Shown here: one piece after another, positions 1-64,000 of the stretch
Numbering within the stretch: the stretch's first letter is position 1
How the letters are laid out: every line of letters starts with the position of its first letter
Source: Nesterenkonia lutea
GTDB lineage: Bacteria; Actinomycetota; Actinomycetes; Actinomycetales; Micrococcaceae
Length of the DNA stretch: 64,000 nucleotides
Assembly: GCF_014873955.1 (NCBI RefSeq)
Contig: NZ_JADBED010000001.1
Location: 1,426,001 to 1,490,000, forward strand
Reading direction: 5' to 3'
Notes under the pieces: model-generated
The model's input: the letters and a program-made list of their open reading frames with translations, nothing else
Told to the model about the DNA's origin: nothing
Databases searched by the model: none
Translations under genes and position numbers: made by a program

Positions 1-1239
1 GGCGTCGAGGGAGGTCAGCGAGAGCGCCAGCGCCGGGATGCCGGTGGGCTCGGACGCAGCAGCGTCATCCTCGGCATCATCTTCGGCGTCAGCAGCAGCC
101 TCAGCGGCACCCTCCACGTCCCCTGAGGCCGAGGGCACCAGGACGACGGCGAGCGCCTCGGCAGTCCGAGCGGCTTCGTCCCGCTTGGGCTTGGTGGTCA
201 GCGATTCGCCGGCTCGGTCCAGGCAGACGGCGATCGCCATCGGCGCTCCGGCGTGGGCCTTCAGGAACGCGGTGAGCTCCTCGGCCTGCTCGGTCACGGT
301 GACTGCGGGCAGCGCGTCGGTGGGAGTCGGCGGGACCACGGTCTCGGGGAAGCGGGCGGCGAAGGTCTCATAGAGGCGTTCACGGATCTGGTTGAACTGC
401 AGCGCGTCGAAGAGCGGGTCCAGCACCTCGCGGTCAGGGACCTGCAGCTCGGAGTCCTCCAGGGCCACGGGCAGATCCAGGTCGCGCAGCAGCAGGTTCA
501 GCTCCAGGTTGCGCTCCACGTCCGCGAGCGCCTCGCGCAGGTTCTCCCCCGCCTTGCCACTGATGCGCTCGGCGTTCTCGATGATCCCGCGGGTCGAGCC
601 GTACTCGGCGATCCACTTCGCAGCCGTCTTGGGTCCGACCTTGGGCACACCGGGCAGGTTGTCCGCGGACTCCCCCACCAGTGCGGCGAGGTCCGGGTAC
701 TTCAGCGGCGGGACCAGATACTTCTCCTCCACGCCGGCGGGATCGAGCATCGCGACCTTGGACAGTCCGGAGGTGGGGTACATCAGGGTGGTCCGCTCGG
801 TGACCAGCTGCAGCGTATCGCGGTCTCCGGAGACGATCAGGGTCTCCCAGCCGGCGGCGTCGGCCTGCGTGGCGTAGGTCGCGACGATGTCGTCGGCCTC
901 GTAGCCCTCCAGGGTCACCGTGGCGATGTTCATCCCCTCAGCGACCTGTCTGATCAGGTCGATCTGCCCGCCGAACTCCTCGGGGGTCTTCGCGCGGCCT
1001 CCCTTGTACTCGGTGTAGGAGGTGTGCCTGAACGTGGGAGTGTCGAGGTCGAAGGCGAGGATCACGTGGGTGGGAAGCTCCTCGCGGATCAGCTTGAGCA
1101 GCATGTTCGTGAAGCCATGCACCGCGTTGGTGTATTGGCCGGAGTCCGTCAGGAAGCTCTCGGTGGGCAGGGCGTAGAAGGCCCTGAACGCCATGGAGTG
1201 ACCGTCGATGACCAGGAGTTTATTGGGACTTGTTGACAC
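1..1239 (-). CDS. polA: DNA polymerase I, N-terminal part (runs off the left edge)
   Basis: The 413 visible codons encode the 5'-3' exonuclease (flap endonuclease) domain of DNA polymerase I, which removes RNA primers and flaps in Okazaki-fragment maturation and excision repair. The start is a GTG at 1239 (MSTSPNKLLVIDGHSMAFRA) preceded by GGGGAG. Metal-binding motifs are visible: GYEADD near residue 112 and SGDRD near 136. The helix-hairpin-helix loop PGVPKVGPKT lies near 196. The frame stays open to position 1, where an Ala/Asp/Glu-rich linker leads into the inactive 3'-5' exonuclease region; the polymerase domain is outside the window. It is divergent from the thioesterase gene, with a 139-bp shared upstream region. 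Confidence 0.95.
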   Translation of the reverse strand, partial: MSTSPNKLLVIDGHSMAFRAFYALPTESFLTDSGQYTNAVHGFTNMLLKLIREELPTHVILAFDLDTPTFRHTSYTEYKGGRAKTPEEFGGQIDLIRQVAEGMNIATVTLEGYEADDIVATYATQADAAGWETLIVSGDRDTLQLVTERTTLMYPTSGLSKVAMLDPAGVEEKYLVPPLKYPDLAALVGESADNLPGVPKVGPKTAAKWIAEYGSTRGIIENAERISGKAGENLREALADVERNLELNLLLRDLDLPVALEDSELQVPDREVLDPLFDALQFNQIRERLYETFAARFPETVVPPTPTDALPAVTVTEQAEELTAFLKAHAGAPMAIAVCLDRAGESLTTKPKRDEAARTAEALAVVLVPSASGDVEGAAEAAADAEDDAEDDAAASEPTGIPALALSLTSLDA

Positions 1240-1378
1240 GCTCCCCAGCCTATCGCGACCCCCGCGCTCACCCCAGACCTCTCACCAGAGCCATCGCTGG
1301 ACCTGGGAGCGGACCTGAGACGCGTCCATCGTGGTGCGGCTCTCATCCACCTGCTCACCAGCATCTAAGCTGGAGCCC

Positions 1379-1912
1379 ATGACTTCTCAGCATGATGCGC
1401 TCAACCACGCCTCCCACAGCTCTGCCCCGGCTGCGCCCACCCCGTTCCCCGACGAGGAGGAGCGCCTCGCACGGATGGAGGCCGCCGGCATTCCCAAGGA
1501 GTATCAGCAGTGGACCGGCCCGCATGGGGTCACCCCGCTGGGCGTGAAGATGGGGCTGCGGTACGTGGAGATGCACCCGGACAAGATGGTGGCCACTCTT
1601 CCGGTGGCGGGCAACGAGCAGAACATGGGACTTTTCCACGGCGGCGCACATATGGTGCTGGCCGAGACCCTGGGCTCGATCGCCGCGATCCTGCACGCGC
1701 GGGTCAACCTGGGTGTGGACAATGCGGTGGTGGGCACCGAGCTCGGCGCCACCCACCACCGCTCGGTCACCGCAGGCATGGTCACAGCCACCTGCACCCC
1801 GATCAACCTGGGACGACAGCTGACCAGCCACCAGATCGTGATGACCGACGACGCCGGCCGCCGCCTCTCGACCGCCCGGATGACCAACATGATCCTGCCC
1901 AACCGCAACTGA
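1379..1912 (+). CDS. PaaI-family hotdog-fold acyl-CoA thioesterase
   Basis: This is a 177-residue protein with one hotdog (4HBT) domain. The segment NMGLFHGGAHMVLAETLGS around residues 82-100 is the typical thioesterase helix start: HGG followed by an acidic residue on the hot-dog helix. Relatives hydrolyse aryl- or acyl-CoA (PaaI) or 1,4-dihydroxy-2-naphthoyl-CoA in menaquinone synthesis (MenI); the substrate here cannot be decided. I chose the ATG at 1379, not an upstream in-frame GTG, because GGAG sits five bases before it. The first 40 residues are a low-complexity Ala/Ser/Pro leader. Proximity to polA is common in Actinobacteria. Confidence 0.85.
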   Translation: MTSQHDALNHASHSSAPAAPTPFPDEEERLARMEAAGIPKEYQQWTGPHGVTPLGVKMGLRYVEMHPDKMVATLPVAGNEQNMGLFHGGAHMVLAETLGSIAAILHARVNLGVDNAVVGTELGATHHRSVTAGMVTATCTPINLGRQLTSHQIVMTDDAGRRLSTARMTNMILPNRN

Positions 1913-1946
1913 GCGGCGCCTCCAGCTCGGCATGCGCAGCGCCGTG

Positions 1947-2014
1947 CTCAGCCCTGCCGTCTGCTCAGTCCTGCCGTCTGATCAGCCCTGCCGCCTCATC
2001 AGCCCTGTCGTCTG
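1947..2014. repeat. Four imperfect 17-bp tandem repeats
   Basis: Four head-to-tail 17-bp units (1947-1963, 1964-1980, 1981-1997, 1998-2014), of the form CTCAGCCCTGCCGTCTG, fill the gap between the convergent thioesterase and GT4 genes. The array stops just before the stop codon of the GT4 gene at 2016. Its units are unrelated to the other short tandem arrays in the window. Confidence 0.85.
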
Positions 2015-2015
2015 G

Positions 2016-3173
2016 TCAGGGCCGGTCGCGGCAGAGCAGCACGTCCAGGGCGCTCTCGATCGCCTCGGCGTGCTTCTCGGCGGTGTAGCGGTCCCGGACG
2101 ACGGCGAGGCTCGCCTCCCCCAGCTGATCCAGCTGCTTGGGCGCCGCCAGGAGCTCGGCGAGGACTCTGCGCAGCGAGTCGACGTCGCCGGTCTGGTAGT
2201 AGCGCCCGGTGACGCCCTCGACCACGGCCTCGATCTCGGGGCTTGAATCGGGGTTGCCGTCCTCGGCGAGCACCGGCACCCCGAAGCTCATCGCCTGAAT
2301 GACGTTCAGCCCGGCCCCGCCCACGGAGACCGCGAGATCGGCGCGGGCGTAGAGTCCCCGCAGCCGGTCATGCTCATAGACGGCACCGAGGAACTCCGCG
2401 TCGACCCCGTGGTCGGTGAAGACCTGCTCGAGCCGGGGACGTTCGGCGCCCTCGCCCACGATGAGCGCCTTTGGCCGCGTGTGGGCAGGCATGCCGCCGA
2501 GCGCTTCGGCGAGCAGGTCCAGGCGATGGCGAGCGGTGAGTCGGGAGCTGTAGATGATCGTGGCAGGCGACGCGGCGTCGTCGTCGGTGACGCCCGAACG
2601 GTGGAGGTCAGCGGCGGCGGAAGCATCGCGGGCCGAGCCGATCATCGCTTCCGGGTAGATGCTGTTGTAGATGACCTGGATCTTCTCGGCCGGGACCCCG
2701 TAGGAGGCGCCGAGCTCCTTGGCGCGGTCGCCGTAGACCAGCAGCCCGTCGGTCAGCCGGTAGAAGGCCAGCCGAACCCGGCGTTTGACGCCGTCCTCGG
2801 GGCGCTTCCAGCCGTGGCCCCACATGATCAGCGTGCGTCCGCGCAGCGCCGCGACCCCAGAGGCCACCCAGGCTGAGACCGTGGGGATCCGTCCGGCGAT
2901 GACGTAGGCGTCATGGTCCCCGCGCCAGATCTCGCGGACCTGTCCGTGCTCCCACCAGAACTGCCGGACTGCGGAGAATCCCAGCGGCCTGACCTGAGCC
3001 AGGACCTCGTCAGCGGCGGAGCGGATCGCATCCGCACGGGGCGCTTCTGAGTTCCTGAACCGTCCGACCAGGTCGAAGTCGTAGCGCGTGGACTCCAGGA
3101 GTCTGCGCAGCAGCGGCTCGCGATAGTGCGCCACCGTGGGCTGGACCACGAAGTACACCCGGGGACGCGCCAT
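2016..3173 (-). CDS. GT-B glycosyltransferase, family 4-like
   Basis: This 385-residue protein has a GT-B layout. The N-terminal half begins MARPRVYFVVQPTVAHYREP, and the C-terminal half carries the GT4-type donor-binding region (IIYSSRL near 210, ADLAVSVGGAGLNVIQAMSFG near 285-300). Relatives transfer a sugar from a nucleotide-sugar donor to a lipid or glycan acceptor. The usual glutamates of the EX7E motif appear replaced by Gly and Gln, so donor or mechanism may differ. It lies downstream of tRNA-Gly and its terminator, so it probably has its own promoter within 3174-3213. No transmembrane segment is seen, so it probably acts at the inner face of the membrane on a cell-envelope polymer. 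The acceptor is unknown. Confidence 0.8.
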   Translation of the reverse strand: MARPRVYFVVQPTVAHYREPLLRRLLESTRYDFDLVGRFRNSEAPRADAIRSAADEVLAQVRPLGFSAVRQFWWEHGQVREIWRGDHDAYVIAGRIPTVSAWVASGVAALRGRTLIMWGHGWKRPEDGVKRRVRLAFYRLTDGLLVYGDRAKELGASYGVPAEKIQVIYNSIYPEAMIGSARDASAAADLHRSGVTDDDAASPATIIYSSRLTARHRLDLLAEALGGMPAHTRPKALIVGEGAERPRLEQVFTDHGVDAEFLGAVYEHDRLRGLYARADLAVSVGGAGLNVIQAMSFGVPVLAEDGNPDSSPEIEAVVEGVTGRYYQTGDVDSLRRVLAELLAAPKQLDQLGEASLAVVRDRYTAEKHAEAIESALDVLLCRDRP

Positions 3174-3213
3174 GGCTTCCTCTCAGTGTCGAGCTCACTA
3201 GGGGCAGATGCAC

Positions 3214-3264
3214 AAAAAGCCTCTCCTGCGGTGACCGAGAGGACCCGATCACCGGGAGAGGCTT
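3214..3264 (-). terminator. Intrinsic terminator after tRNA-Gly
   Basis: AAGCCTCTCC (3217-3226) pairs with GGAGAGGCTT (3255-3264), with an inner CGGTGA/TCACCG stem. Read on the minus strand, the hairpin ends in TTTTT. It lies 10 bases past the tRNA CCA end. Confidence 0.85.
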
Positions 3265-3273
3265 GTAGGTGAC

Positions 3274-3347
3274 TGGAGGGGATGACGGGAATCGAACCCG
3301 CATCGTTGGTTTGGAAGACCAAAGCTTTACCACTAAGCTACATCCCC
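3274..3347 (-). tRNA. tRNA-Gly (anticodon TCC)
   Basis: The minus strand folds as a cloverleaf. The acceptor stem is GGGGATG/CATCCCC, the anticodon arm TTGGT-CTTCCAA-ACCAA gives TCC, and the T arm is GCGGG-TTCGATT-CCCGT. The discriminator is U, as expected for tRNA-Gly, and CCA is encoded at 3276-3274. A strong terminator follows immediately. Confidence 0.95.
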
Positions 3348-3461
3348 GTGCATGCCCAGAGACCCGGCCCTTCCAGGCCGTACCTCCGTCGCAACAAGAT
3401 CCCACTCTAGCAAGGCGGACTGCCTGCTCCAAACCCAACACGCCTCGGATAGTGTCGAGGG

Positions 3462-6400
3462 GTGAATCGCTCAGACGAAGCCTCTGCACAGCCCGCCAGT
3501 GAACCAGCACAGGTCGCTTCTGCCCCCGCGATCGCCGCGCAAGCACACCGCGCCGCGCAGGCTCATGAGCAGGCGGCCCAGGAACTCTCCAGCTCAGCGC
3601 ATCATGAGCAGCTCTGGGGTCCGCTGGAGCGGGCGCATCGCGAGCGTGCCGCCGATCTGCGCCGACGAGCCGCCGCGGAGACCTCCCGTCCTGCGGCGGA
3701 TGTGCCGCTGGCCGCCCCGCTGGCCGCCCTGTCGGTCCACGACGCCGTCGCCGCGGCCCGCGCCGCCGCCGCCGAGCTGCCCGCCGCCGAATCCGGCATC
3801 TCCCGACCGAAGCTGGACCTGCGGATCGGCATCATCTGCGACCGGTTCCTCCTGGACACCTTCTCCGGACTGGCCGAGCTCATCCCGATCACCCCGGACA
3901 ACTGGGAGAACCACCTCGATGACGTCGATCTGCTGCTGGTCGCGGCCACCTGGCGGGGCCACGACGGCTCCTCCTGGGACAACACCGCGCCCGAGGCGCC
4001 GGCGCGCCGACGGCTGCTGATCAGCACGATCATCCCGGCCTACCGCGCGAACGGGGTCCCACCTGTCTACTACGGCAAGGAGGACCCCCCGGATTACCGG
4101 CAGTTCCTGGACATCGCTCGGGCCTGCGACCACATCTTCACCACCGCCGCCGAGGTCGTCGAGGACTACCGCCGGGACTGTCCCCGGGCACTCAGCGTCG
4201 AGGTGCTGCCCTTCGGGGTCAATCCGCTGCTGCACTCCCCGCTGGGTTCCCGCAGCGCGCCCGCGCAGGTCCGGGAGCTCATCTTCTTCGCCGGCTCCTG
4301 GATGGGCCGGAAGTATCCCGAGCGGGCACGCTTCGCCGAATGGATCCTCGACGGTGTGCTGGACTCGGGGCGACCGCTGGCGATCGTGGACCGCTGGTGG
4401 GAGGAGATCTCCGCCCAGCTGGATTCGGAGCAGCCGATGCTCAGCCCCAATCAGCTGATCCCGGTGAAGTACTGGCCCTACCGGGTGCCCGCGATGGATC
4501 ACCATGAGCTGATGGACCTCCAGCGGGTGGTGGACATCGCGGTGAACCTGAACTCGGTGATCGGCTCGCAGACTATGTTCGCCAACCGGGCGCTGGAGCT
4601 TCAGGCGGCCGGCACTCTGGTGCTCTCCACCTATAACCAGGGGCTGAACTCGTACCACCCGCAGGTCCGCATCGCGAATTCCGCCGAGGATGTGACCGAG
4701 AGCCTGCGTGGACTCGATCTCGAGGAGCTGCGCCGGACCCAGAGCGACGGCGTCCGAGAGGTCTTCCTGCATCACCACGTCTCTGACCTGCTCGCCCGGG
4801 TCGCTCGGACCGCTGGGAAGGAGGTGGCCTCCCAGCAGGAGCTGGTGGTCGCCGTGGCCGAGGACGTCACGGCGGAACTGACCCAGGACATGGCGGCGCA
4901 GGACCTGTCCACCTGTGGCCTGGGCCCGGTGGAGCTGCTGGACTGGAACCAGCTCGGCGACCGTGCCGCAGACCCGCTCGCGCCGCGGATCGATGTGCTG
5001 CTGCCGGTGAGCGGGCAGCGCCGGTACCTGCCCCGCTATGCGGCCGATCATGTGGCGGCCTTCCGCTACCAGTCCGCATCGATCACCACGAAGCTCGCCG
5101 GCAGCGCCGCGGAGACCGACCCGCACTCCCATCGGCACCACCGGGGCCTCCGGTCGCTCCCGCGTCCCCAGGACCTCGGTCTGACCGCCTGGTGGCGCCC
5201 CGAGCCTGCCGCGCTCGTCTCTGCCGCAGTGCTGGCGGCCTCCGGACAGGACGCCCGGGTCTATGCCATCGATCATCTCGGTCATGCCACCGCGGCCACC
5301 ATCAGCCAGTCCGGCCTGCTCCCCGCCGCGCTGCCCCACCCCGGCGACGACATCGCCGAAGCCAAGGATGAGTTCCGCCGCACGGCGAAGGCTGGAGAGC
5401 TCGAGCTCTCAGTGATCCTGCCGGTCTACAACAACGGGGACCACCTCCGGCACAAGGCCTTCGCCTCGCTGCGCCGCTCGCCGCACTTCTCGCGCACTCA
5501 TGTGCTGCTGATCGACGACGGCTCCACCGACCCGGTCACAGTGGCCGCCGTGGAGGAGCTGGCCCGGAGCTGGCCGAACGTCTCCGTCTTCCGGCACGGC
5601 ACCGGCGGCTCCGGATCGGCCTCGCGCCCGCGCAACACCGGCCTGGAGCTCGCCGCCACTGAATACGTCACCTACCTGGACCCCGATGATGAGGAGCTGG
5701 AGGCCGGCTACCACCTGCTCCAGCGGCGCCTGGCGGAGAAGCCTGAGGCGGACTTCGCGCTGGGCACCCAGGTCACCTGGACTGACCGGCATATGGTCCT
5801 GCCGGTGCACGACTGGTATTCGAGCATCGAGCAGCATGACGGCCTCTGCTGGCCGGACCGCGATTCGCTGTGGAGAATCCGCTTTCGTCCGGCGTCGATC
5901 GAGTCGATGGTGGCACGCACCGCATGGCTGCGGGGACTCGGACTGACCCAGCCGGAGGGCGCCACCGGACAGGACACCTTCTTCTTCCAGCAGATCCTCT
6001 TCCACGCCCGGGCCTATGTGCCGGTGGACCGGCCGGTCTATGTCTACTACGGAGCGGTGGACACCTCGATCGTCAACGTGGTCAGTCCCGCCTACTTCAG
6101 GAAGTACCTGATCCTCGAGGCGGCCAGGGCCTCCTGGCTGCAAGAGGTCGGGCTGCTGGCGGACTATCTGGACACTCGCTTCGAGCACTTCTTCGTCACC
6201 TGGTACCTGTGGAAATTCTCTCGGGTCCCCGCCGCCGACAGGGCCGAAGCCGCCACGGTGCTCTCCGAGATCGCCGGATTCTATGTGGAGGACCCCGCCC
6301 ACCATCCGTGGAGGACTCCGGAGGCGCTGCGCTTCTTCGGTCAGCGACGACTGCCCTCGGCGAAGAAGCTGCGCCCGCTGGCGGGGCGGCTGAAGCGCCG

Positions 6401-6626
6401 GGCACGCGGCGCCGCGGCCCTGCAGCTGGGGCAGCTCAAGCGCACTCGCTGGGGTCGGGGTGCCGGTCTCGTGTACCGCCGCACGCTCAAGCCGAGGTCT
6501 GCCGATCAGGTGGCGGCGCTGCGCGAGGTCTCAGCCGAGATCGAGCGGATCCAGCGACGGGAGGCGGCCCATTGGGGCATCACCGCGGCGGAATCGGCCT
6601 ACGCTGCGGCGGTGCAGGCCCGCTGA
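3462..6626 (+). CDS. Large two-module glycosyltransferase (CgeB-like plus GT2)
   Basis: This 1054-residue protein appears to hold two glycosyltransferase modules. Residues about 117-440 resemble the CgeB/DUF3880 GT-B type (LDLRIGIICDRF, PPVYYGKEDPPDY, LIFFAGSWMGRKYPER, then an NRALELQAAGTLVLSTYN donor-site region). Residues about 648-900 are a GT2 domain with LSVILPVYNN, LLIDDGSTDP and a DxD-type LDPDDEE near 739. The first 110 residues are Ala-rich and possibly disordered; the C-terminal about 100 residues are Arg-rich. The start is a GTG exactly six bases after TAGTGT, a leaderless-type spacing, although GAGGG also lies just before it. The likely role is assembly of a surface polysaccharide or teichoic/teichuronic polymer; the substrate is unknown. 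Confidence 0.8.
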   Translation: MNRSDEASAQPASEPAQVASAPAIAAQAHRAAQAHEQAAQELSSSAHHEQLWGPLERAHRERAADLRRRAAAETSRPAADVPLAAPLAALSVHDAVAAARAAAAELPAAESGISRPKLDLRIGIICDRFLLDTFSGLAELIPITPDNWENHLDDVDLLLVAATWRGHDGSSWDNTAPEAPARRRLLISTIIPAYRANGVPPVYYGKEDPPDYRQFLDIARACDHIFTTAAEVVEDYRRDCPRALSVEVLPFGVNPLLHSPLGSRSAPAQVRELIFFAGSWMGRKYPERARFAEWILDGVLDSGRPLAIVDRWWEEISAQLDSEQPMLSPNQLIPVKYWPYRVPAMDHHELMDLQRVVDIAVNLNSVIGSQTMFANRALELQAAGTLVLSTYNQGLNSYHPQVRIANSAEDVTESLRGLDLEELRRTQSDGVREVFLHHHVSDLLARVARTAGKEVASQQELVVAVAEDVTAELTQDMAAQDLSTCGLGPVELLDWNQLGDRAADPLAPRIDVLLPVSGQRRYLPRYAADHVAAFRYQSASITTKLAGSAAETDPHSHRHHRGLRSLPRPQDLGLTAWWRPEPAALVSAAVLAASGQDARVYAIDHLGHATAATISQSGLLPAALPHPGDDIAEAKDEFRRTAKAGELELSVILPVYNNGDHLRHKAFASLRRSPHFSRTHVLLIDDGSTDPVTVAAVEELARSWPNVSVFRHGTGGSGSASRPRNTGLELAATEYVTYLDPDDEELEAGYHLLQRRLAEKPEADFALGTQVTWTDRHMVLPVHDWYSSIEQHDGLCWPDRDSLWRIRFRPASIESMVARTAWLRGLGLTQPEGATGQDTFFFQQILFHARAYVPVDRPVYVYYGAVDTSIVNVVSPAYFRKYLILEAARASWLQEVGLLADYLDTRFEHFFVTWYLWKFSRVPAADRAEAATVLSEIAGFYVEDPAHHPWRTPEALRFFGQRRLPSAKKLRPLAGRLKRRARGAAALQLGQLKRTRWGRGAGLVYRRTLKPRSADQVAALREVSAEIERIQRREAAHWGITAAESAYAAAVQAR

Positions 6627-7556
6627 TCAGCGGGCGTACTCCTCAAGGCTGCGCCCCGCCGCGGCCTGCAGCATCCCCAGGCCCTCCCGGTGATAGATGC
6701 TGTCCACGTAGCGCACAGGTGCGCCCTGCAGGCGGCGGATCGACACTCGCGCGGCCCCGTATCCCAGCCGTCCCAGCCCCTCGGCCGCGATCCGCAGGCG
6801 CAGCCCGGGGCTGAGCCGCCGCCGATCGGCGCGGCGCATGAGCTTGGTGGCCCGGACGTGTCCGGCGCGCACCGCGCGCTGGCGCATCCAGGCGGGGCTG
6901 AGGCGTTCTGTCGGGACATCTTCTGTCACCACGGCTTCCGCGCACCACCAGGAGCGCGCCCCTGCCGCCTGCATGCGTCCGAAGAGGTCGGAGTCCTCTC
7001 CCCCGATGAAGCTGAACGCCTCGTCGAAGCGGAAGCCCGCCTCGCGGAACCAGGCGGCTCGGACCAGCACATTATTGGTCGCGGGACGGTGATCCCACGG
7101 TCCGGTGGGGAAATCGATGCGGCGGATGAACCCGGATTCCTGCAGCCAGGCCGGGGGGTCCTCACCGAAGTGCGAGATGACCGGCCCGGAGACGGTGTCG
7201 GCCCCGGACTCCTCGGCGCAGACGAGCAGCGCGTTCAGCCAGTTCGGGGCGGCCCGCTCGTCGTCGTCGAGGAAGAGCACCGCCTCGGCCTCTTCGGGCA
7301 CCGCCTCCACCGCGGCATTGCGGGCCGCGGCGATGCCGGGACGAGGTTCGTGGACGTAGCGGGCCTCCGGGTACTGCCGGCTGACCTGCCCGGCGGCCTC
7401 CCCGGCGGGAGAGTTGTCCACCACGATCAGCTGCGGAACCTTGGCACCGTGCTGGGCACTGGTCTGCTGGGCGCGCAGTGAGGAGAGCAGCTCGGCGAGC
7501 GGTCCCGGCCGCCTGAACGTGCAGACGCAGACATAGGCGTTCTCGGGTGTGATCAC
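6627..7556 (-). CDS. Family 2 glycosyltransferase
   Basis: This 309-residue GT-A protein begins AYVCVCTFRRPGPLAELLSS, the nucleotide-sugar site. It has LIVVDNSP near 43-50, a catalytic metal motif FLDDDE at 95-100, and the acceptor/catalytic-base region GGEDSDLFGRM near 190. It is the last gene of a three-gene operon (LCP ligase, GT4, GT2); its GTG start overlaps the preceding stop by four bases. The stop abuts the stop of the convergent large glycosyltransferase, so the two codons form TGATCA at 6624-6629. It is probably a cytoplasmic-face enzyme extending an envelope glycan; sugar and acceptor are unknown. Confidence 0.85.
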   Translation of the reverse strand: MITPENAYVCVCTFRRPGPLAELLSSLRAQQTSAQHGAKVPQLIVVDNSPAGEAAGQVSRQYPEARYVHEPRPGIAAARNAAVEAVPEEAEAVLFLDDDERAAPNWLNALLVCAEESGADTVSGPVISHFGEDPPAWLQESGFIRRIDFPTGPWDHRPATNNVLVRAAWFREAGFRFDEAFSFIGGEDSDLFGRMQAAGARSWWCAEAVVTEDVPTERLSPAWMRQRAVRAGHVRATKLMRRADRRRLSPGLRLRIAAEGLGRLGYGAARVSIRRLQGAPVRYVDSIYHREGLGMLQAAAGRSLEEYAR

Positions 7557-8779
7557 CGCTGCGCCCGGTCCCGCAGATCGGCGAGCAGCGCGGCATAGCG
7601 CTTGCCCAGCTCGGGAAGGTCGGCGTACTCCGCGACCCAGCTCCTGCCCCGCGGGTCCACGGGAGTGGATGTGGGATCCGCAGCGAGCGCGGCGAGCGTC
7701 TCGGCGATCTGGGCGGTGTCCCCGCTGAGGTGGGTCACATTCTCCGCGTGCCCGAGAACCCAGGCGGCCTCGCCCGTGACCGCCGCAGTGATGTGCTTGC
7801 CCAGGCCCATCAGCTCAAAGGTCTTCGAGGGCACGGTCCAGGCGAAGGACGCCCAGTCCGTGCGCAGGCTCACCAGGGCGGTGTCCGCCCAGCGGTAGTG
7901 CTCCCAGACCTCGTCACCATGGACCGGCTCACAGAACTCGACCGCTCCGCTCGCCAGCGCACCGGCGGAGGCGGCGATCTCGCGCAGCTGATCCTTCTGC
8001 GTGCCTGAGCCGACCATGCGCAGCCGGACGTCGAGTCCCCCGGTCCGCGGGATGGAGGCCACCGCCAGGATGAGCCGTTCCAACGCCTGGCTCTCGCCAT
8101 GGTTGCCCAGATAGGCCATCCGCAGCTCCCCGGGCGCACGTCTGCGATGCTCGAGCAGGGGCACCTGGTCCAGCGCCACTCCATTGCTGATGGTCTCCAC
8201 CGGGGAGACGCCGCGTTCGCGGAGACGCTGCGCGAATCCCTCGGTGACCGTAACCACCAGCTCGGCGCGGCGCTGCACGGCGATGACCGCGGCCTCCATG
8301 AGCCGGCCCAGCGGACCCGCCCTCACCTCTGCCTCACGGGCGAGCTCGGGCCAGGCGTCACGCATGTCCACGACCAGCGGGATCCGGCGGCAGCGCGAGA
8401 CCACCCAGCCGGCGCAGATGGTGGGAAGGGCCGGGACGGTGGCCACCACGAGGTCGGGCCTGGGGGCGGCGAGGGCGCGGGGCACCATCAGGACCCCGGA
8501 GGCCAGATCAGAGGCGAATCTGCCGGCGCGGGAATTGCGCAGCAGCACATAAGGGGTGCGGTGCAGCCGTTCCCCGGCAGGCCCCTCCGCGGCAGCCAGG
8601 CTGAACCGCCCCCGTCCGCGGTGCTGGCCAGGCGTGTGGTGCTTGTTCGCCGCCGGCACGACGACGTCGACCGCCCATCCGTCCTGCCGCAGCGAGGCCA
8701 CCAGGCGCTCCCAGCGCCGCTGGGGCGCGGTGCGCTCGGGCCAATAGCTGTGCGTCAGCAGCTGCACGCGAGGGGTCAC
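7553..8779 (-). CDS. Family 4 glycosyltransferase (WcaI/WbuB-like)
   Basis: This 408-residue GT-B enzyme has an N-terminal acceptor domain (VQLLTHSYWPERTAPQRR, typical of WbuB-type transferases) and a C-terminal donor domain. In the donor domain the end of the EX7E region reads PSKTFELMGLGK, with the expected glutamate. Such enzymes transfer sugars to lipid-linked intermediates at the cytoplasmic membrane face. The GTG start overlaps the LCP stop by four bases and its own stop overlaps the next GT2 gene by four bases, so the three are translationally coupled. The pairing with an LCP ligase suggests the product is attached to peptidoglycan. Confidence 0.85.
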   Translation of the reverse strand: MTPRVQLLTHSYWPERTAPQRRWERLVASLRQDGWAVDVVVPAANKHHTPGQHRGRGRFSLAAAEGPAGERLHRTPYVLLRNSRAGRFASDLASGVLMVPRALAAPRPDLVVATVPALPTICAGWVVSRCRRIPLVVDMRDAWPELAREAEVRAGPLGRLMEAAVIAVQRRAELVVTVTEGFAQRLRERGVSPVETISNGVALDQVPLLEHRRRAPGELRMAYLGNHGESQALERLILAVASIPRTGGLDVRLRMVGSGTQKDQLREIAASAGALASGAVEFCEPVHGDEVWEHYRWADTALVSLRTDWASFAWTVPSKTFELMGLGKHITAAVTGEAAWVLGHAENVTHLSGDTAQIAETLAALAADPTSTPVDPRGRSWVAEYADLPELGKRYAALLADLRDRAQR

Positions 8780-9918
8780 GGCTGCTCGTCCTGAGATTCG
8801 CGCATCTCCACGTACTCCAGGAATCCCTCCATGTTCTCGTTCTTCAGGGACCGCTGCAGCAGCTCGAGCATCTCTTCATCCTTGAGGATCACCTGGGCGC
8901 CCCCGGCAGTGGTGGCCAGATCCCCGGTGGGGATGGTGAACATCTGGATGTCCCCCGAGCGCATATCCCGCATCTCCAAGGCATAGGACGCGATCGTGTC
9001 GGCGTCCAGACCGTCATCGACGCTCAGGTACGGCACGATCCCGTTGACGACCTCCATCACTCGCTGTGGATTGGTCAGCGTGTCCGCGGAGAGCAGCCGG
9101 TCCACGATGCCGTTGACCACCAGCTGCTGGTTCTGCACCCGGACGAAGTCCCCGCTGGGGAAGGCCTTGCGCTCTCGCACGAAGCGCAGCGCATTGTCAC
9201 CCTCGAGCCGGATGGTTCCCTCCGGGTAGAAGGCCGGATTGTGCTGTCCGGTGGAGAAGGGACGGGGATTGTCCACGTAGACCCCGCCCAGGGCCCGGGT
9301 CAGATCGGAGAACCCCTCGAAGTCGATGATGGCCACATGGTCGATATGGGTCTCCAGCAGCTCTTCCACCGTGTCCACGACCAACGGATAGCCGCCCACG
9401 CCCAGGGCGGAGTTCACCCGGCCCTGGCCCTCTCCGGGCACGTCCACCCAGAGGTCGCGGACGATGGACATCACATACACCCCGGAGCGGTCTTCGGGGA
9501 TGTGGACGAACATCATCGTGTCGGAGCGCTCCGAGGCGTCGTCACCGATGCTGCCGCGGTAGTCGACATCGTCCTCCCCGCGGCTGTCAGAGCCCAGCAG
9601 GAGCATGTTGATCGTGCCCTCGGCAGTGCGCTCGGCGGAGTCGTCGCCGTCGAGCTCGAGGTCGAGCACATTGCGCTGGTCGTCGAAGGCGCTGCGCAGC
9701 TGCAGCGCGTATATCAGCCCGGCGCCGACTGCCACGACAAGCAGCGCGGACACGGCGATGAGCACGATCCTGATGATGCGTCGTCGTCGTGCCTGCGGCG
9801 GAGCCGCTGCGGCGGCGGGGCGCTCAGAGGGGTGCCCGGTGTTCCCCGGGTCCTCGGGCAGCCTGGCCGCCCGGCGGGGTCGGTGCGGCGGTTTCGCGGG
9901 GTTGTTCTTCTCCGCCAC
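8776..9918 (-). CDS. LCP (LytR-CpsA-Psr) family cell-wall glycopolymer ligase
   Basis: This 380-residue protein has a cytoplasmic basic N-terminus (about 48 residues), one transmembrane helix near 49-70 and an extracellular LCP domain near 100-270. Typical LCP features are MLLLGSDSR, RSDTMMFVHIPE, SIVRDLWVDVPG and a later R-x3-Q segment (RVQNQQ). The family transfers polyprenyl-pyrophosphate-linked glycopolymers to peptidoglycan. The GTG at 9918 follows AAAGGAGGG, a near-perfect ribosome-binding site. It heads a tightly overlapping operon with two glycosyltransferases. The usual PRD motif reads VRD here. Confidence 0.93.
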   Translation of the reverse strand: MAEKNNPAKPPHRPRRAARLPEDPGNTGHPSERPAAAAAPPQARRRRIIRIVLIAVSALLVVAVGAGLIYALQLRSAFDDQRNVLDLELDGDDSAERTAEGTINMLLLGSDSRGEDDVDYRGSIGDDASERSDTMMFVHIPEDRSGVYVMSIVRDLWVDVPGEGQGRVNSALGVGGYPLVVDTVEELLETHIDHVAIIDFEGFSDLTRALGGVYVDNPRPFSTGQHNPAFYPEGTIRLEGDNALRFVRERKAFPSGDFVRVQNQQLVVNGIVDRLLSADTLTNPQRVMEVVNGIVPYLSVDDGLDADTIASYALEMRDMRSGDIQMFTIPTGDLATTAGGAQVILKDEEMLELLQRSLKNENMEGFLEYVEMRESQDEQP

Positions 9919-9982
9919 AGACCCTCCTTTACACGTACGTCGATCCGGTTCATGCTAGCCCACCGGCTTGGGCACTGACGCA

Positions 9983-10936
9983 TCAGCCTCGGGAGCGGCG
10001 GGGGCGGGGCTGGCAGCTGGGGCACCAGTGGGAGGAGCGCCCCATGAAGGGGTCCCGGCGGATCTCCGCGGCACGCGGAGTTCCGGCGCAGCGGCGGCAG
10101 GGCTGTCCCGCGCGTCCGTAGCTCTGCAGGGAGCGATCGAAGTATCCGGAGGCGCCGTTGACGTTGACGTAGAGGGAGTCGAAGCTGGTGCCGCCGGCGT
10201 CCAGGGCCGCCGCCATGACCTCCTCCACGCAGCGCAGCAGACGCGCGGACTCTGCCCGGGTGATGGTCTCGGTGGGCCGGGTGTAGTGCAGCTGGGCGTG
10301 CCAGAGGGCCTCATCGGCATAGATGTTGCCGATCCCGGAGATCATGCCCTGGTCCAGCATCGCGCGCTTCAATCCGGTCCTCCGCCGGCGCAGGCTGCGA
10401 AAGAAGATCTCGGCGTCCATGCCCGGTTCAAGCGGGTCTGCGGCGATGTGCGCCGCCGCGGCGGGCACGGCGCCGCTGGGGTGTGTGGAGGGCACGAGCT
10501 CGGAGATCTGCATCCCGCCGAAGATCCGCTGATCGATGAAGCGCAGCTGCGTCGGCGCCTCCCCGGCCCGGGTCAGCTCCAGGGTGATCTTGAGGTGCTT
10601 CTGCTCGGCGGCGGACGGGGCATCGATCAGGACCTGGCCGCTCATGCCCAGGTGGATCAGCAGCGCCTCTGCTGGACCGGCCGGGACCTGCGAGCCCGCG
10701 GCGGCGGGACTCTGCAGCGGGATCCAGAGGAACTTGCCGCGCCGCTGCGGGGCGGCGAGCGTGCTGCCCTGCAGCGCCGTCGTGAAGGAGGCGACTCGCG
10801 CCTGCTCCTCGGGGACGCCGAGGCCATGGCGGCGCAGACTCCGCACGTCATGGATCTGGACGGATTCGACGCAGCGTCCCGCGGCCCAGCGACTGACCCC
10901 GCGGCGGACCACCTCGACCTCAGGAAGCTCGGGCAT
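9983..10936 (-). CDS. mutM: Formamidopyrimidine-DNA glycosylase (Fpg/MutM)
   Basis: This 317-residue bifunctional glycosylase/AP lyase excises 8-oxoguanine and formamidopyrimidines. After Met removal the N-terminus PELPEVE supplies the catalytic Pro1 and Glu2. The lysine of the KFLWIPLQ strand and the H2TH element (DQGMISGIGNIYADEAL) are present. The C-terminal zinc finger is complete (CRRC ... CPSC). It starts 15 bases after rnc, the usual actinobacterial arrangement. At 317 residues it is slightly longer than the usual 270-290, from inserts near residues 70-85 and 125-140. Confidence 0.97.
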   Translation of the reverse strand: MPELPEVEVVRRGVSRWAAGRCVESVQIHDVRSLRRHGLGVPEEQARVASFTTALQGSTLAAPQRRGKFLWIPLQSPAAAGSQVPAGPAEALLIHLGMSGQVLIDAPSAAEQKHLKITLELTRAGEAPTQLRFIDQRIFGGMQISELVPSTHPSGAVPAAAAHIAADPLEPGMDAEIFFRSLRRRRTGLKRAMLDQGMISGIGNIYADEALWHAQLHYTRPTETITRAESARLLRCVEEVMAAALDAGGTSFDSLYVNVNGASGYFDRSLQSYGRAGQPCRRCAGTPRAAEIRRDPFMGRSSHWCPSCQPRPRRSRG

Positions 10937-10951
10937 CGGCTTCGCCAGTCA

Positions 10952-11806
10952 TCAGGTGGTGGAGGACTCTGCGTCCCCGAACCGATCAAGGACCAGGGTG
11001 AGGATGTCACCCTGCTCACCGCGCCCGGCGGTCAGCGTCTCCACGGTCCGTCGGGCGGCCTCCCGCTCGGCCTCCTTCTTGGAGGGGCCTGAGCCAGTGC
11101 CGTGCTCGGTGCCGCCGATGACCAGGGTGGCGGAGAAAGATTTATGGTGGTCGGGACCGAAGTCCGCGATTTGATAGCGGATCTCTCCCATGTCCCGGGC
11201 GGCGGCGATCTCCTGGATGGTGGTCTTCCAGTCCTTGCCGGCCGTCATCGCGTCCTTGTCGCTGAGCAGCGGGACGACCAGGCGCAGCACGAGCCGCCGC
11301 GCGGTGTCGATGTCGGTGGAGAGGTAGGCGGCACCGATGAGCGCCTCCATGGTGTCGGCGAGGATCGAGTCCTTGTCCTTGCCCTGGGTGAGCTGTTCGC
11401 CGGCGCCGAGGCTGATGTAGGGCCCGATCCCCAGGGTTCGGGCCACGCGCGCCAGGGCGCGGGTGCTGACCAGAGCCGCGCGGAGCTTGGCGAGGTCGCC
11501 CTCGGCGAGATCCGGGAAGGTCCGGTAGAGATAGTCCGTCACGGCCAGGCCGAGGATCGAGTCCCCGAGGAACTCGAGCCGCTCATTGGTGGGCAGTCCG
11601 GAGTTCTCGTAGGCGTAGGACCGATGCGTGAGGGCAAGACGAAGAGCCTCGGGGGCGATGTGCACCCCGAGGCTCTTCGCAAGCTCTTCGTGATCGGTCA
11701 CTGTGTGATTCGTCACTGCTGAATTCTTCGCTGTTGAATTCTTCACTGCTGAATTCTTCGATGCAGCCGAATCAGGCGTCGGCGACCTTGCGACCCTTGT
11801 ACTCAT
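10952..11806 (-). CDS. rnc: Ribonuclease III
   Basis: This double-strand-specific endoribonuclease processes rRNA precursors and structured RNAs. The signature [13 protein letters not shown], the second acidic site ([12 protein letters not shown]) and a C-terminal dsRNA-binding domain ([12 protein letters not shown] ... [17 protein letters not shown]) are visible. The start is uncertain. The ATG at 11806 gives 284 residues but overlaps rpmF by 35 bases and adds a repetitive leader built from KNSAV-type units. GTG codons at 11746, 11716 and 11701 would remove it, and 11701 best fits the family's usual N-terminus. None has a clear ribosome-binding site. Confidence 0.93.
11716..11760. repeat. 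Three 15-bp tandem repeats at the rpmF-rnc junction
   Basis: Three 15-bp units (11716-11730, 11731-11745, 11746-11760) based on CTGCTGAATTCTTCG lie just past the rpmF stop. Read through in the rnc frame they encode five-residue units ([15 protein letters not shown]). They may be a short intergenic duplication, in which case rnc starts downstream of them. Confidence 0.8.
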
Positions 11807-11975
11807 AGAACAGCGGGGTGCCGGCGGAGTCGGTGACCAGCTTGGCCTGATGAGGCTGGCTGTAGACGACGCGACCGTTCTCCACGGTCTTCACCAGCTT
11901 CGGGACAGAAGCCTTCCACTGCGAGCGGCGGTGACGGGTGTTGGATCGGGACATCTTCCGCTTTGGAACAGCCAC
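11772..11975 (-). CDS. rpmF: 50S ribosomal protein L32
   Basis: This 67-residue protein begins [20 protein letters not shown], the highly conserved L32 N-terminus, and is a structural protein of the large ribosomal subunit. It has no CxxC zinc ribbon ([14 protein letters not shown] has no cysteines), so it is the zinc-independent type found in many Actinobacteria. The start is a GTG at 11975 with a purine-rich AGAGAGAAAAGAGA upstream. It sits between the DUF177 protein and rnc, the standard order. Confidence 0.96.
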
Positions 11976-12055
11976 GGTGTCTCTTTTCTCTCTCGATGAT
12001 GGACAGGGTCTTGGTCAATGAAGCTCCTGGTGCTGAATGACCAGGTGTTCAAGTT

Positions 12056-12622
12056 CTAGGTGCTGGGGTCGGACTCTGGGTCCGGCTCCGGCAGTCCCAC
12101 GGCCACGTCTTTCAACGCGGCCCAGCGGGGATCGAGCTGCTCATGGAAATGATCGAGATCGTCCTCCATGCGGAAACCGCAGACGGAGCACAGTCCCGGG
12201 CAGTCCTCACGGCAGACCGGCTGGAACGGCAGTGCTGAGACCATGAGGTCCCGCAGCACCGGCTCCAGATCGATGGTGAGGTCACTGCCCATCGGGCGGG
12301 TGTCCTCATCGTCTTCCTCTGCCGCGTCGGTCCGCGCCTTCTGGGGCCAGCTGAACAGCTGCATGATGTCCACGGTGAGCTGATGCTTCAGCTCATCGAG
12401 GCAACGTCCACACTGTCCGACGACCTCCCCGGAGGCGGTGCCTGTCATCAGCACACCTTCGTGCACCGATTCCAGACGCAGATCCAGCTGCAGCTCGCTG
12501 CCCTGCGGGATCCCGATCAGGACCGTCGCAAGGTCCTCGGGTGCAGGGACAGTTCTGAGAATCTCGTGCTGAGTTCCGGGCTTACCCCGAAGCTCCTGCA
12601 CATCTACGCTGAGAGCAGTCAT
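12056..12622 (-). CDS. DUF177 (YceD) family metal-binding protein
   Basis: This 188-residue protein belongs to the YceD/DUF177 family, always found upstream of rpmF and implicated in 23S rRNA or ribosome maturation. Cysteines occur as CGRC (near residue 80) and CREDCPGLCSVC (near 142-153), consistent with metal binding. The ATG at 12622 is chosen because AAGGAG lies nine bases upstream; a longer frame to 12661 lacks support. An acidic linker (AAEEDDEDT) lies mid-protein. Confidence 0.88.
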   Translation of the reverse strand: MTALSVDVQELRGKPGTQHEILRTVPAPEDLATVLIGIPQGSELQLDLRLESVHEGVLMTGTASGEVVGQCGRCLDELKHQLTVDIMQLFSWPQKARTDAAEEDDEDTRPMGSDLTIDLEPVLRDLMVSALPFQPVCREDCPGLCSVCGFRMEDDLDHFHEQLDPRWAALKDVAVGLPEPDPESDPST

Positions 12623-12697
12623 CGCTGAACCACTCCTTAATGATCTAGACCGACGTGCCACTCTACCAGTCAGGGCGGCTCGGGTGCGAACCCCCGG

Positions 12698-13621
12698 TCA
12701 CATCTTGCCGACGAACTCCTTCAGCCACTCGCACAGGTCCGGACCGAGGTCCTCGCGGTCCGCCGCCAGGGTAACCACGGCCTTGATGTAGCTGAGCTTG
12801 TCCCCGGTGTCATAGCGGCGTCCGCGGAAGATCACGGCGTGGACTCCGCCGCCGTCCTCGGCGGGCCTGCCCGCCATCTCCTGCAGCGCATCGGTGAGCT
12901 GGATCTCGTTGCCGCGTCCCGGCTTGGTCTGCTCGAGCTCTGCGAAGATCGCGGGGTGAAGCACGTACCGGCCGATGATGGCCAGGTTCGACGGGGCCTC
13001 CCCCGCTGGAGGCTTTTCCACCAGTGCCCGGACCGGGACGACGTCGGCGGGCTTGCCGTCCGCGTCGGTCTCCTTGTCCTTGCCGTCGGCGTCGATGACG
13101 CCATAGGCGCTGATGTTCTCCTCCGGCACCTCCATCACGGCGATGACGGAGCCGCCGAGCCGCTCCTGGGTCTCCATCATCGTGGAGAGGAGCTCGTCCC
13201 GCTCATCGATCAGGTCGTCGCCCAGGAGAACGGCGAAGGGCTCGTCTCCCACATGACGCTTGGCGCAGAGCACTGCGTGACCGAGGCCCTTGGCCTCGCC
13301 CTGACGGATGTAGTGCAGGTCCCCGAGCTGGGTCGCACGGCGGACGGCGTCGAGCTTCTTCGTGTCACCCTTGGCCTCGAGCGTCGCTTCGAGGTCCGGA
13401 ACGCGGTCGAAGTGGTTCTCCAGGGACCGCTTGTTCCGGCCGGTGATCATCAGGATGTCCTCAAGGCCAGCCTTCGAGGCCTCGGCCACGACGTACTGGA
13501 TCGCCGGTTCATCCACCACCGGCAGCATCTCTTTGGGCATCGCCTTGGTGGCGGGAAGGAAACGTGTTCCCAGGCCGGCGGCGGGGATCACGGCTTTGCG
13601 GATTGACGTCGTTGAACTCAT
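12698..13621 (-). CDS. galU: UTP--glucose-1-phosphate uridylyltransferase
   Basis: This 307-residue enzyme makes UDP-glucose from glucose-1-phosphate and UTP. The nucleotidyltransferase signature AAGLGTRFLPATKAMPKEML is at the N-terminus, with LLGDDLI near 130 and the sugar-binding LVEKPP near 200. UDP-glucose is the substrate of Ugd (29906) and of envelope glycosyltransferases in the window. The ATG at 13621 follows TAAGGT by six bases, which reads both as a -10 element for a leaderless transcript and as AAGG of a ribosome-binding site. A GTG at 13627 is an alternative. It interrupts the common coaD-DUF177 adjacency. Confidence 0.96.
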   Translation of the reverse strand: MSSTTSIRKAVIPAAGLGTRFLPATKAMPKEMLPVVDEPAIQYVVAEASKAGLEDILMITGRNKRSLENHFDRVPDLEATLEAKGDTKKLDAVRRATQLGDLHYIRQGEAKGLGHAVLCAKRHVGDEPFAVLLGDDLIDERDELLSTMMETQERLGGSVIAVMEVPEENISAYGVIDADGKDKETDADGKPADVVPVRALVEKPPAGEAPSNLAIIGRYVLHPAIFAELEQTKPGRGNEIQLTDALQEMAGRPAEDGGGVHAVIFRGRRYDTGDKLSYIKAVVTLAADREDLGPDLCEWLKEFVGKM

Positions 13622-13741
13622 GTACACACCTTATCGCTATCGGTCGGCGGCACCAGTGAATCTTCTTCTGGCGTTGTTGATCGATTTCTCTGCAGAAGGG
13701 TCATCCCGGGTGCCGGAGGCTCTCGGGCGCGTCCCGGCGGC

Positions 13742-14221
13742 TCAGCTGCGTCGCCGGTCCTGGAGCCTGCGCTGCACGGCCCGCGGCACGAACTCCGAGA
13801 CGTCGCCGCCCAGCGAGTGGATCTCCTTGACCAAGGTCGAAGAGAGGTGGGTGTATCGGCCGTCGGCGGCGAGGAAGACCGTCTCCAGCCCGGAGAGGTG
13901 GCGGTTCATCGTGGCCATGGGATTCTCATAGGCCAGATCCTTGGGATCGCGAAGCCCCTTGACCAGGGCATTGGCGCCGACCTCTTTGCAGAACTCGGTG
14001 AGCAGGCCCGAGCCGAGCGGTCTGACGGTCACCCCGCGGACGTAGGAGAAGGTCTCGCGAGCCATGTCCATGCGTTCCTGGACGGAGAACATGGGGTTCT
14101 TGTGCATGTTGGGCGAGACGGCGACGATCACCTCGTCAAAGAGGTTCGAGGCACGCGCAATGATCTCGACGTGGCCGTTGTGCAGGGGGTCGAATGATCC
14201 GGGGCACACTGCTAGCTGCAT
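13742..14221 (-). CDS. coaD: Phosphopantetheine adenylyltransferase
   Basis: This 159-residue enzyme catalyses the penultimate step of coenzyme A synthesis (4'-phosphopantetheine plus ATP to dephospho-CoA). The N-terminus AVCPGSFDPLHNGHVEII contains the HxGH nucleotidyltransferase motif; the ISSTxxR-like region reads LSSTLVKEI. Length matches the family. In most Actinobacteria it follows rsmD directly; here a divergent two-gene cassette (14397-16672) lies between them. Confidence 0.97.
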   Translation of the reverse strand: MQLAVCPGSFDPLHNGHVEIIARASNLFDEVIVAVSPNMHKNPMFSVQERMDMARETFSYVRGVTVRPLGSGLLTEFCKEVGANALVKGLRDPKDLAYENPMATMNRHLSGLETVFLAADGRYTHLSSTLVKEIHSLGGDVSEFVPRAVQRRLQDRRRS

Positions 14222-14298
14222 GATCTGACATTACTCCAGGTGGAGACGGGACTGCACTCGGCGCGCAGGGCATGTCCCCGATCCGTCCCGCATGGGGT

Positions 14299-14370
14299 GG
14301 TGTGGCGCGTCCCGCGCCGGGCGGTGTGGCGCGTCCCGCGCCGGGCGGTGTGGCGCGTCCCGCGCCGGGC
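14299..14370. repeat. Three perfect 24-bp tandem repeats
   Basis: Three identical 24-bp units occupy 14299-14322, 14323-14346 and 14347-14370 in the coaD-aminotransferase divergent gap. Each unit contains GGCGCGTCCCGCGCC, so each can form a small GC-rich hairpin. A partial related copy (GTCCCGCATGGGGTGGT) precedes the array. The last unit ends 26 bases before the likely aminotransferase start. Confidence 0.92.
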
Positions 14371-14396
14371 GGCTCCCCCGCGGTGCTCGATCTACC

Positions 14397-15737
14397 ATGG
14401 TGTGCATGTCCTCTCATCCCTCCAGACGCCCCGACCCGCTCGCACTCGACCAGCCCTGGGCCCGCACCGCGGCCGGCGCGAACACCCTGGACCCGGCGTC
14501 CTCCCTGGCGGCACCGCGCGTGGTGCCGACGATCTATGAGCGCACGACGGCGGCCGCGATCGCCCACGGGGCGATCAACCTCGGGCAGGGCTTTCCCGAC
14601 ACAGAGGGCCCGGACTGGCTGCTCGAGCTCGCCGCCCGGGCCATCACCGACCCCGGCAGCGGGCCACGGAACCAGTACGCCCCCGGCATGGGGCTTCCGG
14701 AGCTCCGCGCGGCGGTCAGCTCGGCGCAGCAGCGCCGTCAGGGCGTGACCCTGGACCCCGAGAACCAGGTCATGGTGACCACCGGCGCGACCGAAGGGAT
14801 CTCCGCGACGATCCTCGCCTTCGCCCGCCCGGGCAGCGAGGTGCTGACCTTCGAGCCGCACTACGACTCCTACGGCGCCTGCGTGGCCCTGGCCGGAGCC
14901 CGGATGGTGGGCGTCCCGCTGCGCGGGCCTGCATTCCGTCCGGATGTGGATGCCCTGGAGGCGGCGATCACCGAGCGCACCTCCATGATCCTGGTGAACA
15001 CTCCGCACAATCCCACCGGAACGGTCTTCAGCGCCGAAGAGCTGCGGCGGATCGTGGAGCTGGCGCGGAAGCACGATCTGCGCATCATGTGTGACGAGGT
15101 CTATGAGCGTCTGGTCCTCTCCGACGCGGCGCTGCCCCATCGCAGCATCCTCACGGTGCCCGGCGCGCAGGATGTTGCCGTCGCCGTGGGTTCGGCCGGC
15201 AAGTCCTTCTCGGTGACGGGCTGGAAGGTGGGGTGGGTGACCGGAAGCGCGGAGCTGATCAGCCAGGTCCGTGGGGTCAAGCAGTTCCTGAGCTTCTCCT
15301 CGGGACCGGCGTTCCAGTGGGCGGTGGCGCAGGGCCTGGACGACGATCGCGGATTCTTCGCCGCGAACACCACCGAGCTGGAGGTGGGCCGCGACCTGCT
15401 GAGCACGGGGCTCACGGAGCTCGGCCTGGCCCCCAACGCCGCCGAGGCGGGCTACTTCGTGCTGGGCGACGTCTCCGGGATCACCTCGCTCTCCGCGGTG
15501 GACTTCTGCGCGATCCTGGCCGAGGAGGTGGGGGTCGCGGCGATCCCCGTCTCCGCTCTGACCATCCAGCACCGCGCGGAGCCGACCGATGAGCTCCAGC
15601 GGCTCGTGCGCTTCGCCTTCTGCAAGGACCACGCCACCATCGCCGAGGGACTGCGTCGGATGCGCGAGCGCCTGCCGGCGGCCCTGTCGGGGCATCCGCC
15701 GAGCCTTGAGCCGAGCCTGGCCGTGGGGAGGCCATGA
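14397..15737 (+). CDS. Class I/II PLP-dependent aminotransferase
   Basis: This protein of about 446 residues is a fold-type I aminotransferase. The cofactor lysine lies in GSAGKSFSVTGWKVGW, and NTPHNPTGTVFS and CDEVYERLV are the other cofactor-site motifs. This sequence set resembles the kynurenine aminotransferase / glutamine transaminase K and DapC-like (N-succinyldiaminopimelate) group; the substrate is not certain. The start is ATG 14397 or 14406; neither has a strong ribosome-binding site, and frames further upstream only translate the tandem repeat. It overlaps the next gene by four bases. Confidence 0.88.
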   Translation: MVCMSSHPSRRPDPLALDQPWARTAAGANTLDPASSLAAPRVVPTIYERTTAAAIAHGAINLGQGFPDTEGPDWLLELAARAITDPGSGPRNQYAPGMGLPELRAAVSSAQQRRQGVTLDPENQVMVTTGATEGISATILAFARPGSEVLTFEPHYDSYGACVALAGARMVGVPLRGPAFRPDVDALEAAITERTSMILVNTPHNPTGTVFSAEELRRIVELARKHDLRIMCDEVYERLVLSDAALPHRSILTVPGAQDVAVAVGSAGKSFSVTGWKVGWVTGSAELISQVRGVKQFLSFSSGPAFQWAVAQGLDDDRGFFAANTTELEVGRDLLSTGLTELGLAPNAAEAGYFVLGDVSGITSLSAVDFCAILAEEVGVAAIPVSALTIQHRAEPTDELQRLVRFAFCKDHATIAEGLRRMRERLPAALSGHPPSLEPSLAVGRP

Positions 15738-16672
15738 CACCGGACCGCGGGGCGCACGGGCCGCTCGGCCAGCGGCCGAGGAGGCCGGGTCGGGAACAGC
15801 TGGGACTTCCCCGCAGCCGACGGCTCTCCTTCTCCGGCAGCACGGCAGAGCTGCACGCCGATGACCTCACCGAGGACGGGGTGGTGCTGAGCATCGGGGG
15901 GCACGAGCAGTCTCATGTGGAGATGGGCGAGCCCGAGTTCCTGCTGCATGACTACCTGATCAGGATGGGGGCAGTGCTGCAGACCTGCGCCCGCGAGCGC
16001 CTGAGCGGCGGCGCGCAGCTGCTGCACCTGGGGGCCGGTGCCCTGACGCTGCCGCGCTGGGTGGAGCACCACTGGCCTGAGACCGAGCAGACGGTGGTGG
16101 ACATCGAGCCCGAGCTGGTGGAGTTCGTGCTGGAGCATCTGCCCATGCGCGAGCAGCCGCGCAGCCTGGTGGCCGATGCCGCCGCGGTGATCGCTCCGGG
16201 AGGGGCCCTGCACGGGCAGCGCTTCGACGTCGTCGTCGTGGATCTGTTCAACAGCGCATCGGCGCCCGAGCAGCTGGTGAGCCCGCAGTTTCACTCTCTG
16301 GTCTTCGAACAGGTCAACGCGGGCGGGCTGCTGCTGATGAACCTCGGGGACGAGCCGCCGATGGATTTCGCCCGGGCACAGGTCGCCTCCCTGCTCGAGG
16401 CGGCGGACGGGCTGCGGCCTGTCCCGCGGGACACGGGAGCCGAGCCTCCGGATGCCTCCGCGGCGCTGCTCAGCGCCCCGAACGATGTGCTCGAGGCCCG
16501 CGCCGAGGGGAACCTGTGTTTCGCCGCCCGCAGGTCAGCGCCGCTGGCACAGACCGAGCTCAACGCGATCTGGGCCTCAGGGCCCCATCCCGGTGACGTG
16601 CTCAGCGGGCAGGAGCTGCGGGACTGGGCTCGGCCAGCCACACCTGGGTGCTCCCATAGGACTTCTCGCTGA
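15734..16672 (+). CDS. Spermidine synthase-like SAM-dependent protein
   Basis: This 312-residue protein has a Rossmann methyltransferase/aminopropyltransferase core: LLHLGAGALTLPRWV near 96-110, TVVDIEPELVEFV near 125 and FDVVVVDLFN near 160. That order matches actinobacterial fused/short spermidine-synthase-like proteins of uncertain substrate; the usual DDxD-type aminopropyltransferase signature is not evident. The first 35 residues are Arg/Pro-rich. The ATG overlaps the aminotransferase stop by four bases, so the two are coupled. The last 24 codons run antisense through the 3' end of rsmD. Confidence 0.75.
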   Translation: MTPDRGAHGPLGQRPRRPGREQLGLPRSRRLSFSGSTAELHADDLTEDGVVLSIGGHEQSHVEMGEPEFLLHDYLIRMGAVLQTCARERLSGGAQLLHLGAGALTLPRWVEHHWPETEQTVVDIEPELVEFVLEHLPMREQPRSLVADAAAVIAPGGALHGQRFDVVVVDLFNSASAPEQLVSPQFHSLVFEQVNAGGLLLMNLGDEPPMDFARAQVASLLEAADGLRPVPRDTGAEPPDASAALLSAPNDVLEARAEGNLCFAARRSAPLAQTELNAIWASGPHPGDVLSGQELRDWARPATPGCSHRTSR

Positions 16673-17177
16673 AGATCTCCAGGCCCTCCGGCATGGTGGG
16701 GCGCCCGCTGCGCCGGTCCCGTTCGAGGACCACGGTCGCGGCCTCGTGAAGCTGGCCGACCGCGGCGCGCAGGACCTTCAGCAGCTCGGCGTCCCCGAGT
16801 CCATAGGGCGGGTCGAGGAAGAGCAGCTCGATGGCAGGTCCCGACCTGCCGGAGAGGTGCTTCAGCGCATCCGCCTTGTGGACGGAGACCTTCGCGCCGG
16901 CCTGGACGAAGGGCTCGGCATTGCGGCGCAGCGTCTTCACCGCCGCCTCTGCCTTGTCCACTGCCTCCAGACTCCCGGCGCCGCGACTGAGCGACTCGAA
17001 GCCCAGCGCTCCTGAACCGGCATAGAGATCGACGACGACGGCGTCGGCCAGCGCTCCGTAGCCCTCGAGCCGGGAGAACAGGGACTCCTTGACCCGATCG
17101 CTGGTGGGCCGGGTGGCGTCGGTCGGGACGGAGGCGAGGCGACGCCCCTTGTGTGTGCCGGCGATGATGCGGGCCAT
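16602..17177 (-). CDS. rsmD: 16S rRNA (guanine(966)-N(2))-methyltransferase
   Basis: This 191-residue enzyme methylates G966 of 16S rRNA. The N-terminus MARIIAGTHKGRRLASVP, the SAM site VVDLYAGSGALGFES and the catalytic motif LFLDPPYGLG are all typical. The ATG at 17177 follows AGGAGAAGG. It lies 48 bases downstream of recG, the usual order, but is separated from coaD by a convergent pair. Its 3' end overlaps the spermidine-synthase-like gene by 71 bases on the opposite strand. Confidence 0.96.
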   Translation of the reverse strand: MARIIAGTHKGRRLASVPTDATRPTSDRVKESLFSRLEGYGALADAVVVDLYAGSGALGFESLSRGAGSLEAVDKAEAAVKTLRRNAEPFVQAGAKVSVHKADALKHLSGRSGPAIELLFLDPPYGLGDAELLKVLRAAVGQLHEAATVVLERDRRSGRPTMPEGLEIFSEKSYGSTQVWLAEPSPAAPAR

Positions 17178-17225
17178 GGCCTTCTCCTGTCTGCGCTGCT
17201 CTGTTCACCCCACGGTGCGGGGAGC

Positions 17226-19421
17226 TCAGCCGCGCTGGATGAACTCGTCTGCACCCTCGTGCAGGTCACGGTACTGCCCCACTGCCTCGCGCAGCCCGGG
17301 ATGGGAATCCCAGGTCGGATCTGCTTCGCTGAGCTCCGCCAGCAGCTGTGCGGCACGGACGATGATCTTCTCATCCCTGATGGTGCGCAGCAGCTTCAAG
17401 GTGGAGGCCTTTCCTGCCTGCGCCGCGCCCAGGACGTCGCCCTCGCGACGCCGTTCGAGATCCAGGCGGGCCAGGGTCATGCCGTCGGAGTGCTCGGCCA
17501 CCTGGTCCAGGCGCTCCAGCGAAGGGTGCTCATCGGGGAGCCTGGTCACGAGCAGGCAGAGCCCGTGCGCGCCCCCGCGCCCGACGCGGCCGCGCAGCTG
17601 ATGCAGAGTGGAGACGCCGAAGGCATCGGCGTCCAGGATCGCCATGACGGTGGCGTTGTGGACGTCCACCCCGACCTCGATCACGGTGGTGCAGATCAGC
17701 ACGTCGATCTCCCCGCGTTCAAAGGCGGTCATCACCTCCTCCTTGGCGCCCGCGTCCATGCGCCCGTGCACCTGGGCCCGACGGGTCTCCCCCAGCAGCG
17801 GGTGCTCGGCCAGACGCTGGGAGATCAGCTCCACCGAGGCGTCCTGGTCCGTATGGACCCCCGTGGCGGGGTCCTCGCGGCGATCGGCCTCGTCGATCTT
17901 GGGACACACCACGTAGACCTGGTGTCCCGCGGCGACCTCCTCCGCGATGCGCTCCCAGACACGGCCGATCATGCGCGGACCCTGGACGGTGCGCACCACA
18001 TGAGTGGCGATCGGCTGGCGGCCGCCGGGCAGACCCTCGAGCGTGGCCAGCTCGAGGTCGCCGAAGACCGTCATCGCCACCGAGCGTGGAATGGGGGTCG
18101 CAGACATGACCAGCATGTGCGGAGTGATCTCATAGCGGTGGCGCAGCGCATCACGCTGCTCCACGCCGAACCGGTGCTGCTCGTCCACCACGGCGAGCCC
18201 GAGGTCCACGAAGTGCACCTGCTCGCCGAGCACGGCGTGGGTGCCCACGATCAGGCATGCGGTTCCGGAGGCGATGTCCAGCAAGGCTCTGCGGCGCTGG
18301 GATGTGCTCAGCGAGCCGGTGAGCAGGGTCAGCCCGAGCTCCTCGGCGAGCCCGCCCAGCATGCGGCGCAGCGACCGTTCGTGCTGGGCGGCCAGGACTT
18401 CGGTGGGGGCGATCAGCGCGGCCTGGGCACCGCTCTCCAGCACCTGCAGGATGGCGCGCAGGGCGACCAGCGTCTTGCCCGAGCCCACCTCTCCCTGGAG
18501 CAGCCGGTTCATCGGGCGCTGCCGCTCGAGCTCGGTCGCGATGAGCTCACCGCAGCGCAGCTGTCCCTCGGTGAGCGTGAAGGGAAGCTCCGCGTCGAAG
18601 CGGTCGAGCAGACCCCCGGAGACCCGGGGGCGGGCACGGGCCGCGCGATCCTGGTCCTGGACCCGACGCAGGTGCAGCAGTCCCTGCAGCAGAAAGGCCT
18701 CATGGAACCGCATGCGGCGCAGGCCGCGCTCCGGGTCTGCCAGGATGTCGGGCCGGTGGATGAGCCGGTAGGCCTCGCGGAGCGTGGGGAGGTCCTCTGT
18801 CTCGCGGACTTCTGGCGGGATCGGCTCGGGCCAGTCCGCGAAGTCGATCATGTCCAGGAGGATCTCGATGCAGTCGAGGATCCGGAAGCTGCTGATGCTC
18901 GAGGTGGCGGGATAGAGCGGCACCGGAGTGCGACCTCTGCTCAGCACCGGACCCGCCACGGACCCGTCTGCCGAGGCCGGACCGTCAGCTTCCCCCGGGT
19001 CCGCCTCCAGCAGGACCGTGAAGTCGGGATTGGTCAGAGTGGGACGGTCTCGGTAGCTCCCGACCTTGCCGTGGAAGATCGCCCGCACGCCCTGGGTCAG
19101 CGTCCTGCCCACGGACCAGCCGTTGAAGAAGGCCATCTTGAGACTGTTGCCCTCGTCGTCGGCCACCCACACCTCAGCCAGGGACCCACGCCGGTTCTGC
19201 ATCCTGCGCACAGAGACCCCGGTGACCTCAGCGATGAGGCTCACGTGCTCCCCGGCCTCGGGGAGGTCGCGGAAGGAGGAGAGGTGCCCGAACTCTATCC
19301 AGCGTCGCGGGTAGTGCTGCAGCAGCTGCGCCGCCGTGGTGATGCCGAGGCCCTGTTCCAGGACCTTGGCCGACTCTTCACCGAGGACCCGGTGAAGCTG
19401 CGTGGTGGGCAGCACCTTCAC
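17226..19421 (-). CDS. recG: ATP-dependent DNA helicase RecG
   Basis: This 731-residue superfamily 2 helicase remodels stalled forks and branched DNA. An N-terminal wedge/OB region (near 60-150) is followed by helicase motifs: Walker A LLQGEVGSGKT, IAPTEVLAAQHE, DEQHRFGVEQR, SATPIPR, and the C-terminal TTVIEVGVDV and QLRGRVGRG. The GTG at 19421 is preferred: AGGAG lies upstream, it falls seven bases after the preceding stop, and a frame extending to 19553 would overlap the FakA-like gene with unlikely sequence. Length is normal for RecG. Confidence 0.96.
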   Translation of the reverse strand: MKVLPTTQLHRVLGEESAKVLEQGLGITTAAQLLQHYPRRWIEFGHLSSFRDLPEAGEHVSLIAEVTGVSVRRMQNRRGSLAEVWVADDEGNSLKMAFFNGWSVGRTLTQGVRAIFHGKVGSYRDRPTLTNPDFTVLLEADPGEADGPASADGSVAGPVLSRGRTPVPLYPATSSISSFRILDCIEILLDMIDFADWPEPIPPEVRETEDLPTLREAYRLIHRPDILADPERGLRRMRFHEAFLLQGLLHLRRVQDQDRAARARPRVSGGLLDRFDAELPFTLTEGQLRCGELIATELERQRPMNRLLQGEVGSGKTLVALRAILQVLESGAQAALIAPTEVLAAQHERSLRRMLGGLAEELGLTLLTGSLSTSQRRRALLDIASGTACLIVGTHAVLGEQVHFVDLGLAVVDEQHRFGVEQRDALRHRYEITPHMLVMSATPIPRSVAMTVFGDLELATLEGLPGGRQPIATHVVRTVQGPRMIGRVWERIAEEVAAGHQVYVVCPKIDEADRREDPATGVHTDQDASVELISQRLAEHPLLGETRRAQVHGRMDAGAKEEVMTAFERGEIDVLICTTVIEVGVDVHNATVMAILDADAFGVSTLHQLRGRVGRGGAHGLCLLVTRLPDEHPSLERLDQVAEHSDGMTLARLDLERRREGDVLGAAQAGKASTLKLLRTIRDEKIIVRAAQLLAELSEADPTWDSHPGLREAVGQYRDLHEGADEFIQRG

Positions 19422-19428
19422 GTGCCGG

Positions 19429-20409
19429 TCACTCCTGGGCGCGGTGCAGCGGTGTGGCGGTGTAGGACTCCACCGTCCCCGCCGCGTGCACGGTCTCGGC
19501 GGTGCGCGGCTCCTCGCGGGTGTGGACGTGGATGCGCCACCGGTAGCTGCCATCCTCGGCGGCGGCAGGATCGATCGGGGTCACGATGACCGAGTCGCCG
19601 AGCGTGTTGAGCTCATGCCGGAGCGAGGCGGCCCCGAGCGGATCGAGCCTGACCGTGCACATGACCTCGACGCCTCCGGCATCGTCCTGTGTGGGCGCAG
19701 AGTCCTGTGTGGGCGCAGAGTCCTGCCCCTGACTCCAGCCGGGCAGGTGCCGCAGCGAGTCGAAGTCCATGTCCTGGCCGGTGATCGTGGCGTGCAGCGC
19801 GATCAGCACCACGAGCAGCCCCGCCCCGCCCGAGTCCACGACTCCGGCGCGCTGGAGCACCGGCAGCTGTTCCCGGGTGGCCTCCACCGCGGCGAAGGCG
19901 CGGGCGATCACGGCTGGCATGACGGCCTCCAGAGCCGCTCGGCTCTCCGGCTCCTCCGCCTCGGCCGCCCTGCGGCGCACTTCGTCATGGACCGCGTCGA
20001 GCACGGAGAGCATGGTGCCGGCCACGGGATCGGTCAGCGCGGACCAGGAGCGGACCCGTGCCCGCTCCAGGGCGCTGCTGAGTCCCGTGATGGTCAGTCG
20101 CTCCTGCCCGTGGAGCGGCTCGGCGAGACCTGAGATCAGCACTGCCAGCAGGGTCCCGGAATTGCCGTAGGCCTCCGACATGGCCCGAGATCCGGCGGCG
20201 GCGAAGAGCTCGCCGAGATCCTGGCTCTGCGAGTGCTCAACGCTGCTGCGGCATGCCCTGATGGTGCCGAGCATGTTCTCCCCGGTGTCCGAGTCAGGGA
20301 TGGGAAACACGTTGAGTCGGTTGAGGTTTCCCACGTTCTGTTCGAGGGCCGCCTCGGCGAGGATGAACCAGCGGTGCACAGCGGCGGCACCCTTGACCTT
20401 TCCCCTCAT
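19429..20409 (-). CDS. DAK2-domain (FakA-like) protein, short form
   Basis: This 326-residue protein has an N-terminal DhaL/DAK2 kinase domain (residues about 1-205) with the metal-binding motif PIPDSDTGENM in place of the usual PDGDTGTN, then YGNSGTLLAVLISG and VVDSGGAGL. A FakA-like middle domain follows (LNTLGDSVIVTPI ... RWRIHVHT). FakA kinases phosphorylate fatty acids bound to FakB. The C-terminal third of full-length FakA (about 550 residues) is absent, so activity or partner binding may differ. A near-perfect 18-bp duplication (19684-19719) encodes a repeated SAPTQD segment between the domains. It lies upstream of recG, the standard actinobacterial position. Confidence 0.8.
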   Translation of the reverse strand: MRGKVKGAAAVHRWFILAEAALEQNVGNLNRLNVFPIPDSDTGENMLGTIRACRSSVEHSQSQDLGELFAAAGSRAMSEAYGNSGTLLAVLISGLAEPLHGQERLTITGLSSALERARVRSWSALTDPVAGTMLSVLDAVHDEVRRRAAEAEEPESRAALEAVMPAVIARAFAAVEATREQLPVLQRAGVVDSGGAGLLVVLIALHATITGQDMDFDSLRHLPGWSQGQDSAPTQDSAPTQDDAGGVEVMCTVRLDPLGAASLRHELNTLGDSVIVTPIDPAAAEDGSYRWRIHVHTREEPRTAETVHAAGTVESYTATPLHRAQE

Positions 20410-20469
20410 CGTCGGCGCCCCTCTCGGTGGTGGTTCGGTGGCCGCGAGCTCAGGCTCGCTCGAACCGGC

Positions 20470-21498
20470 TCATCTGCTGGCGGCATAGTCGTCCAGGGTG
20501 CTGTCGTCGATCGCGGAGGAGATCTCCGCCATGGCGGCCTCGTCCTGGTAGAAGATCCACTGGCCGTCGGCGGAGTAGCCGTTGCCGTCTGTCGGGACGG
20601 TGAACATGTCCACGCTGTTGGCGGCGCCGCGCATGTTCCAGCCCAGGGAGGCCACTGTGGAGGAGTCGAGGGTGTCGTCGACGATCAGGTGCGGGGAGAA
20701 GGTCTCCACCATGTCCTGGACGCGACCTGGGTTGCTCAGGTTTCCAGGGGTCAGGGTCTCGTCGATCACCGCGCGGATGAAGGCCTGCTGGTTCTTCACG
20801 CGCTGGAGGTCCCCGTCGGGGAAGCTCTTCCGGTGCCGGACGAAGGAGAGGGCCTCTTCCGAGTTCATGGTCTGCTCACCGGGCTGGAACGTGAATCCCT
20901 CCCCGGTGGTGAAGGACTCCTCGTAGCTCGAGTTCACGGTGACTCCGCCCAGGGCGTCGACCAGGCCGGTGAAGCCGAGCATGTCCACCGCGGCCACATG
21001 ATCGATGCGCGCATCGAAGAGTGATTCGATGGTGCTGATGGTCAGCGGAAGCCCGCCCAGGCTCAGCGCGGCATTGATCTTGTGCTGTCCCTGACCCGGA
21101 ACCTCGACCCAGAGGTCGCGCGGGATCGACATGATCTGCACGCTGTCGCGGTCCTCGGGGATGTGCACGAACATCATCGTGTCGGAGCGCCCGCCCTGCG
21201 GGACGTCAGGAAGGTTCTCCGATTCCCCGGATCCGCCGTTCGCGTCGGAGCCCAGGAGCAGGATGTTGATGGACTCGTCATCCTCGGCCTTCACCGGTCG
21301 CCCCTCCTCCTCGGGGAAGCTCTCCTCGAAGACCTGGGCGTTCTCCTCGTAGGCGCTGCTCAGCGAGTTCAGGTACATCATGGCCGCCACCAGCGCCCCG
21401 ACCACGAGGACGGCGATCACGCTGACGATGATCAGCGCGGCTCGACGACCCTTGCGCTTGGTGGGCTTCGGCTCGTCGTACCCGACCTGGTAGGTCAT
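20470..21498 (-). CDS. LCP (LytR-CpsA-Psr) family protein, second copy
   Basis: This 342-residue protein has a basic cytoplasmic N-terminus (PKPTKRKGRRA), one transmembrane helix near 22-44 and an extracellular LCP domain. It carries NILLLGSDAN, RSDTMMFVHIPE, SIPRDLWVEVPGQGQ (the canonical PRD), RHRKSFPDGDLQRVKNQQAFI and a C-terminal VPT segment. It probably ligates wall glycopolymers to peptidoglycan, like its paralogue at 8776. ATG 21498 is used because AGGAG lies six bases upstream. It sits between the FakA-like gene and the DUF3515 lipoprotein, where thiL often lies in relatives; thiL here is at 31319. Confidence 0.92.
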   Translation of the reverse strand: MTYQVGYDEPKPTKRKGRRAALIIVSVIAVLVVGALVAAMMYLNSLSSAYEENAQVFEESFPEEEGRPVKAEDDESINILLLGSDANGGSGESENLPDVPQGGRSDTMMFVHIPEDRDSVQIMSIPRDLWVEVPGQGQHKINAALSLGGLPLTISTIESLFDARIDHVAAVDMLGFTGLVDALGGVTVNSSYEESFTTGEGFTFQPGEQTMNSEEALSFVRHRKSFPDGDLQRVKNQQAFIRAVIDETLTPGNLSNPGRVQDMVETFSPHLIVDDTLDSSTVASLGWNMRGAANSVDMFTVPTDGNGYSADGQWIFYQDEAAMAEISSAIDDSTLDDYAASR

Positions 21499-21549
21499 CT
21501 GTGCTCCTGAAATGGGCAAATGCTATGGACTTCGTACAGAATATGTCAT

Positions 21550-22116
21550 ATGCCGTTCAACCCTGGATATCGCCGTGTGCACGGCCGTGGCGTCGTCGCC
21601 GGTCCGGCCGCGCTCCTCGCCGCGGGGCTGCTGCTCAGCGGCTGCGCGAGCACCGCCACGGTGGAGGCGGCCCCCGATGCGGCGAACCCCGAGTGTGCTG
21701 ACGTCATGCTCGCGGTGCCCGAGGTCATCGGTGACCATGAGCTGCGCCCCACGACCTCCCAGGGCACCGCCGTCTGGGGGGACCCCAGTCAGGTGGTGGT
21801 GCGCTGCGGCGTCGAGCCGCCGGGGCCGAGCACCGAGCACTGTGTCGGCGCCGAGGGCGTGGACTGGCTCGCAGTGGAAGAGGACGACCAGACCTGGAGG
21901 CTGGTCAGCTATGGACGGGATCCCGCCGTGGAGGTGCTGCTGAACCTGGACCAGGTGGCCTCCTCCACGGCGATGCTGTCCATGTCCACGGCGGTGCAGC
22001 GGGTCGAGCAGACCCGGTCCTGCACGACCACCGAGCAGGACATCGAAGAGACCGAGGACGCCCAGGACGTCGCGGAGGGCTCAGCGCAGTCCGGCGGGAC
22101 GCTGGAGCGCCAGTGA
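21550..22116 (+). CDS. DUF3515 family lipoprotein
   Basis: This protein of about 188 residues has a lipoprotein signal peptide: basic HGRGVVAG, a hydrophobic stretch and lipobox LLSGC, so Cys would be lipidated after cleavage. The mature part (VEAAPDAANPECADVMLAVPE ... VVVRCGVEPPGPS ... WLAVEEDDQTWRLVSYGRDPAVEVLL) fits the DUF3515 family, usually found beside ddl in Actinobacteria; function unknown. Three mature cysteines could form disulfides. The start at 21550 gives a normal signal peptide; an ATG at 21520 is possible. It converges on ddl with a 36-bp overlap. Confidence 0.85.
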   Translation: MPFNPGYRRVHGRGVVAGPAALLAAGLLLSGCASTATVEAAPDAANPECADVMLAVPEVIGDHELRPTTSQGTAVWGDPSQVVVRCGVEPPGPSTEHCVGAEGVDWLAVEEDDQTWRLVSYGRDPAVEVLLNLDQVASSTAMLSMSTAVQRVEQTRSCTTTEQDIEETEDAQDVAEGSAQSGGTLERQ

Positions 22117-23229
22117 GATCAGCTCGGTGATGAGCTCCGGATAGTCGATCCCGGTGGCCTTCCACATCTGGGGGTACATGCTGATCGGGGTGAACCCGGG
22201 CATGGTGTTCACCTCGTTGATGACCACTTCGCCGTCGGTGGTGTAGAAGAAGTCGGCCCGAGAGATCCCCTCGGCGTCGAGCGCCTCGAAGGCGAGCACC
22301 GCCTGCCGCCGGATCTCCGCGCTGACCTCATCAGGCAGCTGCGCCGGACAGGAGAGGTCCGCCGCGGCGGAGTCGGTGTACTTGGCGTTGAAGTCATAGA
22401 ACTGATGTTTCTGGGAACCGTCATGGACGACGATCTCGCCCAGCAGCGAGGCGCGGGCTTCAGCGCCGGAAGGGGAGCCGAGCACACCGCATTCGATCTC
22501 GCGGCCTTCGATCCCCTCTTCCACGATCACCTTGGGATCGTGCTTGCGGGCCTCCGCGATGGCGTCGGCGAGCCGGTCGAGATCCTCCACCCGAGTGATG
22601 CCCATGGAGGAGCCTGCGCGGGAGGGCTTGACGAACACCGGCAGCTTCAGCTCGCGGACCCTCTCGAGCGCGGCAGTGGGGTCCTGGGTCCACTGTCGGT
22701 CGGTGATGGTCACCCAGGGGCCGACGTGCAGGCCCGCCGCGGCGAAGGCGATCTTCATATGGTGCTTGTCCATGGCCATGGCTGAGCTGAGCACGCCCGC
22801 CCCGACATAGGGCAGACCGGCGAGCTCGAGCAGGCCCTGGAGCGTGCCGTCCTCGCCGAAGGGACCGTGGAGCAGCGGAAAGACGACGTCGACCTGGCCC
22901 ATGGCCGTGGAGGATCCGTCGGGGTGAACCTCCATCAGCTCTGCGCTGCGCTCGGAGGAGCCGGCGGCCCCTGAATGCAGCTGGACCGTGGAGTCGGTGG
23001 GCAGGACGCGGGGAAGTTCATCCCCGCCGAAGGCGTGGGTGCGCGGGTCGGTCACGGGGCGCGTCCACTGTCCGGTGGCGGTGATCCCCACGGCGACCAC
23101 GTCGAAAGCCTCGGTGTCGATCGCGTTGAGCACTCCGGCCGCGGTGACGCAGCTGACCGAATGCTCGGAGGACTGTCCTCCGAAGAGCACGAGGACCCGC
23201 GGCTTCAGGCCCGGGGCGGTGTCTGCCAT
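22081..23229 (-). CDS. ddl: D-alanine--D-alanine ligase
   Basis: This 382-residue ATP-grasp enzyme makes D-Ala-D-Ala for the peptidoglycan stem peptide. The N-terminal VLVLFGGQSSEHSVSC, the lysine-containing LPVFVKPSRAGSSMGI, the glutamate-rich ATP site VIVEEGIEGREIECGVLG and the metal-binding C-terminus VVINEVNTMPGFTPISMYP are all present. ATG 23229 lies four bases after the gpsA stop with GGAAAG upstream, so the 33-residue upstream extension within gpsA is rejected. It is co-transcribed with gpsA and plsC. Confidence 0.96.
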   Translation of the reverse strand: MADTAPGLKPRVLVLFGGQSSEHSVSCVTAAGVLNAIDTEAFDVVAVGITATGQWTRPVTDPRTHAFGGDELPRVLPTDSTVQLHSGAAGSSERSAELMEVHPDGSSTAMGQVDVVFPLLHGPFGEDGTLQGLLELAGLPYVGAGVLSSAMAMDKHHMKIAFAAAGLHVGPWVTITDRQWTQDPTAALERVRELKLPVFVKPSRAGSSMGITRVEDLDRLADAIAEARKHDPKVIVEEGIEGREIECGVLGSPSGAEARASLLGEIVVHDGSQKHQFYDFNAKYTDSAAADLSCPAQLPDEVSAEIRRQAVLAFEALDAEGISRADFFYTTDGEVVINEVNTMPGFTPISMYPQMWKATGIDYPELITELISLALQRPAGLR

Positions 23230-23233
23230 GAAT

Positions 23234-24253
23234 CTACTTTCCTTCGGCTTTGAGGTCTCGGGCCAGGAGCAGGGAGGCGAGCCGGTCGACCGGCAGCTTG
23301 TCCTCCAGAACCGCCACCACGGCTTCACAGATCGGCATCTCGATCTGGTGCTGGCGGGCGAGCTCCACGACGGCGGAGCCCGACTTCATCCCCTCTGCGG
23401 TCTGCGAGAGCCGCTCGGTCGCCTGCTCTGCGGTGAGGCCCTCCCCGAGGAGGCGGCCTGCGGTGCGGTTGCGGGAGAGCGGAGAGGCGCAGGTCGCGAC
23501 GAGGTCGCCCAGGCCGGCGAGGCCGGAGAAGGTCTCCAGCTGGCCGCCGAGGACCGTGGCCAGCCGAGTGGTCTCGGCGAGCCCGCGGGTGATGACTGAA
23601 GCCTTGGAGTTGTCCCCCAGCTTCTGCCCGTCGCAGATGCCCACGGCCAGCGCGATGACGTTCTTGACGATTCCGGCGATCTCGACCCCGGTGACGTCGG
23701 TGTTGGTGTAGGGGCGGAAGTACTGGTTGTTGCACAGCGCGGCCACATGTTCGGCGACGAGCTCATCGGCGCAGGCCACCACTGAGGCGGTGGGCTCCTC
23801 GCGGGCGATCTCCATCGCGAGATTGGGACCCGAGATCACGACGGTCCGGTCGGGGCCGACTCCCAGCTCCTCTTCGATGACCTCGGACATGCGCAGGTCC
23901 GTGCCGCGCTCCAGGCCCTTGATCAGCGAGACCAGCACGGCGGAGTCGTGGAGATTCTCGCGGACCACGCTCAGGTGCGAGCGGAGGGACTGGGCCGGCA
24001 CGGCGAGCACGATGACCTCGGCACCCTGGACAGCCTCGGCGAGATCGCTGGTGGCGGTGATGATCTCGGGGAGGGCGGTCTCCCCCAGATAGGTGGTGTT
24101 GGTATGGGACTCGTTGATCTCGGCGGCCGCTTCGGCCCGGCGTGCCCACAGGCGCACCGTGGTCTCGTGGCCGCCGAGCACGGCGGCGTCGGCGAGGACC
24201 TTCGCGAAGGTGGTGCCCCAGCTGCCGGCTCCGAGCACGGCGATCGTGGTCAC
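23234..24253 (-). CDS. gpsA: Glycerol-3-phosphate dehydrogenase [NAD(P)+]
   Basis: This 339-residue enzyme reduces dihydroxyacetone phosphate to sn-glycerol-3-phosphate for phospholipid synthesis. The NAD(P) site AVLGAGSWGTTFAKVLAD, the motif VLVSLIKGLERGT and the catalytic lysine region GIVKNVIALAVGICDG are visible, with DNSKASVITRGLAE as the substrate site. The GTG start overlaps the plsC stop by four bases, so supply of glycerol-3-phosphate is coupled to acylation. Length matches the family. Confidence 0.97.
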   Translation of the reverse strand: MTTIAVLGAGSWGTTFAKVLADAAVLGGHETTVRLWARRAEAAAEINESHTNTTYLGETALPEIITATSDLAEAVQGAEVIVLAVPAQSLRSHLSVVRENLHDSAVLVSLIKGLERGTDLRMSEVIEEELGVGPDRTVVISGPNLAMEIAREEPTASVVACADELVAEHVAALCNNQYFRPYTNTDVTGVEIAGIVKNVIALAVGICDGQKLGDNSKASVITRGLAETTRLATVLGGQLETFSGLAGLGDLVATCASPLSRNRTAGRLLGEGLTAEQATERLSQTAEGMKSGSAVVELARQHQIEMPICEAVVAVLEDKLPVDRLASLLLARDLKAEGK

Positions 24254-25170
24254 GGCGAACCTTCCCGCGGGCGCTCCGGGGCGGAGCCTCGTCCGCCGTT
24301 GCGGGGCTGTGTGCGCGGGACGCGCTGGCGCAGGCTGCGGTCCCAGATCAGCTCGGGGGGAGCTTCCCCGCGCAGTGCGGAGACTCCCTCGGTGAGGGCG
24401 GCCTCGATGCGTTCGGTGGCCTCGCCGAGCACTGCGCGGGTCAGCGGTGCGGCGCGGAGGTCGCTCAGGTCGATCTCCTCCCCCACGGCGAGCCGGTAGC
24501 GCTTGCGCGGAAGGACCTTGGGCAGCTTGGCGTAGGTCCCGAAGAACTCCTGGACGCCCCAGTGGGTGATCGGGATCAGCGGGGCGCCGGTGCTCAGCGC
24601 CAGCCGGGCCGCGCCGGTCTTGGCGCGCATCGGCCAGCCCTCGGGATCACGGGTGAGGGTGCCCTCGGGGTAGATCATGATGGCCCCGCCCGCGGCGAGC
24701 ACGTCGCGCGCCGCGTCCAGGGAGCGTCGCGCATCCGTGCGGCTGTCTCGGCTCACCGGGATCTGCTTCAGCCCGCTGAACACCCTGCCCAGCACGGGGA
24801 TCCGGAACAGCGAGTCCTTGGTCATGAAGTGGAAGGTGTGCCCGCTGCGGTAGACCGCATGTGCCAGGGTCAGCGGATCCACCTCGCTGACGTGGTTGGC
24901 CACCACGATGAATCCGCCCTGGGGCAGCGCGTCGAGGTTCTCCCAGCTGCGGCCCAGCAGCAGGTTCAGCCCCGGGGTCACCAGGGCTGCGGCGGCCTCG
25001 AAGCCGATCCGGGTGCCGCGCCCGACTGTGTAGTCCACCTGGTCCGCGCGCGTCGACCTCGTGCGCGCCGACCTCGTGCGCGATCTGGTGCGCCGCCGAT
25101 CCCGGCGCGCTGACCGGCGTCGGCCCTCAACGGGTGCTGGGTCGCTGCTGTTCTGGGTCACAGAGATCAA
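24250..25170 (-). CDS. plsC: 1-acyl-sn-glycerol-3-phosphate acyltransferase
   Basis: This 306-residue membrane-associated enzyme acylates lysophosphatidic acid. The acyltransferase motifs are NHVSEVD (HX4D) near 93 and YPEGTLTRDPEG near 165. Before the catalytic domain is an unusually Arg-rich N-terminus (residues about 17-42), partly encoded by short GC-rich repeats at 25044-25095; it may bind the membrane or be a poorly conserved tail. Start codon TTG 25170, with GTG 25161 as an alternative. It lies 15 bases after murA and overlaps gpsA by four bases. Confidence 0.9.
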   Translation of the reverse strand: MISVTQNSSDPAPVEGRRRSARRDRRRTRSRTRSARTRSTRADQVDYTVGRGTRIGFEAAAALVTPGLNLLLGRSWENLDALPQGGFIVVANHVSEVDPLTLAHAVYRSGHTFHFMTKDSLFRIPVLGRVFSGLKQIPVSRDSRTDARRSLDAARDVLAAGGAIMIYPEGTLTRDPEGWPMRAKTGAARLALSTGAPLIPITHWGVQEFFGTYAKLPKVLPRKRYRLAVGEEIDLSDLRAAPLTRAVLGEATERIEAALTEGVSALRGEAPPELIWDRSLRQRVPRTQPRNGGRGSAPERPREGSP

Positions 25171-25185
25171 GCCTACCGGCCAGGA

Positions 25186-26508
25186 TCAGCGTTCGGACAT
25201 CTCGACATCCGCACCCAGTCCGATGAGCTTGTCCATGAAGTGCTCGTAGCCTCGGTTGATGACCTCGATGCCGGTCACGGTGGAGGTTCCCTTGGCCGCC
25301 AGTGCCGCGATCAGGTGGGAGAAGCCGCCGCGCAGGTCCGGGACGTTGATCTCGGCGCCGGTGAGCTCCACGGGTCCGGAGATGACTGCCGAGTGCAGGA
25401 AGTTGCGCTGGCCGAAGCGGCAGGGACTCGAGCCCAGGCATTCCCGATGCAGCTGGATGGAGGCTCCCATGCGCTCCAGCGCCTCGGTGAAGCCGAAGCG
25501 GTTCTCATAGACGGTCTCATGAACGATGGACACGCCGTGTGCCTGGGTCAGCGCGACGACGAGCGGCTGCTGCCAGTCGGTCATGAAGCCGGGGTGCACA
25601 TCGGTCTCCAGGACCAGCGGCTTCAGCGCATGCCCGGCATGCCAGAAGCGGATGCCCTCGTCGTCCACGGAGAACTCCCCACCGATCTTGCGGTAGGTGT
25701 TCAAGAAGGCGGTGAGGTCGCGCTGTGCGGCGCCCTTGACGTAGATGTCGCCCTGGGTGACCAGTGCCGCAGAGGCCCAGGAGGCCGACTCGTTGCGGTC
25801 AGCGATGGCGCGGTGCTTATAGCCGGAGAGGCGCTCCACGCCTTCGATGCGGATCACCCGGTCGGTGTAGACCGTGATGATGGCGCCCATCTGCTGCAGT
25901 ATCGCGATCAGGTCATGGATCTCGGGCTCCACCGCGGCGTTGTCCAGCTCCGTGATGCCCTCGGCGAGCACCGCGGTGAGCAGCACCTGCTCGGTGGCGC
26001 CCACGGAGGGGAAGGGCAGCGTGAGCTTGGCACCCTTGAGTCCGCGCGGGGCGGAGATGTGGATGCCGGTGGGGGTCTTGTCCACGACGGCGCCGAAGTT
26101 GCGCAGCACCTCGAGGTGATAGTTGATCGGGCGGTCACCGATCCGGCAGCCGCCCAGGTCCGGGATGAAGGCCTCGCCGTTCTGGTGCATCAGCGGTCCG
26201 CAGAGGAGGATCGGGATGCGGGAGTCGCCCGCGTAGGCGTCGATCTCAGAATGCGCGGCGCTGTACGTATCCCGGGGGTCCAGCGTGAGGTCTCCGGTCA
26301 CCGGGTCGGCGTCGACCTTGACGCCGTGGATCTGGAGCAGGTTGGTGACGATCTCGACGTCTTTGATCTCTGGGACATTGCGCAGCTGGGAGGGCTCGCT
26401 GCCCAGCAGGGCGGCGACCATGGCCTTGGGCACCAGGTTCTTGGCACCCCTGACATGGACGGATCCTTCTAGTGGCTTTCCACCCTGGACGGTGAGCAGC
26501 TTGGCCAT
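25186..26508 (-). CDS. murA: UDP-N-acetylglucosamine 1-carboxyvinyltransferase
   Basis: This 440-residue enzyme catalyses the first committed step of peptidoglycan synthesis, transfer of enolpyruvate to UDP-GlcNAc. VRGAKNLVPKAMVAALLG carries the substrate-binding Lys-Asn. LGGCRIGDRPINYHLE carries the catalytic, fosfomycin-reactive cysteine rather than the aspartate of mycobacteria. The EPSP-synthase-like repeats and the C-terminal GFSHLIAALAAKGTSTVTG are typical. Start ATG 26508 (MAKLLTVQGG) matches the family; ATG 26550 is possible. The promoter probably lies in 26509-26651. Confidence 0.96.
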   Translation of the reverse strand: MAKLLTVQGGKPLEGSVHVRGAKNLVPKAMVAALLGSEPSQLRNVPEIKDVEIVTNLLQIHGVKVDADPVTGDLTLDPRDTYSAAHSEIDAYAGDSRIPILLCGPLMHQNGEAFIPDLGGCRIGDRPINYHLEVLRNFGAVVDKTPTGIHISAPRGLKGAKLTLPFPSVGATEQVLLTAVLAEGITELDNAAVEPEIHDLIAILQQMGAIITVYTDRVIRIEGVERLSGYKHRAIADRNESASWASAALVTQGDIYVKGAAQRDLTAFLNTYRKIGGEFSVDDEGIRFWHAGHALKPLVLETDVHPGFMTDWQQPLVVALTQAHGVSIVHETVYENRFGFTEALERMGASIQLHRECLGSSPCRFGQRNFLHSAVISGPVELTGAEINVPDLRGGFSHLIAALAAKGTSTVTGIEVINRGYEHFMDKLIGLGADVEMSER

Positions 26509-26651
26509 TGGACTGGATGTCCCTTCTTCGACAACGCGGAATGTAGCCATGCCACTGTAACCAACCCTGCTGGGATCCCTTCCCAGTTCCGCCCCTGGCT
26601 GAGGCAACGATTGGGTCAAGGCCCGTCGAGGGTGGGTCGCTGCCCGGCGGC

Positions 26652-27251
26652 TCAGACCTTTGCCGGCAGGGTTTTCGGCTTGAATCCGGGCCGCGTGGAT
26701 TCGAACTTCTCCACGGCGGACTCCTCGCGCAGTGTGAGCGAGATATCGTCCAGGCCTTCCAGCAGGCGCCACCGGGTGTAGTTGTCGATCTCGAAGCTGG
26801 TCTCCACCGAGCCGCAGTGCACGGTGCGGTTCACCAGGTCCACGGTGATCTCGATCCCCGGATTGTTCTCGAGCTCCTTCCAGATCAGCTCCACATCGGG
26901 CTGGGCGACTTTTGCCGCGAGGAGCCCCTGCTTGGCCGAATTGCCGTAGAAGATGTCGGCGAAGCGGGAGGAGATCACAGCGCGGAATCCGTAGTCCTTC
27001 AGCGCCCAGACGGCGTGCTCTCGAGAGGACCCGGTGCCGAAGTCGGAGCCGGCCACCAGCACGGAGCCGTGCTGGTACTGCGGCTGGTTCAGCACGAAGT
27101 CAGGATTCTTGCGCCAGGAGGAGAAGAGTGCGTCTTCGAAACCGGTCTTGGTGATCCGTTTGAGGTAGACCGCAGGGATGATCTGGTCGGTGTCCACATT
27201 CGACTGCTTCAGCGGAACGCCGATGCCGGTGTGCGTGGTGATGGGTTCCAT
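26652..27251 (-). CDS. leuD: 3-isopropylmalate dehydratase small subunit
   Basis: This 199-residue subunit of isopropylmalate isomerase swivels over the LeuC active site in leucine synthesis. The family pattern is clear: [21 protein letters not shown], then [41 protein letters not shown]. Its ATG is 103 bases downstream of the leuC stop, a longer gap than usual for this pair, filled partly by a 16-bp tandem repeat. It is still expected to be co-transcribed with leuC. Confidence 0.97.
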
Positions 27252-27265
27252 GATCTCTTTCTCAG

Positions 27266-27313
27266 TGACTTATGACCGAAGTGACGTACGACCGAACTGA
27301 CATATGAGCTGAG
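27266..27313. repeat. Three imperfect 16-bp tandem repeats in the leuC-leuD gap
   Basis: Units at 27266-27281, 27282-27297 and 27298-27313 share a TGACnTAnGAnCnGAn pattern. The first two differ at only three positions; the third is more diverged. They lie upstream of the leuD ribosome-binding region on the minus strand. I see no clear RNA hairpin here. Confidence 0.7.
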
Positions 27314-27354
27314 CTGATGTCTCGGCAGAGCTCGGGCACGCCGGTGGGCGTTGC

Positions 27355-28800
27355 TCAGGCAGGCACGGGCGCGGGGTTCAGGACGTCGGCGGGGGCGGAG
27401 AGCGTGCCGCGGATCGCGGTGGCCGCGGCGACCACCGGGGAGACCAGGTGGGTCCTGCCGCCCTTGCCCTGGCGTCCCTCGAAGTTGCGGTTCGAGGTGG
27501 AGGCGCAGCGCTCGCCTTCAGCCAGCTGGTCAGGGTTCATGCCCAGACACATCGAGCAGCCGGCGAAGCGCCATTCCGCGCCGAAGTCCTTGAACACCTG
27601 GTCAAGACCTTCAGCCTCCGCCTGCAGGCGCACCTTGGCAGAGCCGGGGACCACGATCATGCGCACCTGGGGATCCTTCTGCCGCCCGCCGATGATCTCG
27701 GCAGCGGCACGCAGGTCCTCCATCCGGGAGTTTGTGCACGAGCCCAGGAAGACGGTGTCCACCCGGATGTCCTTCATCAGGGTTCCCGGTTCGAGGTCCA
27801 TGTAGGTCAGCGCGCGCTCAGCGGATTCGCGGGCGACATCGTCGGTGAAGTCCGTGGGCGCCGGAACTGCGCCGTTGAGGCTCACGCCCTGGCCGGGGTT
27901 GGTTCCCCAGGTGACGAAGGGATCCAGCGTGTCGGCGTCGAGGATCACCTCGGCGTCGAACTGTGCACCGTCATCAGTGCGCAGCGACTCCCAGTATTCG
28001 ACGGCCTGGCCCCACTCCTCGCCCTGCGGGGCGTGGGGACGTCCCTTGATGAACTCGAAGGTGGTCTGGTCGGGGGCGATCATCCCGGCGCGGGCGCCGG
28101 CCTCGATGGACATGTTGCAGATGGTCATGCGCGCGTCCATGGAGAGCTCCTCGATGGCGCTGCCGCGATATTCGAGCACGTAGCCCTGTCCGCCGCCGGT
28201 GCCGATCTCGGCGATGACCGCCAGGATGATGTCCTTGGAGCTGACCCCCTCACGCAGCGAGCCGTTGACCGTGATGGCCATGGTCTTGAAGGGCTTCAGC
28301 GGCAGCGTCTGGGTGGCGAGCACATGCTCCACCTCCGAGGTGCCGATGCCCATGGCGAGCGCGCCGAAGGCTCCGTGGGTCGAGGTGTGGGAGTCGCCGC
28401 AGACCACGGTCATGCCGGGCTGGGTGAGTCCGAGCTGGGGGCCCACCACGTGGACGATCCCCTGGTCCGCGTCGCCCAGGGAATGGATGCGCACGCCGAA
28501 CTCCTCGGCGTTGGCGCGGAGCGTGTCCACCTGCTTGCGCGAGATCGGGTCCGCGATGGGCTTGTCGATCTCCAGCGTGGGGGTGTTGTGGTCCTCGGTG
28601 GCGATGGTCAGATCCGGGCGGCGGACCGGACGTCCGGCCAGGCGGAGACCCTCGAAGGCCTGCGGGCTGGTGACCTCGTGAACCAGGTGCAGGTCGATGT
28701 AGAGAAGGTCAGGGGAACGCTGACCGTCGGATTCCTTACCGGGAACGACCACGTGGTCGCGCCAGACCTTTTCAGGCAATGTGAGTGGCTTCTCTGCCAT
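27355..28800 (-). CDS. leuC: 3-isopropylmalate dehydratase large subunit
   Basis: This 481-residue aconitase-family subunit holds the [4Fe-4S] cluster for isomerisation of 2- to 3-isopropylmalate. Cluster cysteines are seen in [14 protein letters not shown] and [12 protein letters not shown], the second and third being Cxx[34 protein letters not shown] matches the family's active-site region in its two halves. The ATG at 28800 has AGGAGG upstream. It diverges from an IclR regulator with a palindrome in the 118-bp gap, consistent with LtbR/NdgR-type control. Confidence 0.97.
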
Positions 28801-28852
28801 GGGATCCTCCTGATGGGCTCACGCTCTACAGAATCACCAATGCGCGGCGGCA

Positions 28853-28912
28853 TCTATACCTCGCCGTACAGGTCTCATTATCTGAGATCGCGCGGAGATT
28901 TGCCAGTATCAT
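28853..28912. promoter_or_regulatory. Divergent leuC / IclR promoter region with operator-like palindrome
   Basis: A palindrome TCTCA-TTATC-TGAGA spans 28873-28887. On the minus strand TATAGA (28858-28853) is a good -10 for leuC, and its -35 position (28881-28876) falls inside the palindrome. On the plus strand TATCAT (28907-28912) lies six bases before the regulator ATG, and its -35 position also borders the palindrome. One regulator bound here could repress both genes. The assignment is inference from placement. Confidence 0.6.
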
Positions 28913-28918
28913 GGGGGC

Positions 28919-29842
28919 ATGCCAGCTTCGCCCTACTCGCCCCGCCCCGGTGAGCCGTATCCGCCGCAGGGCTCCCCCTCCCCCGCCTCCCGGGCGCCGG
29001 GCACCAGGCCCCGACGGATGGTGGCGCAGAAGCTTGCGCCCGCGGGGACAGGAGCCGGAACATCGGCCGCGCTGCCGCCGGATCCTCCGCGGCCGCTGCA
29101 CTCTCCCTCGGGCATCGGCGTGGTGGACAAGTCCGTGATGATCATGGATGCCCTGGAAGCCGGACCCGCCTCCCTGGCGCAGCTGGTGGAATGCACCGGG
29201 CTGGCGCGCCCCACAGTGCATCGGCTGGCCAGCGCGCTGGTGCACCACCGGTTCCTCAGCCGCGATGTGCGAGGACGCTATGTCATCGGCTCCCGGCTCG
29301 CCGAGCTGGCCTCTGCGGCCGGCGACGACCGGCTGGTCACCGCGGCGGGACCCATTCTGCTGCGGCTCCGCGACGCCACCGGAGAGAGCTCGCAGCTCTA
29401 CCGCCGCCAGGGTGATGCCCGCGTCTGTGTGGCCTCGGCCGAGCGACCCATCGGGCTGCGCGACTCCATCCCGGTGGGCACCCAGCTCTCCATGAAGGCC
29501 GGCTCGGCCGCCCAGGTGCTGCTCGCCTGGGAGGATCACGAGAGACTCGTCGAGGGTCTCCAGGGTGCACGCTTCACCCCCACGGTGCTCGCCGGTGTGC
29601 GACGCCGCGGCTGGGGCGAGTCTCTCGGGGAGCGCGAGGCAGGGGTCGCCTCCGTCTCGGCGGCGGTGCGCGGGCCCAGCGGACGAGTGATCGCCGCAGT
29701 CTCCATCTCGGGGCCGATCGAACGGCTGACCCGTCAGCCCGGACGGCAGTACGCCGGCGTCGTCGTCCAGGCGGCGCACCAGCTCACAGAACTCGTGCGC
29801 AAGAACCCCGATGCCGCGGAGCACGGTCTCGGCGAGCAATAG
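28919..29842 (+). CDS. IclR-family transcriptional regulator (LtbR/NdgR-like)
   Basis: This 307-residue protein has an N-terminal Pro/Arg-rich extension of about 65 residues, then a winged helix-turn-helix (VDKSVMIMDALEAGPASLAQLVECTGLARPTVHRLASAL) and a C-terminal IclR ligand domain (GESSQLYRRQGDARVCVASAE ... GAVSISGP-like end). IclR regulators divergent from leuCD in Actinobacteria (LtbR in Corynebacterium, NdgR in Streptomyces) control leucine and other amino-acid genes; position supports that role. The extension is longer than in those proteins, and the true start could be an in-frame codon further in. The ATG at 28919 has leaderless-type spacing to TATCAT. Confidence 0.9.
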   Translation: MPASPYSPRPGEPYPPQGSPSPASRAPGTRPRRMVAQKLAPAGTGAGTSAALPPDPPRPLHSPSGIGVVDKSVMIMDALEAGPASLAQLVECTGLARPTVHRLASALVHHRFLSRDVRGRYVIGSRLAELASAAGDDRLVTAAGPILLRLRDATGESSQLYRRQGDARVCVASAERPIGLRDSIPVGTQLSMKAGSAAQVLLAWEDHERLVEGLQGARFTPTVLAGVRRRGWGESLGEREAGVASVSAAVRGPSGRVIAAVSISGPIERLTRQPGRQYAGVVVQAAHQLTELVRKNPDAAEHGLGEQ

Positions 29843-29868
29843 GAATACGGCACACCAATAGTCGGGCA

Positions 29869-29899
29869 TTGCCGCAAATGTTCATCCCGCCCTTATGAT
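29869..29899 (+). promoter_or_regulatory. Probable promoter of ugd
   Basis: TTGCCG (29869-29874) and TATGAT (29894-29899) are 19 bases apart. The -10 ends six bases before the GTG start, so transcription would begin at the first base of the coding sequence. GAGGG in the same gap is an alternative ribosome-binding reading. Confidence 0.5.
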
Positions 29900-29905
29900 G
29901 AGGGC

Positions 29906-31237
29906 GTGATTGAGAATATTAGTGTCATCGGAACCGGCTACCTCGGCGCCACCCATGCGGCATGCATGGCAGAACTGGGCTATAACGTGCTCGGCGTGGA
30001 CATCGACCCTGAAAAGATCGATTCGCTCTCCCGCGGAGAGCTTCCCTTCCATGAACCCGGCCTTCCGGAGCTGATCCGCAAGCATGTGGACTCCGGTCGC
30101 CTGCGCTTCACCACAGACCTCGAAGAGGTCGGCGCCTGGGGCGACGTCCACTTCATCGCCGTGGGCACCCCGCAGCAGGCCGGCGGCACCGGAGCGGACA
30201 TGACCTTCGTCAATGCCGCCACCGCCTCGCTCGCGCGGGCCATCACCAAGGACGCGCTCATCGTCGGCAAGTCCACCGTCCCGGTGGGCACGGCACGCCG
30301 CCTGGCCAAGCTGGTCGAAGAAGAGTCCGCGGCCGGTGTCCGCGTCACCCTGGCCTGGAACCCTGAGTTCCTGCGCGAGGGCTTCGCCGTGAAGGACACG
30401 ATCAGTCCTGACCGGCTCGTGGTCGGCACCGCCGATCCCGCGGACGAGGCGATCCTGCGCGACGTCTACTCCGACGCGCTGGGCCGTGACACCCCGTGGA
30501 TCAACACCGACTTCGAGACCGCCGAGCTGGTCAAGGTCGCCGCGAACGCCTTCCTGGCCACCAAGATCTCCTTCATCAACGCGTTCTCCGAGGTGACCGA
30601 GGCCGTGGGCGGCAACATCACCACCCTGGCCGACGCGATCGGCCATGACACTCGGATCGGGCGCAAGTTCCTCAACGCCGGCGTGGGCTTCGGCGGAGGC
30701 TGCCTGCCCAAGGACATCCGCGCGCTGCAGACCCGTGTGGGCGAGCTGGGCCTGGACCACACGATGCGGTTCCTCGATGAGATGGACCAGATCAACCTGC
30801 GCCGCCGCGACCGTGTGGTCAACCTCGCGGAGAACATCCTCTCCGGGGACCTCACCGGCAAGCGCATCGCTGTCCTCGGCGTGGCCTTCAAGCCGCTCTC
30901 CGACGATGTCCGGGACTCCCCCGGGCTCGACGTCGCCGTGCGCCTGTTCAGCGGCGGCGCGGACGTCGCGGTCTATGACCCCGAGGGCAACCGCAACGCG
31001 GCCAAGCGCTTCCCCCGGCTGGGGTATGTGGATTCACTCACCGAGGCGGTGACCGGCGCCGACCTGGTGGTGCTGACCACCGAATGGAACGAGTTCAAGG
31101 CCCTGACCCCGGCCGATCTCGAGTCGCTCGTGGGGCAGAAGCAGTTCATCGACGCGCGCAACGTGCTCGACGCCAGCGAATGGGAGGGCGCCGGCTGGCG
31201 CTTCGCCCAGCTCGGTCGACACTTCGCCGACGCCTGA
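29906..31237 (+). CDS. ugd: UDP-glucose 6-dehydrogenase
   Basis: This 443-residue enzyme oxidises UDP-glucose to UDP-glucuronate with two NAD+. The N-terminal Rossmann ISVIGTGYLGATHAACMAEL, GKSTVPVGTARRL, NPEFLREGFAVKD and the catalytic cysteine in VGFGGGCLPKDIRAL are all present, followed by the UDP-binding VAFKPLSDDVRDSPG. It uses the GalU product made in this window, and its product could feed a uronate-containing envelope polymer. The start is a GTG. Its last three codons (Asp-Ala-stop) are duplicated in the repeat array that follows. Confidence 0.96.
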   Translation: MIENISVIGTGYLGATHAACMAELGYNVLGVDIDPEKIDSLSRGELPFHEPGLPELIRKHVDSGRLRFTTDLEEVGAWGDVHFIAVGTPQQAGGTGADMTFVNAATASLARAITKDALIVGKSTVPVGTARRLAKLVEEESAAGVRVTLAWNPEFLREGFAVKDTISPDRLVVGTADPADEAILRDVYSDALGRDTPWINTDFETAELVKVAANAFLATKISFINAFSEVTEAVGGNITTLADAIGHDTRIGRKFLNAGVGFGGGCLPKDIRALQTRVGELGLDHTMRFLDEMDQINLRRRDRVVNLAENILSGDLTGKRIAVLGVAFKPLSDDVRDSPGLDVAVRLFSGGADVAVYDPEGNRNAAKRFPRLGYVDSLTEAVTGADLVVLTTEWNEFKALTPADLESLVGQKQFIDARNVLDASEWEGAGWRFAQLGRHFADA

Positions 31238-31311
31238 GTCGAATGATCACCGACGCCTGAGTCGAATGATCACCGACGCCTGAGTCGAATCGTCACCGAC
31301 GCCTGAGCGGG
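31229..31311. repeat. 23-bp tandem repeats copying the ugd 3' end
   Basis: Three 23-bp units (31229-31251, 31252-31274, 31275-31297) and a partial fourth start with GACGCCTGAGTCGAAT. The first includes the ugd stop codon, so GACGCCTGA occurs four times. Units one and two are identical; unit three differs at two positions. The array lies between ugd and thiL, which converge. Confidence 0.92.
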
Positions 31312-31318
31312 CTGGGGC

Positions 31319-32407
31319 TCAGTCTCGCATCGAGTCCCAGCCGAGCTCATCGATGGCGCTCTCGAGGATCACCTCGAGGGCGCCATCGGCGTGTCCGGCG
31401 TCTTCTGCGCGCTCGCCGGTCTGTGCAGGGCCGATGACCTCGCCGATCCGGTGGAAGCCCTCCGGCAGGGCGGCCCCGGCGGGAAATGTTGCCAGGAGGG
31501 CATAGTCCTCACCGCCGGCGGCGGCCCAGCGCAGAGTCTGCGTCTCGGGAAGGTTCAGCGCCTGCGCGGCTGGACGCAGAGCCCGCGCCTGCGCACGGAG
31601 GGCCTGATCCTCGATCCGGACGCGCACTCCCGAGGCCCGGGCCAGCCTGCCCGCGTCGCGCAGCAGGCCGTCGGAGAGGTCCATTCCCGCGGTGGCGCCG
31701 GCGTCCACGGCGATCATGCCCGTGGTCAGCGCCGGGCGGGGCGCGAGCTGAGCCTCGCGCAGCGCGGCGAGCTCCTCTTCTGCGCAGCCATGTCCGGCCT
31801 CGAGCAGGGCCAGGCCGGCCGCCGCTCGCCCCAGCGGGCCGGCTGCCGTCAGCTGGTCGCCCGGGCGTGCCCCGTCGCGGCGCAGGGGGGCTCGCGCAGC
31901 ACCGAGTCTTCCCACAGCGGTGATGCTCACCGAGATGCCGGGCCCTGAGCCGAGATCTCCACCGGCGACGATGCAGTGCTCGGCGCCGACGGTCTGGAGC
32001 CCCTGCGTCAGGCCGCGGTAGAACCCGCGCACCCAGTCCAGCGGGGTGTCAGCGGGCAGCGTGAGACTCACCAGCAGGGAGATCGGGGTCGCGGCCATGG
32101 CGTTGAGGTCGGAGAGGTTCTGTGCAACGGCCTTGCGGCCCACGGCGGTGCCCGCGGGCAGGCCCTGGTCCTCAGGGGACCACCAGCTCAGCCGGAAATC
32201 CTGGTCCTGGCTCATGGTGTCAGTGGTGAGCACGATGCGGGCGGGCGCGCCGTCGTCGGGCAGCTCCAGGATCGCCGCATCGTCGCCGGGCGGCAGCGTC
32301 ATCTTCACGGGGGCCGTGGCGGAGGCTGAGGCGCTGCCCAGCTCGTCCATGATGATCTCGAGGACGGCGTCCTCCCCGGCCTGACCCACGCTGCACGCTG
32401 CGCTCAT
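31319..32407 (-). CDS. thiL: Thiamine-monophosphate kinase
   Basis: This 362-residue enzyme phosphorylates thiamine monophosphate to the active pyrophosphate. PurM/ThiL-type motifs are PPGDDAAILELPD, IVLTTDTMSQDQDFRLSWW, AGGDLGSGPGISVSITAVG, AGMDLSDGLLRDA and AAGGEDYALLATFP. ATG 32407 has GGGGAG upstream. In relatives thiL lies beside ddl and the FakA-like gene; here it is alone, about 10 kb away between ugd and the DUF421 gene, so it has moved. Confidence 0.95.
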   Translation of the reverse strand: MSAACSVGQAGEDAVLEIIMDELGSASASATAPVKMTLPPGDDAAILELPDDGAPARIVLTTDTMSQDQDFRLSWWSPEDQGLPAGTAVGRKAVAQNLSDLNAMAATPISLLVSLTLPADTPLDWVRGFYRGLTQGLQTVGAEHCIVAGGDLGSGPGISVSITAVGRLGAARAPLRRDGARPGDQLTAAGPLGRAAAGLALLEAGHGCAEEELAALREAQLAPRPALTTGMIAVDAGATAGMDLSDGLLRDAGRLARASGVRVRIEDQALRAQARALRPAAQALNLPETQTLRWAAAGGEDYALLATFPAGAALPEGFHRIGEVIGPAQTGERAEDAGHADGALEVILESAIDELGWDSMRD

Positions 32408-32619
32408 CCCGGACTCCCCTCTGCGGCGCTGGGCCGGCAGCACCTGCTGCAGCGGCCGCGAGCCGGGGTCCGGCCCGGCGCGCGGGTCTCACCCTACACA
32501 GATCCCCGGCACGATCCGCTGTCCCGCTCTTCCGGCCCTGTCCGGTCGTCTCACCGCCGGCACTGCCCTGTGGGGTCTCCGGATGGACACCTGGGCCCGG
32601 GAGGTGGCATGGTCGCCCG

Positions 32620-33153
32620 ATGGACATGACTCAATTCTGGGACGGGTGGGACCCGATCATCCACACCGTCATCACCCTGACAGCTGGCTACATCGCGCTG
32701 ATCTTCATCCTGCGGCTCTCCGGGCCACGGACCATGGCGAACATGACGCCGATCGACTTCATCGTGGCCGTGACCATCGGCTCAGCCTTCGGACGCACGA
32801 TCACCGCGGTGGACGTCCCGCTCAGCCAGGCCCTGGTCACGCTCCTGCTGCTGGTGTGGCTGCAGTGGCTCATGGCATGGGTGCGCGGTCGTTCCCCCAA
32901 GATGCGCCGGCTGCTCGATGCGCCCCCGGTGCTTCTCTATTACCGGGGAAAGTTCCAGCGCAAGGCGCTGCGCAAGCACCAGCTGGTCGAGGATGACGTG
33001 CACACTGCGGTGCGGAACTCCTCCTCCGGGGACATCGACGGGGTCTCTGCCGTGATCCTCGAGCAGAACGGCGGTCTGGTGGTCATCGGAGAGGACCAGC
33101 TCGGCGACGCCTCGTCCGTGCTGCCCTATACCGGCGACGCCGAGAAGAACTGA
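32620..33153 (+). CDS. DUF421 (YetF-like) membrane protein
   Basis: This 177-residue protein has two or three N-terminal transmembrane helices (about 13-35, 44-62, 66-84; the first includes GYIALIFILRLSGPRTMANMTPIDFIVA, split across helix and loop). A cytoplasmic C-terminal domain follows (PPVLLYYRGKFQRKALRKHQLVEDDV). The RLSGxRTMANMTPxDFIV pattern is the DUF421 hallmark. The function is not established. It is flanked by thiL and a tRNA cluster, with a bidirectional terminator after it; the neighbours say nothing about its job. Confidence 0.88.
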   Translation: MDMTQFWDGWDPIIHTVITLTAGYIALIFILRLSGPRTMANMTPIDFIVAVTIGSAFGRTITAVDVPLSQALVTLLLLVWLQWLMAWVRGRSPKMRRLLDAPPVLLYYRGKFQRKALRKHQLVEDDVHTAVRNSSSGDIDGVSAVILEQNGGLVVIGEDQLGDASSVLPYTGDAEKN

Positions 33154-33186
33154 CCCCTCCGCCCCTCAACGGTGGGGGACGCAGAA

Positions 33187-33218
33187 AAGCGCCCGGCCTC
33201 TTGCGAGACCGGGCGCTT
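33187..33218. terminator. Bidirectional terminator (DUF421 gene / tRNA cluster)
   Basis: AAGCGCCCGG (33187-33196) pairs with CCGGGCGCTT (33209-33218), with an inner CTC/GAG. Read on the minus strand it ends in TTTT, serving the tRNA cluster; on the plus strand CTTCTG follows. It lies 34 bases past the DUF421 stop. Confidence 0.85.
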
Positions 33219-33233
33219 CTGTGCCACCTGCAG

Positions 33234-33309
33234 TGGTGACCCCAGCGGGATTCGAACCCGCGTTACCGCCGTGAGAGGGCAGCGTACTAGGCCGCTATAC
33301 GATGGGGCC
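33234..33309 (-). tRNA. tRNA-Glu (anticodon CTC), copy with encoded CCA
   Basis: The minus strand has acceptor GGCCCCA/TGGGGTC, anticodon loop CCCTCTCAC giving CTC, and T arm GCGGG-TTCGAAT-CCCGC. CCA is encoded at 33236-33234. The body is identical to the copy at 33396-33468. It is the last gene of a three-tRNA unit. Confidence 0.95.
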
Positions 33310-33395
33310 CTATGAAATTGATGCTCCAGCTGCGCTGGAGGTGCTGCGCGGAGAGTCCGTCTCCGATCTGCGAGCAGACCGGGGACGAACGACCG

Positions 33396-33468
33396 TGACC
33401 CCAGCGGGATTCGAACCCGCGTTACCGCCGTGAGAGGGCAGCGTACTAGGCCGCTATACGATGGGGCC
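33396..33468 (-). tRNA. tRNA-Glu (anticodon CTC), copy without encoded CCA
   Basis: The 73-nt body is identical to the tRNA-Glu at 33234-33309. Here the three bases after the discriminator are CGG, so CCA must be added by nucleotidyltransferase. It lies 86 bases upstream of the other copy on the same transcript. Confidence 0.95.
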
Positions 33469-33539
33469 GCATTCCATGACTGTGGCCCCCGTCGCCGAGG
33501 GCCGATCGTGCTGTGGCAGACACCGAAACCGGGTCTCCG

Positions 33540-33611
33540 CTGGGCTACTAGGACTCGAACCTAGAACGACGGTACCAGAAACCGCTGTGTTGCCAATTAC
33601 ACCATAGCCCA
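33540..33611 (-). tRNA. tRNA-Gln (anticodon CTG)
   Basis: On the minus strand the acceptor is TGGGCTA/TAGCCCA, the anticodon loop TTCTGGT gives CTG, and the T arm is CTAGG-TTCGAGT-CCTAG. CCA is not encoded (CGG follows). It is the first tRNA of the unit, just downstream of a likely promoter. tRNA-Gln and tRNA-Glu lie next to gltX, which charges tRNA-Glu. Confidence 0.95.
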
Positions 33612-33670
33612 CTATTCGCTTATCAACCGCTTCGTTCCGGGCCGATTCTCGCGTCCAGCAACGGGAATCA

Positions 33671-33700
33671 ACTATACACACTGGTGGCGCCCAAGCACAA
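33671..33700 (-). promoter_or_regulatory. Probable promoter of the tRNA-Gln/Glu/Glu unit
   Basis: On the minus strand TTGTGC (33700-33695) and TATAGT (33676-33671) are separated by 18 bases, upstream of tRNA-Gln. The -35 element lies inside the loop of the hairpin after gltX. Confidence 0.6.
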
Positions 33701-33719
33701 AATGAGCCGGGCGCCGCCA
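33682..33719 (-). terminator. Hairpin terminator downstream of gltX
   Basis: TGGTGGCGCCC (33682-33692) pairs with GGGCGCCGCCA (33709-33719) with a single weak position. It lies 20 bases past the gltX stop and has no U-run on the minus strand, as is common in high-GC Actinobacteria. Confidence 0.6.
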
Positions 33720-33738
33720 GCGCCAGCATCAGTTCACC

Positions 33739-35274
33739 TCAGCCGCGCGCAGCGGCCAGCTCGCGGAATCGGCGAAGCCGGCTCAGCGATGATTCGCGCC
33801 CCAGCAGCTCCATGGACTCGAACAGCGGCGGGGAGACCCGGCGTCCCGAGATCGCCGAGCGCACGGCGCCGAAGGCCTTGCGCGGCTTGAGCTGCATCCT
33901 CTCGACCAGCGCCTCGCGCAGGGCGGACTCGATGGTCTCCGTGGTCCAGCTCTGCTCGGCGAGCGACTCCAGCGCCGCGATGGAGGCATCCAGCGTCTCG
34001 AAGACCTGATCCCCCAGCCCGCTGAAGGCCTTCTCCTCGATGTCCAGAGCCTCGTCCGCGGTGAAGAGGAAGGTCATCATGTCAGCTCCCTCGTCCAGCA
34101 GCGCGATCCGCTCCTGCACCAGCGGGGCCGCGCCGTCGAGCATCACAGCCTCCCGCTGCTCCAGCGGCTCCCCGACGAGCCCGCGGGCCTGCAGGTAGGG
34201 GACCAGCCGGTCGCGGAAGTCTGCGGCCTCCAGGCGGCGGATATGGGTGCCGTTGATGGCCTCGGCCTTCTTCACGTCGAAACGCGCCGGGTTGGCCAGC
34301 ACATCTGCGATGTCGAAGTGCTCGATGAGCTCGTCGACGGTGAAGATGTCCTCCTCGGCGGAGAGCGACCAGCCCAGCAGCGCGAGGTAGTTCAGCAGCC
34401 CCTCGCGGATGAAGCCTCGGTCCCGGTGATGGAAGAGGTTCGATTCCGGGTCCCGCTTGGAGAGCTTCTTGTTCCCCTCCCCCATGACGTAGGGCAGGTG
34501 GCCGAAGACCGGCATGTGCCTGGCGACGCCCACGGCATGCAGCGCCCGGTACAGCGCGACCTGGCGCGGCGTGGAGGAGAGCAGGTCCTCTCCACGCAGC
34601 ACGTGGGTGATCTCCATGAGCGCGTCATCCACCGGGTTGACCAGCGTGTACAGCGGCTGGCCGTTCGCCCTGGCCACCACGAAGTCAGGTGCGGAGCCCG
34701 CGCCGAAGGTGATCTCCCCGCGCACGGCGTCGGTGAAGCTGATGTCCTCATCGGGCATCCGGAAGCGCAGCACCGGTTCGCGACCTTCGGCCCGGTAGGC
34801 GTCGATCTGCTCCTGGCTCAGCTCGCGGTCGAAGCCGTCGTAGCCCAGCTTCGGGTCGCGTCCGGCGGCGAGATGGCGCTCCTCGACCTCCTGCGGCGTG
34901 GAATACGCCTCGTACACGAATCCTGCGACCTGCAGCTTCTGCAGCACCTCGGCGTAGATCTCGCCGCGCTGGGACTGCCGGTAGGGCTCGTGCGGCCCGC
35001 CCGCCTCCGCGCCCTCGTCCCAGTCGATGCCGAGCCAGCGCAGCGCCTCGAGCAGCTGCTGATACGACTCCTCGGAGTCACGCGCGGCATCGGTGTCCTC
35101 GATCCGGAAGATCAGCTTCCCGCCGGTGTGCCGGGCGTAGGCCCAGTTGAACAGCGCAGTGCGGATCAGGCCGACGTGCGGGGTGCCGGTGGGCGAGGGG
35201 CAGAACCGGACGCGGACCTGGGTCTGCGGATCGACGGCGGGGATCTTCTCTACGGGTGCAGCAGTGACAGTCAT
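33739..35274 (-). CDS. gltX: Glutamyl-tRNA synthetase
   Basis: This 511-residue class I synthetase charges tRNA-Glu. [18 protein letters not shown] carries the HIGH-type motif (HVGL) and [11 protein letters not shown] the KMSKS-type motif. The anticodon-binding C-terminal helical region fills residues about 320-511. It starts 9 bases after the FAH gene stop. Two tRNA-Glu genes and tRNA-Gln lie immediately downstream. No gatCAB genes are seen here, so whether it also misacylates tRNA-Gln, as in many Actinobacteria, cannot be read from this window. Confidence 0.97.
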
Positions 35275-35282
35275 AGGGGGAA

Positions 35283-36056
35283 TCAGTTCCTGAAGTGGTT
35301 GAGGAGCGTGCCGATGCCTTCGATCTCCGCCTCGAAGCGGTCACCGGAGCTGAGCAGTCCGACGCCGGCAGGAGTGCCGGTGAGGATGACATCGCCTGGG
35401 AGCAGGGTGAAGGCCTGAGAGATGTAGGAGACCAGCTCGGCCACTCCGAAGATCATCTCCGAGGTGGAGCCGTCCTGCACGGTGTCCCCGTTGAGCCTGC
35501 CGGTGATCCGCAGACCTTCGGTCTCCAGCTCCGTCTCGATCCATGGGCCCAGCGGCGTGGAGCCGTCGAAGCCCTTGGCGCGGGCCCACTGACCGTCGGT
35601 GCGCTGGGCGTCGCGGGCAGTGAGATCATTGGCCACGGTGTAGCCGAAGATGACCTCCTCGACCCGGTCCACCGGCACGTCCTTGCAGATGCGTCCGATG
35701 ACGACGGCCAGCTCGGCCTCGTAGCTGATCTCCTCGGAGAAGGAGGGCAGGGTCACCGGCTCGTTCGGTCCCAGGACCGCGGTGTTCGGGATCAGGAACA
35801 GCAGCGGGGAGACCGGGATCTCTCCGCCCATCTCCGCCACATGGTCGGCGTAGTTCCTGCCCACCCCGATGACCTTGGAGCGCGGAATGATGGGCGCGAC
35901 CAGGCGCACATCCTCCAGCTTGTGGGTGGTCTCGGTCTGCTGGATGCCCTGGTAGAAGGGGTCCCCAGCCAGTCCGATGATGATCTCTTCGCCCTCTTCC
36001 CCGGTGACAAGACCGTAGGAAGGTTCGGCGTCCGTGACAAAACGTGCAATGCGCAT
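35283..36056 (-). CDS. Fumarylacetoacetate hydrolase (FAH) family protein
   Basis: This 257-residue protein has the FAH C-terminal fold: [16 protein letters not shown] (catalytic/His region), then the metal-binding acidic series [16 protein letters not shown] (ExE) with a later DLTARDAQ, and [15 protein letters not shown] at the end. Relatives open or decarboxylate 2-hydroxy-dienoates or hydrolyse acylpyruvates. It sits between ilvE and gltX in many Actinobacteria, and its substrate there is not known. It is probably in one transcript with gltX. Confidence 0.88.
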
Positions 36057-36102
36057 GGGTCAACTCTATCGCCCGGGCGCATCCTCCACGTCGTCCAGCT
36101 GA

Positions 36103-37176
36103 TCAGGCGAGCCGGTGCATCCAGCCGTGGCGATCCTCCACCGCACCGGTCTGGATGCCCAGCAGCTCCTCGCGCAGCGCGAGGGTGATCTCTCCGGTCC
36201 CGGCGGAGGCGATGCTGCGCTCGGCATCGACGAGCTCCCCGATGGGGGTGATGACTGCTGCGGTGCCGCAGGCGAAGGCTTCGGTGATGCTGCCGTCGGT
36301 GATCCCGGCGTCCCATTCCTCCAGGGTGATCTGACGCTCCTGAACCTCCATCCCGCGGTCGGTGGCCAGCTGGATCACCGAGGCGCGGGTGATGCCCTCC
36401 AGGATCGTGCCGGTCAGCGCCGGGGTGATGAGCTTGTTGTCCGCGGTCACCAGGAAGACGTTCATGCCGCCGAGCTCCTCGATCGCGTTCTCACGCAGCG
36501 GGTCCAGGAAGAGCACCTGGTCGCAGCCCTTGGCGGCGGCCTGCTGCTGGGCGGCCAGGGACCCGGCATAGTTCCCGCCGGTCTTGGCCGCACCGGTTCC
36601 GCCGGGAGCGGCGCGGATGTAGTCCCGGGAGACCCAGATGCGGACCGGCTTGAGCTCGCCGCCGAAGTAGTTCCCGGCCGGGCAGGCGATCACCCGATAG
36701 GAGACCTCACGGGCAGAGCGGACCCCGAGGAACGCCTCGGAGGCGAACATGAAGGGCCGCAGGTAGAGCGCCTCGCCGTCGCCGTCGGGGACCCAGGCCT
36801 TGTCGGTCTGGACCAGCTCTTCCAGCGATTCGATGAAGAGCTCCTCGGGAAGCTCAGGCAGCGCCATGCGTCCGGCCGAGCGGTTGAGCCGTTTGGCGTT
36901 CTCCCAGGGACGGAAGGTGTAGATCCCGCCGTCAGCGTGGCGGTAGGCCTTCATCCCCTCGAAGATCTCCTGCGCGTAGTGCAGCACGGCCGCCGCAGGG
37001 TCCAGCGAGATCGAGCCGTAGGGCTCCACCCGGGCGCTGCCCCAGCCACCCTCGGACGTCCAGTCGATCACCGAGGTGTGATCGGTGAAGTGGGTCCCGA
37101 AGCCCGGATCCGCCAGGATCTCCTTCAGCCGGTCGGCTGAGGTGGGCGCGGGGTGGGGGGTGTGATCGAACGTCAT
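36103..37176 (-). CDS. ilvE: Branched-chain amino-acid aminotransferase
   Basis: This 357-residue fold-type IV PLP enzyme transaminates valine, leucine and isoleucine keto acids with glutamate. Family motifs are AAVLHYAQEIFEGMKAYRHADG, LYLRPFMFASE, the cofactor lysine region GAAKTGGNYAGSLAAQ, VLFLDPLRENAIEELGGMNVF and ITEAFACGTAAVITPIG. The ATG at 37176 follows GAAAGGT. It lies downstream of leuB with a 149-bp gap that contains degenerate repeats; co-transcription is not certain. Confidence 0.96.
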   Translation of the reverse strand: MTFDHTPHPAPTSADRLKEILADPGFGTHFTDHTSVIDWTSEGGWGSARVEPYGSISLDPAAAVLHYAQEIFEGMKAYRHADGGIYTFRPWENAKRLNRSAGRMALPELPEELFIESLEELVQTDKAWVPDGDGEALYLRPFMFASEAFLGVRSAREVSYRVIACPAGNYFGGELKPVRIWVSRDYIRAAPGGTGAAKTGGNYAGSLAAQQQAAAKGCDQVLFLDPLRENAIEELGGMNVFLVTADNKLITPALTGTILEGITRASVIQLATDRGMEVQERQITLEEWDAGITDGSITEAFACGTAAVITPIGELVDAERSIASAGTGEITLALREELLGIQTGAVEDRHGWMHRLA

Positions 37177-37254
37177 GGTGACCTTTCAGATGTGCACGAG
37201 CGGATGCGCCCTGCGGGACGTGTCTCGGGCCCTACTCTACGAGAAGCGCTGCGC

Positions 37255-37300
37255 TCCGGCTCAGCTGCCGTCCGGCTCAGCGCCGTCCGGCTCGCCGCCG
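37255..37300. repeat. Degenerate 15-16-bp tandem repeats (leuB-ilvE gap)
   Basis: Three units, 37255-37270, 37271-37285 and 37286-37300, begin TCCGGCTCAGC/TCCGGCTCGCC and end in GCCG. They lie between the leuB stop and the ilvE start on the minus strand. No function is apparent. Confidence 0.65.
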
Positions 37301-37325
37301 AGCTGCTCGGCGCGCTGTCAAGCCG

Positions 37326-38399
37326 TCAGCTGGACAGGCGGGCCACGAAGGCGTCGCCGCGCTGGCTGGTGCTCAGCCCGGAAGTGCCGTCCTGCGCCCA
37401 CTGGCTCAGCTGCGCGAGGACTGCGGCCTCCACGCGTGCCGCAGCCTCGCCGAGGCCCAGGTGATCGAGCATCAGTGCGGCGGAGAGCACCGCCGCGGTG
37501 GGGTCGGCGATCGCCTTGCCGGCGATGTCCGGTGCGGAGCCGTGCACCGGCTCGAACATCGACGGCGCGGTGCCGGCAGTGTTGATCGAGGCGGAGGCGG
37601 CCAGACCGATGCCGCCGCTGATGGCCGGAGCCAGGTCGGTGAGGATGTCCCCGAAGAGGTTGTCGGTGACGATCACGTCGAAGCGCTGTGGGTTGTTGAC
37701 CATGTGGATGGTGGCGGCGTCCACGTGCATGTAGTCCCAGCGGACGTCGGGGAAGGACTTGGCCACCGCCGTCGTCGTCCGGGTCCAGAGGTCGCCGGAG
37801 TAGGTGAGCACGTTGTTCTTGTGCACCAGGGTCAGGTGCTTGTCCCGGGCCTGAGCGCGGGTGAAGGCGTCTTCAACGACCCGGCGGACGCCATAGGCGG
37901 TGTTGACCGAGACCTCGGTGGCGATCTCCGCGTCGGTGCCGCGGCGCAGCAGTCCGCCGTTGCCGGCGTAGGGGCCCTCGGTGCCCTCGCGGACGACGAC
38001 GAAGTCGATCGGATGCTCCTCGTCGACTCCGCGCAGCGGGGAGACGACCCCGGGGTAGGAGCGGGTGGGACGCAGGTTCACGCAGTGGTCGAGGTTGAAG
38101 CGCAGTCCCAGCAGCAGCTCACGCTCGATGATCCCGGAGGGCACCCGGGTGTCCAGCGGATCGGCGCCCACAGCGCCGAAGAGGATCGCGTCGTGCCCAC
38201 GCAGGGCCTGCAGCGTCTCCTCGGTGAGCGTCTCCCCTGTGGTGAGCCAGTGCTCGGCGCCCAGGGAGTACTCGATGTAGGTGAACTCGGCGCTCTCCGG
38301 GGCGAGGGCGGCGTCGAGCACCTTGCGCGCCTCGGCCACGACCTCGGGGCCGATGCCGTCTCCGCCGATTACTGCGATCTCGAATGTGTTCTCAGCCAT
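37326..38399 (-). CDS. leuB: 3-isopropylmalate dehydrogenase
   Basis: This 357-residue enzyme oxidatively decarboxylates 3-isopropylmalate in leucine synthesis. It shows [87 protein letters not shown] and [21 protein letters not shown]. The R-x-GT-E-GPY pattern gives substrate contacts. The ATG at 38399 lacks a strong ribosome-binding site. Length is typical for the actinobacterial type. Confidence 0.97.
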
Positions 38400-38475
38400 A
38401 GCGTCACTCTATGCCCAACCTCGGAGCAGGACGAGAGGTTCGGCACAGCCTCTCAACATCTGAGATCGTGCCTGT

Positions 38476-40086
38476 TCAGTCGGTCTTCTCCTCGTGGCGC
38501 GGGAAGATCGGTGCGGGCTTCTCGATGCTGGTGCCGGGCACGAGCTCCTCGCCGAAGGCCGCGAAGCTGCGCGGCCCCGATCCGGAGGCGTTCGTGACTC
38601 CAGCGTCTCCGGAGGCTTCGATGTTCAGCGCGTCCAGCAGCTTCGACGCCGACTCCGGGATGACCGGCTGCACCAGCAGCGCGACCTTGCGCACCACCTC
38701 AGCGGTCACGAAGAGCACAGTGTTCATCCGAGAGAGATCGGTCTTCTTGAGCTTCCAGGGCTCCTGCTCGGCGAAGTAGGCGTTGGTCTCCCCGAGGACG
38801 AACCACGTCCGCTCCAGCGCGCGGTGGAAGTCCTGCATGTCATAGGCGGTCCGGCTGATCTGCAGCAGCTCCTCCGCCTGGGCGAGGATCCGCCGATCCG
38901 CAGCCGTGCGCTCGCCAGGCTGCGGGACCATGCCCTCGCAGTTCTTCACGATCATCGACAGGGAGCGCTGGGCGAGATTGCCGAGGTTGTTCGCGAGATC
39001 CGAGTTCTTGCGGCCCACGACAGCCTCGTGGGTGTAGGACCCGTCCTGCCCGAACGGGAACTCGCGCAGCAGGAAGAACCGCACCGGGTCCAGGCCGTAT
39101 TCGGCCACCCAGTCGGCCGGGGCGACCACATTGCCCACGGACTTGGACATCTTCTCCCCCGCATTGTGCAAGAAGCCGTGGATCATCACCCGCCTGGGCA
39201 GCTCGAGCTCCGCGCTCATCAGGAACGCGGGCCAGAAGATGCAGTGGAATCGGGAGATGTCCTTGCCGATGACATGCACATCGGCGGGCCAGAACCTGCG
39301 GAAGCTCTCCGACTCGGTGTCGGGGAAGCCAGCTCCGGTGATGTAGTTGGTCAGCGCGTCCACCCAGACGTACATGACGTGGTCCAGGTCCGTCTCGGGC
39401 GCGGTGAGATCCTTCGGCACCGGGACGCCCCAGTCGAACGTGGTCCGGGAGATGGAGAGATCCTCCAGGCCGGACTCGACGAAGCGGATCACCTCGTTGA
39501 ATCGGCTGCGCGGCCCGCCGAAGTCCGGATTCGCCCGGTAGAAGTCCAGCAGCGGCTCCTGGTACTTCGAGAGCCGGAAGAAGTAGGACTCCTCCTCCGT
39601 CCAGGTGACCGGAGTCCCGGTCTCGGCGGCATAGCGCTCACCATCGGCCCGGAGCTCCGTCTCGTCCTCGGTGAAGAAGCGCTCGTCGCGCACCGAGTAC
39701 CAGCCTGCGTACTTGTCGAGGTAGATGTCGCCCGCATCGACCATGCGACGCCAGATCGCCGTGGACGCCGCGTAGTGGTCCTCATCGGTGGTGCGGATGA
39801 AGCGGTCATAGGAGACTCCCAGGACCTCGTCGTCGACCCGTTTGAACTCGGCCGAGTTTCGGGTGGCGAGCTCGCGGGGAGAGATGCCCTCCTTCTCGGC
39901 GGACTGCTGCATCTTCTGCCCGTGCTCGTCGGTTCCGGTCAGGAAGAGCGTCTCATAGCCGTCGAGCCGCTTGAAGCGCGCCATCGCATCGGAGGCGATG
40001 TACTCGTAGGCGTGCCCGATGTGCGGGGTCCCGTTGGGGTAGGAGATGGCAGTGGTGATGTAGAACGAGGGCTTGGAGGAAGTCAC
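38476..40086 (-). CDS. metG: Methionyl-tRNA synthetase
   Basis: This 536-residue class I synthetase has the HIGH motif in [18 protein letters not shown] and KMSKS in [14 protein letters not shown]. The connective peptide region near 120-150 lacks the zinc-knuckle cysteines, as in the shorter MetG type, and there is no C-terminal EMAP-like tRNA-binding domain. GTG start at 40086. metG here separates leuB from serA, which lie close together in many Actinobacteria; it appears to be an insertion in that block. Confidence 0.96.
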
Positions 40087-40140
40087 CTTAGGAATTTACC
40101 CCACGCTCGCGGGCCGATGCAGAGTTCGGTCTTCAAGGGT

Positions 40141-41736
40141 TCAGTCTTCAAGGTCGACCTCGGCCGCCAGGGTGGCCTGCACCTCGGAGCTGATCTCGTC
40201 GAGCACTCCGGCACCCAGGGCGGCATCGACGGCCAGCACGGCCAGCGCACGCCCGGCCTTGGTGTTCTGCGAGACCTGCATCCCGGCGATGTTGACCTGG
40301 TGCTCGCCGAGGATCCGACCCAGCGCACCGACCACTCCGGGGCGGTCCGCGTATTCCAGGACCACCAGGTGCTCGGTGAGCGCGATCTCGAGGTCGTAGC
40401 CGTTGATGCCCACGATCTTCTGGATCTGCTTGGGGCCGGTGAGGGTGCCGCGGACCTCCAGGTTGGTGCCCGAACTGGTGGCTCCGCGCACGGTGAGTGC
40501 GTTGCGGTAGTCCTCGACCTCGGTGGTGGTGGTCAGCCGCGTGGAGATCCCGCGCTGTTCGGCCAGCACGGGGGCGTTGACATAGGAGACCTGTTCCGAG
40601 ACCACATCGGTGAACAGACCCTTGAGGGCGGCCAGCTGCAGCGCAGAGACGTTGAGCTCGGCGATCTCGCCGGCGGCCTCGGTCTCGATGTCGGTGAAGG
40701 CGTCGGTGGCCAGGGCGTTGAGCACCCGGCCCAGCTTCTCGATCAGCGGGATGCCGGGGCGCACGAGCTCGTCGATGGCGCCTCCGGCGACGTTGACCGC
40801 GTCCGGCACAAGCTCTCCGGCCAGCGCCAGGCGCACCGACTTCGCCACGGAGACGCCGGCCTTCTCCTGGGCCTCGGCCGTGGAGGCGCCCAGGTGCGGA
40901 GTGACCACCACGTTCTCACGGGTGAAGAAGGGCAGATCGGTGGAGGGCTCGGCGGCGAAGACATCCACCGCGGCCCCGCCGATGCTGCCCTGAGCAAGGG
41001 CCGTCTCGAGGTCAGCTTCGTCGATGAGTCCGCCGCGGGCCACGTTGACGACGAACGCGGTGTCCTTCATCTTGGCGAAGGACTCGGTGTTGAGCATGCC
41101 CAGGGTCTCGGGGGTCTTCGGCATGTGGATGGTGATGACATCGGCCCTGGCGTAGAGCTCCTCGAGGCTGACCAGCTGCGCGCCGAGCTGGTGGGCGCGC
41201 GCCGAGGTGACATAGGGGTCATAGGCGATGATCTCCATGTCGAAGGCCTTCATGCGTTCGGCCACGAGTCCGCCGATGCGACCCAGCCCGATCACGCCGA
41301 GGGTCTTCTCCGCGAGCTCGATGCCGGAGTACTTGGAGCGCTTCCACTGTCCGTCGCGCAGCGCCTGGTGCGCCGGGGAGATGTGCCGGGCCAGGCCCAG
41401 GATATGGGCGCAGGTGAGCTCCGCGGCGGAGGTGATGTTCGAGGTCGGGGCGTTGACGACCATGACGCCGGCCGCCGTGGCGGCCTTGATGTCGACATTG
41501 TCCAGGCCCACGCCGGCCCGGGCCACGACCTTGAGCTGCTTGGCATGGGCGAGCACCTCGGCGTCGACCTGTGTGGCCGAGCGGACCATGATCGCGTCCG
41601 CATCGGCCAGGTCGGCGAAGAGCCGCTGGCGATCGGTGCCGTCGGACTGGCGGATCTCGAAGTCCGGGCCGAGCGCCTCGACGGTGGCGGGTGAGAGTTC
41701 TTCGGCTAGTACGACGACGGGGCGTGAGGTGCTCAC
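40141..41736 (-). CDS. serA: D-3-phosphoglycerate dehydrogenase (long form)
   Basis: This 531-residue enzyme starts serine synthesis by oxidising 3-phosphoglycerate. The NAD-binding motif TLGVIGLGRIGGLVAERM, the conserved ARGGLIDEADLETAL and the catalytic His (VVTPHLGASTAEAQ) are present. After about residue 315 come an intervening domain and a C-terminal ACT domain (NIAGMQVSQNTKAGRALAVL), making it the long type that can be inhibited by serine. GTG start at 41736 with GAAGGA upstream. Confidence 0.97.
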   Translation of the reverse strand: MSTSRPVVVLAEELSPATVEALGPDFEIRQSDGTDRQRLFADLADADAIMVRSATQVDAEVLAHAKQLKVVARAGVGLDNVDIKAATAAGVMVVNAPTSNITSAAELTCAHILGLARHISPAHQALRDGQWKRSKYSGIELAEKTLGVIGLGRIGGLVAERMKAFDMEIIAYDPYVTSARAHQLGAQLVSLEELYARADVITIHMPKTPETLGMLNTESFAKMKDTAFVVNVARGGLIDEADLETALAQGSIGGAAVDVFAAEPSTDLPFFTRENVVVTPHLGASTAEAQEKAGVSVAKSVRLALAGELVPDAVNVAGGAIDELVRPGIPLIEKLGRVLNALATDAFTDIETEAAGEIAELNVSALQLAALKGLFTDVVSEQVSYVNAPVLAEQRGISTRLTTTTEVEDYRNALTVRGATSSGTNLEVRGTLTGPKQIQKIVGINGYDLEIALTEHLVVLEYADRPGVVGALGRILGEHQVNIAGMQVSQNTKAGRALAVLAVDAALGAGVLDEISSEVQATLAAEVDLED

Positions 41737-41784
41737 AGTGTCCTTCTTCTGGTCTGGGCGCGTGGCGGGGCGGAGGGAGGCGAT

Positions 41785-41816
41785 GGTCAGTGCAGGCGGT
41801 GGTCAGTGCCGGCGGT
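41785..41816. repeat. Two 16-bp tandem repeats between serA and ilvC
   Basis: Units at 41785-41800 and 41801-41816 (GGTCAGTGCAGGCGGT form, one difference) are followed by the start of a third (GGTCATGG). They lie between the ilvC terminator hairpin and serA on the minus strand. Confidence 0.7.
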
Positions 41817-41840
41817 GGTCATGGAGGCTCTGGCAGACAT

Positions 41841-41879
41841 GGTCAGCGGGGCGGGCCGAGTGGGCCCGCCCCGCTGACC
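41841..41879 (-). terminator. Terminator hairpin after the ilvBNC operon
   Basis: GGTCAGCGGGGCGGGCC (41841-41857) pairs perfectly with 41863-41879 around a five-base loop, a 17-bp stem 8 bases past the ilvC stop. No U-run follows, which is usual in GC-rich Actinobacteria. Confidence 0.8.
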
Positions 41880-41887
41880 GCATGAGC

Positions 41888-42913
<1,026 letters not shown>

Positions 42914-42974
42914 AGTGAGGTCTCCTCAAGGTTGGGAATTGAAGGTTGGGAATCGGTGATCATCAGATCGGTGT

Positions 42975-43508
42975 TCAGCGCAGCGCTCTGTCGGTCATGG
43001 ATTTCGCACCCCGGGAGATGCCGAGCGTGCCGGAACGCACGATCTCACGGACTCCGTAGGGCTGAAGGACTTCCAGAAGGGCGTTGAGCTTGTCAGGTGC
43101 GCCGGTGGCCTCGACGGTGAGCGAGTCCACGGAGACGTCCACGATCTTGGCGCGGAAGAGCTCGACGGCCTGGGTGACCTGCAGACGGGTGGGCGAGTCA
43201 GCCTTGACCTTGATCAGCAGGTGTTCGCGCTGGACCGAGTTCTCCGGTGCCAGCTCGATGATCTTGATGACGTTGATCAGCTTGTTCAGCTGTTTGGTGA
43301 TCTGTTCCAGCAGCACCGAGTCGGCATGGACCACGATGGTGATCCGGCTCAGCCCGGGCAGCTCCGAGGGGCCCACGGCCAGGGAATGGATGTTGAAGGC
43401 GCGGCGGGCGAACAGGCCCGAGACCTTGGTCAGCACGCCGGGCACGTCCTCGACCAGCACGGAGAGCGTGCGCCGTGGGGCCGGCGAGGCGGTTTCGTTC
43501 GTGGCCAT
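42975..43508 (-). CDS. ilvN: Acetolactate synthase small (regulatory) subunit
   Basis: This 177-residue regulatory subunit activates the catalytic subunit and mediates valine inhibition. Its ACT domain begins LSVLVEDVPGVLTKVSGLFARR, followed by FNIHSLAVGPSELPGLSRITIVV. The C-terminal domain carries VEATGAPDKLNALLEVLQPYG. The ATG lies 3 bases after the ilvB stop, so translation is coupled. Length is typical for the family. Confidence 0.97.
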   Translation of the reverse strand: MATNETASPAPRRTLSVLVEDVPGVLTKVSGLFARRAFNIHSLAVGPSELPGLSRITIVVHADSVLLEQITKQLNKLINVIKIIELAPENSVQREHLLIKVKADSPTRLQVTQAVELFRAKIVDVSVDSLTVEATGAPDKLNALLEVLQPYGVREIVRSGTLGISRGAKSMTDRALR

Positions 43509-43511
43509 GCT

Positions 43512-45389
43512 CTAGTCCTCCTCGTCCCATTCCGGGGTCAGGTTGTGCGCGAACTGGATGTCGCTGTTGGAGACCCCGGCCGGGACCATGGGCCAGACCA
43601 TGGAATCACGGGAGACCACGAAGTCCACGACCACGGGGCGGTCATTGATCGCCATCGCCTCGGCGATCACGGCGTCGATGTCCTCCGGCCTGTCACAGCG
43701 CAGCCCGGCGCAGCCATAGGCCTCGGCCAGCTTGAGGAAGTCGGGGATGCGCACGACCTCCCCGCCTGCGGCGGTCTGCGAGGTGTTCAGGTGGGTGTTG
43801 GAGTAGCGGGACTCGTAGAACAGGGTCTGCCACTGGCGCACCATCCCCAGCGAGGAGTTGTTGATGATCGCGACCTTGATCGGGATCTTGTTGATCGCGC
43901 AGGTGGCGAGCTCCTGGTTGGTCATCTGGAAGCAGCCGTCACCGTCGATGGCCCAGACCACGCGGTCCGGGTTGCCCACCTGGGCGCCCATGGCGGCGGG
44001 CACCGCATAGCCCATGGTGCCCAGCCCCCCGGAGTTCAGCCACTGCCGCGGGCGCTCATACTTGACGAACTGGGCGGACCACATCTGGTGCTGACCGACC
44101 CCGGCCACATAGACCGCCTCGGGACCGGAGGCCTGGCTGATCTTCTCGATCACCTGCTGCGGGGCGATCTTGCCGTCCTCCGGGGCGGTGTAGCCCAGCG
44201 GGTAGGTCTTGCGGAAGTGGTTCAGCTGCTTCCACCAGCCGCTGATGTCGGTGCGCCCGTGCTTGGCGACCAGCGCATCGAAGGCGGTGGTCAGCTCGGG
44301 GACGACTTCCTTGAGCGAACCGACGATCGGCACATCCGCCGCACGGTTCTTGGAGATCTCCGCAGGATCGATGTCAGCATGGATCACCTTGGCGTCCGGG
44401 GCGAAGCTCTCCAGCTGACCGGTGACCCGGTCGTCGAAGCGCGCGCCGAGGGTGATCAGCAGGTCCGAGCGCTGCAGCGCGGCCACCGCGGAGACGGTGC
44501 CGTGCATGCCGGGCATGCCGAGGTTCTGGTGATGGGAGTCCGGGAAGGCCCCGCGGGCCATCAGGGTGTTGACCACCGGAGCACCGACGGTCTCGGCCAG
44601 GGCATGGAACTCCTCCGAGGCCTCGGCCTTGATCATTCCGCCGCCGATGTAGAACACCGGGCGAGAGGCACCCTGGATGAGTCGGGCGGCTTCGCGGATC
44701 TGCTTGGAGTGCCCGCGGGTCACCGGCCGGTAGCCGTTGAGCTCGATCTTGGGCGGCCAGGCGAAGGTGGTCTTGGCGGCCTGCGCGGATTTGGTGATGT
44801 CGACCAGGACGGGGCCGGGTCGGCCGGAGGATGCCAGGTGGAAGGCCTCGGCCATCACTCGGGGGATCTGGTCGGCGTCGGTGACCAGGTAGGAGTGCTT
44901 GGTGATGGGCGTGGAGATGCCGACGATGTCGGCCTCCTGGAAGGCGTCGGTGCCGATGACCGACGCGTTGACCTGTCCGGTGATGGCGACCATGGGGACC
45001 GAGTCCATATGGGCGTCGGCCAGCGGCGTCACCAGGTTGGTGGCGCCGGGGCCGGAGGTCGCGAAGCAGACCCCCACCTTGCCGGTGACCATGGCGTAGC
45101 CCTGGGCGGCGTGTCCGCCGCCCTGCTCGTGGCGCACCAGGATGTGGTTGATCTGCTCGGAGTCCATCAGCGGGTCATAGGTGGGAAGAATGGCACCGCC
45201 CGGGATCCCGAACACGTCTGTCACACCCAGCTCTTCGAGGCTGCGGATGATCGATTGCGAGCCTGTGACCGCCACCGGTTCCACTGTGCGGCCGGGGCCG
45301 TAGAGTCGCTGGTCGGCAGAGGTCCCAGCGGCGCTGCTGGTTGCTTTCGAGGCCAGCAGCGCTGGACTCGTGGCTGTCAGATTGCTCAT
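43512..45389 (-). CDS. ilvB: Acetolactate synthase catalytic subunit
   Basis: This 625-residue thiamine-diphosphate enzyme condenses pyruvate into acetolactate or acetohydroxybutyrate. The catalytic glutamate lies in [18 protein letters not shown]; the cofactor motif is [19 protein letters not shown] followed by NN. FAD-binding and linker regions are intact. ATG 45389 is preferred because GAGGAAAAG precedes it. An upstream in-frame ATG at 45443 would start in the attenuator region. The leader peptide, terminator and promoter lie upstream. Confidence 0.97.
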
Positions 45390-45462
45390 CTTTTCCTCAG
45401 TCTCTGGTTCCCGAATTGCTGGTCCAAGAAGTCTCTGGTCCATGGAGAATCCACTCCGGTCA

Positions 45463-45509
45463 AGAGAAAACCCCGGCTGATAAGCCTCTGTGGGGGCTCT
45501 CTGCCGGGG
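45463..45509 (-). terminator. Candidate transcription attenuator of ilvBNC
   Basis: CCCCGGC (45471-45477) pairs with GCCGGGG (45503-45509), with an inner AGCC/GGCT stem. Read on the minus strand the hairpin is followed by TTTTCTCTT, a good intrinsic terminator located between the leader peptide and ilvB. Alternative pairing with the leader-peptide region would be needed for attenuation; I could not fold it. Confidence 0.75.
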
Positions 45510-45589
45510 TGAGCGTCTGCGTCAGCTCCAGTTCAACCGTCCGGCTGCCTCCGCGGAAGCAGACGAGCGGCCGACCTGGGGCGCGTGAA

Positions 45590-45646
45590 TCACTTCACAC
45601 TTCCCCCGGCGGCGGCTACGGGTACTACCGCTAGTAGTTGACGCAT
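45590..45646 (-). CDS. ilvB leader peptide (attenuation control)
   Basis: An 18-residue frame, MRQLLAVVPVAAAGGSVK, lies between the promoter and the attenuator hairpin. It contains two adjacent Leu codons (CTA, CTA) and three Val codons (GTA, GTA, GTA). These are rare codons in a GC-rich genome and are the end products of the pathway, as expected if ribosome stalling at low leucine or valine prevents the terminator. Stop TGA at 45592-45590. The length of about 80 bases between the stop and the terminator fits an attenuator. Confidence 0.85.
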   Translation of the reverse strand: MRQLLAVVPVAAAGGSVK

Positions 45647-45652
45647 GGCCCC

Positions 45653-45681
45653 ATGCTTTCGCGGCCTGTGACCCGTGTCAA
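45653..45681 (-). promoter_or_regulatory. Probable promoter of ilvBNC
   Basis: A perfect -35 TTGACA (45681-45676) is 17 bases from AAGCAT (45658-45653). Six bases later comes the leader peptide ATG at 45646, so transcription may begin at that A. This is placement evidence only. Confidence 0.6.
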
Positions 45682-45721
45682 CATCCCGGATACCCGTCTC
45701 ACATGGTGGAAATCCGGGGAG

Positions 45722-45762
45722 CCCTCCTGTGCGGGCCGCTCCGAGCCGCCCGCACAGGAGGG
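45722..45762 (-). terminator. Terminator after ilvD
   Basis: CCCTCCTGTGCGGGC (45722-45736) pairs perfectly with 45748-45762, and GCTC/GAGC forms an inner stem. It lies 8 bases past the ilvD stop, isolating ilvD from the ilvBNC promoter just downstream. Confidence 0.85.
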
Positions 45763-45770
45763 TCCTCGGC

Positions 45771-47546
45771 TCATCCGCAGTAGGCGCCCTCGGCGGCCGA
45801 GCGGACCAGTTTGGCGTACTTGCCCAGCACGCCGGTGGTGATGAAGGGGGGCAGCGGAGTCCAGTCCTGCTGCCTGGTGGCGAACTCCGCCGGATCCACG
45901 ACCAGGTCGATGGTGCGCCCGGCGATGTCCACCCGAATGGTGTCCCCGTCGGCCACGAAGGCGATGGGGCCGCCGTCGACGGCTTCTGGGGCGATGTGGC
46001 CGATGCACAGCCCGGTGGTGCCTCCGGAGAAGCGACCGTCGGTGATCAGCAGCACGTCCTTGCCCAGCCCGGCGCCCTTGATGGCTCCGGTGATGGCGAG
46101 CATCTCCCGCATGCCGGGACCGCCCTTGGGGCCCTCATAGCGGATGACGACGACGTCGCCGGCCTGGATGCGACCCTCCTCGAGGGCCTTGAGCGCCTGC
46201 TGCTCACGCTCGAAGACCCGGGCGGTGCCCTCGAAGACCTCGGCGTCGAAGCCTGCGGACTTGACCACGGCACCCTCGGGGGCGAGCGAGCCGGAGAGCA
46301 CCGCGATGCCGCCGTTGTGGTGCATGGGGTTGTCCAGCGCACGGATGATCTTGCCGTCGATGTCCGGCGGGTTGATGGCTTCGAGGTTCTCGGCCACCGT
46401 CCTGCCGGTGACCGTGAGCGCGTCTCCGTGGAGCAGCCCGGCGTCGAGCAGGGCGCGCATCACCACCGGCACTCCCCCGACCCGGTCGACGTCGGCCATC
46501 ACATACTGGCCGAAGGGCTTGAGGTCACCGAGGTGAGGGATCTTGTCCCCGATGCGGTTGAAGTCTTCCAGCTTCAGCTCCACGCCGGCCTCGCGGGCGA
46601 TGGCGAGCAGGTGCAGCACCGCATTGGTGGACCCGCCGAAGGCCATCGTGACGGCGATGGCGTTCTCGAAGGCCTTGAGGGTGAGGATGTCGCCGGTGGT
46701 GATGCCCTTCCGGAGCAGCTCCACCACGGCCTCGCCGGACTTGTGCGCGTAGTGGTCCCGGCGGCGATCTGCCGAGGGCGGGGCGGCCGAGCCCGGGAGC
46801 GACATGCCCAGGGCCTCGCCGATGCAGGCCATGGTGTTGGCGGTGTACATGCCGCCGCAGGCACCTTCGCCGGGGCAGATGGCGCGCTCGATCACGTCGA
46901 GGTCCGCCTCGCTGATGGTGCCGCGGGCACAGGCGCCGACGCCTTCGAAGGCGTCGATGAGCGTGACCTGCTTCTCAGTGCCGTCGGCGAAGCGCGCGAC
47001 ACCGGGCATGATCGAGCCGGCGTAGAGGAACACGCTGGAGAGGTTCAGCCGGGCTGCGGCCATCAGCATGCCGGGAAGGGACTTGTCGCAGCCGGCGAGC
47101 AGCACGGAGCCGTCGAGGCGCTCGGCCTGGATGACGGTCTCCACGGAGTCCGCGATGACCTCTCGGGAGACCAGCGAGTAGTGCATTCCTTCATGGCCCA
47201 TGGAGATGCCGTCGGAGACGGAGATGGTGCCGAACTCCAGCGGGTAGCCGCCGCCTGCATGCACGCCCTCTTTGGAAGCCTTGGCCAGGCGGTCCAGCGA
47301 GAGGTTGCAGGGGGTGATCTCGTTCCAGGAGCTGGCGATGCCGATCTGGGCCTTGGAGAAGTCATCGTCTCCCATGCCGACGGCGCGCAGCATGCCGCGT
47401 GCGGGGGCACGGGTGTAGCCGTCGGTGACCTCCCAGCTGCGTGGCTTCTCCGGAGTGGAGGGTCCGGTGACCGCGACGGGAGGGGTGAAGGGCGCGCCGC
47501 CCTGGGACGTGTTCGTGGGGGTGCTCTCAGCAGTGGGCTCAACCAT
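45771..47546 (-). CDS. ilvD: Dihydroxy-acid dehydratase
   Basis: This 591-residue iron-sulfur enzyme dehydrates dihydroxy-isovalerate and -methylvalerate in valine and isoleucine synthesis. Cluster cysteines are seen in [11 protein letters not shown] and [30 protein letters not shown], the [11 protein letters not shown] segment and the C-terminal [15 protein letters not shown] (catalytic serine) are typical. The first 40 residues are Thr/Pro-rich. ATG 47546 follows the family's usual position; a longer frame is rejected. Confidence 0.96.
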
Positions 47547-47677
47547 GCTCTGAAGTCTATGCCCGTCGCAGCGGCCGCGGCACCCGCATCGCCGCCGTCT
47601 CAGCATTCAGAATCGAACTGGCATGGAGCGATGGATGTCCCCTGGGGAACCGGCAGGGTTCGGATACCCTCGGAGGC

Positions 47678-47998
47678 ATGGACGATCCCCTGGTCCGCGG
47701 CGCCGTGCTGGACGATCAGACCCGCTGCCGGCACTACGCGGGGCCGCTGGACGTCGTCGCCATCCGGTTCTTCTGCTGCGACCGCTGGTACCCCTGCCTG
47801 AGGTGCCACCAGGAGGCCGAGGCACATCTGATCCGCCGCTGGGCACCGGGGCGGCGCGCTGAGCTCGCGCTGCTCTGCGGGGTCTGCCGCCGCCGGTTCA
47901 GCATTGCGGAGTACCTGCTGGCGGACCGGTGCGCGCACTGCGGGGCCGGGTTCAACCCGGGCTGCGCGGCCCACCATCAGTTCTACTTCGAAATCTGA
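47678..47998 (+). CDS. CHY-type zinc finger protein
   Basis: This 106-residue protein carries the full CHY zinc-finger pattern: CRHY near 17, FFCCDRWYPCLRCH, LLCGVCRRRF and RCAHCGAGFNPGCAAHHQFYF. Conserved Cys and His residues could bind two or three zincs. Small bacterial CHY proteins of this kind are uncharacterised. The ATG lies seven bases after TACCCT, so transcription may be leaderless. It converges on the ANTAR regulator gene, and a shared hairpin contains both stop codons. Confidence 0.85.
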   Translation: MDDPLVRGAVLDDQTRCRHYAGPLDVVAIRFFCCDRWYPCLRCHQEAEAHLIRRWAPGRRAELALLCGVCRRRFSIAEYLLADRCAHCGAGFNPGCAAHHQFYFEI

Positions 47999-48040
47999 CC
48001 CCCTGCCCCACTCCCCACGCGTTGCGGGGGGGAGGGTCAG
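47995..48040. terminator. Hairpin between the CHY and ANTAR genes
   Basis: CTGACCC (47995-48001) pairs with GGGTCAG (48034-48040), with a C-rich/G-rich interior. Both stop codons (47996-47998 and 48039-48037) lie in the stem. It is a likely bidirectional terminator for the convergent pair. Confidence 0.55.
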
Positions 48041-48798
48041 CCCATCTGGTCGACGACGGTCTCTGCGACCTCGCGCATGGACAGGCGGCGATCCATGGAG
48101 GTCTTCTGGATCCAGCGGAAGGCCTCTGGCTCGCTCAGACCCATCTTCGTGGTCAGCAGGGACTTCGCCCGCTCCACGAGCTTGCGCGTCTCGAACTTGT
48201 CTGCCAGCGAGGTGACCTCGTCCTCCAGCGCGCGGATCTCGTCAAAGCGCGCCATCGCCACCTCGATGGCCGGGATGAGGTCGTTCTCCGTGAAGGGCTT
48301 GACCACATACGCCATCGCGCCGGCCTCGCGGGCGGACTCCACCAGGTCTCGCTGAGAGAAGGCGGTGAGCATCACCACGGGAGCGATGCGCTCCTCCGCG
48401 ACGATCTTCGCCGCAGAGATGCCGTCCATGATGGGCATCTTCACGTCCATGACCACCAGATCGGGTTCGGTCTCGCGGGCGAGCTCCACGGCCCGCTCGC
48501 CGTTGTCCGCCTCACCGACCACGTCATAGCCGGCTCCGGTGAGGATCTCCACGATGTCGAGCCGGATCAGCGTCTCGTCCTCGGCGACCAGCACCCGGCG
48601 GGCCGCGCTCGACTCCCGGGGCAGCTCCTCCGGGGCCTCACGAGCCGGTGCCGCGGGTGTGGCCTGTGCTGCACGGGCCTCTGTCGCGGGTGTCGCCACT
48701 GCGCGGGCTTCTGTCGCAGGTGTCGCCGCTGCGCGGGCTTCCTCGACGGGGGATTCCTCGGGGGCACCAGCGCCACCGGCCTGAGTCTGTTCGCTCAC
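48037..48798 (-). CDS. pdtaR: ANTAR-domain response regulator, PdtaR-like
   Basis: This 253-residue regulator has a receiver domain with VLVAEDETLIRLDI, phospho-acceptor Asp in VVMDVKMPIMDG, VMLTAFSQ and VVKPF. An ANTAR RNA-binding domain forms the C-terminus (ETRKLVERAKSLL ... FRWIQKTSMDRRLSMREVAETVV). PdtaR of Mycobacterium tuberculosis binds RNA hairpins in antitermination. The GTG at 48798 follows AAGGAG. A residue-about-80 N-terminal extension is Ala/Glu/Thr-rich with a roughly 10-residue repeat. The gene lies near pyk, as in M. tuberculosis. Confidence 0.92.
   Translation of the reverse strand: MSEQTQAGGAGAPEESPVEEARAAATPATEARAVATPATEARAAQATPAAPAREAPEELPRESSAARRVLVAEDETLIRLDIVEILTGAGYDVVGEADNGERAVELARETEPDLVVMDVKMPIMDGISAAKIVAEERIAPVVMLTAFSQRDLVESAREAGAMAYVVKPFTENDLIPAIEVAMARFDEIRALEDEVTSLADKFETRKLVERAKSLLTTKMGLSEPEAFRWIQKTSMDRRLSMREVAETVVDQMG
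48670..48750. repeat. 30-bp repeats encoding the pdtaR N-terminal linker
   Basis: Near-identical 30-bp units in the coding sequence give a period-10 protein repeat of the EARAVATPAT type. Synonymous differences show the repeats are not fresh copies. They form a low-complexity linker before the receiver domain. Confidence 0.65.
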
Positions 48799-48826
48799 CG
48801 TTCTCCTTCTGGTCCCTTGTCCTGCC

Positions 48827-48910
48827 TGGTGCCCGAAGTGGGACTCGAACCCACACACCAGTGGTACCGCATTTTGAGTGCGGCGCGTCTACCGATTCCG
48901 CCATTCGGGC
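48827..48910 (-). tRNA. tRNA-Leu (anticodon CAA)
   Basis: The minus strand has acceptor GCCCGAA/TTCGGGC, an anticodon arm CCGCA-CTCAAAA-TGCGG giving CAA, a long variable arm as in tRNA-Leu, and T arm GTGGG-TTCGAGT-CCCAC. CCA is encoded at 48829-48827. The ANTAR regulator starts 29 bases downstream. Confidence 0.95.
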
Positions 48911-48940
48911 TGGGCCGAGGGGGCAGGTGCCGCCCTCGAC

Positions 48941-48980
48941 GATGCTGTCCTCGGAGCCTTGCGGCTCCGCGGACAGCATC
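48941..48980. terminator. 17-bp hairpin between pyk and tRNA-Leu
   Basis: GATGCTGTCC (48941-48950) pairs with 48971-48980 and CGGAGCC (48952-48958) with 48963-48969, with one mismatch and a TTGC loop. It has no U-run. It may be a second terminator for pyk or an RNA-processing site for tRNA-Leu. Confidence 0.6.
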
Positions 48981-49013
48981 ATCCTACCCGGGCGTCACCC
49001 GGGCGTTGAAGAT

Positions 49014-49036
49014 GGCCGCGCCCTCGGGGCGCGGCC
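49014..49036 (-). terminator. Terminator hairpin after pyk
   Basis: GGCCGCGCCC (49014-49023) pairs perfectly with 49027-49036 around a TCG loop, 6 bases past the pyk stop. It has no U-run. Confidence 0.7.
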
Positions 49037-49042
49037 GGGGGC

Positions 49043-50566
49043 TCAGCTCGCGCTGGCGGCGCTGGGGGCGCTCGCCGCCGGCCAGGGTCCGACGGGCTCC
49101 TTGTTCGGCGGTGCGGTGTCCCCTCGACGCAGCGTCTCGACGTCGCCGGCGTCGTGCAGATCGCCGATACGGTGCACCTTGACCATGTTCGTGGTCCCGG
49201 CCTGTCCTGGAGGCGATCCGGCGGCGATGACGACGAGCTCGCCCATCTCGGCGGCGCCCTCTTCGAGCAGCAGCTTGTCCACCTGGGCCGTCATGGTGTC
49301 CGTGTGGGTGGCGAACTCCACCCAGCGAGGCTGCACGCCCCAGGAGAGGGTCAGGATGTTGTGCGTGTGCTCCACGTGGGTGAAGGCGAAGATGTTCTGC
49401 TTGGGCCGCAGGCGCGAGAGCCGGCGCGCGGAGTCCCCGGAGCGGGTGAACGTGGTCAGGTGGGCGATGTCCAGCTGATCCGCGATCTCCTTCGCGGCGC
49501 GGGTGATCGCGCCGCCGCGCGTCTTGGGCCGGGTGCCGAGCTCGGGGATCCGGCTCAGGCCCTTGGACTCGGTGGTCTGGATGATCCGGGACATGGTCTC
49601 CACGGTCTCGACCGGGTACTTGCCCACGGAGGTCTCACCGGAGAGCATGACCGCATCCGCACCGTCGAGCACGGCGTTGGCGCAGTCCGATGCTTCGGCG
49701 CGGGTCGGACGCGGGCTCTCGATCATGGACTCGAGCACCTGGGTGGCGACGATGACCGGCTTGGCCCAGCGGCGGGCCAGCTCCACCGCGCGCTTCTGCA
49801 CCAGCGGGACCTCCTCGAGCGGAAGCTCCACGCCGAGATCGCCGCGGGCGACCATGACGGCGTCGAAGGCGTCGACGATGTCCTGCAGGGCCTCGACCGC
49901 CTGGGGCTTCTCGACCTTGGCGATGACCGGGACGCGGCGTCCCTCCTCGTCCATGATCCGGTGCACGGCCTCGATGTCCGCGGCGTCGCGGACGAAGGAC
50001 AGGGCGACCATGTCGAAGCCGAGGCGCAGCGCCCAGCGCAGGTCCTCCTCGTCCTTGTCCGAGAGGGCGGGCACGGAGACGGCGACGCCGGGCAGGTTGA
50101 TGCCCTTGTTGTTGGACACCTTGCCGGGGACGGTGACCTCGGTGTGCACGTCGGTGTCGGTGACCTCCACGGCGCGCAGGGAGACCTTGCCGTCGTCGAT
50201 GAGCAGCGTGTCACCGACATTGACGTCTCCGGGCAGGCCCTTGAACGTGGTGGAGCAGCGGTCCTTGGTGCCCTGGATGTCCTCGACGGTGATCGTGAAG
50301 CGATCCCCCACCTCGAGCGCATGCTCGCCCTCGATGAAGCGACCGAGGCGGATCTTCGGGCCCTGCAGATCGGCGAAGATGCCCACCGCCGTGCGCAGGT
50401 CCTTCGAGACCTCGCGCACGGTGTTGTAGGTCTCCTCGTGGACGCTGTAGTCGCCGTGGCTCATGTTCACCCGGGCGACGTCCACGCCGGCTTCGATGAG
50501 TCGGCGGGTCGTCTCATAGCCTGCTGTGGCTGGGCCGAATGTGGCGACGATCTTGGCGTGTCTCAT
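49043..50566 (-). CDS. pyk: Pyruvate kinase
   Basis: This 507-residue glycolytic enzyme converts phosphoenolpyruvate to pyruvate with ATP formation. MRHAKIVATFGPAT is the actinobacterial N-terminus. Metal- and substrate-site residues appear in DLQGPKIRLGRF, IAKVEKPQAVEALQDIVD, MVARGDLGVELPLEEVPLVQK and VIVATQVLESMIESPRPTRAEASD. The C-terminus ends in a short Ala/Ser/Pro tail beyond the usual end. ATG 50566 has a purine-rich AAGGTGAG upstream. Pyruvate also feeds IlvB in this window. Confidence 0.97.
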   Translation of the reverse strand: MRHAKIVATFGPATAGYETTRRLIEAGVDVARVNMSHGDYSVHEETYNTVREVSKDLRTAVGIFADLQGPKIRLGRFIEGEHALEVGDRFTITVEDIQGTKDRCSTTFKGLPGDVNVGDTLLIDDGKVSLRAVEVTDTDVHTEVTVPGKVSNNKGINLPGVAVSVPALSDKDEEDLRWALRLGFDMVALSFVRDAADIEAVHRIMDEEGRRVPVIAKVEKPQAVEALQDIVDAFDAVMVARGDLGVELPLEEVPLVQKRAVELARRWAKPVIVATQVLESMIESPRPTRAEASDCANAVLDGADAVMLSGETSVGKYPVETVETMSRIIQTTESKGLSRIPELGTRPKTRGGAITRAAKEIADQLDIAHLTTFTRSGDSARRLSRLRPKQNIFAFTHVEHTHNILTLSWGVQPRWVEFATHTDTMTAQVDKLLLEEGAAEMGELVVIAAGSPPGQAGTTNMVKVHRIGDLHDAGDVETLRRGDTAPPNKEPVGPWPAASAPSAASAS

Positions 50567-50658
50567 ATCTCACCTTGTCCTATCTCGATTGCTGTTAAGC
50601 GTTCTGATGGACTGGCACGACACTGGACCAGGACCTTTCGTCTCCGAGCCTATAACAG

Positions 50659-52125
50659 TCAGCCTGTGAGCGAAATCGCACGATCCGAGGGCTTGACAGG
50701 TGCCGGAAGGCGGGTCTCACCCTCCAGATACTCGTCCACCTTGGCGGCCGCGGCGCGGCCCTCCGCGATCGCCCAGACCACCAGGGAGGCGCCGCGTCCG
50801 GCGTCGCCCACTGCGAAGACGCCGTCCACCGAGGTCTTGTAGTCCTCGGCGCGGGAGATGTTCCCGCGGGCGTCGAAGTCCACTGCGAGCTGTCCGATCA
50901 GCGTGTCCGACTCTGCTCCGGTGAAGCCCAGCGCCAGCAGCACCAGATCAGCGGGGATCTCACGCTCGGTTCCGGGCTTCGGAGAGCGCGACCCATCGGC
51001 GTTGTACTGGGTCTCGGCGACCTGCAGCGCACGCACCTGACCGTTGTCGTCGCTGAGGAACTCGACGGTCGAGGCCAGGTAGCTGCGCTCGCCGCCCTCC
51101 TCGTCAGCGCTGGTCAGCTCGAAGACGCGCGGGTCCATGGGCCAGGGCTCATGATCGGGACGCTCCGAGGGGAGTTCCTTGCCGATGGCCAGGGTGGTCA
51201 CCGACTTCGCGCCGTGGCGGTGCGCGGTGCCGATGCAGTCGGCGCCGGTGTCGCCGCCGCCGAGGACGACGACGTGCTTGCCGTCCGCGCGGATCTGGTC
51301 CTCGACCTCGTCGCCGGAGGTGGCCTTGTTCGACTGCACGAGGTACTCCATGGCGAAGTGCACCCCGTGGAGATCACGACCGCCGACGCCGAGGTCGCGC
51401 GGCACCATGGCGCCGGTGGCCAGGACGACGGCGTCGTAGCTCGCCTCCAGGGCATCCCAGGTGATGTCGGCGCCGATCTCCGTGGAGGTGTAGAACCGGG
51501 TCCCCTCGGCCCGCATCTGATCGATGCGGAACTCCACGTGGTGCTTCTCCATCTTGAAGTCCGGGATGCCGTAGCGGAGCAGCCCGCCGAGGCGGTCGTC
51601 GCGCTCGTAGACGGCCACAGTGTGTCCCGCGCGGGTCAGCTGCTGGGCCGCGGCAAGGCCTGCCGGGCCGGAACCGACCACGGCCACCGTCTTGCCGGTG
51701 AGCCGCTGGGGCAGCACGGGCTCCACGTAGCCGCGCGCGATCGCCTCATCGGCGATGGCGACCTCCGACTGCTTGATCGTGACCGCGGGCTGGTTGATCC
51801 CCAGCACGCAGGAGGTCTCACAAGGCGCCGGGCAGATGCGGCCGGTGAACTCCGGGAAGTTGTTGGTCATGTGCAGCCGGGAGGAGGCCTCCTCCCACTG
51901 ATCGCGCCAGATCAGGTCGTTCCACTCCGGGATGAGGTTCCCCAGCGGGCAGCCGGTGTGGCAGAACGGGATGCCGCAGTCCATGCAGCGGCTCGCCTGG
52001 GTCTGCACGACGCCGCGCTCATTGCGCTCATAGACCTCATTGAAGTCCATGATGCGCACGGGCACGGGCCGGGAGGGCCGGTCCTGACGCTCTCGATGCT
52101 TCATGAATCCACGCGGATCAGCCAC
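50659..52125 (-). CDS. gltD: Glutamate synthase small subunit
   Basis: This 488-residue flavoprotein subunit passes NADPH electrons to GltB. N-terminal cysteines for two [4Fe-4S] clusters are [17 protein letters not shown] and CPAPCETSC. The FAD site is [15 protein letters not shown] and the NADPH site [16 protein letters not shown] 52125 overlaps the gltB stop by eight bases, so the two are coupled; a frame starting at 52251 is within gltB and rejected. It is placed between lgt and pyk, an uncommon neighbour set. Confidence 0.97.
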
Positions 52126-55100
52126 GGGTCGCCTCCAGAATCTTCTGCCATGCCTCGTCGCCGTCGGGATCCAGACCCTCGTCGAGGGCGCTGGAGCGGG
52201 CGCGGAGCACAGCGTCGTAGTTGCGCGGGAGCACCTTGGTGATGCGCGCATAGGTCTTCTCGGGATCGTTCAGCAGCTTCTCGGCGACCGCGCTTCCGGT
52301 CTCCTCGTGGTGGCGACGGAGCAGGTCGCCGATGATCGCCCGGTCCTCCTCGTCGGGTTCTTCCAGCAGCAGGTCGCCGTTGATCCGCGCCTGCGAGTTG
52401 ATCTTCTGCTCGTCGAAGTCCACCAGGAAGGCGGTGCCTCCGGACATCCCGGCGCCGAAGTTGCGACCGGTCGGACCCAGGATCAGCGCCTGTCCGCCGG
52501 TCATGTACTCGCAGCCATGATCGCCGATGCCCTCCACCACGGCGGTCGCACCCGAGTTGCGCACCAGGAAGCGCTCCCCGACCTGTCCGCGCAGGAACAT
52601 CTCCCCGGCGGTGGCGCCGTAGCCGATGACGTTGCCGGCGATGACGTTCTTCTCTGCGATCAGCGGCGCGGACACGTCCGGGTGCACGATGATGCGCCCG
52701 CCGGAGAGTCCCTTGCCCACGTAGTCATTGGCATCGCCGGCCAGGTGAAGGGTGATCCCATGCGGCAGGAAGGCTCCGAGGGACTGACCGGCCTCGCCGG
52801 TGAGCTCGACGACGATGGTGTTGTTCTCCAGCGTCTTGAGTCCCTGCGCCTTGGTGACCTCGTGGCCGAGCATGGTGCCCACCGAACGGTCGGTGTTGAT
52901 GACCTTCTTCTCGATCTGCACCTTCTCGCCGTGGGCGATGGCGGAGCCCGCCAGCTCGATCAGACCCATGTCGAAGTGCTTCTCCAGCTCATGGTCCTGG
53001 CCACGGGTCCGGCGCAGCATCGTGGCGGTGATCGGATCATTGGGGTCATAGCCGTCCAGGACCGCGCCCAGGTTCAGCCCGGCGGACTTCCAGTGCCGCT
53101 TGGCGTCGTCCATGTTCAGCGCGTCGATGTGTCCGATGGCCTCGTCCAGCGTGCGGTAGCCCAGCTCGGCGAGGTATTCGCGCACCTCCTGGGCCACGAA
53201 CTCGAAGAAGTTGACCACGTGATCGGCCTTGCCGGTGTAGCGCTGCCGCAGCAGCGGGTTCTGCGTGGCCACGCCGACGGGGCAGGTGTCCAGGTGGCAG
53301 ACGCGCATCATGATGCAGCCGGAGACCACCAGCGGCGCGGTGGCGAAGCCGTACTCCTCGGCTCCCAGCAGCGCGGCGATCACGACGTCGCGACCGGTCT
53401 TGAGCTGACCATCGACCTGGACGGTGACGCGTTCGCGCAGTCCGTTGAGCATGAGCGTCTGCTGCGCCTCGGCCAGCCCGAGCTCCCAGGGGGTGCCGGC
53501 GTGCTTGAGCGAGTTCAGCGGCGAGGCGCCGGTTCCGCCGTCGTGACCTGAGATCAGCACGACGTCGGCCTTCGCCTTGGTCACGCCGGCGGCCACAGTG
53601 CCCACTCCATGCAGGGAGACCAGCTTCACGTGGACCCGGGCGCCGGTGTTGGCGCGCTTGAGGTCGAAGATGAGCTGGGCCAGGTCCTCGATGGAGTAGA
53701 TGTCGTGGTGCGGCGGAGGCGAGACCAGGGCGACGCCGGGAGTGGAGTGCCGGGTCTCGGCGACCCAGGGGTACACCTTCTTGCCCATGAGCTGCCCGCC
53801 CTCACCGGGCTTGGCTCCCTGAGCCATCTTGATCTGCAGGTCATCTGCATGGGTCAGGTATTGGCTGGTCACGCCGAAGCGGCCCGAGGCGACCTGCTTG
53901 ACCGCCGAGCGACGCTCGGGGTCCTCCAGGCGGGCGGGGTGTTCGCCGCCCTCGCCGGTGTTGGACCGGCCGCCGAGTCGGTTCATCGCGATGGCGAGGG
54001 TCTCGTGCGCCTCCTGGGAGATGGAGCCGTAGCTCATCGCCCCGGTGTTGAACCGCTTGACGATCTCACCGACGGACTCGACCTCTTCGATCGGCACCGG
54101 CTCGCGCTGGGCGCTGAGCTTGAACAGACCGCGCAGGGTCAGCAGCGCCTCGGACTGATCATCCACGGACTTGGTGTACTCCTTGAAGATGTCATAGCGA
54201 CGGGTCTTCGTGGAGTGCTGCAGCTTGAACACGGTCTGCGGGTTGAACAGATGCGGCGGGCCTTCTCGGCGCCACTGATACTCCCCGCCGATCTCCAGCT
54301 CGTCGCCGCGGCCCAGATCGTTGCCGTCAGCCGGATAGGCCCGGGAGTGACGCTGCAGGGTCTCGGCGGAGAGCACATCCAGACCGACCCCGCCCATGGG
54401 CGAGTGCGTCCCGGAGAAGTACTGGTCGACCACGTTCTGCGCAAGGCCCACTGCTTCGAAGGTCTGCGCGCCGCAGTAGGAGGCGACCGTGGAGATTCCC
54501 ATCTTGGACATGATCTTCAGCACGCCCTTGCCCAGCGCGGTGAGCAGGTTGTGCACGGCCTGTTCCTCGGAGACGCCGCTGATCTCGTTGCGGCGCACCA
54601 TGTCCTCGGCGGTCTCCATGGCCAGGTAAGGGTTGATCGCGGCCGCGCCGTAGCCGATGAGGCAGGCCACATGATGGACCTCGCGGACGTCTCCAGCTTC
54701 CACGACCAGGGAGACCCGGGTGCGGTTGGCCGACTTCAGCAGATGGTGATGGATGGCCGAGAGCATGAGCATCGAGGGGATCGGTGCCCACTGCGCGTTG
54801 GAGTCGCGATCCGAGATCACGATGTAGCTGACCCCGCGGTTGACCGCGGCGGAGACCTTCTCGCAGATCTCGCGGATCCGCTGCCGCAGCTCCTCCTCCT
54901 GGGATCCGGCCCGGTAGAGGGCGCGGACCTTCAGCGCGATCTTCGCACCCTCGTCATTGCGGATGTTGGCGATCTTCGCCAGCTCGTCGTTGTTGATCAC
55001 GGGGAAGTCCAGGGCGACCTGCTGGGACTTCACCTGCTCATTGCTCAGCAGGTTCCCGCTGGGTCCGATGTGCAGGCCCAGCGAGGTGACCAGCTCCTCG

Positions 55101-56755
55101 CGGATGGCATCCAGCGGAGGATTGGTCACCTGGGCGAAGGTCTGCACGAAGTAGTCGAAGAGCAGCCGCGGTCGGTCCGCGAGCACGGCGATGGGGGTGT
55201 CGGTGCCCATGGCGCCCAGCGGCTCGGCGCCGGCCGTGGCCATCGGCCCGATCAGGATGCGCAGCTCCTCGAGGGTGTAGCCGAAGGTCTGCTGGCGCAG
55301 CCGGACGGACTCCGAGGGGTGACGGACGTGCAGCCGCTCGGGCAGGTTCTTCAGCTCGACCAGGTTGTCCTCGACCCAGTCGGCCCAGGGGGCGGAGGAG
55401 GCCAGGTCGGCCTTGATCTCCTCGTCTTCGATGATGCGTCCCTCGACGGTGTCCAGGAGCAGCATCATGCCGGGGGCGACTCGGCCCTTGCGAACGATGC
55501 TGGAAGGCTCGAGGTCCACGACCCCGACCTCGGAGGACATGACCACCAGACCGTCGTCGGTGACCCAGTAGCGCGCAGGGCGCAGACCGTTGCGGTCGAG
55601 CATCGCACCGACCTGCTTGCCGTCGGTGAAGGCGATGGCGGCCGGACCGTCCCACGCCTCCATCAGCTGTGCGTGGTACTGGTAGAAGGCGCGCAGACCG
55701 GGATCCATGGTCTCGTGGTTCTCCCAGGCCTCCGGGATCATCATGCGCATGGACTGGGCCAGCGGACGCCCGGAGAGCATGAGCAGCTCGGCGGCCTCGT
55801 CGAAGCTGGTCGAATCGGAGGCCCCCGGAGTGCAGATCGGGAACAGCGACTCGGGGTCCTCCCCGAGCAGCTCCGAGGACATCATGGACTGGCGCGCACG
55901 CATCCAGTTCCGGTTGCCCTTGACCGTGTTGATCTCACCGTTGTGCGCGATGTTGCGCAGCGGCTGAGCCAGCGGCCAGGAGGGGAAGGTGTTGGTGGAG
56001 AAGCGCGAATGCACGATGCCCAGGGTGGTCTTGAAGCGCTCGTCCGAGAGGTCCGGGAAGAAGGGCTCCAGCTGCGCGGTGGTCAGCATTCCCTTATAGG
56101 TGATCGTCTTGGAGGACAGCGAGGGGAAGTACACGCCCAGCCGGTTCTGTCCGCGCTTGCGCAGCCGCCAGCCCCGCTGGTCCAGCGAGCCTGAGGCGGA
56201 GTCCTGGAACTCGAAGGAGTCTTCAGCGGCCAGCCCGAGGAAGACCTGCCGGAAGAACGGCATGGACTCTTTGGCCAGGGTGCCGATCATCGAGGCATCG
56301 ATCGGGACGTCGCGCCATCCCAGGACTCTCAGGCCCTGTTCGACGGCGAGGTCGCTGAAGCTCGCGCACATGCTCTCGCGCTCAGCCTCTGACTGCGGCA
56401 GGAACGCGGTCCCCGCGAGGTACTCCCCCGCCGGCGGCAGATCGAACTCGGTGACGGCGCGGAAGAACTCATCGGGGATCTGGGTGAGCAGACCGGCTCC
56501 GTCTCCGGTGCCGACGTCGCCGCCCACGGCACCGCGGTGCTCGAGGTTGCGCAGCGCGACGAGCGCATGGTCGACGATGTCGTGGCCGGGCTCCCCGCGC
56601 AGGGTCGCCACGGCGGCCATGCCGCAGTTCTCGTGCTCATTGGCGGGGTCGTAGAGGCCGGCCTTCTCGGGGAGAGCGGCAAAGCGCTGATAGGGACTCA
56701 TGACCTGGAGCGCGTCTGCGCCGGCAGCTGCCTCGAGTGATTCGAGAGTAGACAT
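52118..56755 (-). CDS. gltB: Glutamate synthase large subunit
   Basis: This 1545-residue enzyme transfers the amide of glutamine to 2-oxoglutarate. The amidotransferase cysteine is Cys44 in [16 protein letters not shown] after propeptide cleavage (N-terminal 43 residues removed). The FMN domain contains [14 protein letters not shown], written here as [12 protein letters not shown], and the 3Fe-4S cysteines [15 protein letters not shown]. The C-terminal GXG beta-helix ([12 protein letters not shown] ... [18 protein letters not shown]) is present. ATG 56755 follows GGAGG and GAAGG. The 315-bp upstream gap probably holds its promoter. Confidence 0.97.
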
Positions 56756-57070
56756 GACGGTCTTCCTTCCTCCGCATGCGGACGTTTCATGGGAGGGGAC
56801 GTCTTCGGCCCCTGCGTGGTGCACGGAGTCTGGGCTCGTTCCGGGGCCGGTCAGACTGTGCGTCTCGGCCCGGGAGGAATCTCCAGCGTCCGTCGGTCTT
56901 CTGTCCTGCGTGACGCAGTCAGGCTGCGATCCTGCGCGGCTGGGGTGTGTCCCGGCGCTCGGTGCTCAGGCGGCACGGATTGGTCGGGTGCCGCCGTCGT
57001 GGTCATCCCGCTGATGGGCAGGGGATCAGACCAATCTTCCTGCCAGCCGACTCGTGTTGCAAGTTCGATC
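56756..57070. other. Non-coding gap upstream of gltB
   Basis: This 315-bp gap between lgt and gltB has a small Arg/Pro-rich open frame (57147-56851, minus strand) without a ribosome-binding site or recognisable product, which I do not call. The pair TTGCAA ... AAGATT on the minus strand near 57060-57030 is a weak promoter candidate. No riboswitch or terminator is clear. Confidence 0.4.
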
Positions 57071-58297
57071 TCAGGATCTGGGACGGTCCTGCTCCCCCGG
57101 GCTGGACGGTTCAGCGGCCTGATCCGCCTGCTCGCCGCCGGTCTCACCGGCGGTCTCTGCCGCGGCGGTGCCCCGGTCTGGGGACTCGTCGGGATCCGGT
57201 TCGACGGCTTCGGCGGAGTCCTGGGCAGACTCTCGGTCCGCAGCGGCCTGCGAGTCCTGGGCTGACGGCGGGTCCTGGTCAGACTGCGGATCCAGGGGTG
57301 CGTCGACGACGCCGGCCCCGTGATCCTCTGCGCCTCGCGGGCCCTGGCCGGGGCGGTAGATCTCCAGCTCCTCAGCCAGCGCCACCTCGGTGCGGGGGCG
57401 ACGGGTCCACAGCCAGATGAGCATGGCCAGCGCGATGAGGAACAGCAGCACCGACATCCACATGTTCAGCCGCCATTCGACGCCGAAGATGTCGATCCAC
57501 TGGGTGGACTTGGTCATCTCGTCCACGCGCAGCGACTCCACCCAGAAGCGGCCCAGCGAGTAGTAGGCGACGTAGGTCCAGGCGAGCAGTCCCTGCTTGA
57601 CCGCGAACCGGCGGTAGAGGGCGAGGAGCAGGAAGAAGCCGATCAGGTTCCAGATGCTCTCGTAGAGGAAGGTCGGGTGGAAGAGGGTGTCCTCTCCCGC
57701 GCCCAGCGGCGGGGCCTGGTGGCGCTGCGAGGTGTCGATCTGCAGTCCCCAGGGGAGATTGGTGGGGCCGCCGTAGAGCTCCTGGTTGAACCAGTTGCCC
57801 CAGCGGCCGATGGCCTGGGCGAGCAGCACGCCCGGGACCAGCGCGTCGGCGAAGGCTCCGAACTTCATGCCGTAGCGGCGGCAGGCGAACCAGACGCCCA
57901 CGCTGCCCAGGGCCACTGCGCCCACGATGCCGAGGCCTCCCAGCCAGACCTGTGGGATCAGGGAGAGGTCCCCGTCCTCGCCGAAATAGGCGTCCGGGGA
58001 GGTGACCACGTGGTAGAGCCGACCGCCCACGATCCCGAGCAGGACCGCCCAGATCAGCGCGTCGAAGACGTTCTCGGGCTGGCCTCCGCGGGACTTCCAG
58101 AGCCGGCTGGCCACGAAGTACGCGACGAGGATTCCCAAGCCGATCGCCAGCCCGTAGAACCCGATCCGCAGCGGACCGACGAGATCGATCCCGTCGGTGG
58201 GAGGCGACGGGAAGGCGGCACTGATCTGGGCCCCCGCTGACGCGGCGGTTTCAGTGACGGTCTGCAGCGCGCTGACCGGACTGGGGGTGTGAGACAC
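57071..58297 (-). CDS. lgt: Prolipoprotein diacylglyceryl transferase
   Basis: This 408-residue membrane enzyme attaches diacylglycerol to the lipobox cysteine of lipoproteins such as the DUF3515 protein here. Transmembrane helices include IGFYGLAIGLGILVAYFVAS. The signature is GRLYHVVTSPDAY and IGRWGNWFNQELYGGPTNLPWG. The last about 115 residues form an acidic Ser/Gln/Asp/Glu tail not needed in other Lgt proteins. GTG 58297 follows AGAGGA. It lies 80 bases after trpA, the M. tuberculosis order. Confidence 0.95.
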   Translation of the reverse strand: MSHTPSPVSALQTVTETAASAGAQISAAFPSPPTDGIDLVGPLRIGFYGLAIGLGILVAYFVASRLWKSRGGQPENVFDALIWAVLLGIVGGRLYHVVTSPDAYFGEDGDLSLIPQVWLGGLGIVGAVALGSVGVWFACRRYGMKFGAFADALVPGVLLAQAIGRWGNWFNQELYGGPTNLPWGLQIDTSQRHQAPPLGAGEDTLFHPTFLYESIWNLIGFFLLLALYRRFAVKQGLLAWTYVAYYSLGRFWVESLRVDEMTKSTQWIDIFGVEWRLNMWMSVLLFLIALAMLIWLWTRRPRTEVALAEELEIYRPGQGPRGAEDHGAGVVDAPLDPQSDQDPPSAQDSQAAADRESAQDSAEAVEPDPDESPDRGTAAAETAGETGGEQADQAAEPSSPGEQDRPRS

Positions 58298-58377
58298 GGT
58301 GTCCTCTCGCAATGATGGTTCGCCGGCGCTGCGCCGGAGCGCAGAGCAGGCTGGTTCGTGATCCGGTGCAGTCTATG

Positions 58378-59199
58378 TCATCGGGCCGCGCGGGCCCCGG
58401 TGAGCTCCGCGGTCAGTGCGGCCACAGCCTCGGGTCCCCCGTCGCGCAGCGCGGCGACCAGCGCAGTGCCGACGATGACGCCGTCGGCGTAGCGTCCGAT
58501 CTCCTGGACATGGGCACGCGTGGAGACTCCCAGGCCCACACAGACACGCTCGGCGCCGACGCCCTTGGCGGCGGCGACCACGCGCTCAGCGGCATCGGAC
58601 ACCTGGTCCCGAGCACCGGTCACGCCCATGACCGAGACCCCGTACACGAAGCCTCGTGAGGCTGCCACGATCTTCGCGACTCGCTCCGGCGAGGAGGTGG
58701 GAGCGGTGAGGAAGACCCGGTCCAGTCCGTGCCGGTCGGTGGCCTCGATCCATTCACGGGCCTCGTCCGGGATGAGGTCCGGGGTGATCGCCCCGGCGCC
58801 TCCTGCGGCGGCCAGGCGGCCGGCGAACTCCTCGGCACCCATCCGGTCGATCAGGTTGTAGTAGGTCATCACCAGCACGGCGGCGTCGGTGGCCTTGACC
58901 ACGGCCTCGACGATCTCGAAGACCTCCGGCAGGCGGAACCCGCGGGCGAGCACCTCGGTGGTGGCCTGCTGGATCACCGGGCCGTCCATCACCGGATCCG
59001 AATAGGGGACCCCGATCTCGATCACGTCAGCACCGTTGCGGGCCAGCTCGATCGCGGCCGCGATGGAGGTCTCCTTGTCCGGGTAGCCGGCCGGCAGGTA
59101 CCCCACGAAGGCGGCCCGGCCCTGGGCGCGTGCGGCCTCGATGGCACCGGCGGTCTTGGAGGTGGTGGCCTGGTCCTGAGGGCGTGCTGCTTCGCTCAT
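58378..59199 (-). CDS. trpA: Tryptophan synthase alpha subunit
   Basis: This 273-residue subunit cleaves indole-3-glycerol phosphate to indole. The catalytic glutamate lies in [20 protein letters not shown] together with the catalytic Asp (YSDP). LLIPDLxx-type segment reads [13 protein letters not shown] 59199 overlaps the trpB stop by four bases (ATGA), so it is coupled to its partner. An upstream frame to 59490 is a shadow of trpB and is rejected. Length is typical. Confidence 0.97.
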
Positions 59200-60515
59200 G
59201 CCTGGACTCCCGTCTCGGGTGCCGGAGACGGGCTGCTCTGCCCGGTCTTCTCGGCGGTCTCCGTCTCTGCCGCCGGGTCGTTGCTCTGGCCCGGGAGCAG
59301 CCTGAACCACTCGGCCGCGGTCTCCACGTCCTTGTCCCCGCGTCCGGAGAGGTTGATCATGATGATCCTGCCCTCGCCTTCCTCGCCCCAGCTGCGCGAG
59401 AGCCGTGCGGCCCCCGCCAGCGCGTGGGCGGATTCGATCGCGGGGATGATGCCTTCGGTGCGGCACAGCGACTCGAAGGAGGACATGCACTCAGCATCGG
59501 TCACCGGCTCGTAGGTGGCGCGCCCGGACTCCGCGAGATAGGCGTGCTCGGGTCCCACGGAGGGATAGTCCAGGCCCGCGGAGATCGAATGTGAATCCAC
59601 GGTCTGTCCGTCCTCGTCCTGCATCAGGAAGGAACGTGCCCCGTGCAGCACGCCGGAGCGGCCCAGGGTGATCGCGGCGGCGTGCCGCCCCGTCTCGAGT
59701 CCGTCGCCGCCGGCCTCGAAGCCGTAGAGCGCCACCTCGGGATCATCGAGGAAGCCGTGGAACAGGCCCATCGCGTTGGAGCCTCCGCCCACGCAGGCGG
59801 CGACCACATCGGGCAGCCGTCCCTCCATGGAGAGGATCTGCTCCCGCGCCTCCTCGCCGATGATCTGGTGGAACCAGCGGACCATCTCGGGAAAGGGATG
59901 GGGGCCGGCCACGGTGCCGAGCAGGTAGTGGGTGTTCTCCACGGAGGCGACCCAGTCGCGCAGGGCCTCGTTGATGGCGTCCTTCAGCGTCTGGGCGCCG
60001 TGGTCCACGGGCACGACCTCGGCGCCGAGCAGGCGCATCCGAGCGACGTTGAGCGCCTGCCGCTTCGTGTCGGCGGAGCCCATGTACACCACGCACTCCA
60101 TGCCCATCAGGGCGGCCGCGGTGGCGGTGGCGACTCCGTGCTGGCCGGCTCCGGTCTCCGCGATCAGCCGGGTCTTGCCCATGCGCTGGGCGAGCAGGGC
60201 CTGGCCGAGCACGTTGTTGATCTTGTGCGAGCCGGTGTGGTTCAGGTCCTCGCGCTTGAGGAAGATCCGGGCGCGTCCAGCCTCGGCGGCGAAGCGCGAG
60301 ACCTCGGTCAGCAGCGAGGGGCGGCCGGTGTAGTCACGGCACAGGCGCTGGAACTCGGCGATGAACTCCGGGTCCGCCTTGGCCTCGCGGAAGGTCCGTT
60401 CCACCTCATCGAGGGCGGCGACCAGGGATTCCGGCATCCAGCGGCCGCCGAAGCTCCCGAAATAGGGACCCTCGTGGTCGCGGTACTTCTGTGTCTCCTC
60501 AGCGGGAGCGCTCAT
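59196..60515 (-). CDS. trpB: Tryptophan synthase beta subunit
   Basis: This 439-residue PLP enzyme joins indole and serine. The cofactor lysine is in [33 protein letters not shown] is the phosphate site and [20 protein letters not shown] a substrate loop. The last about 40 residues beyond the core form an acidic/Thr-rich tail ([20 protein letters not shown]). ATG 60515 lies nine bases after the trpC stop. It is the conventional TrpB1 type. Confidence 0.97.
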
Positions 60516-60524
60516 GGTCTCTCC

Positions 60525-61337
60525 TCAGTGTTCTTGGACAAGACTCGCGGTGCGGAAGCGACGCAGGGCCTCGGCGGGTTCGCCGTCCCTGACCAGCGCC
60601 TCGCCGACCAGCACGGCGTCGGCACCTTCGGCGGCGTAGTCAGCGACCACTGCCGGTCCGGTGACGCCTGACTCGGCGACCCTGACGACGTCGTCGGGAA
60701 GGTGACGCGCCATCGTGGAGTAGTGCGCGACATCGACCTCGAGGGTCTTGAGATTGCGGACGTTGACGCCGACGATCTTCGCGCCGACGGCCGCCGCCCG
60801 GGCGATCTCCTCCTCAGTATGCGCCTCCACCAGCGCCTCCATCCCCAGCTCGTGGGTCAGCGTGAGGAAACTCTGCAGCTGGGCGTCATCCAGCGCGGCG
60901 ACGATCAGGAGCACCAGATCAGCCCCATGCGCCCGGGCCTCGTAGAACTGGTACTCGTCCACCATGAAGTCCTTGCGCAGCACCGGGATCTCCACGGCCG
61001 CACGCACCGCGTCGAGGTCGGCGAGGCTCCCGTTGAAGCGCCTGCCCTCGGTGAGCACGCTGATCACGGACGCTCCCCCGGACTGGTAGGCCCGGGCCAG
61101 ACTGCCCGGATCGGGGATCTCTGCCAGCTCACCCTTCGAGGGCGAGGAGCGTTTGACCTCGGCGATGATGCGGACGCCCTGCGGGTCGGCGCGGCCCGCG
61201 CTCAGGGCTGCGTGCGCGTCCAGAGCGGGCGCGGACGCCGCGGCTCGGGCGCGGATCTCCTCCAGGCCGACGGCGATCCTGCGCTGCTCGAGGTCTTCGC
61301 GGACTCCGTGGATGATTGAATCGAGGACGCTCACCAT
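60525..61337 (-). CDS. trpC: Indole-3-glycerol-phosphate synthase
   Basis: This 270-residue beta-alpha barrel converts CdRP to indole-3-glycerol phosphate. The family segment [12 protein letters not shown] holds the catalytic lysine; [28 protein letters not shown] and [13 protein letters not shown] [11 protein letters not shown] are at the active site. It begins immediately after the stop of the HGxxPAAW gene (no spacer). It lies upstream of trpB with nine bases between. Confidence 0.97.
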
Positions 61338-61742
61338 TCAGTGTGCGGCGGATTCGGTGCGCCGCGACTGGCTGCCGCGCCGGCCGGTGTCCGTGCTGTC
61401 GCCGCGGCTGTTGTCCATGCTGGCGGGTCCCTGGTGGTCTCGGGCGCTCTCATGCTGGCTGAGCACCTTGTTCGCGTCCATCTCGACTCCGTAGCCCTTG
61501 GCCTTCAGCACCACACCCAGGATGATGGCCACCGGGAGGAACACGGCGGCGATCCAGACCAGGACCCAGACCTGGGTGACCATGCCGATGCCTGCGAGGA
61601 TCGCACCGACCATGATGGTGATGCTGAGCGCCCATGCTGCGGGAGTGGATCCGTGCCCGATGTGGTCATAGTGGATGAATTCGTCATCCACCTTCTCGCC
61701 GGGTGCCGGCTCGGTGTCGCGCAAAGCTGAGGTGGTGCTCAT
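61338..61742 (-). CDS. HGxxPAAW family membrane protein
   Basis: This 134-residue protein has the diagnostic HGSTPAAW motif near 30-37, two transmembrane helices (about 37-57, 62-82) and a Ser/Arg/Gln-rich tail. The family is conserved in the trp cluster of Micrococcales, always beside trpC; its function is unknown. It may be a small membrane partner of the Trp-associated protein encoded upstream. The start ATG 61742 is separated from the upstream gene by a hairpin. Confidence 0.85.
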   Translation of the reverse strand: MSTTSALRDTEPAPGEKVDDEFIHYDHIGHGSTPAAWALSITIMVGAILAGIGMVTQVWVLVWIAAVFLPVAIILGVVLKAKGYGVEMDANKVLSQHESARDHQGPASMDNSRGDSTDTGRRGSQSRRTESAAH

Positions 61743-61785
61743 GCTGGTCCTCTCTGGAACGTGCTGCGGTGCTCATTGACTCTGC

Positions 61786-61880
61786 TGACCATTCTGCCAT
61801 GTATGGTCAGGCGCTGCGGTCGGTGACGTCCGGCGACGACCTCGCACGACATGCGCGCAGGCCCGCGCGCATGTCGTGCG
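61786..61880. promoter_or_regulatory. Hairpin and inverted repeat inside the trp cluster
   Basis: A perfect 15-bp stem (61845-61859 with 61866-61880) lies after the Trp-associated membrane protein gene, with no U-run. Just downstream is TGACCAT (61786-61792) with ATGGTCA (61803-61809), an inverted repeat with a 10-base spacer, 44 bases before the HGxxPAAW ATG. Together they suggest a terminator followed by an internal promoter/operator. Confidence 0.55.
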
Positions 61881-61928
61881 CAGGATGGTGCCGGCCCGGA
61901 GGCGCGCAGCGTGCGTCCCTCCGGGTGC

Positions 61929-62678
61929 TCAGCGGTTCGGGTCGGTGGGATCAGTGCCCTCGGAGAGGCCATCCCAGAGGTCGAACTCGTCGGGATCCGG
62001 CCTCCCGGCGCTGCGGTCGGAGCCCTGCGGACCGTCCCCGCTCGTGGAGGCCGGCCCGGGTCCGGTCCGGGGGGCCTGGCCGCCGGAGGCCCGCCCCTGC
62101 GGATCCTCCGAGTCTGTGGAGACCTGGTACTTCCGGGCCCGCCTGTCGGGCCAGCGGTGGGAGACCAGCAGCAGGGCCAGCGCGGCGATCAGCAGCAGCA
62201 GCGCGCCGAGGAGTCCCATCCAGACCGCCGCGGAGAGCTCATACTGCTGAGCCTGGGCGGTGGTCCCGGTGATCTCTCCCAGCGCGGCGGCGGCGGCGGA
62301 TGCCGGGTCTGCGAGCACTGCCCGGATGGCCAGCAGCGCGATGATCGAGGCGCCGAAGAGCACCGAGCCGATGAGCACCCGGCCGAGCAGCTTCGCGATG
62401 GTGACGGCCAGGCCGGCGGCGAGGCCGACCAGACCCATCGCCGTGACGGTCTCGACCAGCTCGGCGCCGGAGATCTCCACCTCCTGCACCGCGGAGGTGG
62501 AGCCGAGACCGGAGGCGCTCACCCAGGGCAGCGTGGAGGAGATCAGCAGAAGCGCGCCGCCGATGAGGCTCATCCACACCACAGTGCGTCGGGTCAGCGC
62601 CCTGCGGATCCGGGTGGACCATGCTGAGGAGCCGCGGCCCTCGTCCGACGTGGCCTCGTGCGGGGTGGTCTCACTCAT
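61929..62678 (-). CDS. Trp biosynthesis-associated membrane protein
   Basis: This 249-residue protein is of the Trp_oprn_chp (TIGR02234) family, found only in actinobacterial trp clusters. Four transmembrane helices are seen (about 33-50, 76-97, 107-122, 150-170), with the conserved LPWVSASG loop after the first. The C-terminal about 70 residues are acidic and hydrophilic. Function is unknown; a role in tryptophan-related transport or membrane support is proposed only from context. ATG 62678 overlaps the trpE stop by four bases. Confidence 0.9.
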   Translation of the reverse strand: MSETTPHEATSDEGRGSSAWSTRIRRALTRRTVVWMSLIGGALLLISSTLPWVSASGLGSTSAVQEVEISGAELVETVTAMGLVGLAAGLAVTIAKLLGRVLIGSVLFGASIIALLAIRAVLADPASAAAAALGEITGTTAQAQQYELSAAVWMGLLGALLLLIAALALLLVSHRWPDRRARKYQVSTDSEDPQGRASGGQAPRTGPGPASTSGDGPQGSDRSAGRPDPDEFDLWDGLSEGTDPTDPNR

Positions 62679-64000
62679 GTGTGCTCCAGTCGGTCGGCCG
62701 CCAGCACCGCGCGCAGCGGCGCCGCAGCCTTGTTGACGGTCTCTTGGCGCTCGGCGTCGTCCTCGGAGTCCGCCACGATCCCGCCGCCGGCCTGGACGAA
62801 CGCGCGTCCGTCCTTGAGCAGCGCTGAACGGATGGCGATGGCTGCGTCCATGCGACCGGAGAGGTCGAAGTACCCCACCACTCCCCCGTAGATGCCGCGT
62901 CGTGTCGGCTCCCACTCGTCCAGCAGCTGCAGCGCCCTGGGCTTGGGCGCCCCGGAGAGCGTACCGGCCGGGAAGGTCGCCGCCAGCACGTCATAGGCGC
63001 TGTATTCGCTGGCGAGCTCTCCCTGGACGTGACTGGTCAGGTGCATCACATGGCTGAAGCGTTCAACGGCCATGAAACGGGTGACCTGGACAGATCCGGG
63101 CACGCAGACCTTGGCCAGGTCATTGCGCGCGAGGTCCACCAGCATGATGTGCTCAGCGCGCTCCTTCTGGTCCGCCAGCAGGTCCTCAGCGAGCTCGGCG
63201 TCTTCACGGGGGGTCTCCCCGCGCGGTCGGGTGCCGGCGATGGGGTGGGTGACCACAGTGGTGTCCTCCACCGTGACCAGCGCCTCCGGGGAAGCGCCGA
63301 CCAGCTGGTACGGCTCCCCGGTGGGCGTCTCGAAGTGCATCAGATACATGTAGGGGCTCGGATTGAGCAGCCGCAGCATCCGGTAGACCGCCAGCGCGTC
63401 CACGTCGGTCTCGACCTCGAAGCGTCGGGAGACCACGATCTGGAACACTTCTCCGTCCACTATGGCCTGTTTGGCCCTGGACAGGGTGGCCAGATACTCG
63501 TTCTGGTCCCAGGCGTGGACCACACGGTCCTGCAGGTCGCGCTCCACCGCCGCGCCCCAGTCGGGCTGCGCGGTGGAGACCACGGGCGCCGCCGGCTCGG
63601 CGAGCTTCGCGGCCATCGCATGCAGCCGGTCCACAGCATCGGCGTAAGCCCGCTCGGCTCCGGTGTCGAGACCGTCGAAGTTGATGGCGTTGGCCACCAG
63701 GGTCACGGTGCCGTCCCGGTTGTCGTGGACCGCCAGGTCAGAGACGAGGTTCATGGCCATCTCGGGCACATGGAGATCGTCCACCGGCGGGTGGGGCAGC
63801 TTCTCCCAGTGGCGGATGACGTCCCAGCCCGCATAGCCGACCAGTCCCGAGGTCAGATGCGGCAGCTCGTCGATGAAGGGACGGCCGCGGGTGGAGCGGC
63901 CGGGCTCCCGGGCGGTGCCGGCGAGGAACTCGAGTGTGTCGCGCAGCACCTGCGCGGTGGTGCCGTGCAGCGGGGTGCCGTTGGGCGGGGTGCCCATCCA
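62675..64000 (-). CDS. trpE: Anthranilate synthase component I, C-terminal part
   Basis: The visible C-terminal 441 residues belong to TrpE, which makes anthranilate from chorismate and ammonia (from TrpG). The chorismate-binding motifs are AGTRPRGETPREDAELAEDLL, ERAEHIMLVDLARNDLAKV, the catalytic region FPAGTLSGAPKPRALQLLDE and the end GGGIVADSEDDAERQET. The frame is open past position 64000, so the N-terminus and any feedback-binding region or trp leader are outside the window. It heads the visible trp cluster. Confidence 0.95.
   Translation of the reverse strand, partial: WMGTPPNGTPLHGTTAQVLRDTLEFLAGTAREPGRSTRGRPFIDELPHLTSGLVGYAGWDVIRHWEKLPHPPVDDLHVPEMAMNLVSDLAVHDNRDGTVTLVANAINFDGLDTGAERAYADAVDRLHAMAAKLAEPAAPVVSTAQPDWGAAVERDLQDRVVHAWDQNEYLATLSRAKQAIVDGEVFQIVVSRRFEVETDVDALAVYRMLRLLNPSPYMYLMHFETPTGEPYQLVGASPEALVTVEDTTVVTHPIAGTRPRGETPREDAELAEDLLADQKERAEHIMLVDLARNDLAKVCVPGSVQVTRFMAVERFSHVMHLTSHVQGELASEYSAYDVLAATFPAGTLSGAPKPRALQLLDEWEPTRRGIYGGVVGYFDLSGRMDAAIAIRSALLKDGRAFVQAGGGIVADSEDDAERQETVNKAAAPLRAVLAADRLEHT

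Follow-up and report, generated by a model that had tools for sequence, protein, structure and literature searches.

A putative ribosome-mediated attenuator of ilvBNC in Nesterenkonia, with a probably leaderless leader-peptide gene and an apparently lineage-specific RNA pairing

Organization of the ilvB Leader Region

The window, that is, the whole 64,000-nucleotide stretch of Nesterenkonia lutea DNA analyzed here, carries on its minus strand a leader region located between ilvD (45771-47606) and ilvB (Table 1). Read along this strand, the elements follow each other in the order TTGACA, a 17-nt spacer, AAGCAT, 6 nt, and the leader ATG, which lies 35 nt from the first base of TTGACA. The 18-codon open reading frame, ATG CGT CAA CTA CTA GCG GTA GTA CCC GTA GCC GCC GCC GGG GGA AGT GTG AAG TGA, comprises two leucine and four valine codons, and the terminator (45509-45462) begins approximately 80 nt past it, upstream of ilvB. 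The initial annotation had read the same peptide at the same coordinates, correctly, and had placed a hairpin with a U-rich tail exactly, at 45471-45509 before ilvB; its TTGACA with 17-bp spacing to the -10 hexamer is also borne out by the sequence, although AAGCAT is weak.

Table 1. Features of the ilvB leader region and the downstream genes in the window
Feature	Coordinates	Strand	Basis
-35 element TTGACA	45676..45681	minus	read from sequence; spacing recurs across actinobacterial loci
-10-like hexamer AAGCAT	45653..45658	minus	3/6 consensus bases, A2 and T6 present
leader peptide ORF MRQLLAVVPVAAAGGSVK plus stop, transcription predicted to start on its A	45590..45646	minus	sequence; recurrence in Nesterenkonia
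sensor region CTA CTA GCG GTA GTA CCC GTA, codons 4-10	45617..45637	minus	codon counts
GCCGGGG in leader codons 13-15, proposed antiterminator strand	45604..45610	minus	recurrence; stalled-ribosome folding
TGCGTCA, 5' strand of the end-locking helix, overlapping the start codon	45639..45645	minus	predicted
TGACGCA, 3' strand of the end-locking helix	45518..45524	minus	predicted
small hairpin spanning the stop of the leader ORF, perhaps a pause hairpin	45583..45600	minus	predicted
middle hairpin in the leader-terminator interval	about 45534..45574	minus	predicted; found in longer leaders
CCCCGGC, terminator 5' arm and antiterminator partner	45503..45509	minus	sequence
GCCGGGG, terminator 3' arm	45471..45477	minus	sequence
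U-tract TTTTCTCTT	45462..45470	minus	sequence
ilvB, acetolactate synthase large subunit, from the re-assigned start	43512..45389	minus	ATG 45389 behind GAGG; family assignment
ilvN, acetolactate synthase small subunit	42975..43508	minus	family assignment
ilvC, ketol-acid reductoisomerase	41888..42913	minus	family assignment

The longest ilvB reading frame opens at ATG 45443; since this codon reads ACG in loci L088-L094, in which ATG 45389 and its GAGG are preserved, ilvB probably starts at 45389, leaving a leader of 257 nt. The fold of the 197-nt leader region beats 200 of 200 dinucleotide shuffles (z -3.38), and in the small hairpin across the stop codon G-C replaces A-U pairs in L088-L090 and L096. 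In addition, a perfect 15-bp inverted repeat without U-tract, CCCTCCTGTGCGGGC...GCCCGCACAGGAGGG (45762-45722, minus strand), follows ilvD and precedes the ilvB promoter, and is possibly the end of the ilvD transcript.

General-purpose searches return little at this locus. Rfam at gathering score yields five tRNAs only in the window and nothing at the leader, where three sub-threshold matches are chance-like. Generic scans of 45380-45900 give zero promoter and zero terminator sites, the former, in our reading, because AAGCAT matches just three of the six consensus bases, and the latter because the loop limit of 8 nt is exceeded by the 25 nt that separate the outer terminator arms CCCCGGC and GCCGGGG.

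Loci and Genomes Compared

The comparison comprises (i) Nesterenkonia, where 30 genomes were searched for ilvB and 28 matched at the cut-off, G001 and G014 being left out for want of a match and L098, L107, and L109 being replaced by L008, L009, and L010, which are the same contigs, with a final set of 28 loci and 27 distinct leader sequences; and (ii) 136 loci outside the genus (77 plus 59 usable of 60 fetched), of which 97 were kept and 39 excluded, the filters being the promoter spacing, at least four Leu/Ile/Val in seven, and a terminator found. Family-level sampling took 60 regions out of 120 genomes listed, the genus labels of part of the loci are inferred, and the 97 include at least two duplicates (L166 equals L019, and L179 equals L032). 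The permutation tests merge identical sequences, and relatedness can raise all of their results. The leader picks used in most comparisons were scored with a promoter bonus, and the spacing test was redone without it.

The leader, the promoter spacing, and the terminator are present in 28/28 Nesterenkonia loci examined, and the peptide itself recurs in all of them, in favor of the initial annotation. No leader rich in branched-chain amino acids with promoter spacing and terminator was found upstream of ilvB in the family-level genomes G040, G042, G071, G092, G094, and G115, an absence that may reflect loss or a different control. Long leader peptides of 17-34 codons occur in L012-L015, L162, L192, and L219, where the added codons precede the Leu/Val run and the promoter spacing is unchanged.

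Promoter Spacing and the Probable Leaderless Start

When the leader reading frame is picked by Leu/Ile/Val density alone (105 loci given, 104 scored), an in-frame ATG or GTG follows [TGC]TGAC at 34-38 nt (35-37 in nearly all cases) in 86 of the 104 actinobacterial loci, compared with 0-4 loci in each of 20 repeats of block-shuffled controls. Hexamers carrying A2 and T6 end 6 nt before the start codon in 9/28 Nesterenkonia and 62/97 other loci, and 7 nt before it in 18/28 and 30/97, respectively, a single locus being able to score at both gaps. The promoter-plus-start pattern, composed after the sequence had been seen, matches once in the window and in 0/100 shuffles. A Shine-Dalgarno-like 5-mer occurs within 20 nt upstream of the leader start in 20 of 125 loci and is absent in 105.

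This spacing, recurring across loci, makes it likely that the Nesterenkonia ilvB leader lacks a 5' UTR, as the initial annotation had proposed; the experimental record for relatives points in the same direction. In Streptomyces lividans, transcription is reported to start on average 6.3 nt from the -10 hexamer, and RNA-seq data are reported to show the ilvB leader IlvL, MRTRILVLGKRVG, as leaderless (PMC8079986); two Streptomyces loci of the present set, L073 and L075, encode the identical MRTRILVLGKRVG with identical -35-to-start spacing. Transcription of ilvBNC in Corynebacterium glutamicum is described as starting a single nucleotide away from the start codon of the leader (PMC11857589). The annotation had further regarded a leaderless sensor peptide as a distinct variation, a claim to novelty that has to be given up in view of these S. 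lividans (PMC8079986) and C. glutamicum (PMC11857589) precedents. The leaderless ilvB sensor peptide, with its fixed promoter-to-start geometry, appears from the comparison to be widespread in Actinobacteria, beyond the two model species. For cysteine, too, leaderless attenuator peptides are known in mycobacteria, reportedly from work by Canestrari in 2020.

Rare Leucine and Valine Codons in the Leader

The CTA-CTA and GTA-GTA-CCC-GTA runs, noted earlier as codons rare in such a genome, are so by direct count: in 41 open reading frames of the window (17,376 codons, the filter favoring GC-rich third positions), CTA accounts for 4 of 1661 leucine and GTA for 4 of 1383 valine codons. The same bias separates the 28 Nesterenkonia leaders from the ilvB bodies of these loci, with CTA in 41/50 versus 3/896 leucine codons, GTA in 72/111 versus 9/1231 valine codons, and ATT in 12/13 versus 31/851 isoleucine codons. 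In 66 leaders outside Nesterenkonia, GTA reaches 66/183 valine codons (59/2934 in ilvB bodies) and CTT 51/127 leucine codons (85/2325 in ilvB bodies).

The genome gives 47 tRNA matches, and ARAGORN on those stretches assigns one gene each to tRNA-Leu(UAG) and tRNA-Val(UAC); the remaining leucine and valine tRNAs are also single, so these isoacceptors cannot be called minor on gene number alone. The CUA control codon of the Salmonella leu leader has been explained by selective charging of isoacceptors (PMC1183508), a theory that would fit CTA and GTA in the Nesterenkonia leader by analogy and that becomes testable here, where the two codons are almost unused in the genome.

Terminator and Copied Terminator Arm

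The terminator, a stem followed by a U-tract, occurs in 28/28 Nesterenkonia loci, its 3' arm being GCCGGGG in 26 and GTCGGGG in two (L096 and L113). Leader codons 13-15 contain GCCGGGG, the same letters as this 3' arm, and the leader can consequently pair with the terminator 5' arm; folding thus discloses the alternative pairing between the leader region and the 45471-45509 hairpin that had been left as a check. All 28 Nesterenkonia leaders contain GCCGGG, retained in another reading frame in L010 and L108, and 26 match the terminator 3' arm exactly, the copy and the arm differing by one base in L096 and L113. Inside the genus, both strands hardly vary, which leaves the permutation of leader-terminator pairing (484/500) little covariation to work on.

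The copied arm was also considered as a general actinobacterial feature and rejected, GCCGGG being found in 0/97 leaders outside Nesterenkonia and the CCCCGGC 5' arm in 0/97 of the same loci. Across 58 leaders set against the terminator arm, at most 10 of 200 shuffles are as good in four (three Nesterenkonia controls and one Kocuria), and the pairing of non-Nesterenkonia leaders with the terminator 5' arm leaves a small signal (native 9.46, swapped 9.14, 6/500).

A group of Kocuria-type loci (L026, L027, L164, L192, L204, and L211) displays leaders that end in GGGCCT before the last stop-codon bases and terminator 3' arms that end in GGGCCT or GGGGCCT, again a copied arm, of a sequence different from that of Nesterenkonia. 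The shuffles as good, out of 200, number 71 in L026, 0 in L027, 1 in L164, 96 in L192, 10 in L204, and 15 in L211, so that L026 and L192 carry no weight alone. When Nesterenkonia and the Kocuria-type loci are permuted jointly, the native pairing scores 20.1 against a swapped mean of 18.38 and 0/500 permutations reach the native value, a signal that is partly the difference between the two genera.

Long-Range Helices Inside and Outside Nesterenkonia

Among the 97 other loci, the leader tends to pair through the final codons of the peptide (e.g., AAG CGC GTG) with the segment immediately preceding the terminator (e.g., CACGCGC). This helix covaries, with a native score of 21.4, a swapped mean of 17.16, and 0/500 permutations over 94 distinct sequences; at least six pairs form in 77/97 loci, a count without control (e.g., L012, L045, L065, L084, and L160). 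Judged from these sequences, long-range covarying pairing of the C-terminal codons with the pre-terminator segment is common in these Actinobacteria outside Nesterenkonia. The genus itself gives no such signal (12.11 versus 12.34, 396/500), and its use of the common helix was rejected on this permutation. The RNA switch would have been exchanged while the promoter, the sensor peptide, and the terminator position stayed, as the comparison suggests, and the leader could serve as a comparative system for the timing of leaderless ribosome loading versus transcription.

A second long-range pairing involves the 5' end of the transcript. In the minimum-energy fold of the window RNA, TGCGTCA (nt 2-8) pairs with TGACGCA (nt 123-129), and by the criterion that at least four of nt 1-9 pair with the last 45 nt in the pre-terminator minimum-energy fold, such a helix is found in 27/27 distinct Nesterenkonia sequences, which are related to each other, versus 84/270 shuffles. 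Permutation inside the genus points to weak covariation (13.82 versus 13.36, 14/500). Elsewhere, 28/95 distinct sequences display the helix versus 327/950 shuffles, and the permutation gives a native 11.49 against a swapped 10.73 (0/500). As a general feature of Actinobacteria the helix therefore meets with a mixed result, its folding being at shuffle level and its permutation at 0/500, and the sequences outside Nesterenkonia carry some 5'-end pairing, or mere relatedness, as well. On the predicted fold, the end-locking helix would hide the leaderless start codon and cross the antiterminator; an equivalent role, hiding the start codon and crossing the antiterminator, is proposed for helix H1 of C. 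glutamicum (PMC11857589).

Simulated Ribosome Positions

Ribosome positions were simulated with an assumed footprint, masked from 18 nt upstream of the first A-site base to 12 nt downstream of it, and the truncated fold stands for the RNA before the terminator 3' arm exists. With the ribosome on the first sensor codon, the truncated RNA forms the antiterminator with a probability of at least 0.85 in 27/28 Nesterenkonia loci and of 0.16 in L106. With the ribosome on the stop codon the value is 0 in 28/28 loci, a consequence of the mask itself. The untranslated state is ambiguous, since the truncated RNA without ribosome favors the antiterminator (>0.5) in 18/28 loci, with 0.98 in the window.

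Moving the ribosome along the truncated window RNA, the antiterminator is allowed on codons 2, 4, 5, 7, and 8 and blocked on codons 10, 12, 14, 16, and 19; on codon 10 (GTA), the ribosome partly covers the GCCGGGG motif. At full-length equilibrium the terminator wins in 10 of 11 states and loses only with the ribosome on codon 8 (antiterminator 0.64); the full RNA without ribosome adopts the end-locked fold at 0.93 with the terminator at 1.00. Since the equilibrium favors the terminator in this manner, the switch must act kinetically.

Proposed Mechanism and Alternative Explanations

The locus is best read as a site of ribosome-mediated attenuation of ilvBNC transcription, its leader-peptide gene probably being leaderless, and we assign this reading a probability of roughly 0.8. 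Recurrence, codon bias, the terminator, and the alternative pairing support the leader peptide and attenuator that the initial annotation had placed upstream of ilvB. Peptide recurrence, rare codons, promoter spacing, the terminator, and the copied arm come from sequence and comparison; what we infer is where transcription starts, that the ribosome stalls, and in which order the RNA folds. RNA polymerase would initiate at the leader ATG or at most one nucleotide from it, and the ribosome would load straight onto the 5' end of the transcript. With charged tRNA-Leu(UAG) and tRNA-Val(UAC) in ample supply, the ribosome would reach the stop codon and cover about nt 37-67, hiding GCCGGGG, so that the CCCCGGC/GCCGGGG terminator could form and transcription end before ilvB. 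When leucine or valine is scarce, the ribosome would stall on the CTA or GTA codons and leave GCCGGGG (nt 37-43) free to pair with the emerging terminator 5' arm (nt 138-144), which would permit read-through. In RNA that no ribosome has entered, the AUG and the rest of the 5' end may pair with TGACGCA (nt 123-129), a helix that would exclude the antiterminator except as a pseudoknot.

The same attenuator could instead have a short 5' UTR, with a ribosome-binding site of ordinary or weak strength driving translation of the leader. The start site is not fixed by the -10 hexamer, which is weak and escapes the promoter scan, and the 20 of 125 loci with a Shine-Dalgarno-like 5-mer within 20 nt would accord with such an arrangement, which we nevertheless consider improbable given the -35-to-start distance of 34-38 nt in 86/104 loci, the lack of the 5-mer in 105/125, the leaderless S. 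lividans leader (PMC8079986), and the C. glutamicum start one nucleotide away (PMC11857589). We hold it just as improbable that terminator and leader are real and the codons are not amino acid sensors, expression being set otherwise. Codon substitutions upstream of ilvBNC in S. coelicolor are indeed described as without effect (PMC1262725), but replacement of valine by alanine abolished valine-dependent expression in C. glutamicum (PMC11857589), attenuation has been described for M. tuberculosis ilvB1 (PMC13236596), and the CTA/GTA bias of the 28 Nesterenkonia leaders is hard to explain otherwise.

Least probable, and to be given little credence, is that the CTA...GTA codons are retained for RNA pairing and not as rare sensor codons. 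The minimum-energy fold of the window does contain a small hairpin between the CTA CTA and GTA GTA regions; against this role, CTA and GTA persist in leaders such as L091 and L100, in whose folds they are unpaired or paired in another way, and GTA and CTT are over-used in the 66 non-Nesterenkonia leaders too.

Returning to the leaderless attenuator, its elements may be joined in a broader reading, which we regard as possible but rather doubtful: the start codon would be part of the switch, each transcript would be sensed once, the common helix would have been replaced by the arm copy, and a parallel would exist in Kocuria. Because the segment that pairs with the 5' end is transcribed some 120 nt later, a ribosome would load only before the polymerase passes that segment, and sensing would fall to one ribosome in step with the polymerase. 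The terminator-arm copy encoded in the leader would have taken the place of the common actinobacterial helix, and the Kocuria-type loci would represent a parallel solution with a different sequence.

Relationship to Known Leader Attenuators

Overall, the leader attenuator looks ordinary in kind, with what appears from sequence and modeling to be a lineage-specific rewiring of the RNA pairing: a leaderless ilvB leader is known as a kind, and the pairing of the Nesterenkonia switch looks new. A literature search, most subscription journals lying outside it, did not disclose the element in Nesterenkonia among the matches listed, and the rewired switch was not found in the published leader descriptions consulted, as far as their accessible text extends. 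Leader peptides and terminators upstream of ilvB in Corynebacterium, Mycobacterium, and Streptomyces are described in PMC1262725, which also reports that codon replacements in the S. coelicolor ilvB leader were without effect on regulation. That leader peptides attenuate ilvBNC in Actinobacteria was already stated in the initial annotation and agrees with the reports on C. glutamicum (PMC11857589) and M. tuberculosis, whose ilvB1 is described as attenuated (PMC13236596).

The ilvL-ilvBHC leader of Streptomyces lividans and S. coelicolor is among the closest known systems, sharing a short peptide rich in branched-chain amino acids, which is reported as leaderless in Streptomyces, and a Rho-independent terminator with a U-rich stretch (PMC8079986). 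In L073 and L075, the C-terminal codons can pair with a segment before the CCCCTCG/CGAGGGG terminator, whereas the window leader is without this C-terminal-codon helix and copies the terminator 3' arm instead. Craster is said to have dealt with the Streptomyces ilvL-ilvBHC leader in 1999.

The Salmonella leu leader is Shine-Dalgarno-led and its fold is different from that of the window leader. It shares CUA as a control codon (PMC1183508). M. tuberculosis ilvB1NC is likened to the window by its published description, and shares with the proposed switch (i) an upstream open reading frame rich in branched-chain amino acids, (ii) a choice between terminator and antiterminator, (iii) GUA as a regulatory codon, and (iv) masking by the stop-codon ribosome (PMC13236596).

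The C. glutamicum ilvBNC, or ilvB-II, leader shares with the window the Leu/Val control codons and a terminator and, by prediction for the window, a start approximately at the leader start codon, an antiterminator, and an anti-antiterminator that shields the start codon (PMC11857589, PMC10272879). Three valine-to-alanine replacements abolished its valine-dependent expression, and a leader-lacZ fusion was active (PMC11857589, citing Morbach 2000). As a further likeness, GGC at leader bases 36-38 pairs there with GCC (76-78) at the foot of the terminator (PMC11857589, PMC10272879). The window differs in sequences and spacing: its leader codons contain 7 nt copied from the outer terminator arm, and its 5' end is predicted to pair approximately 120 nt downstream.
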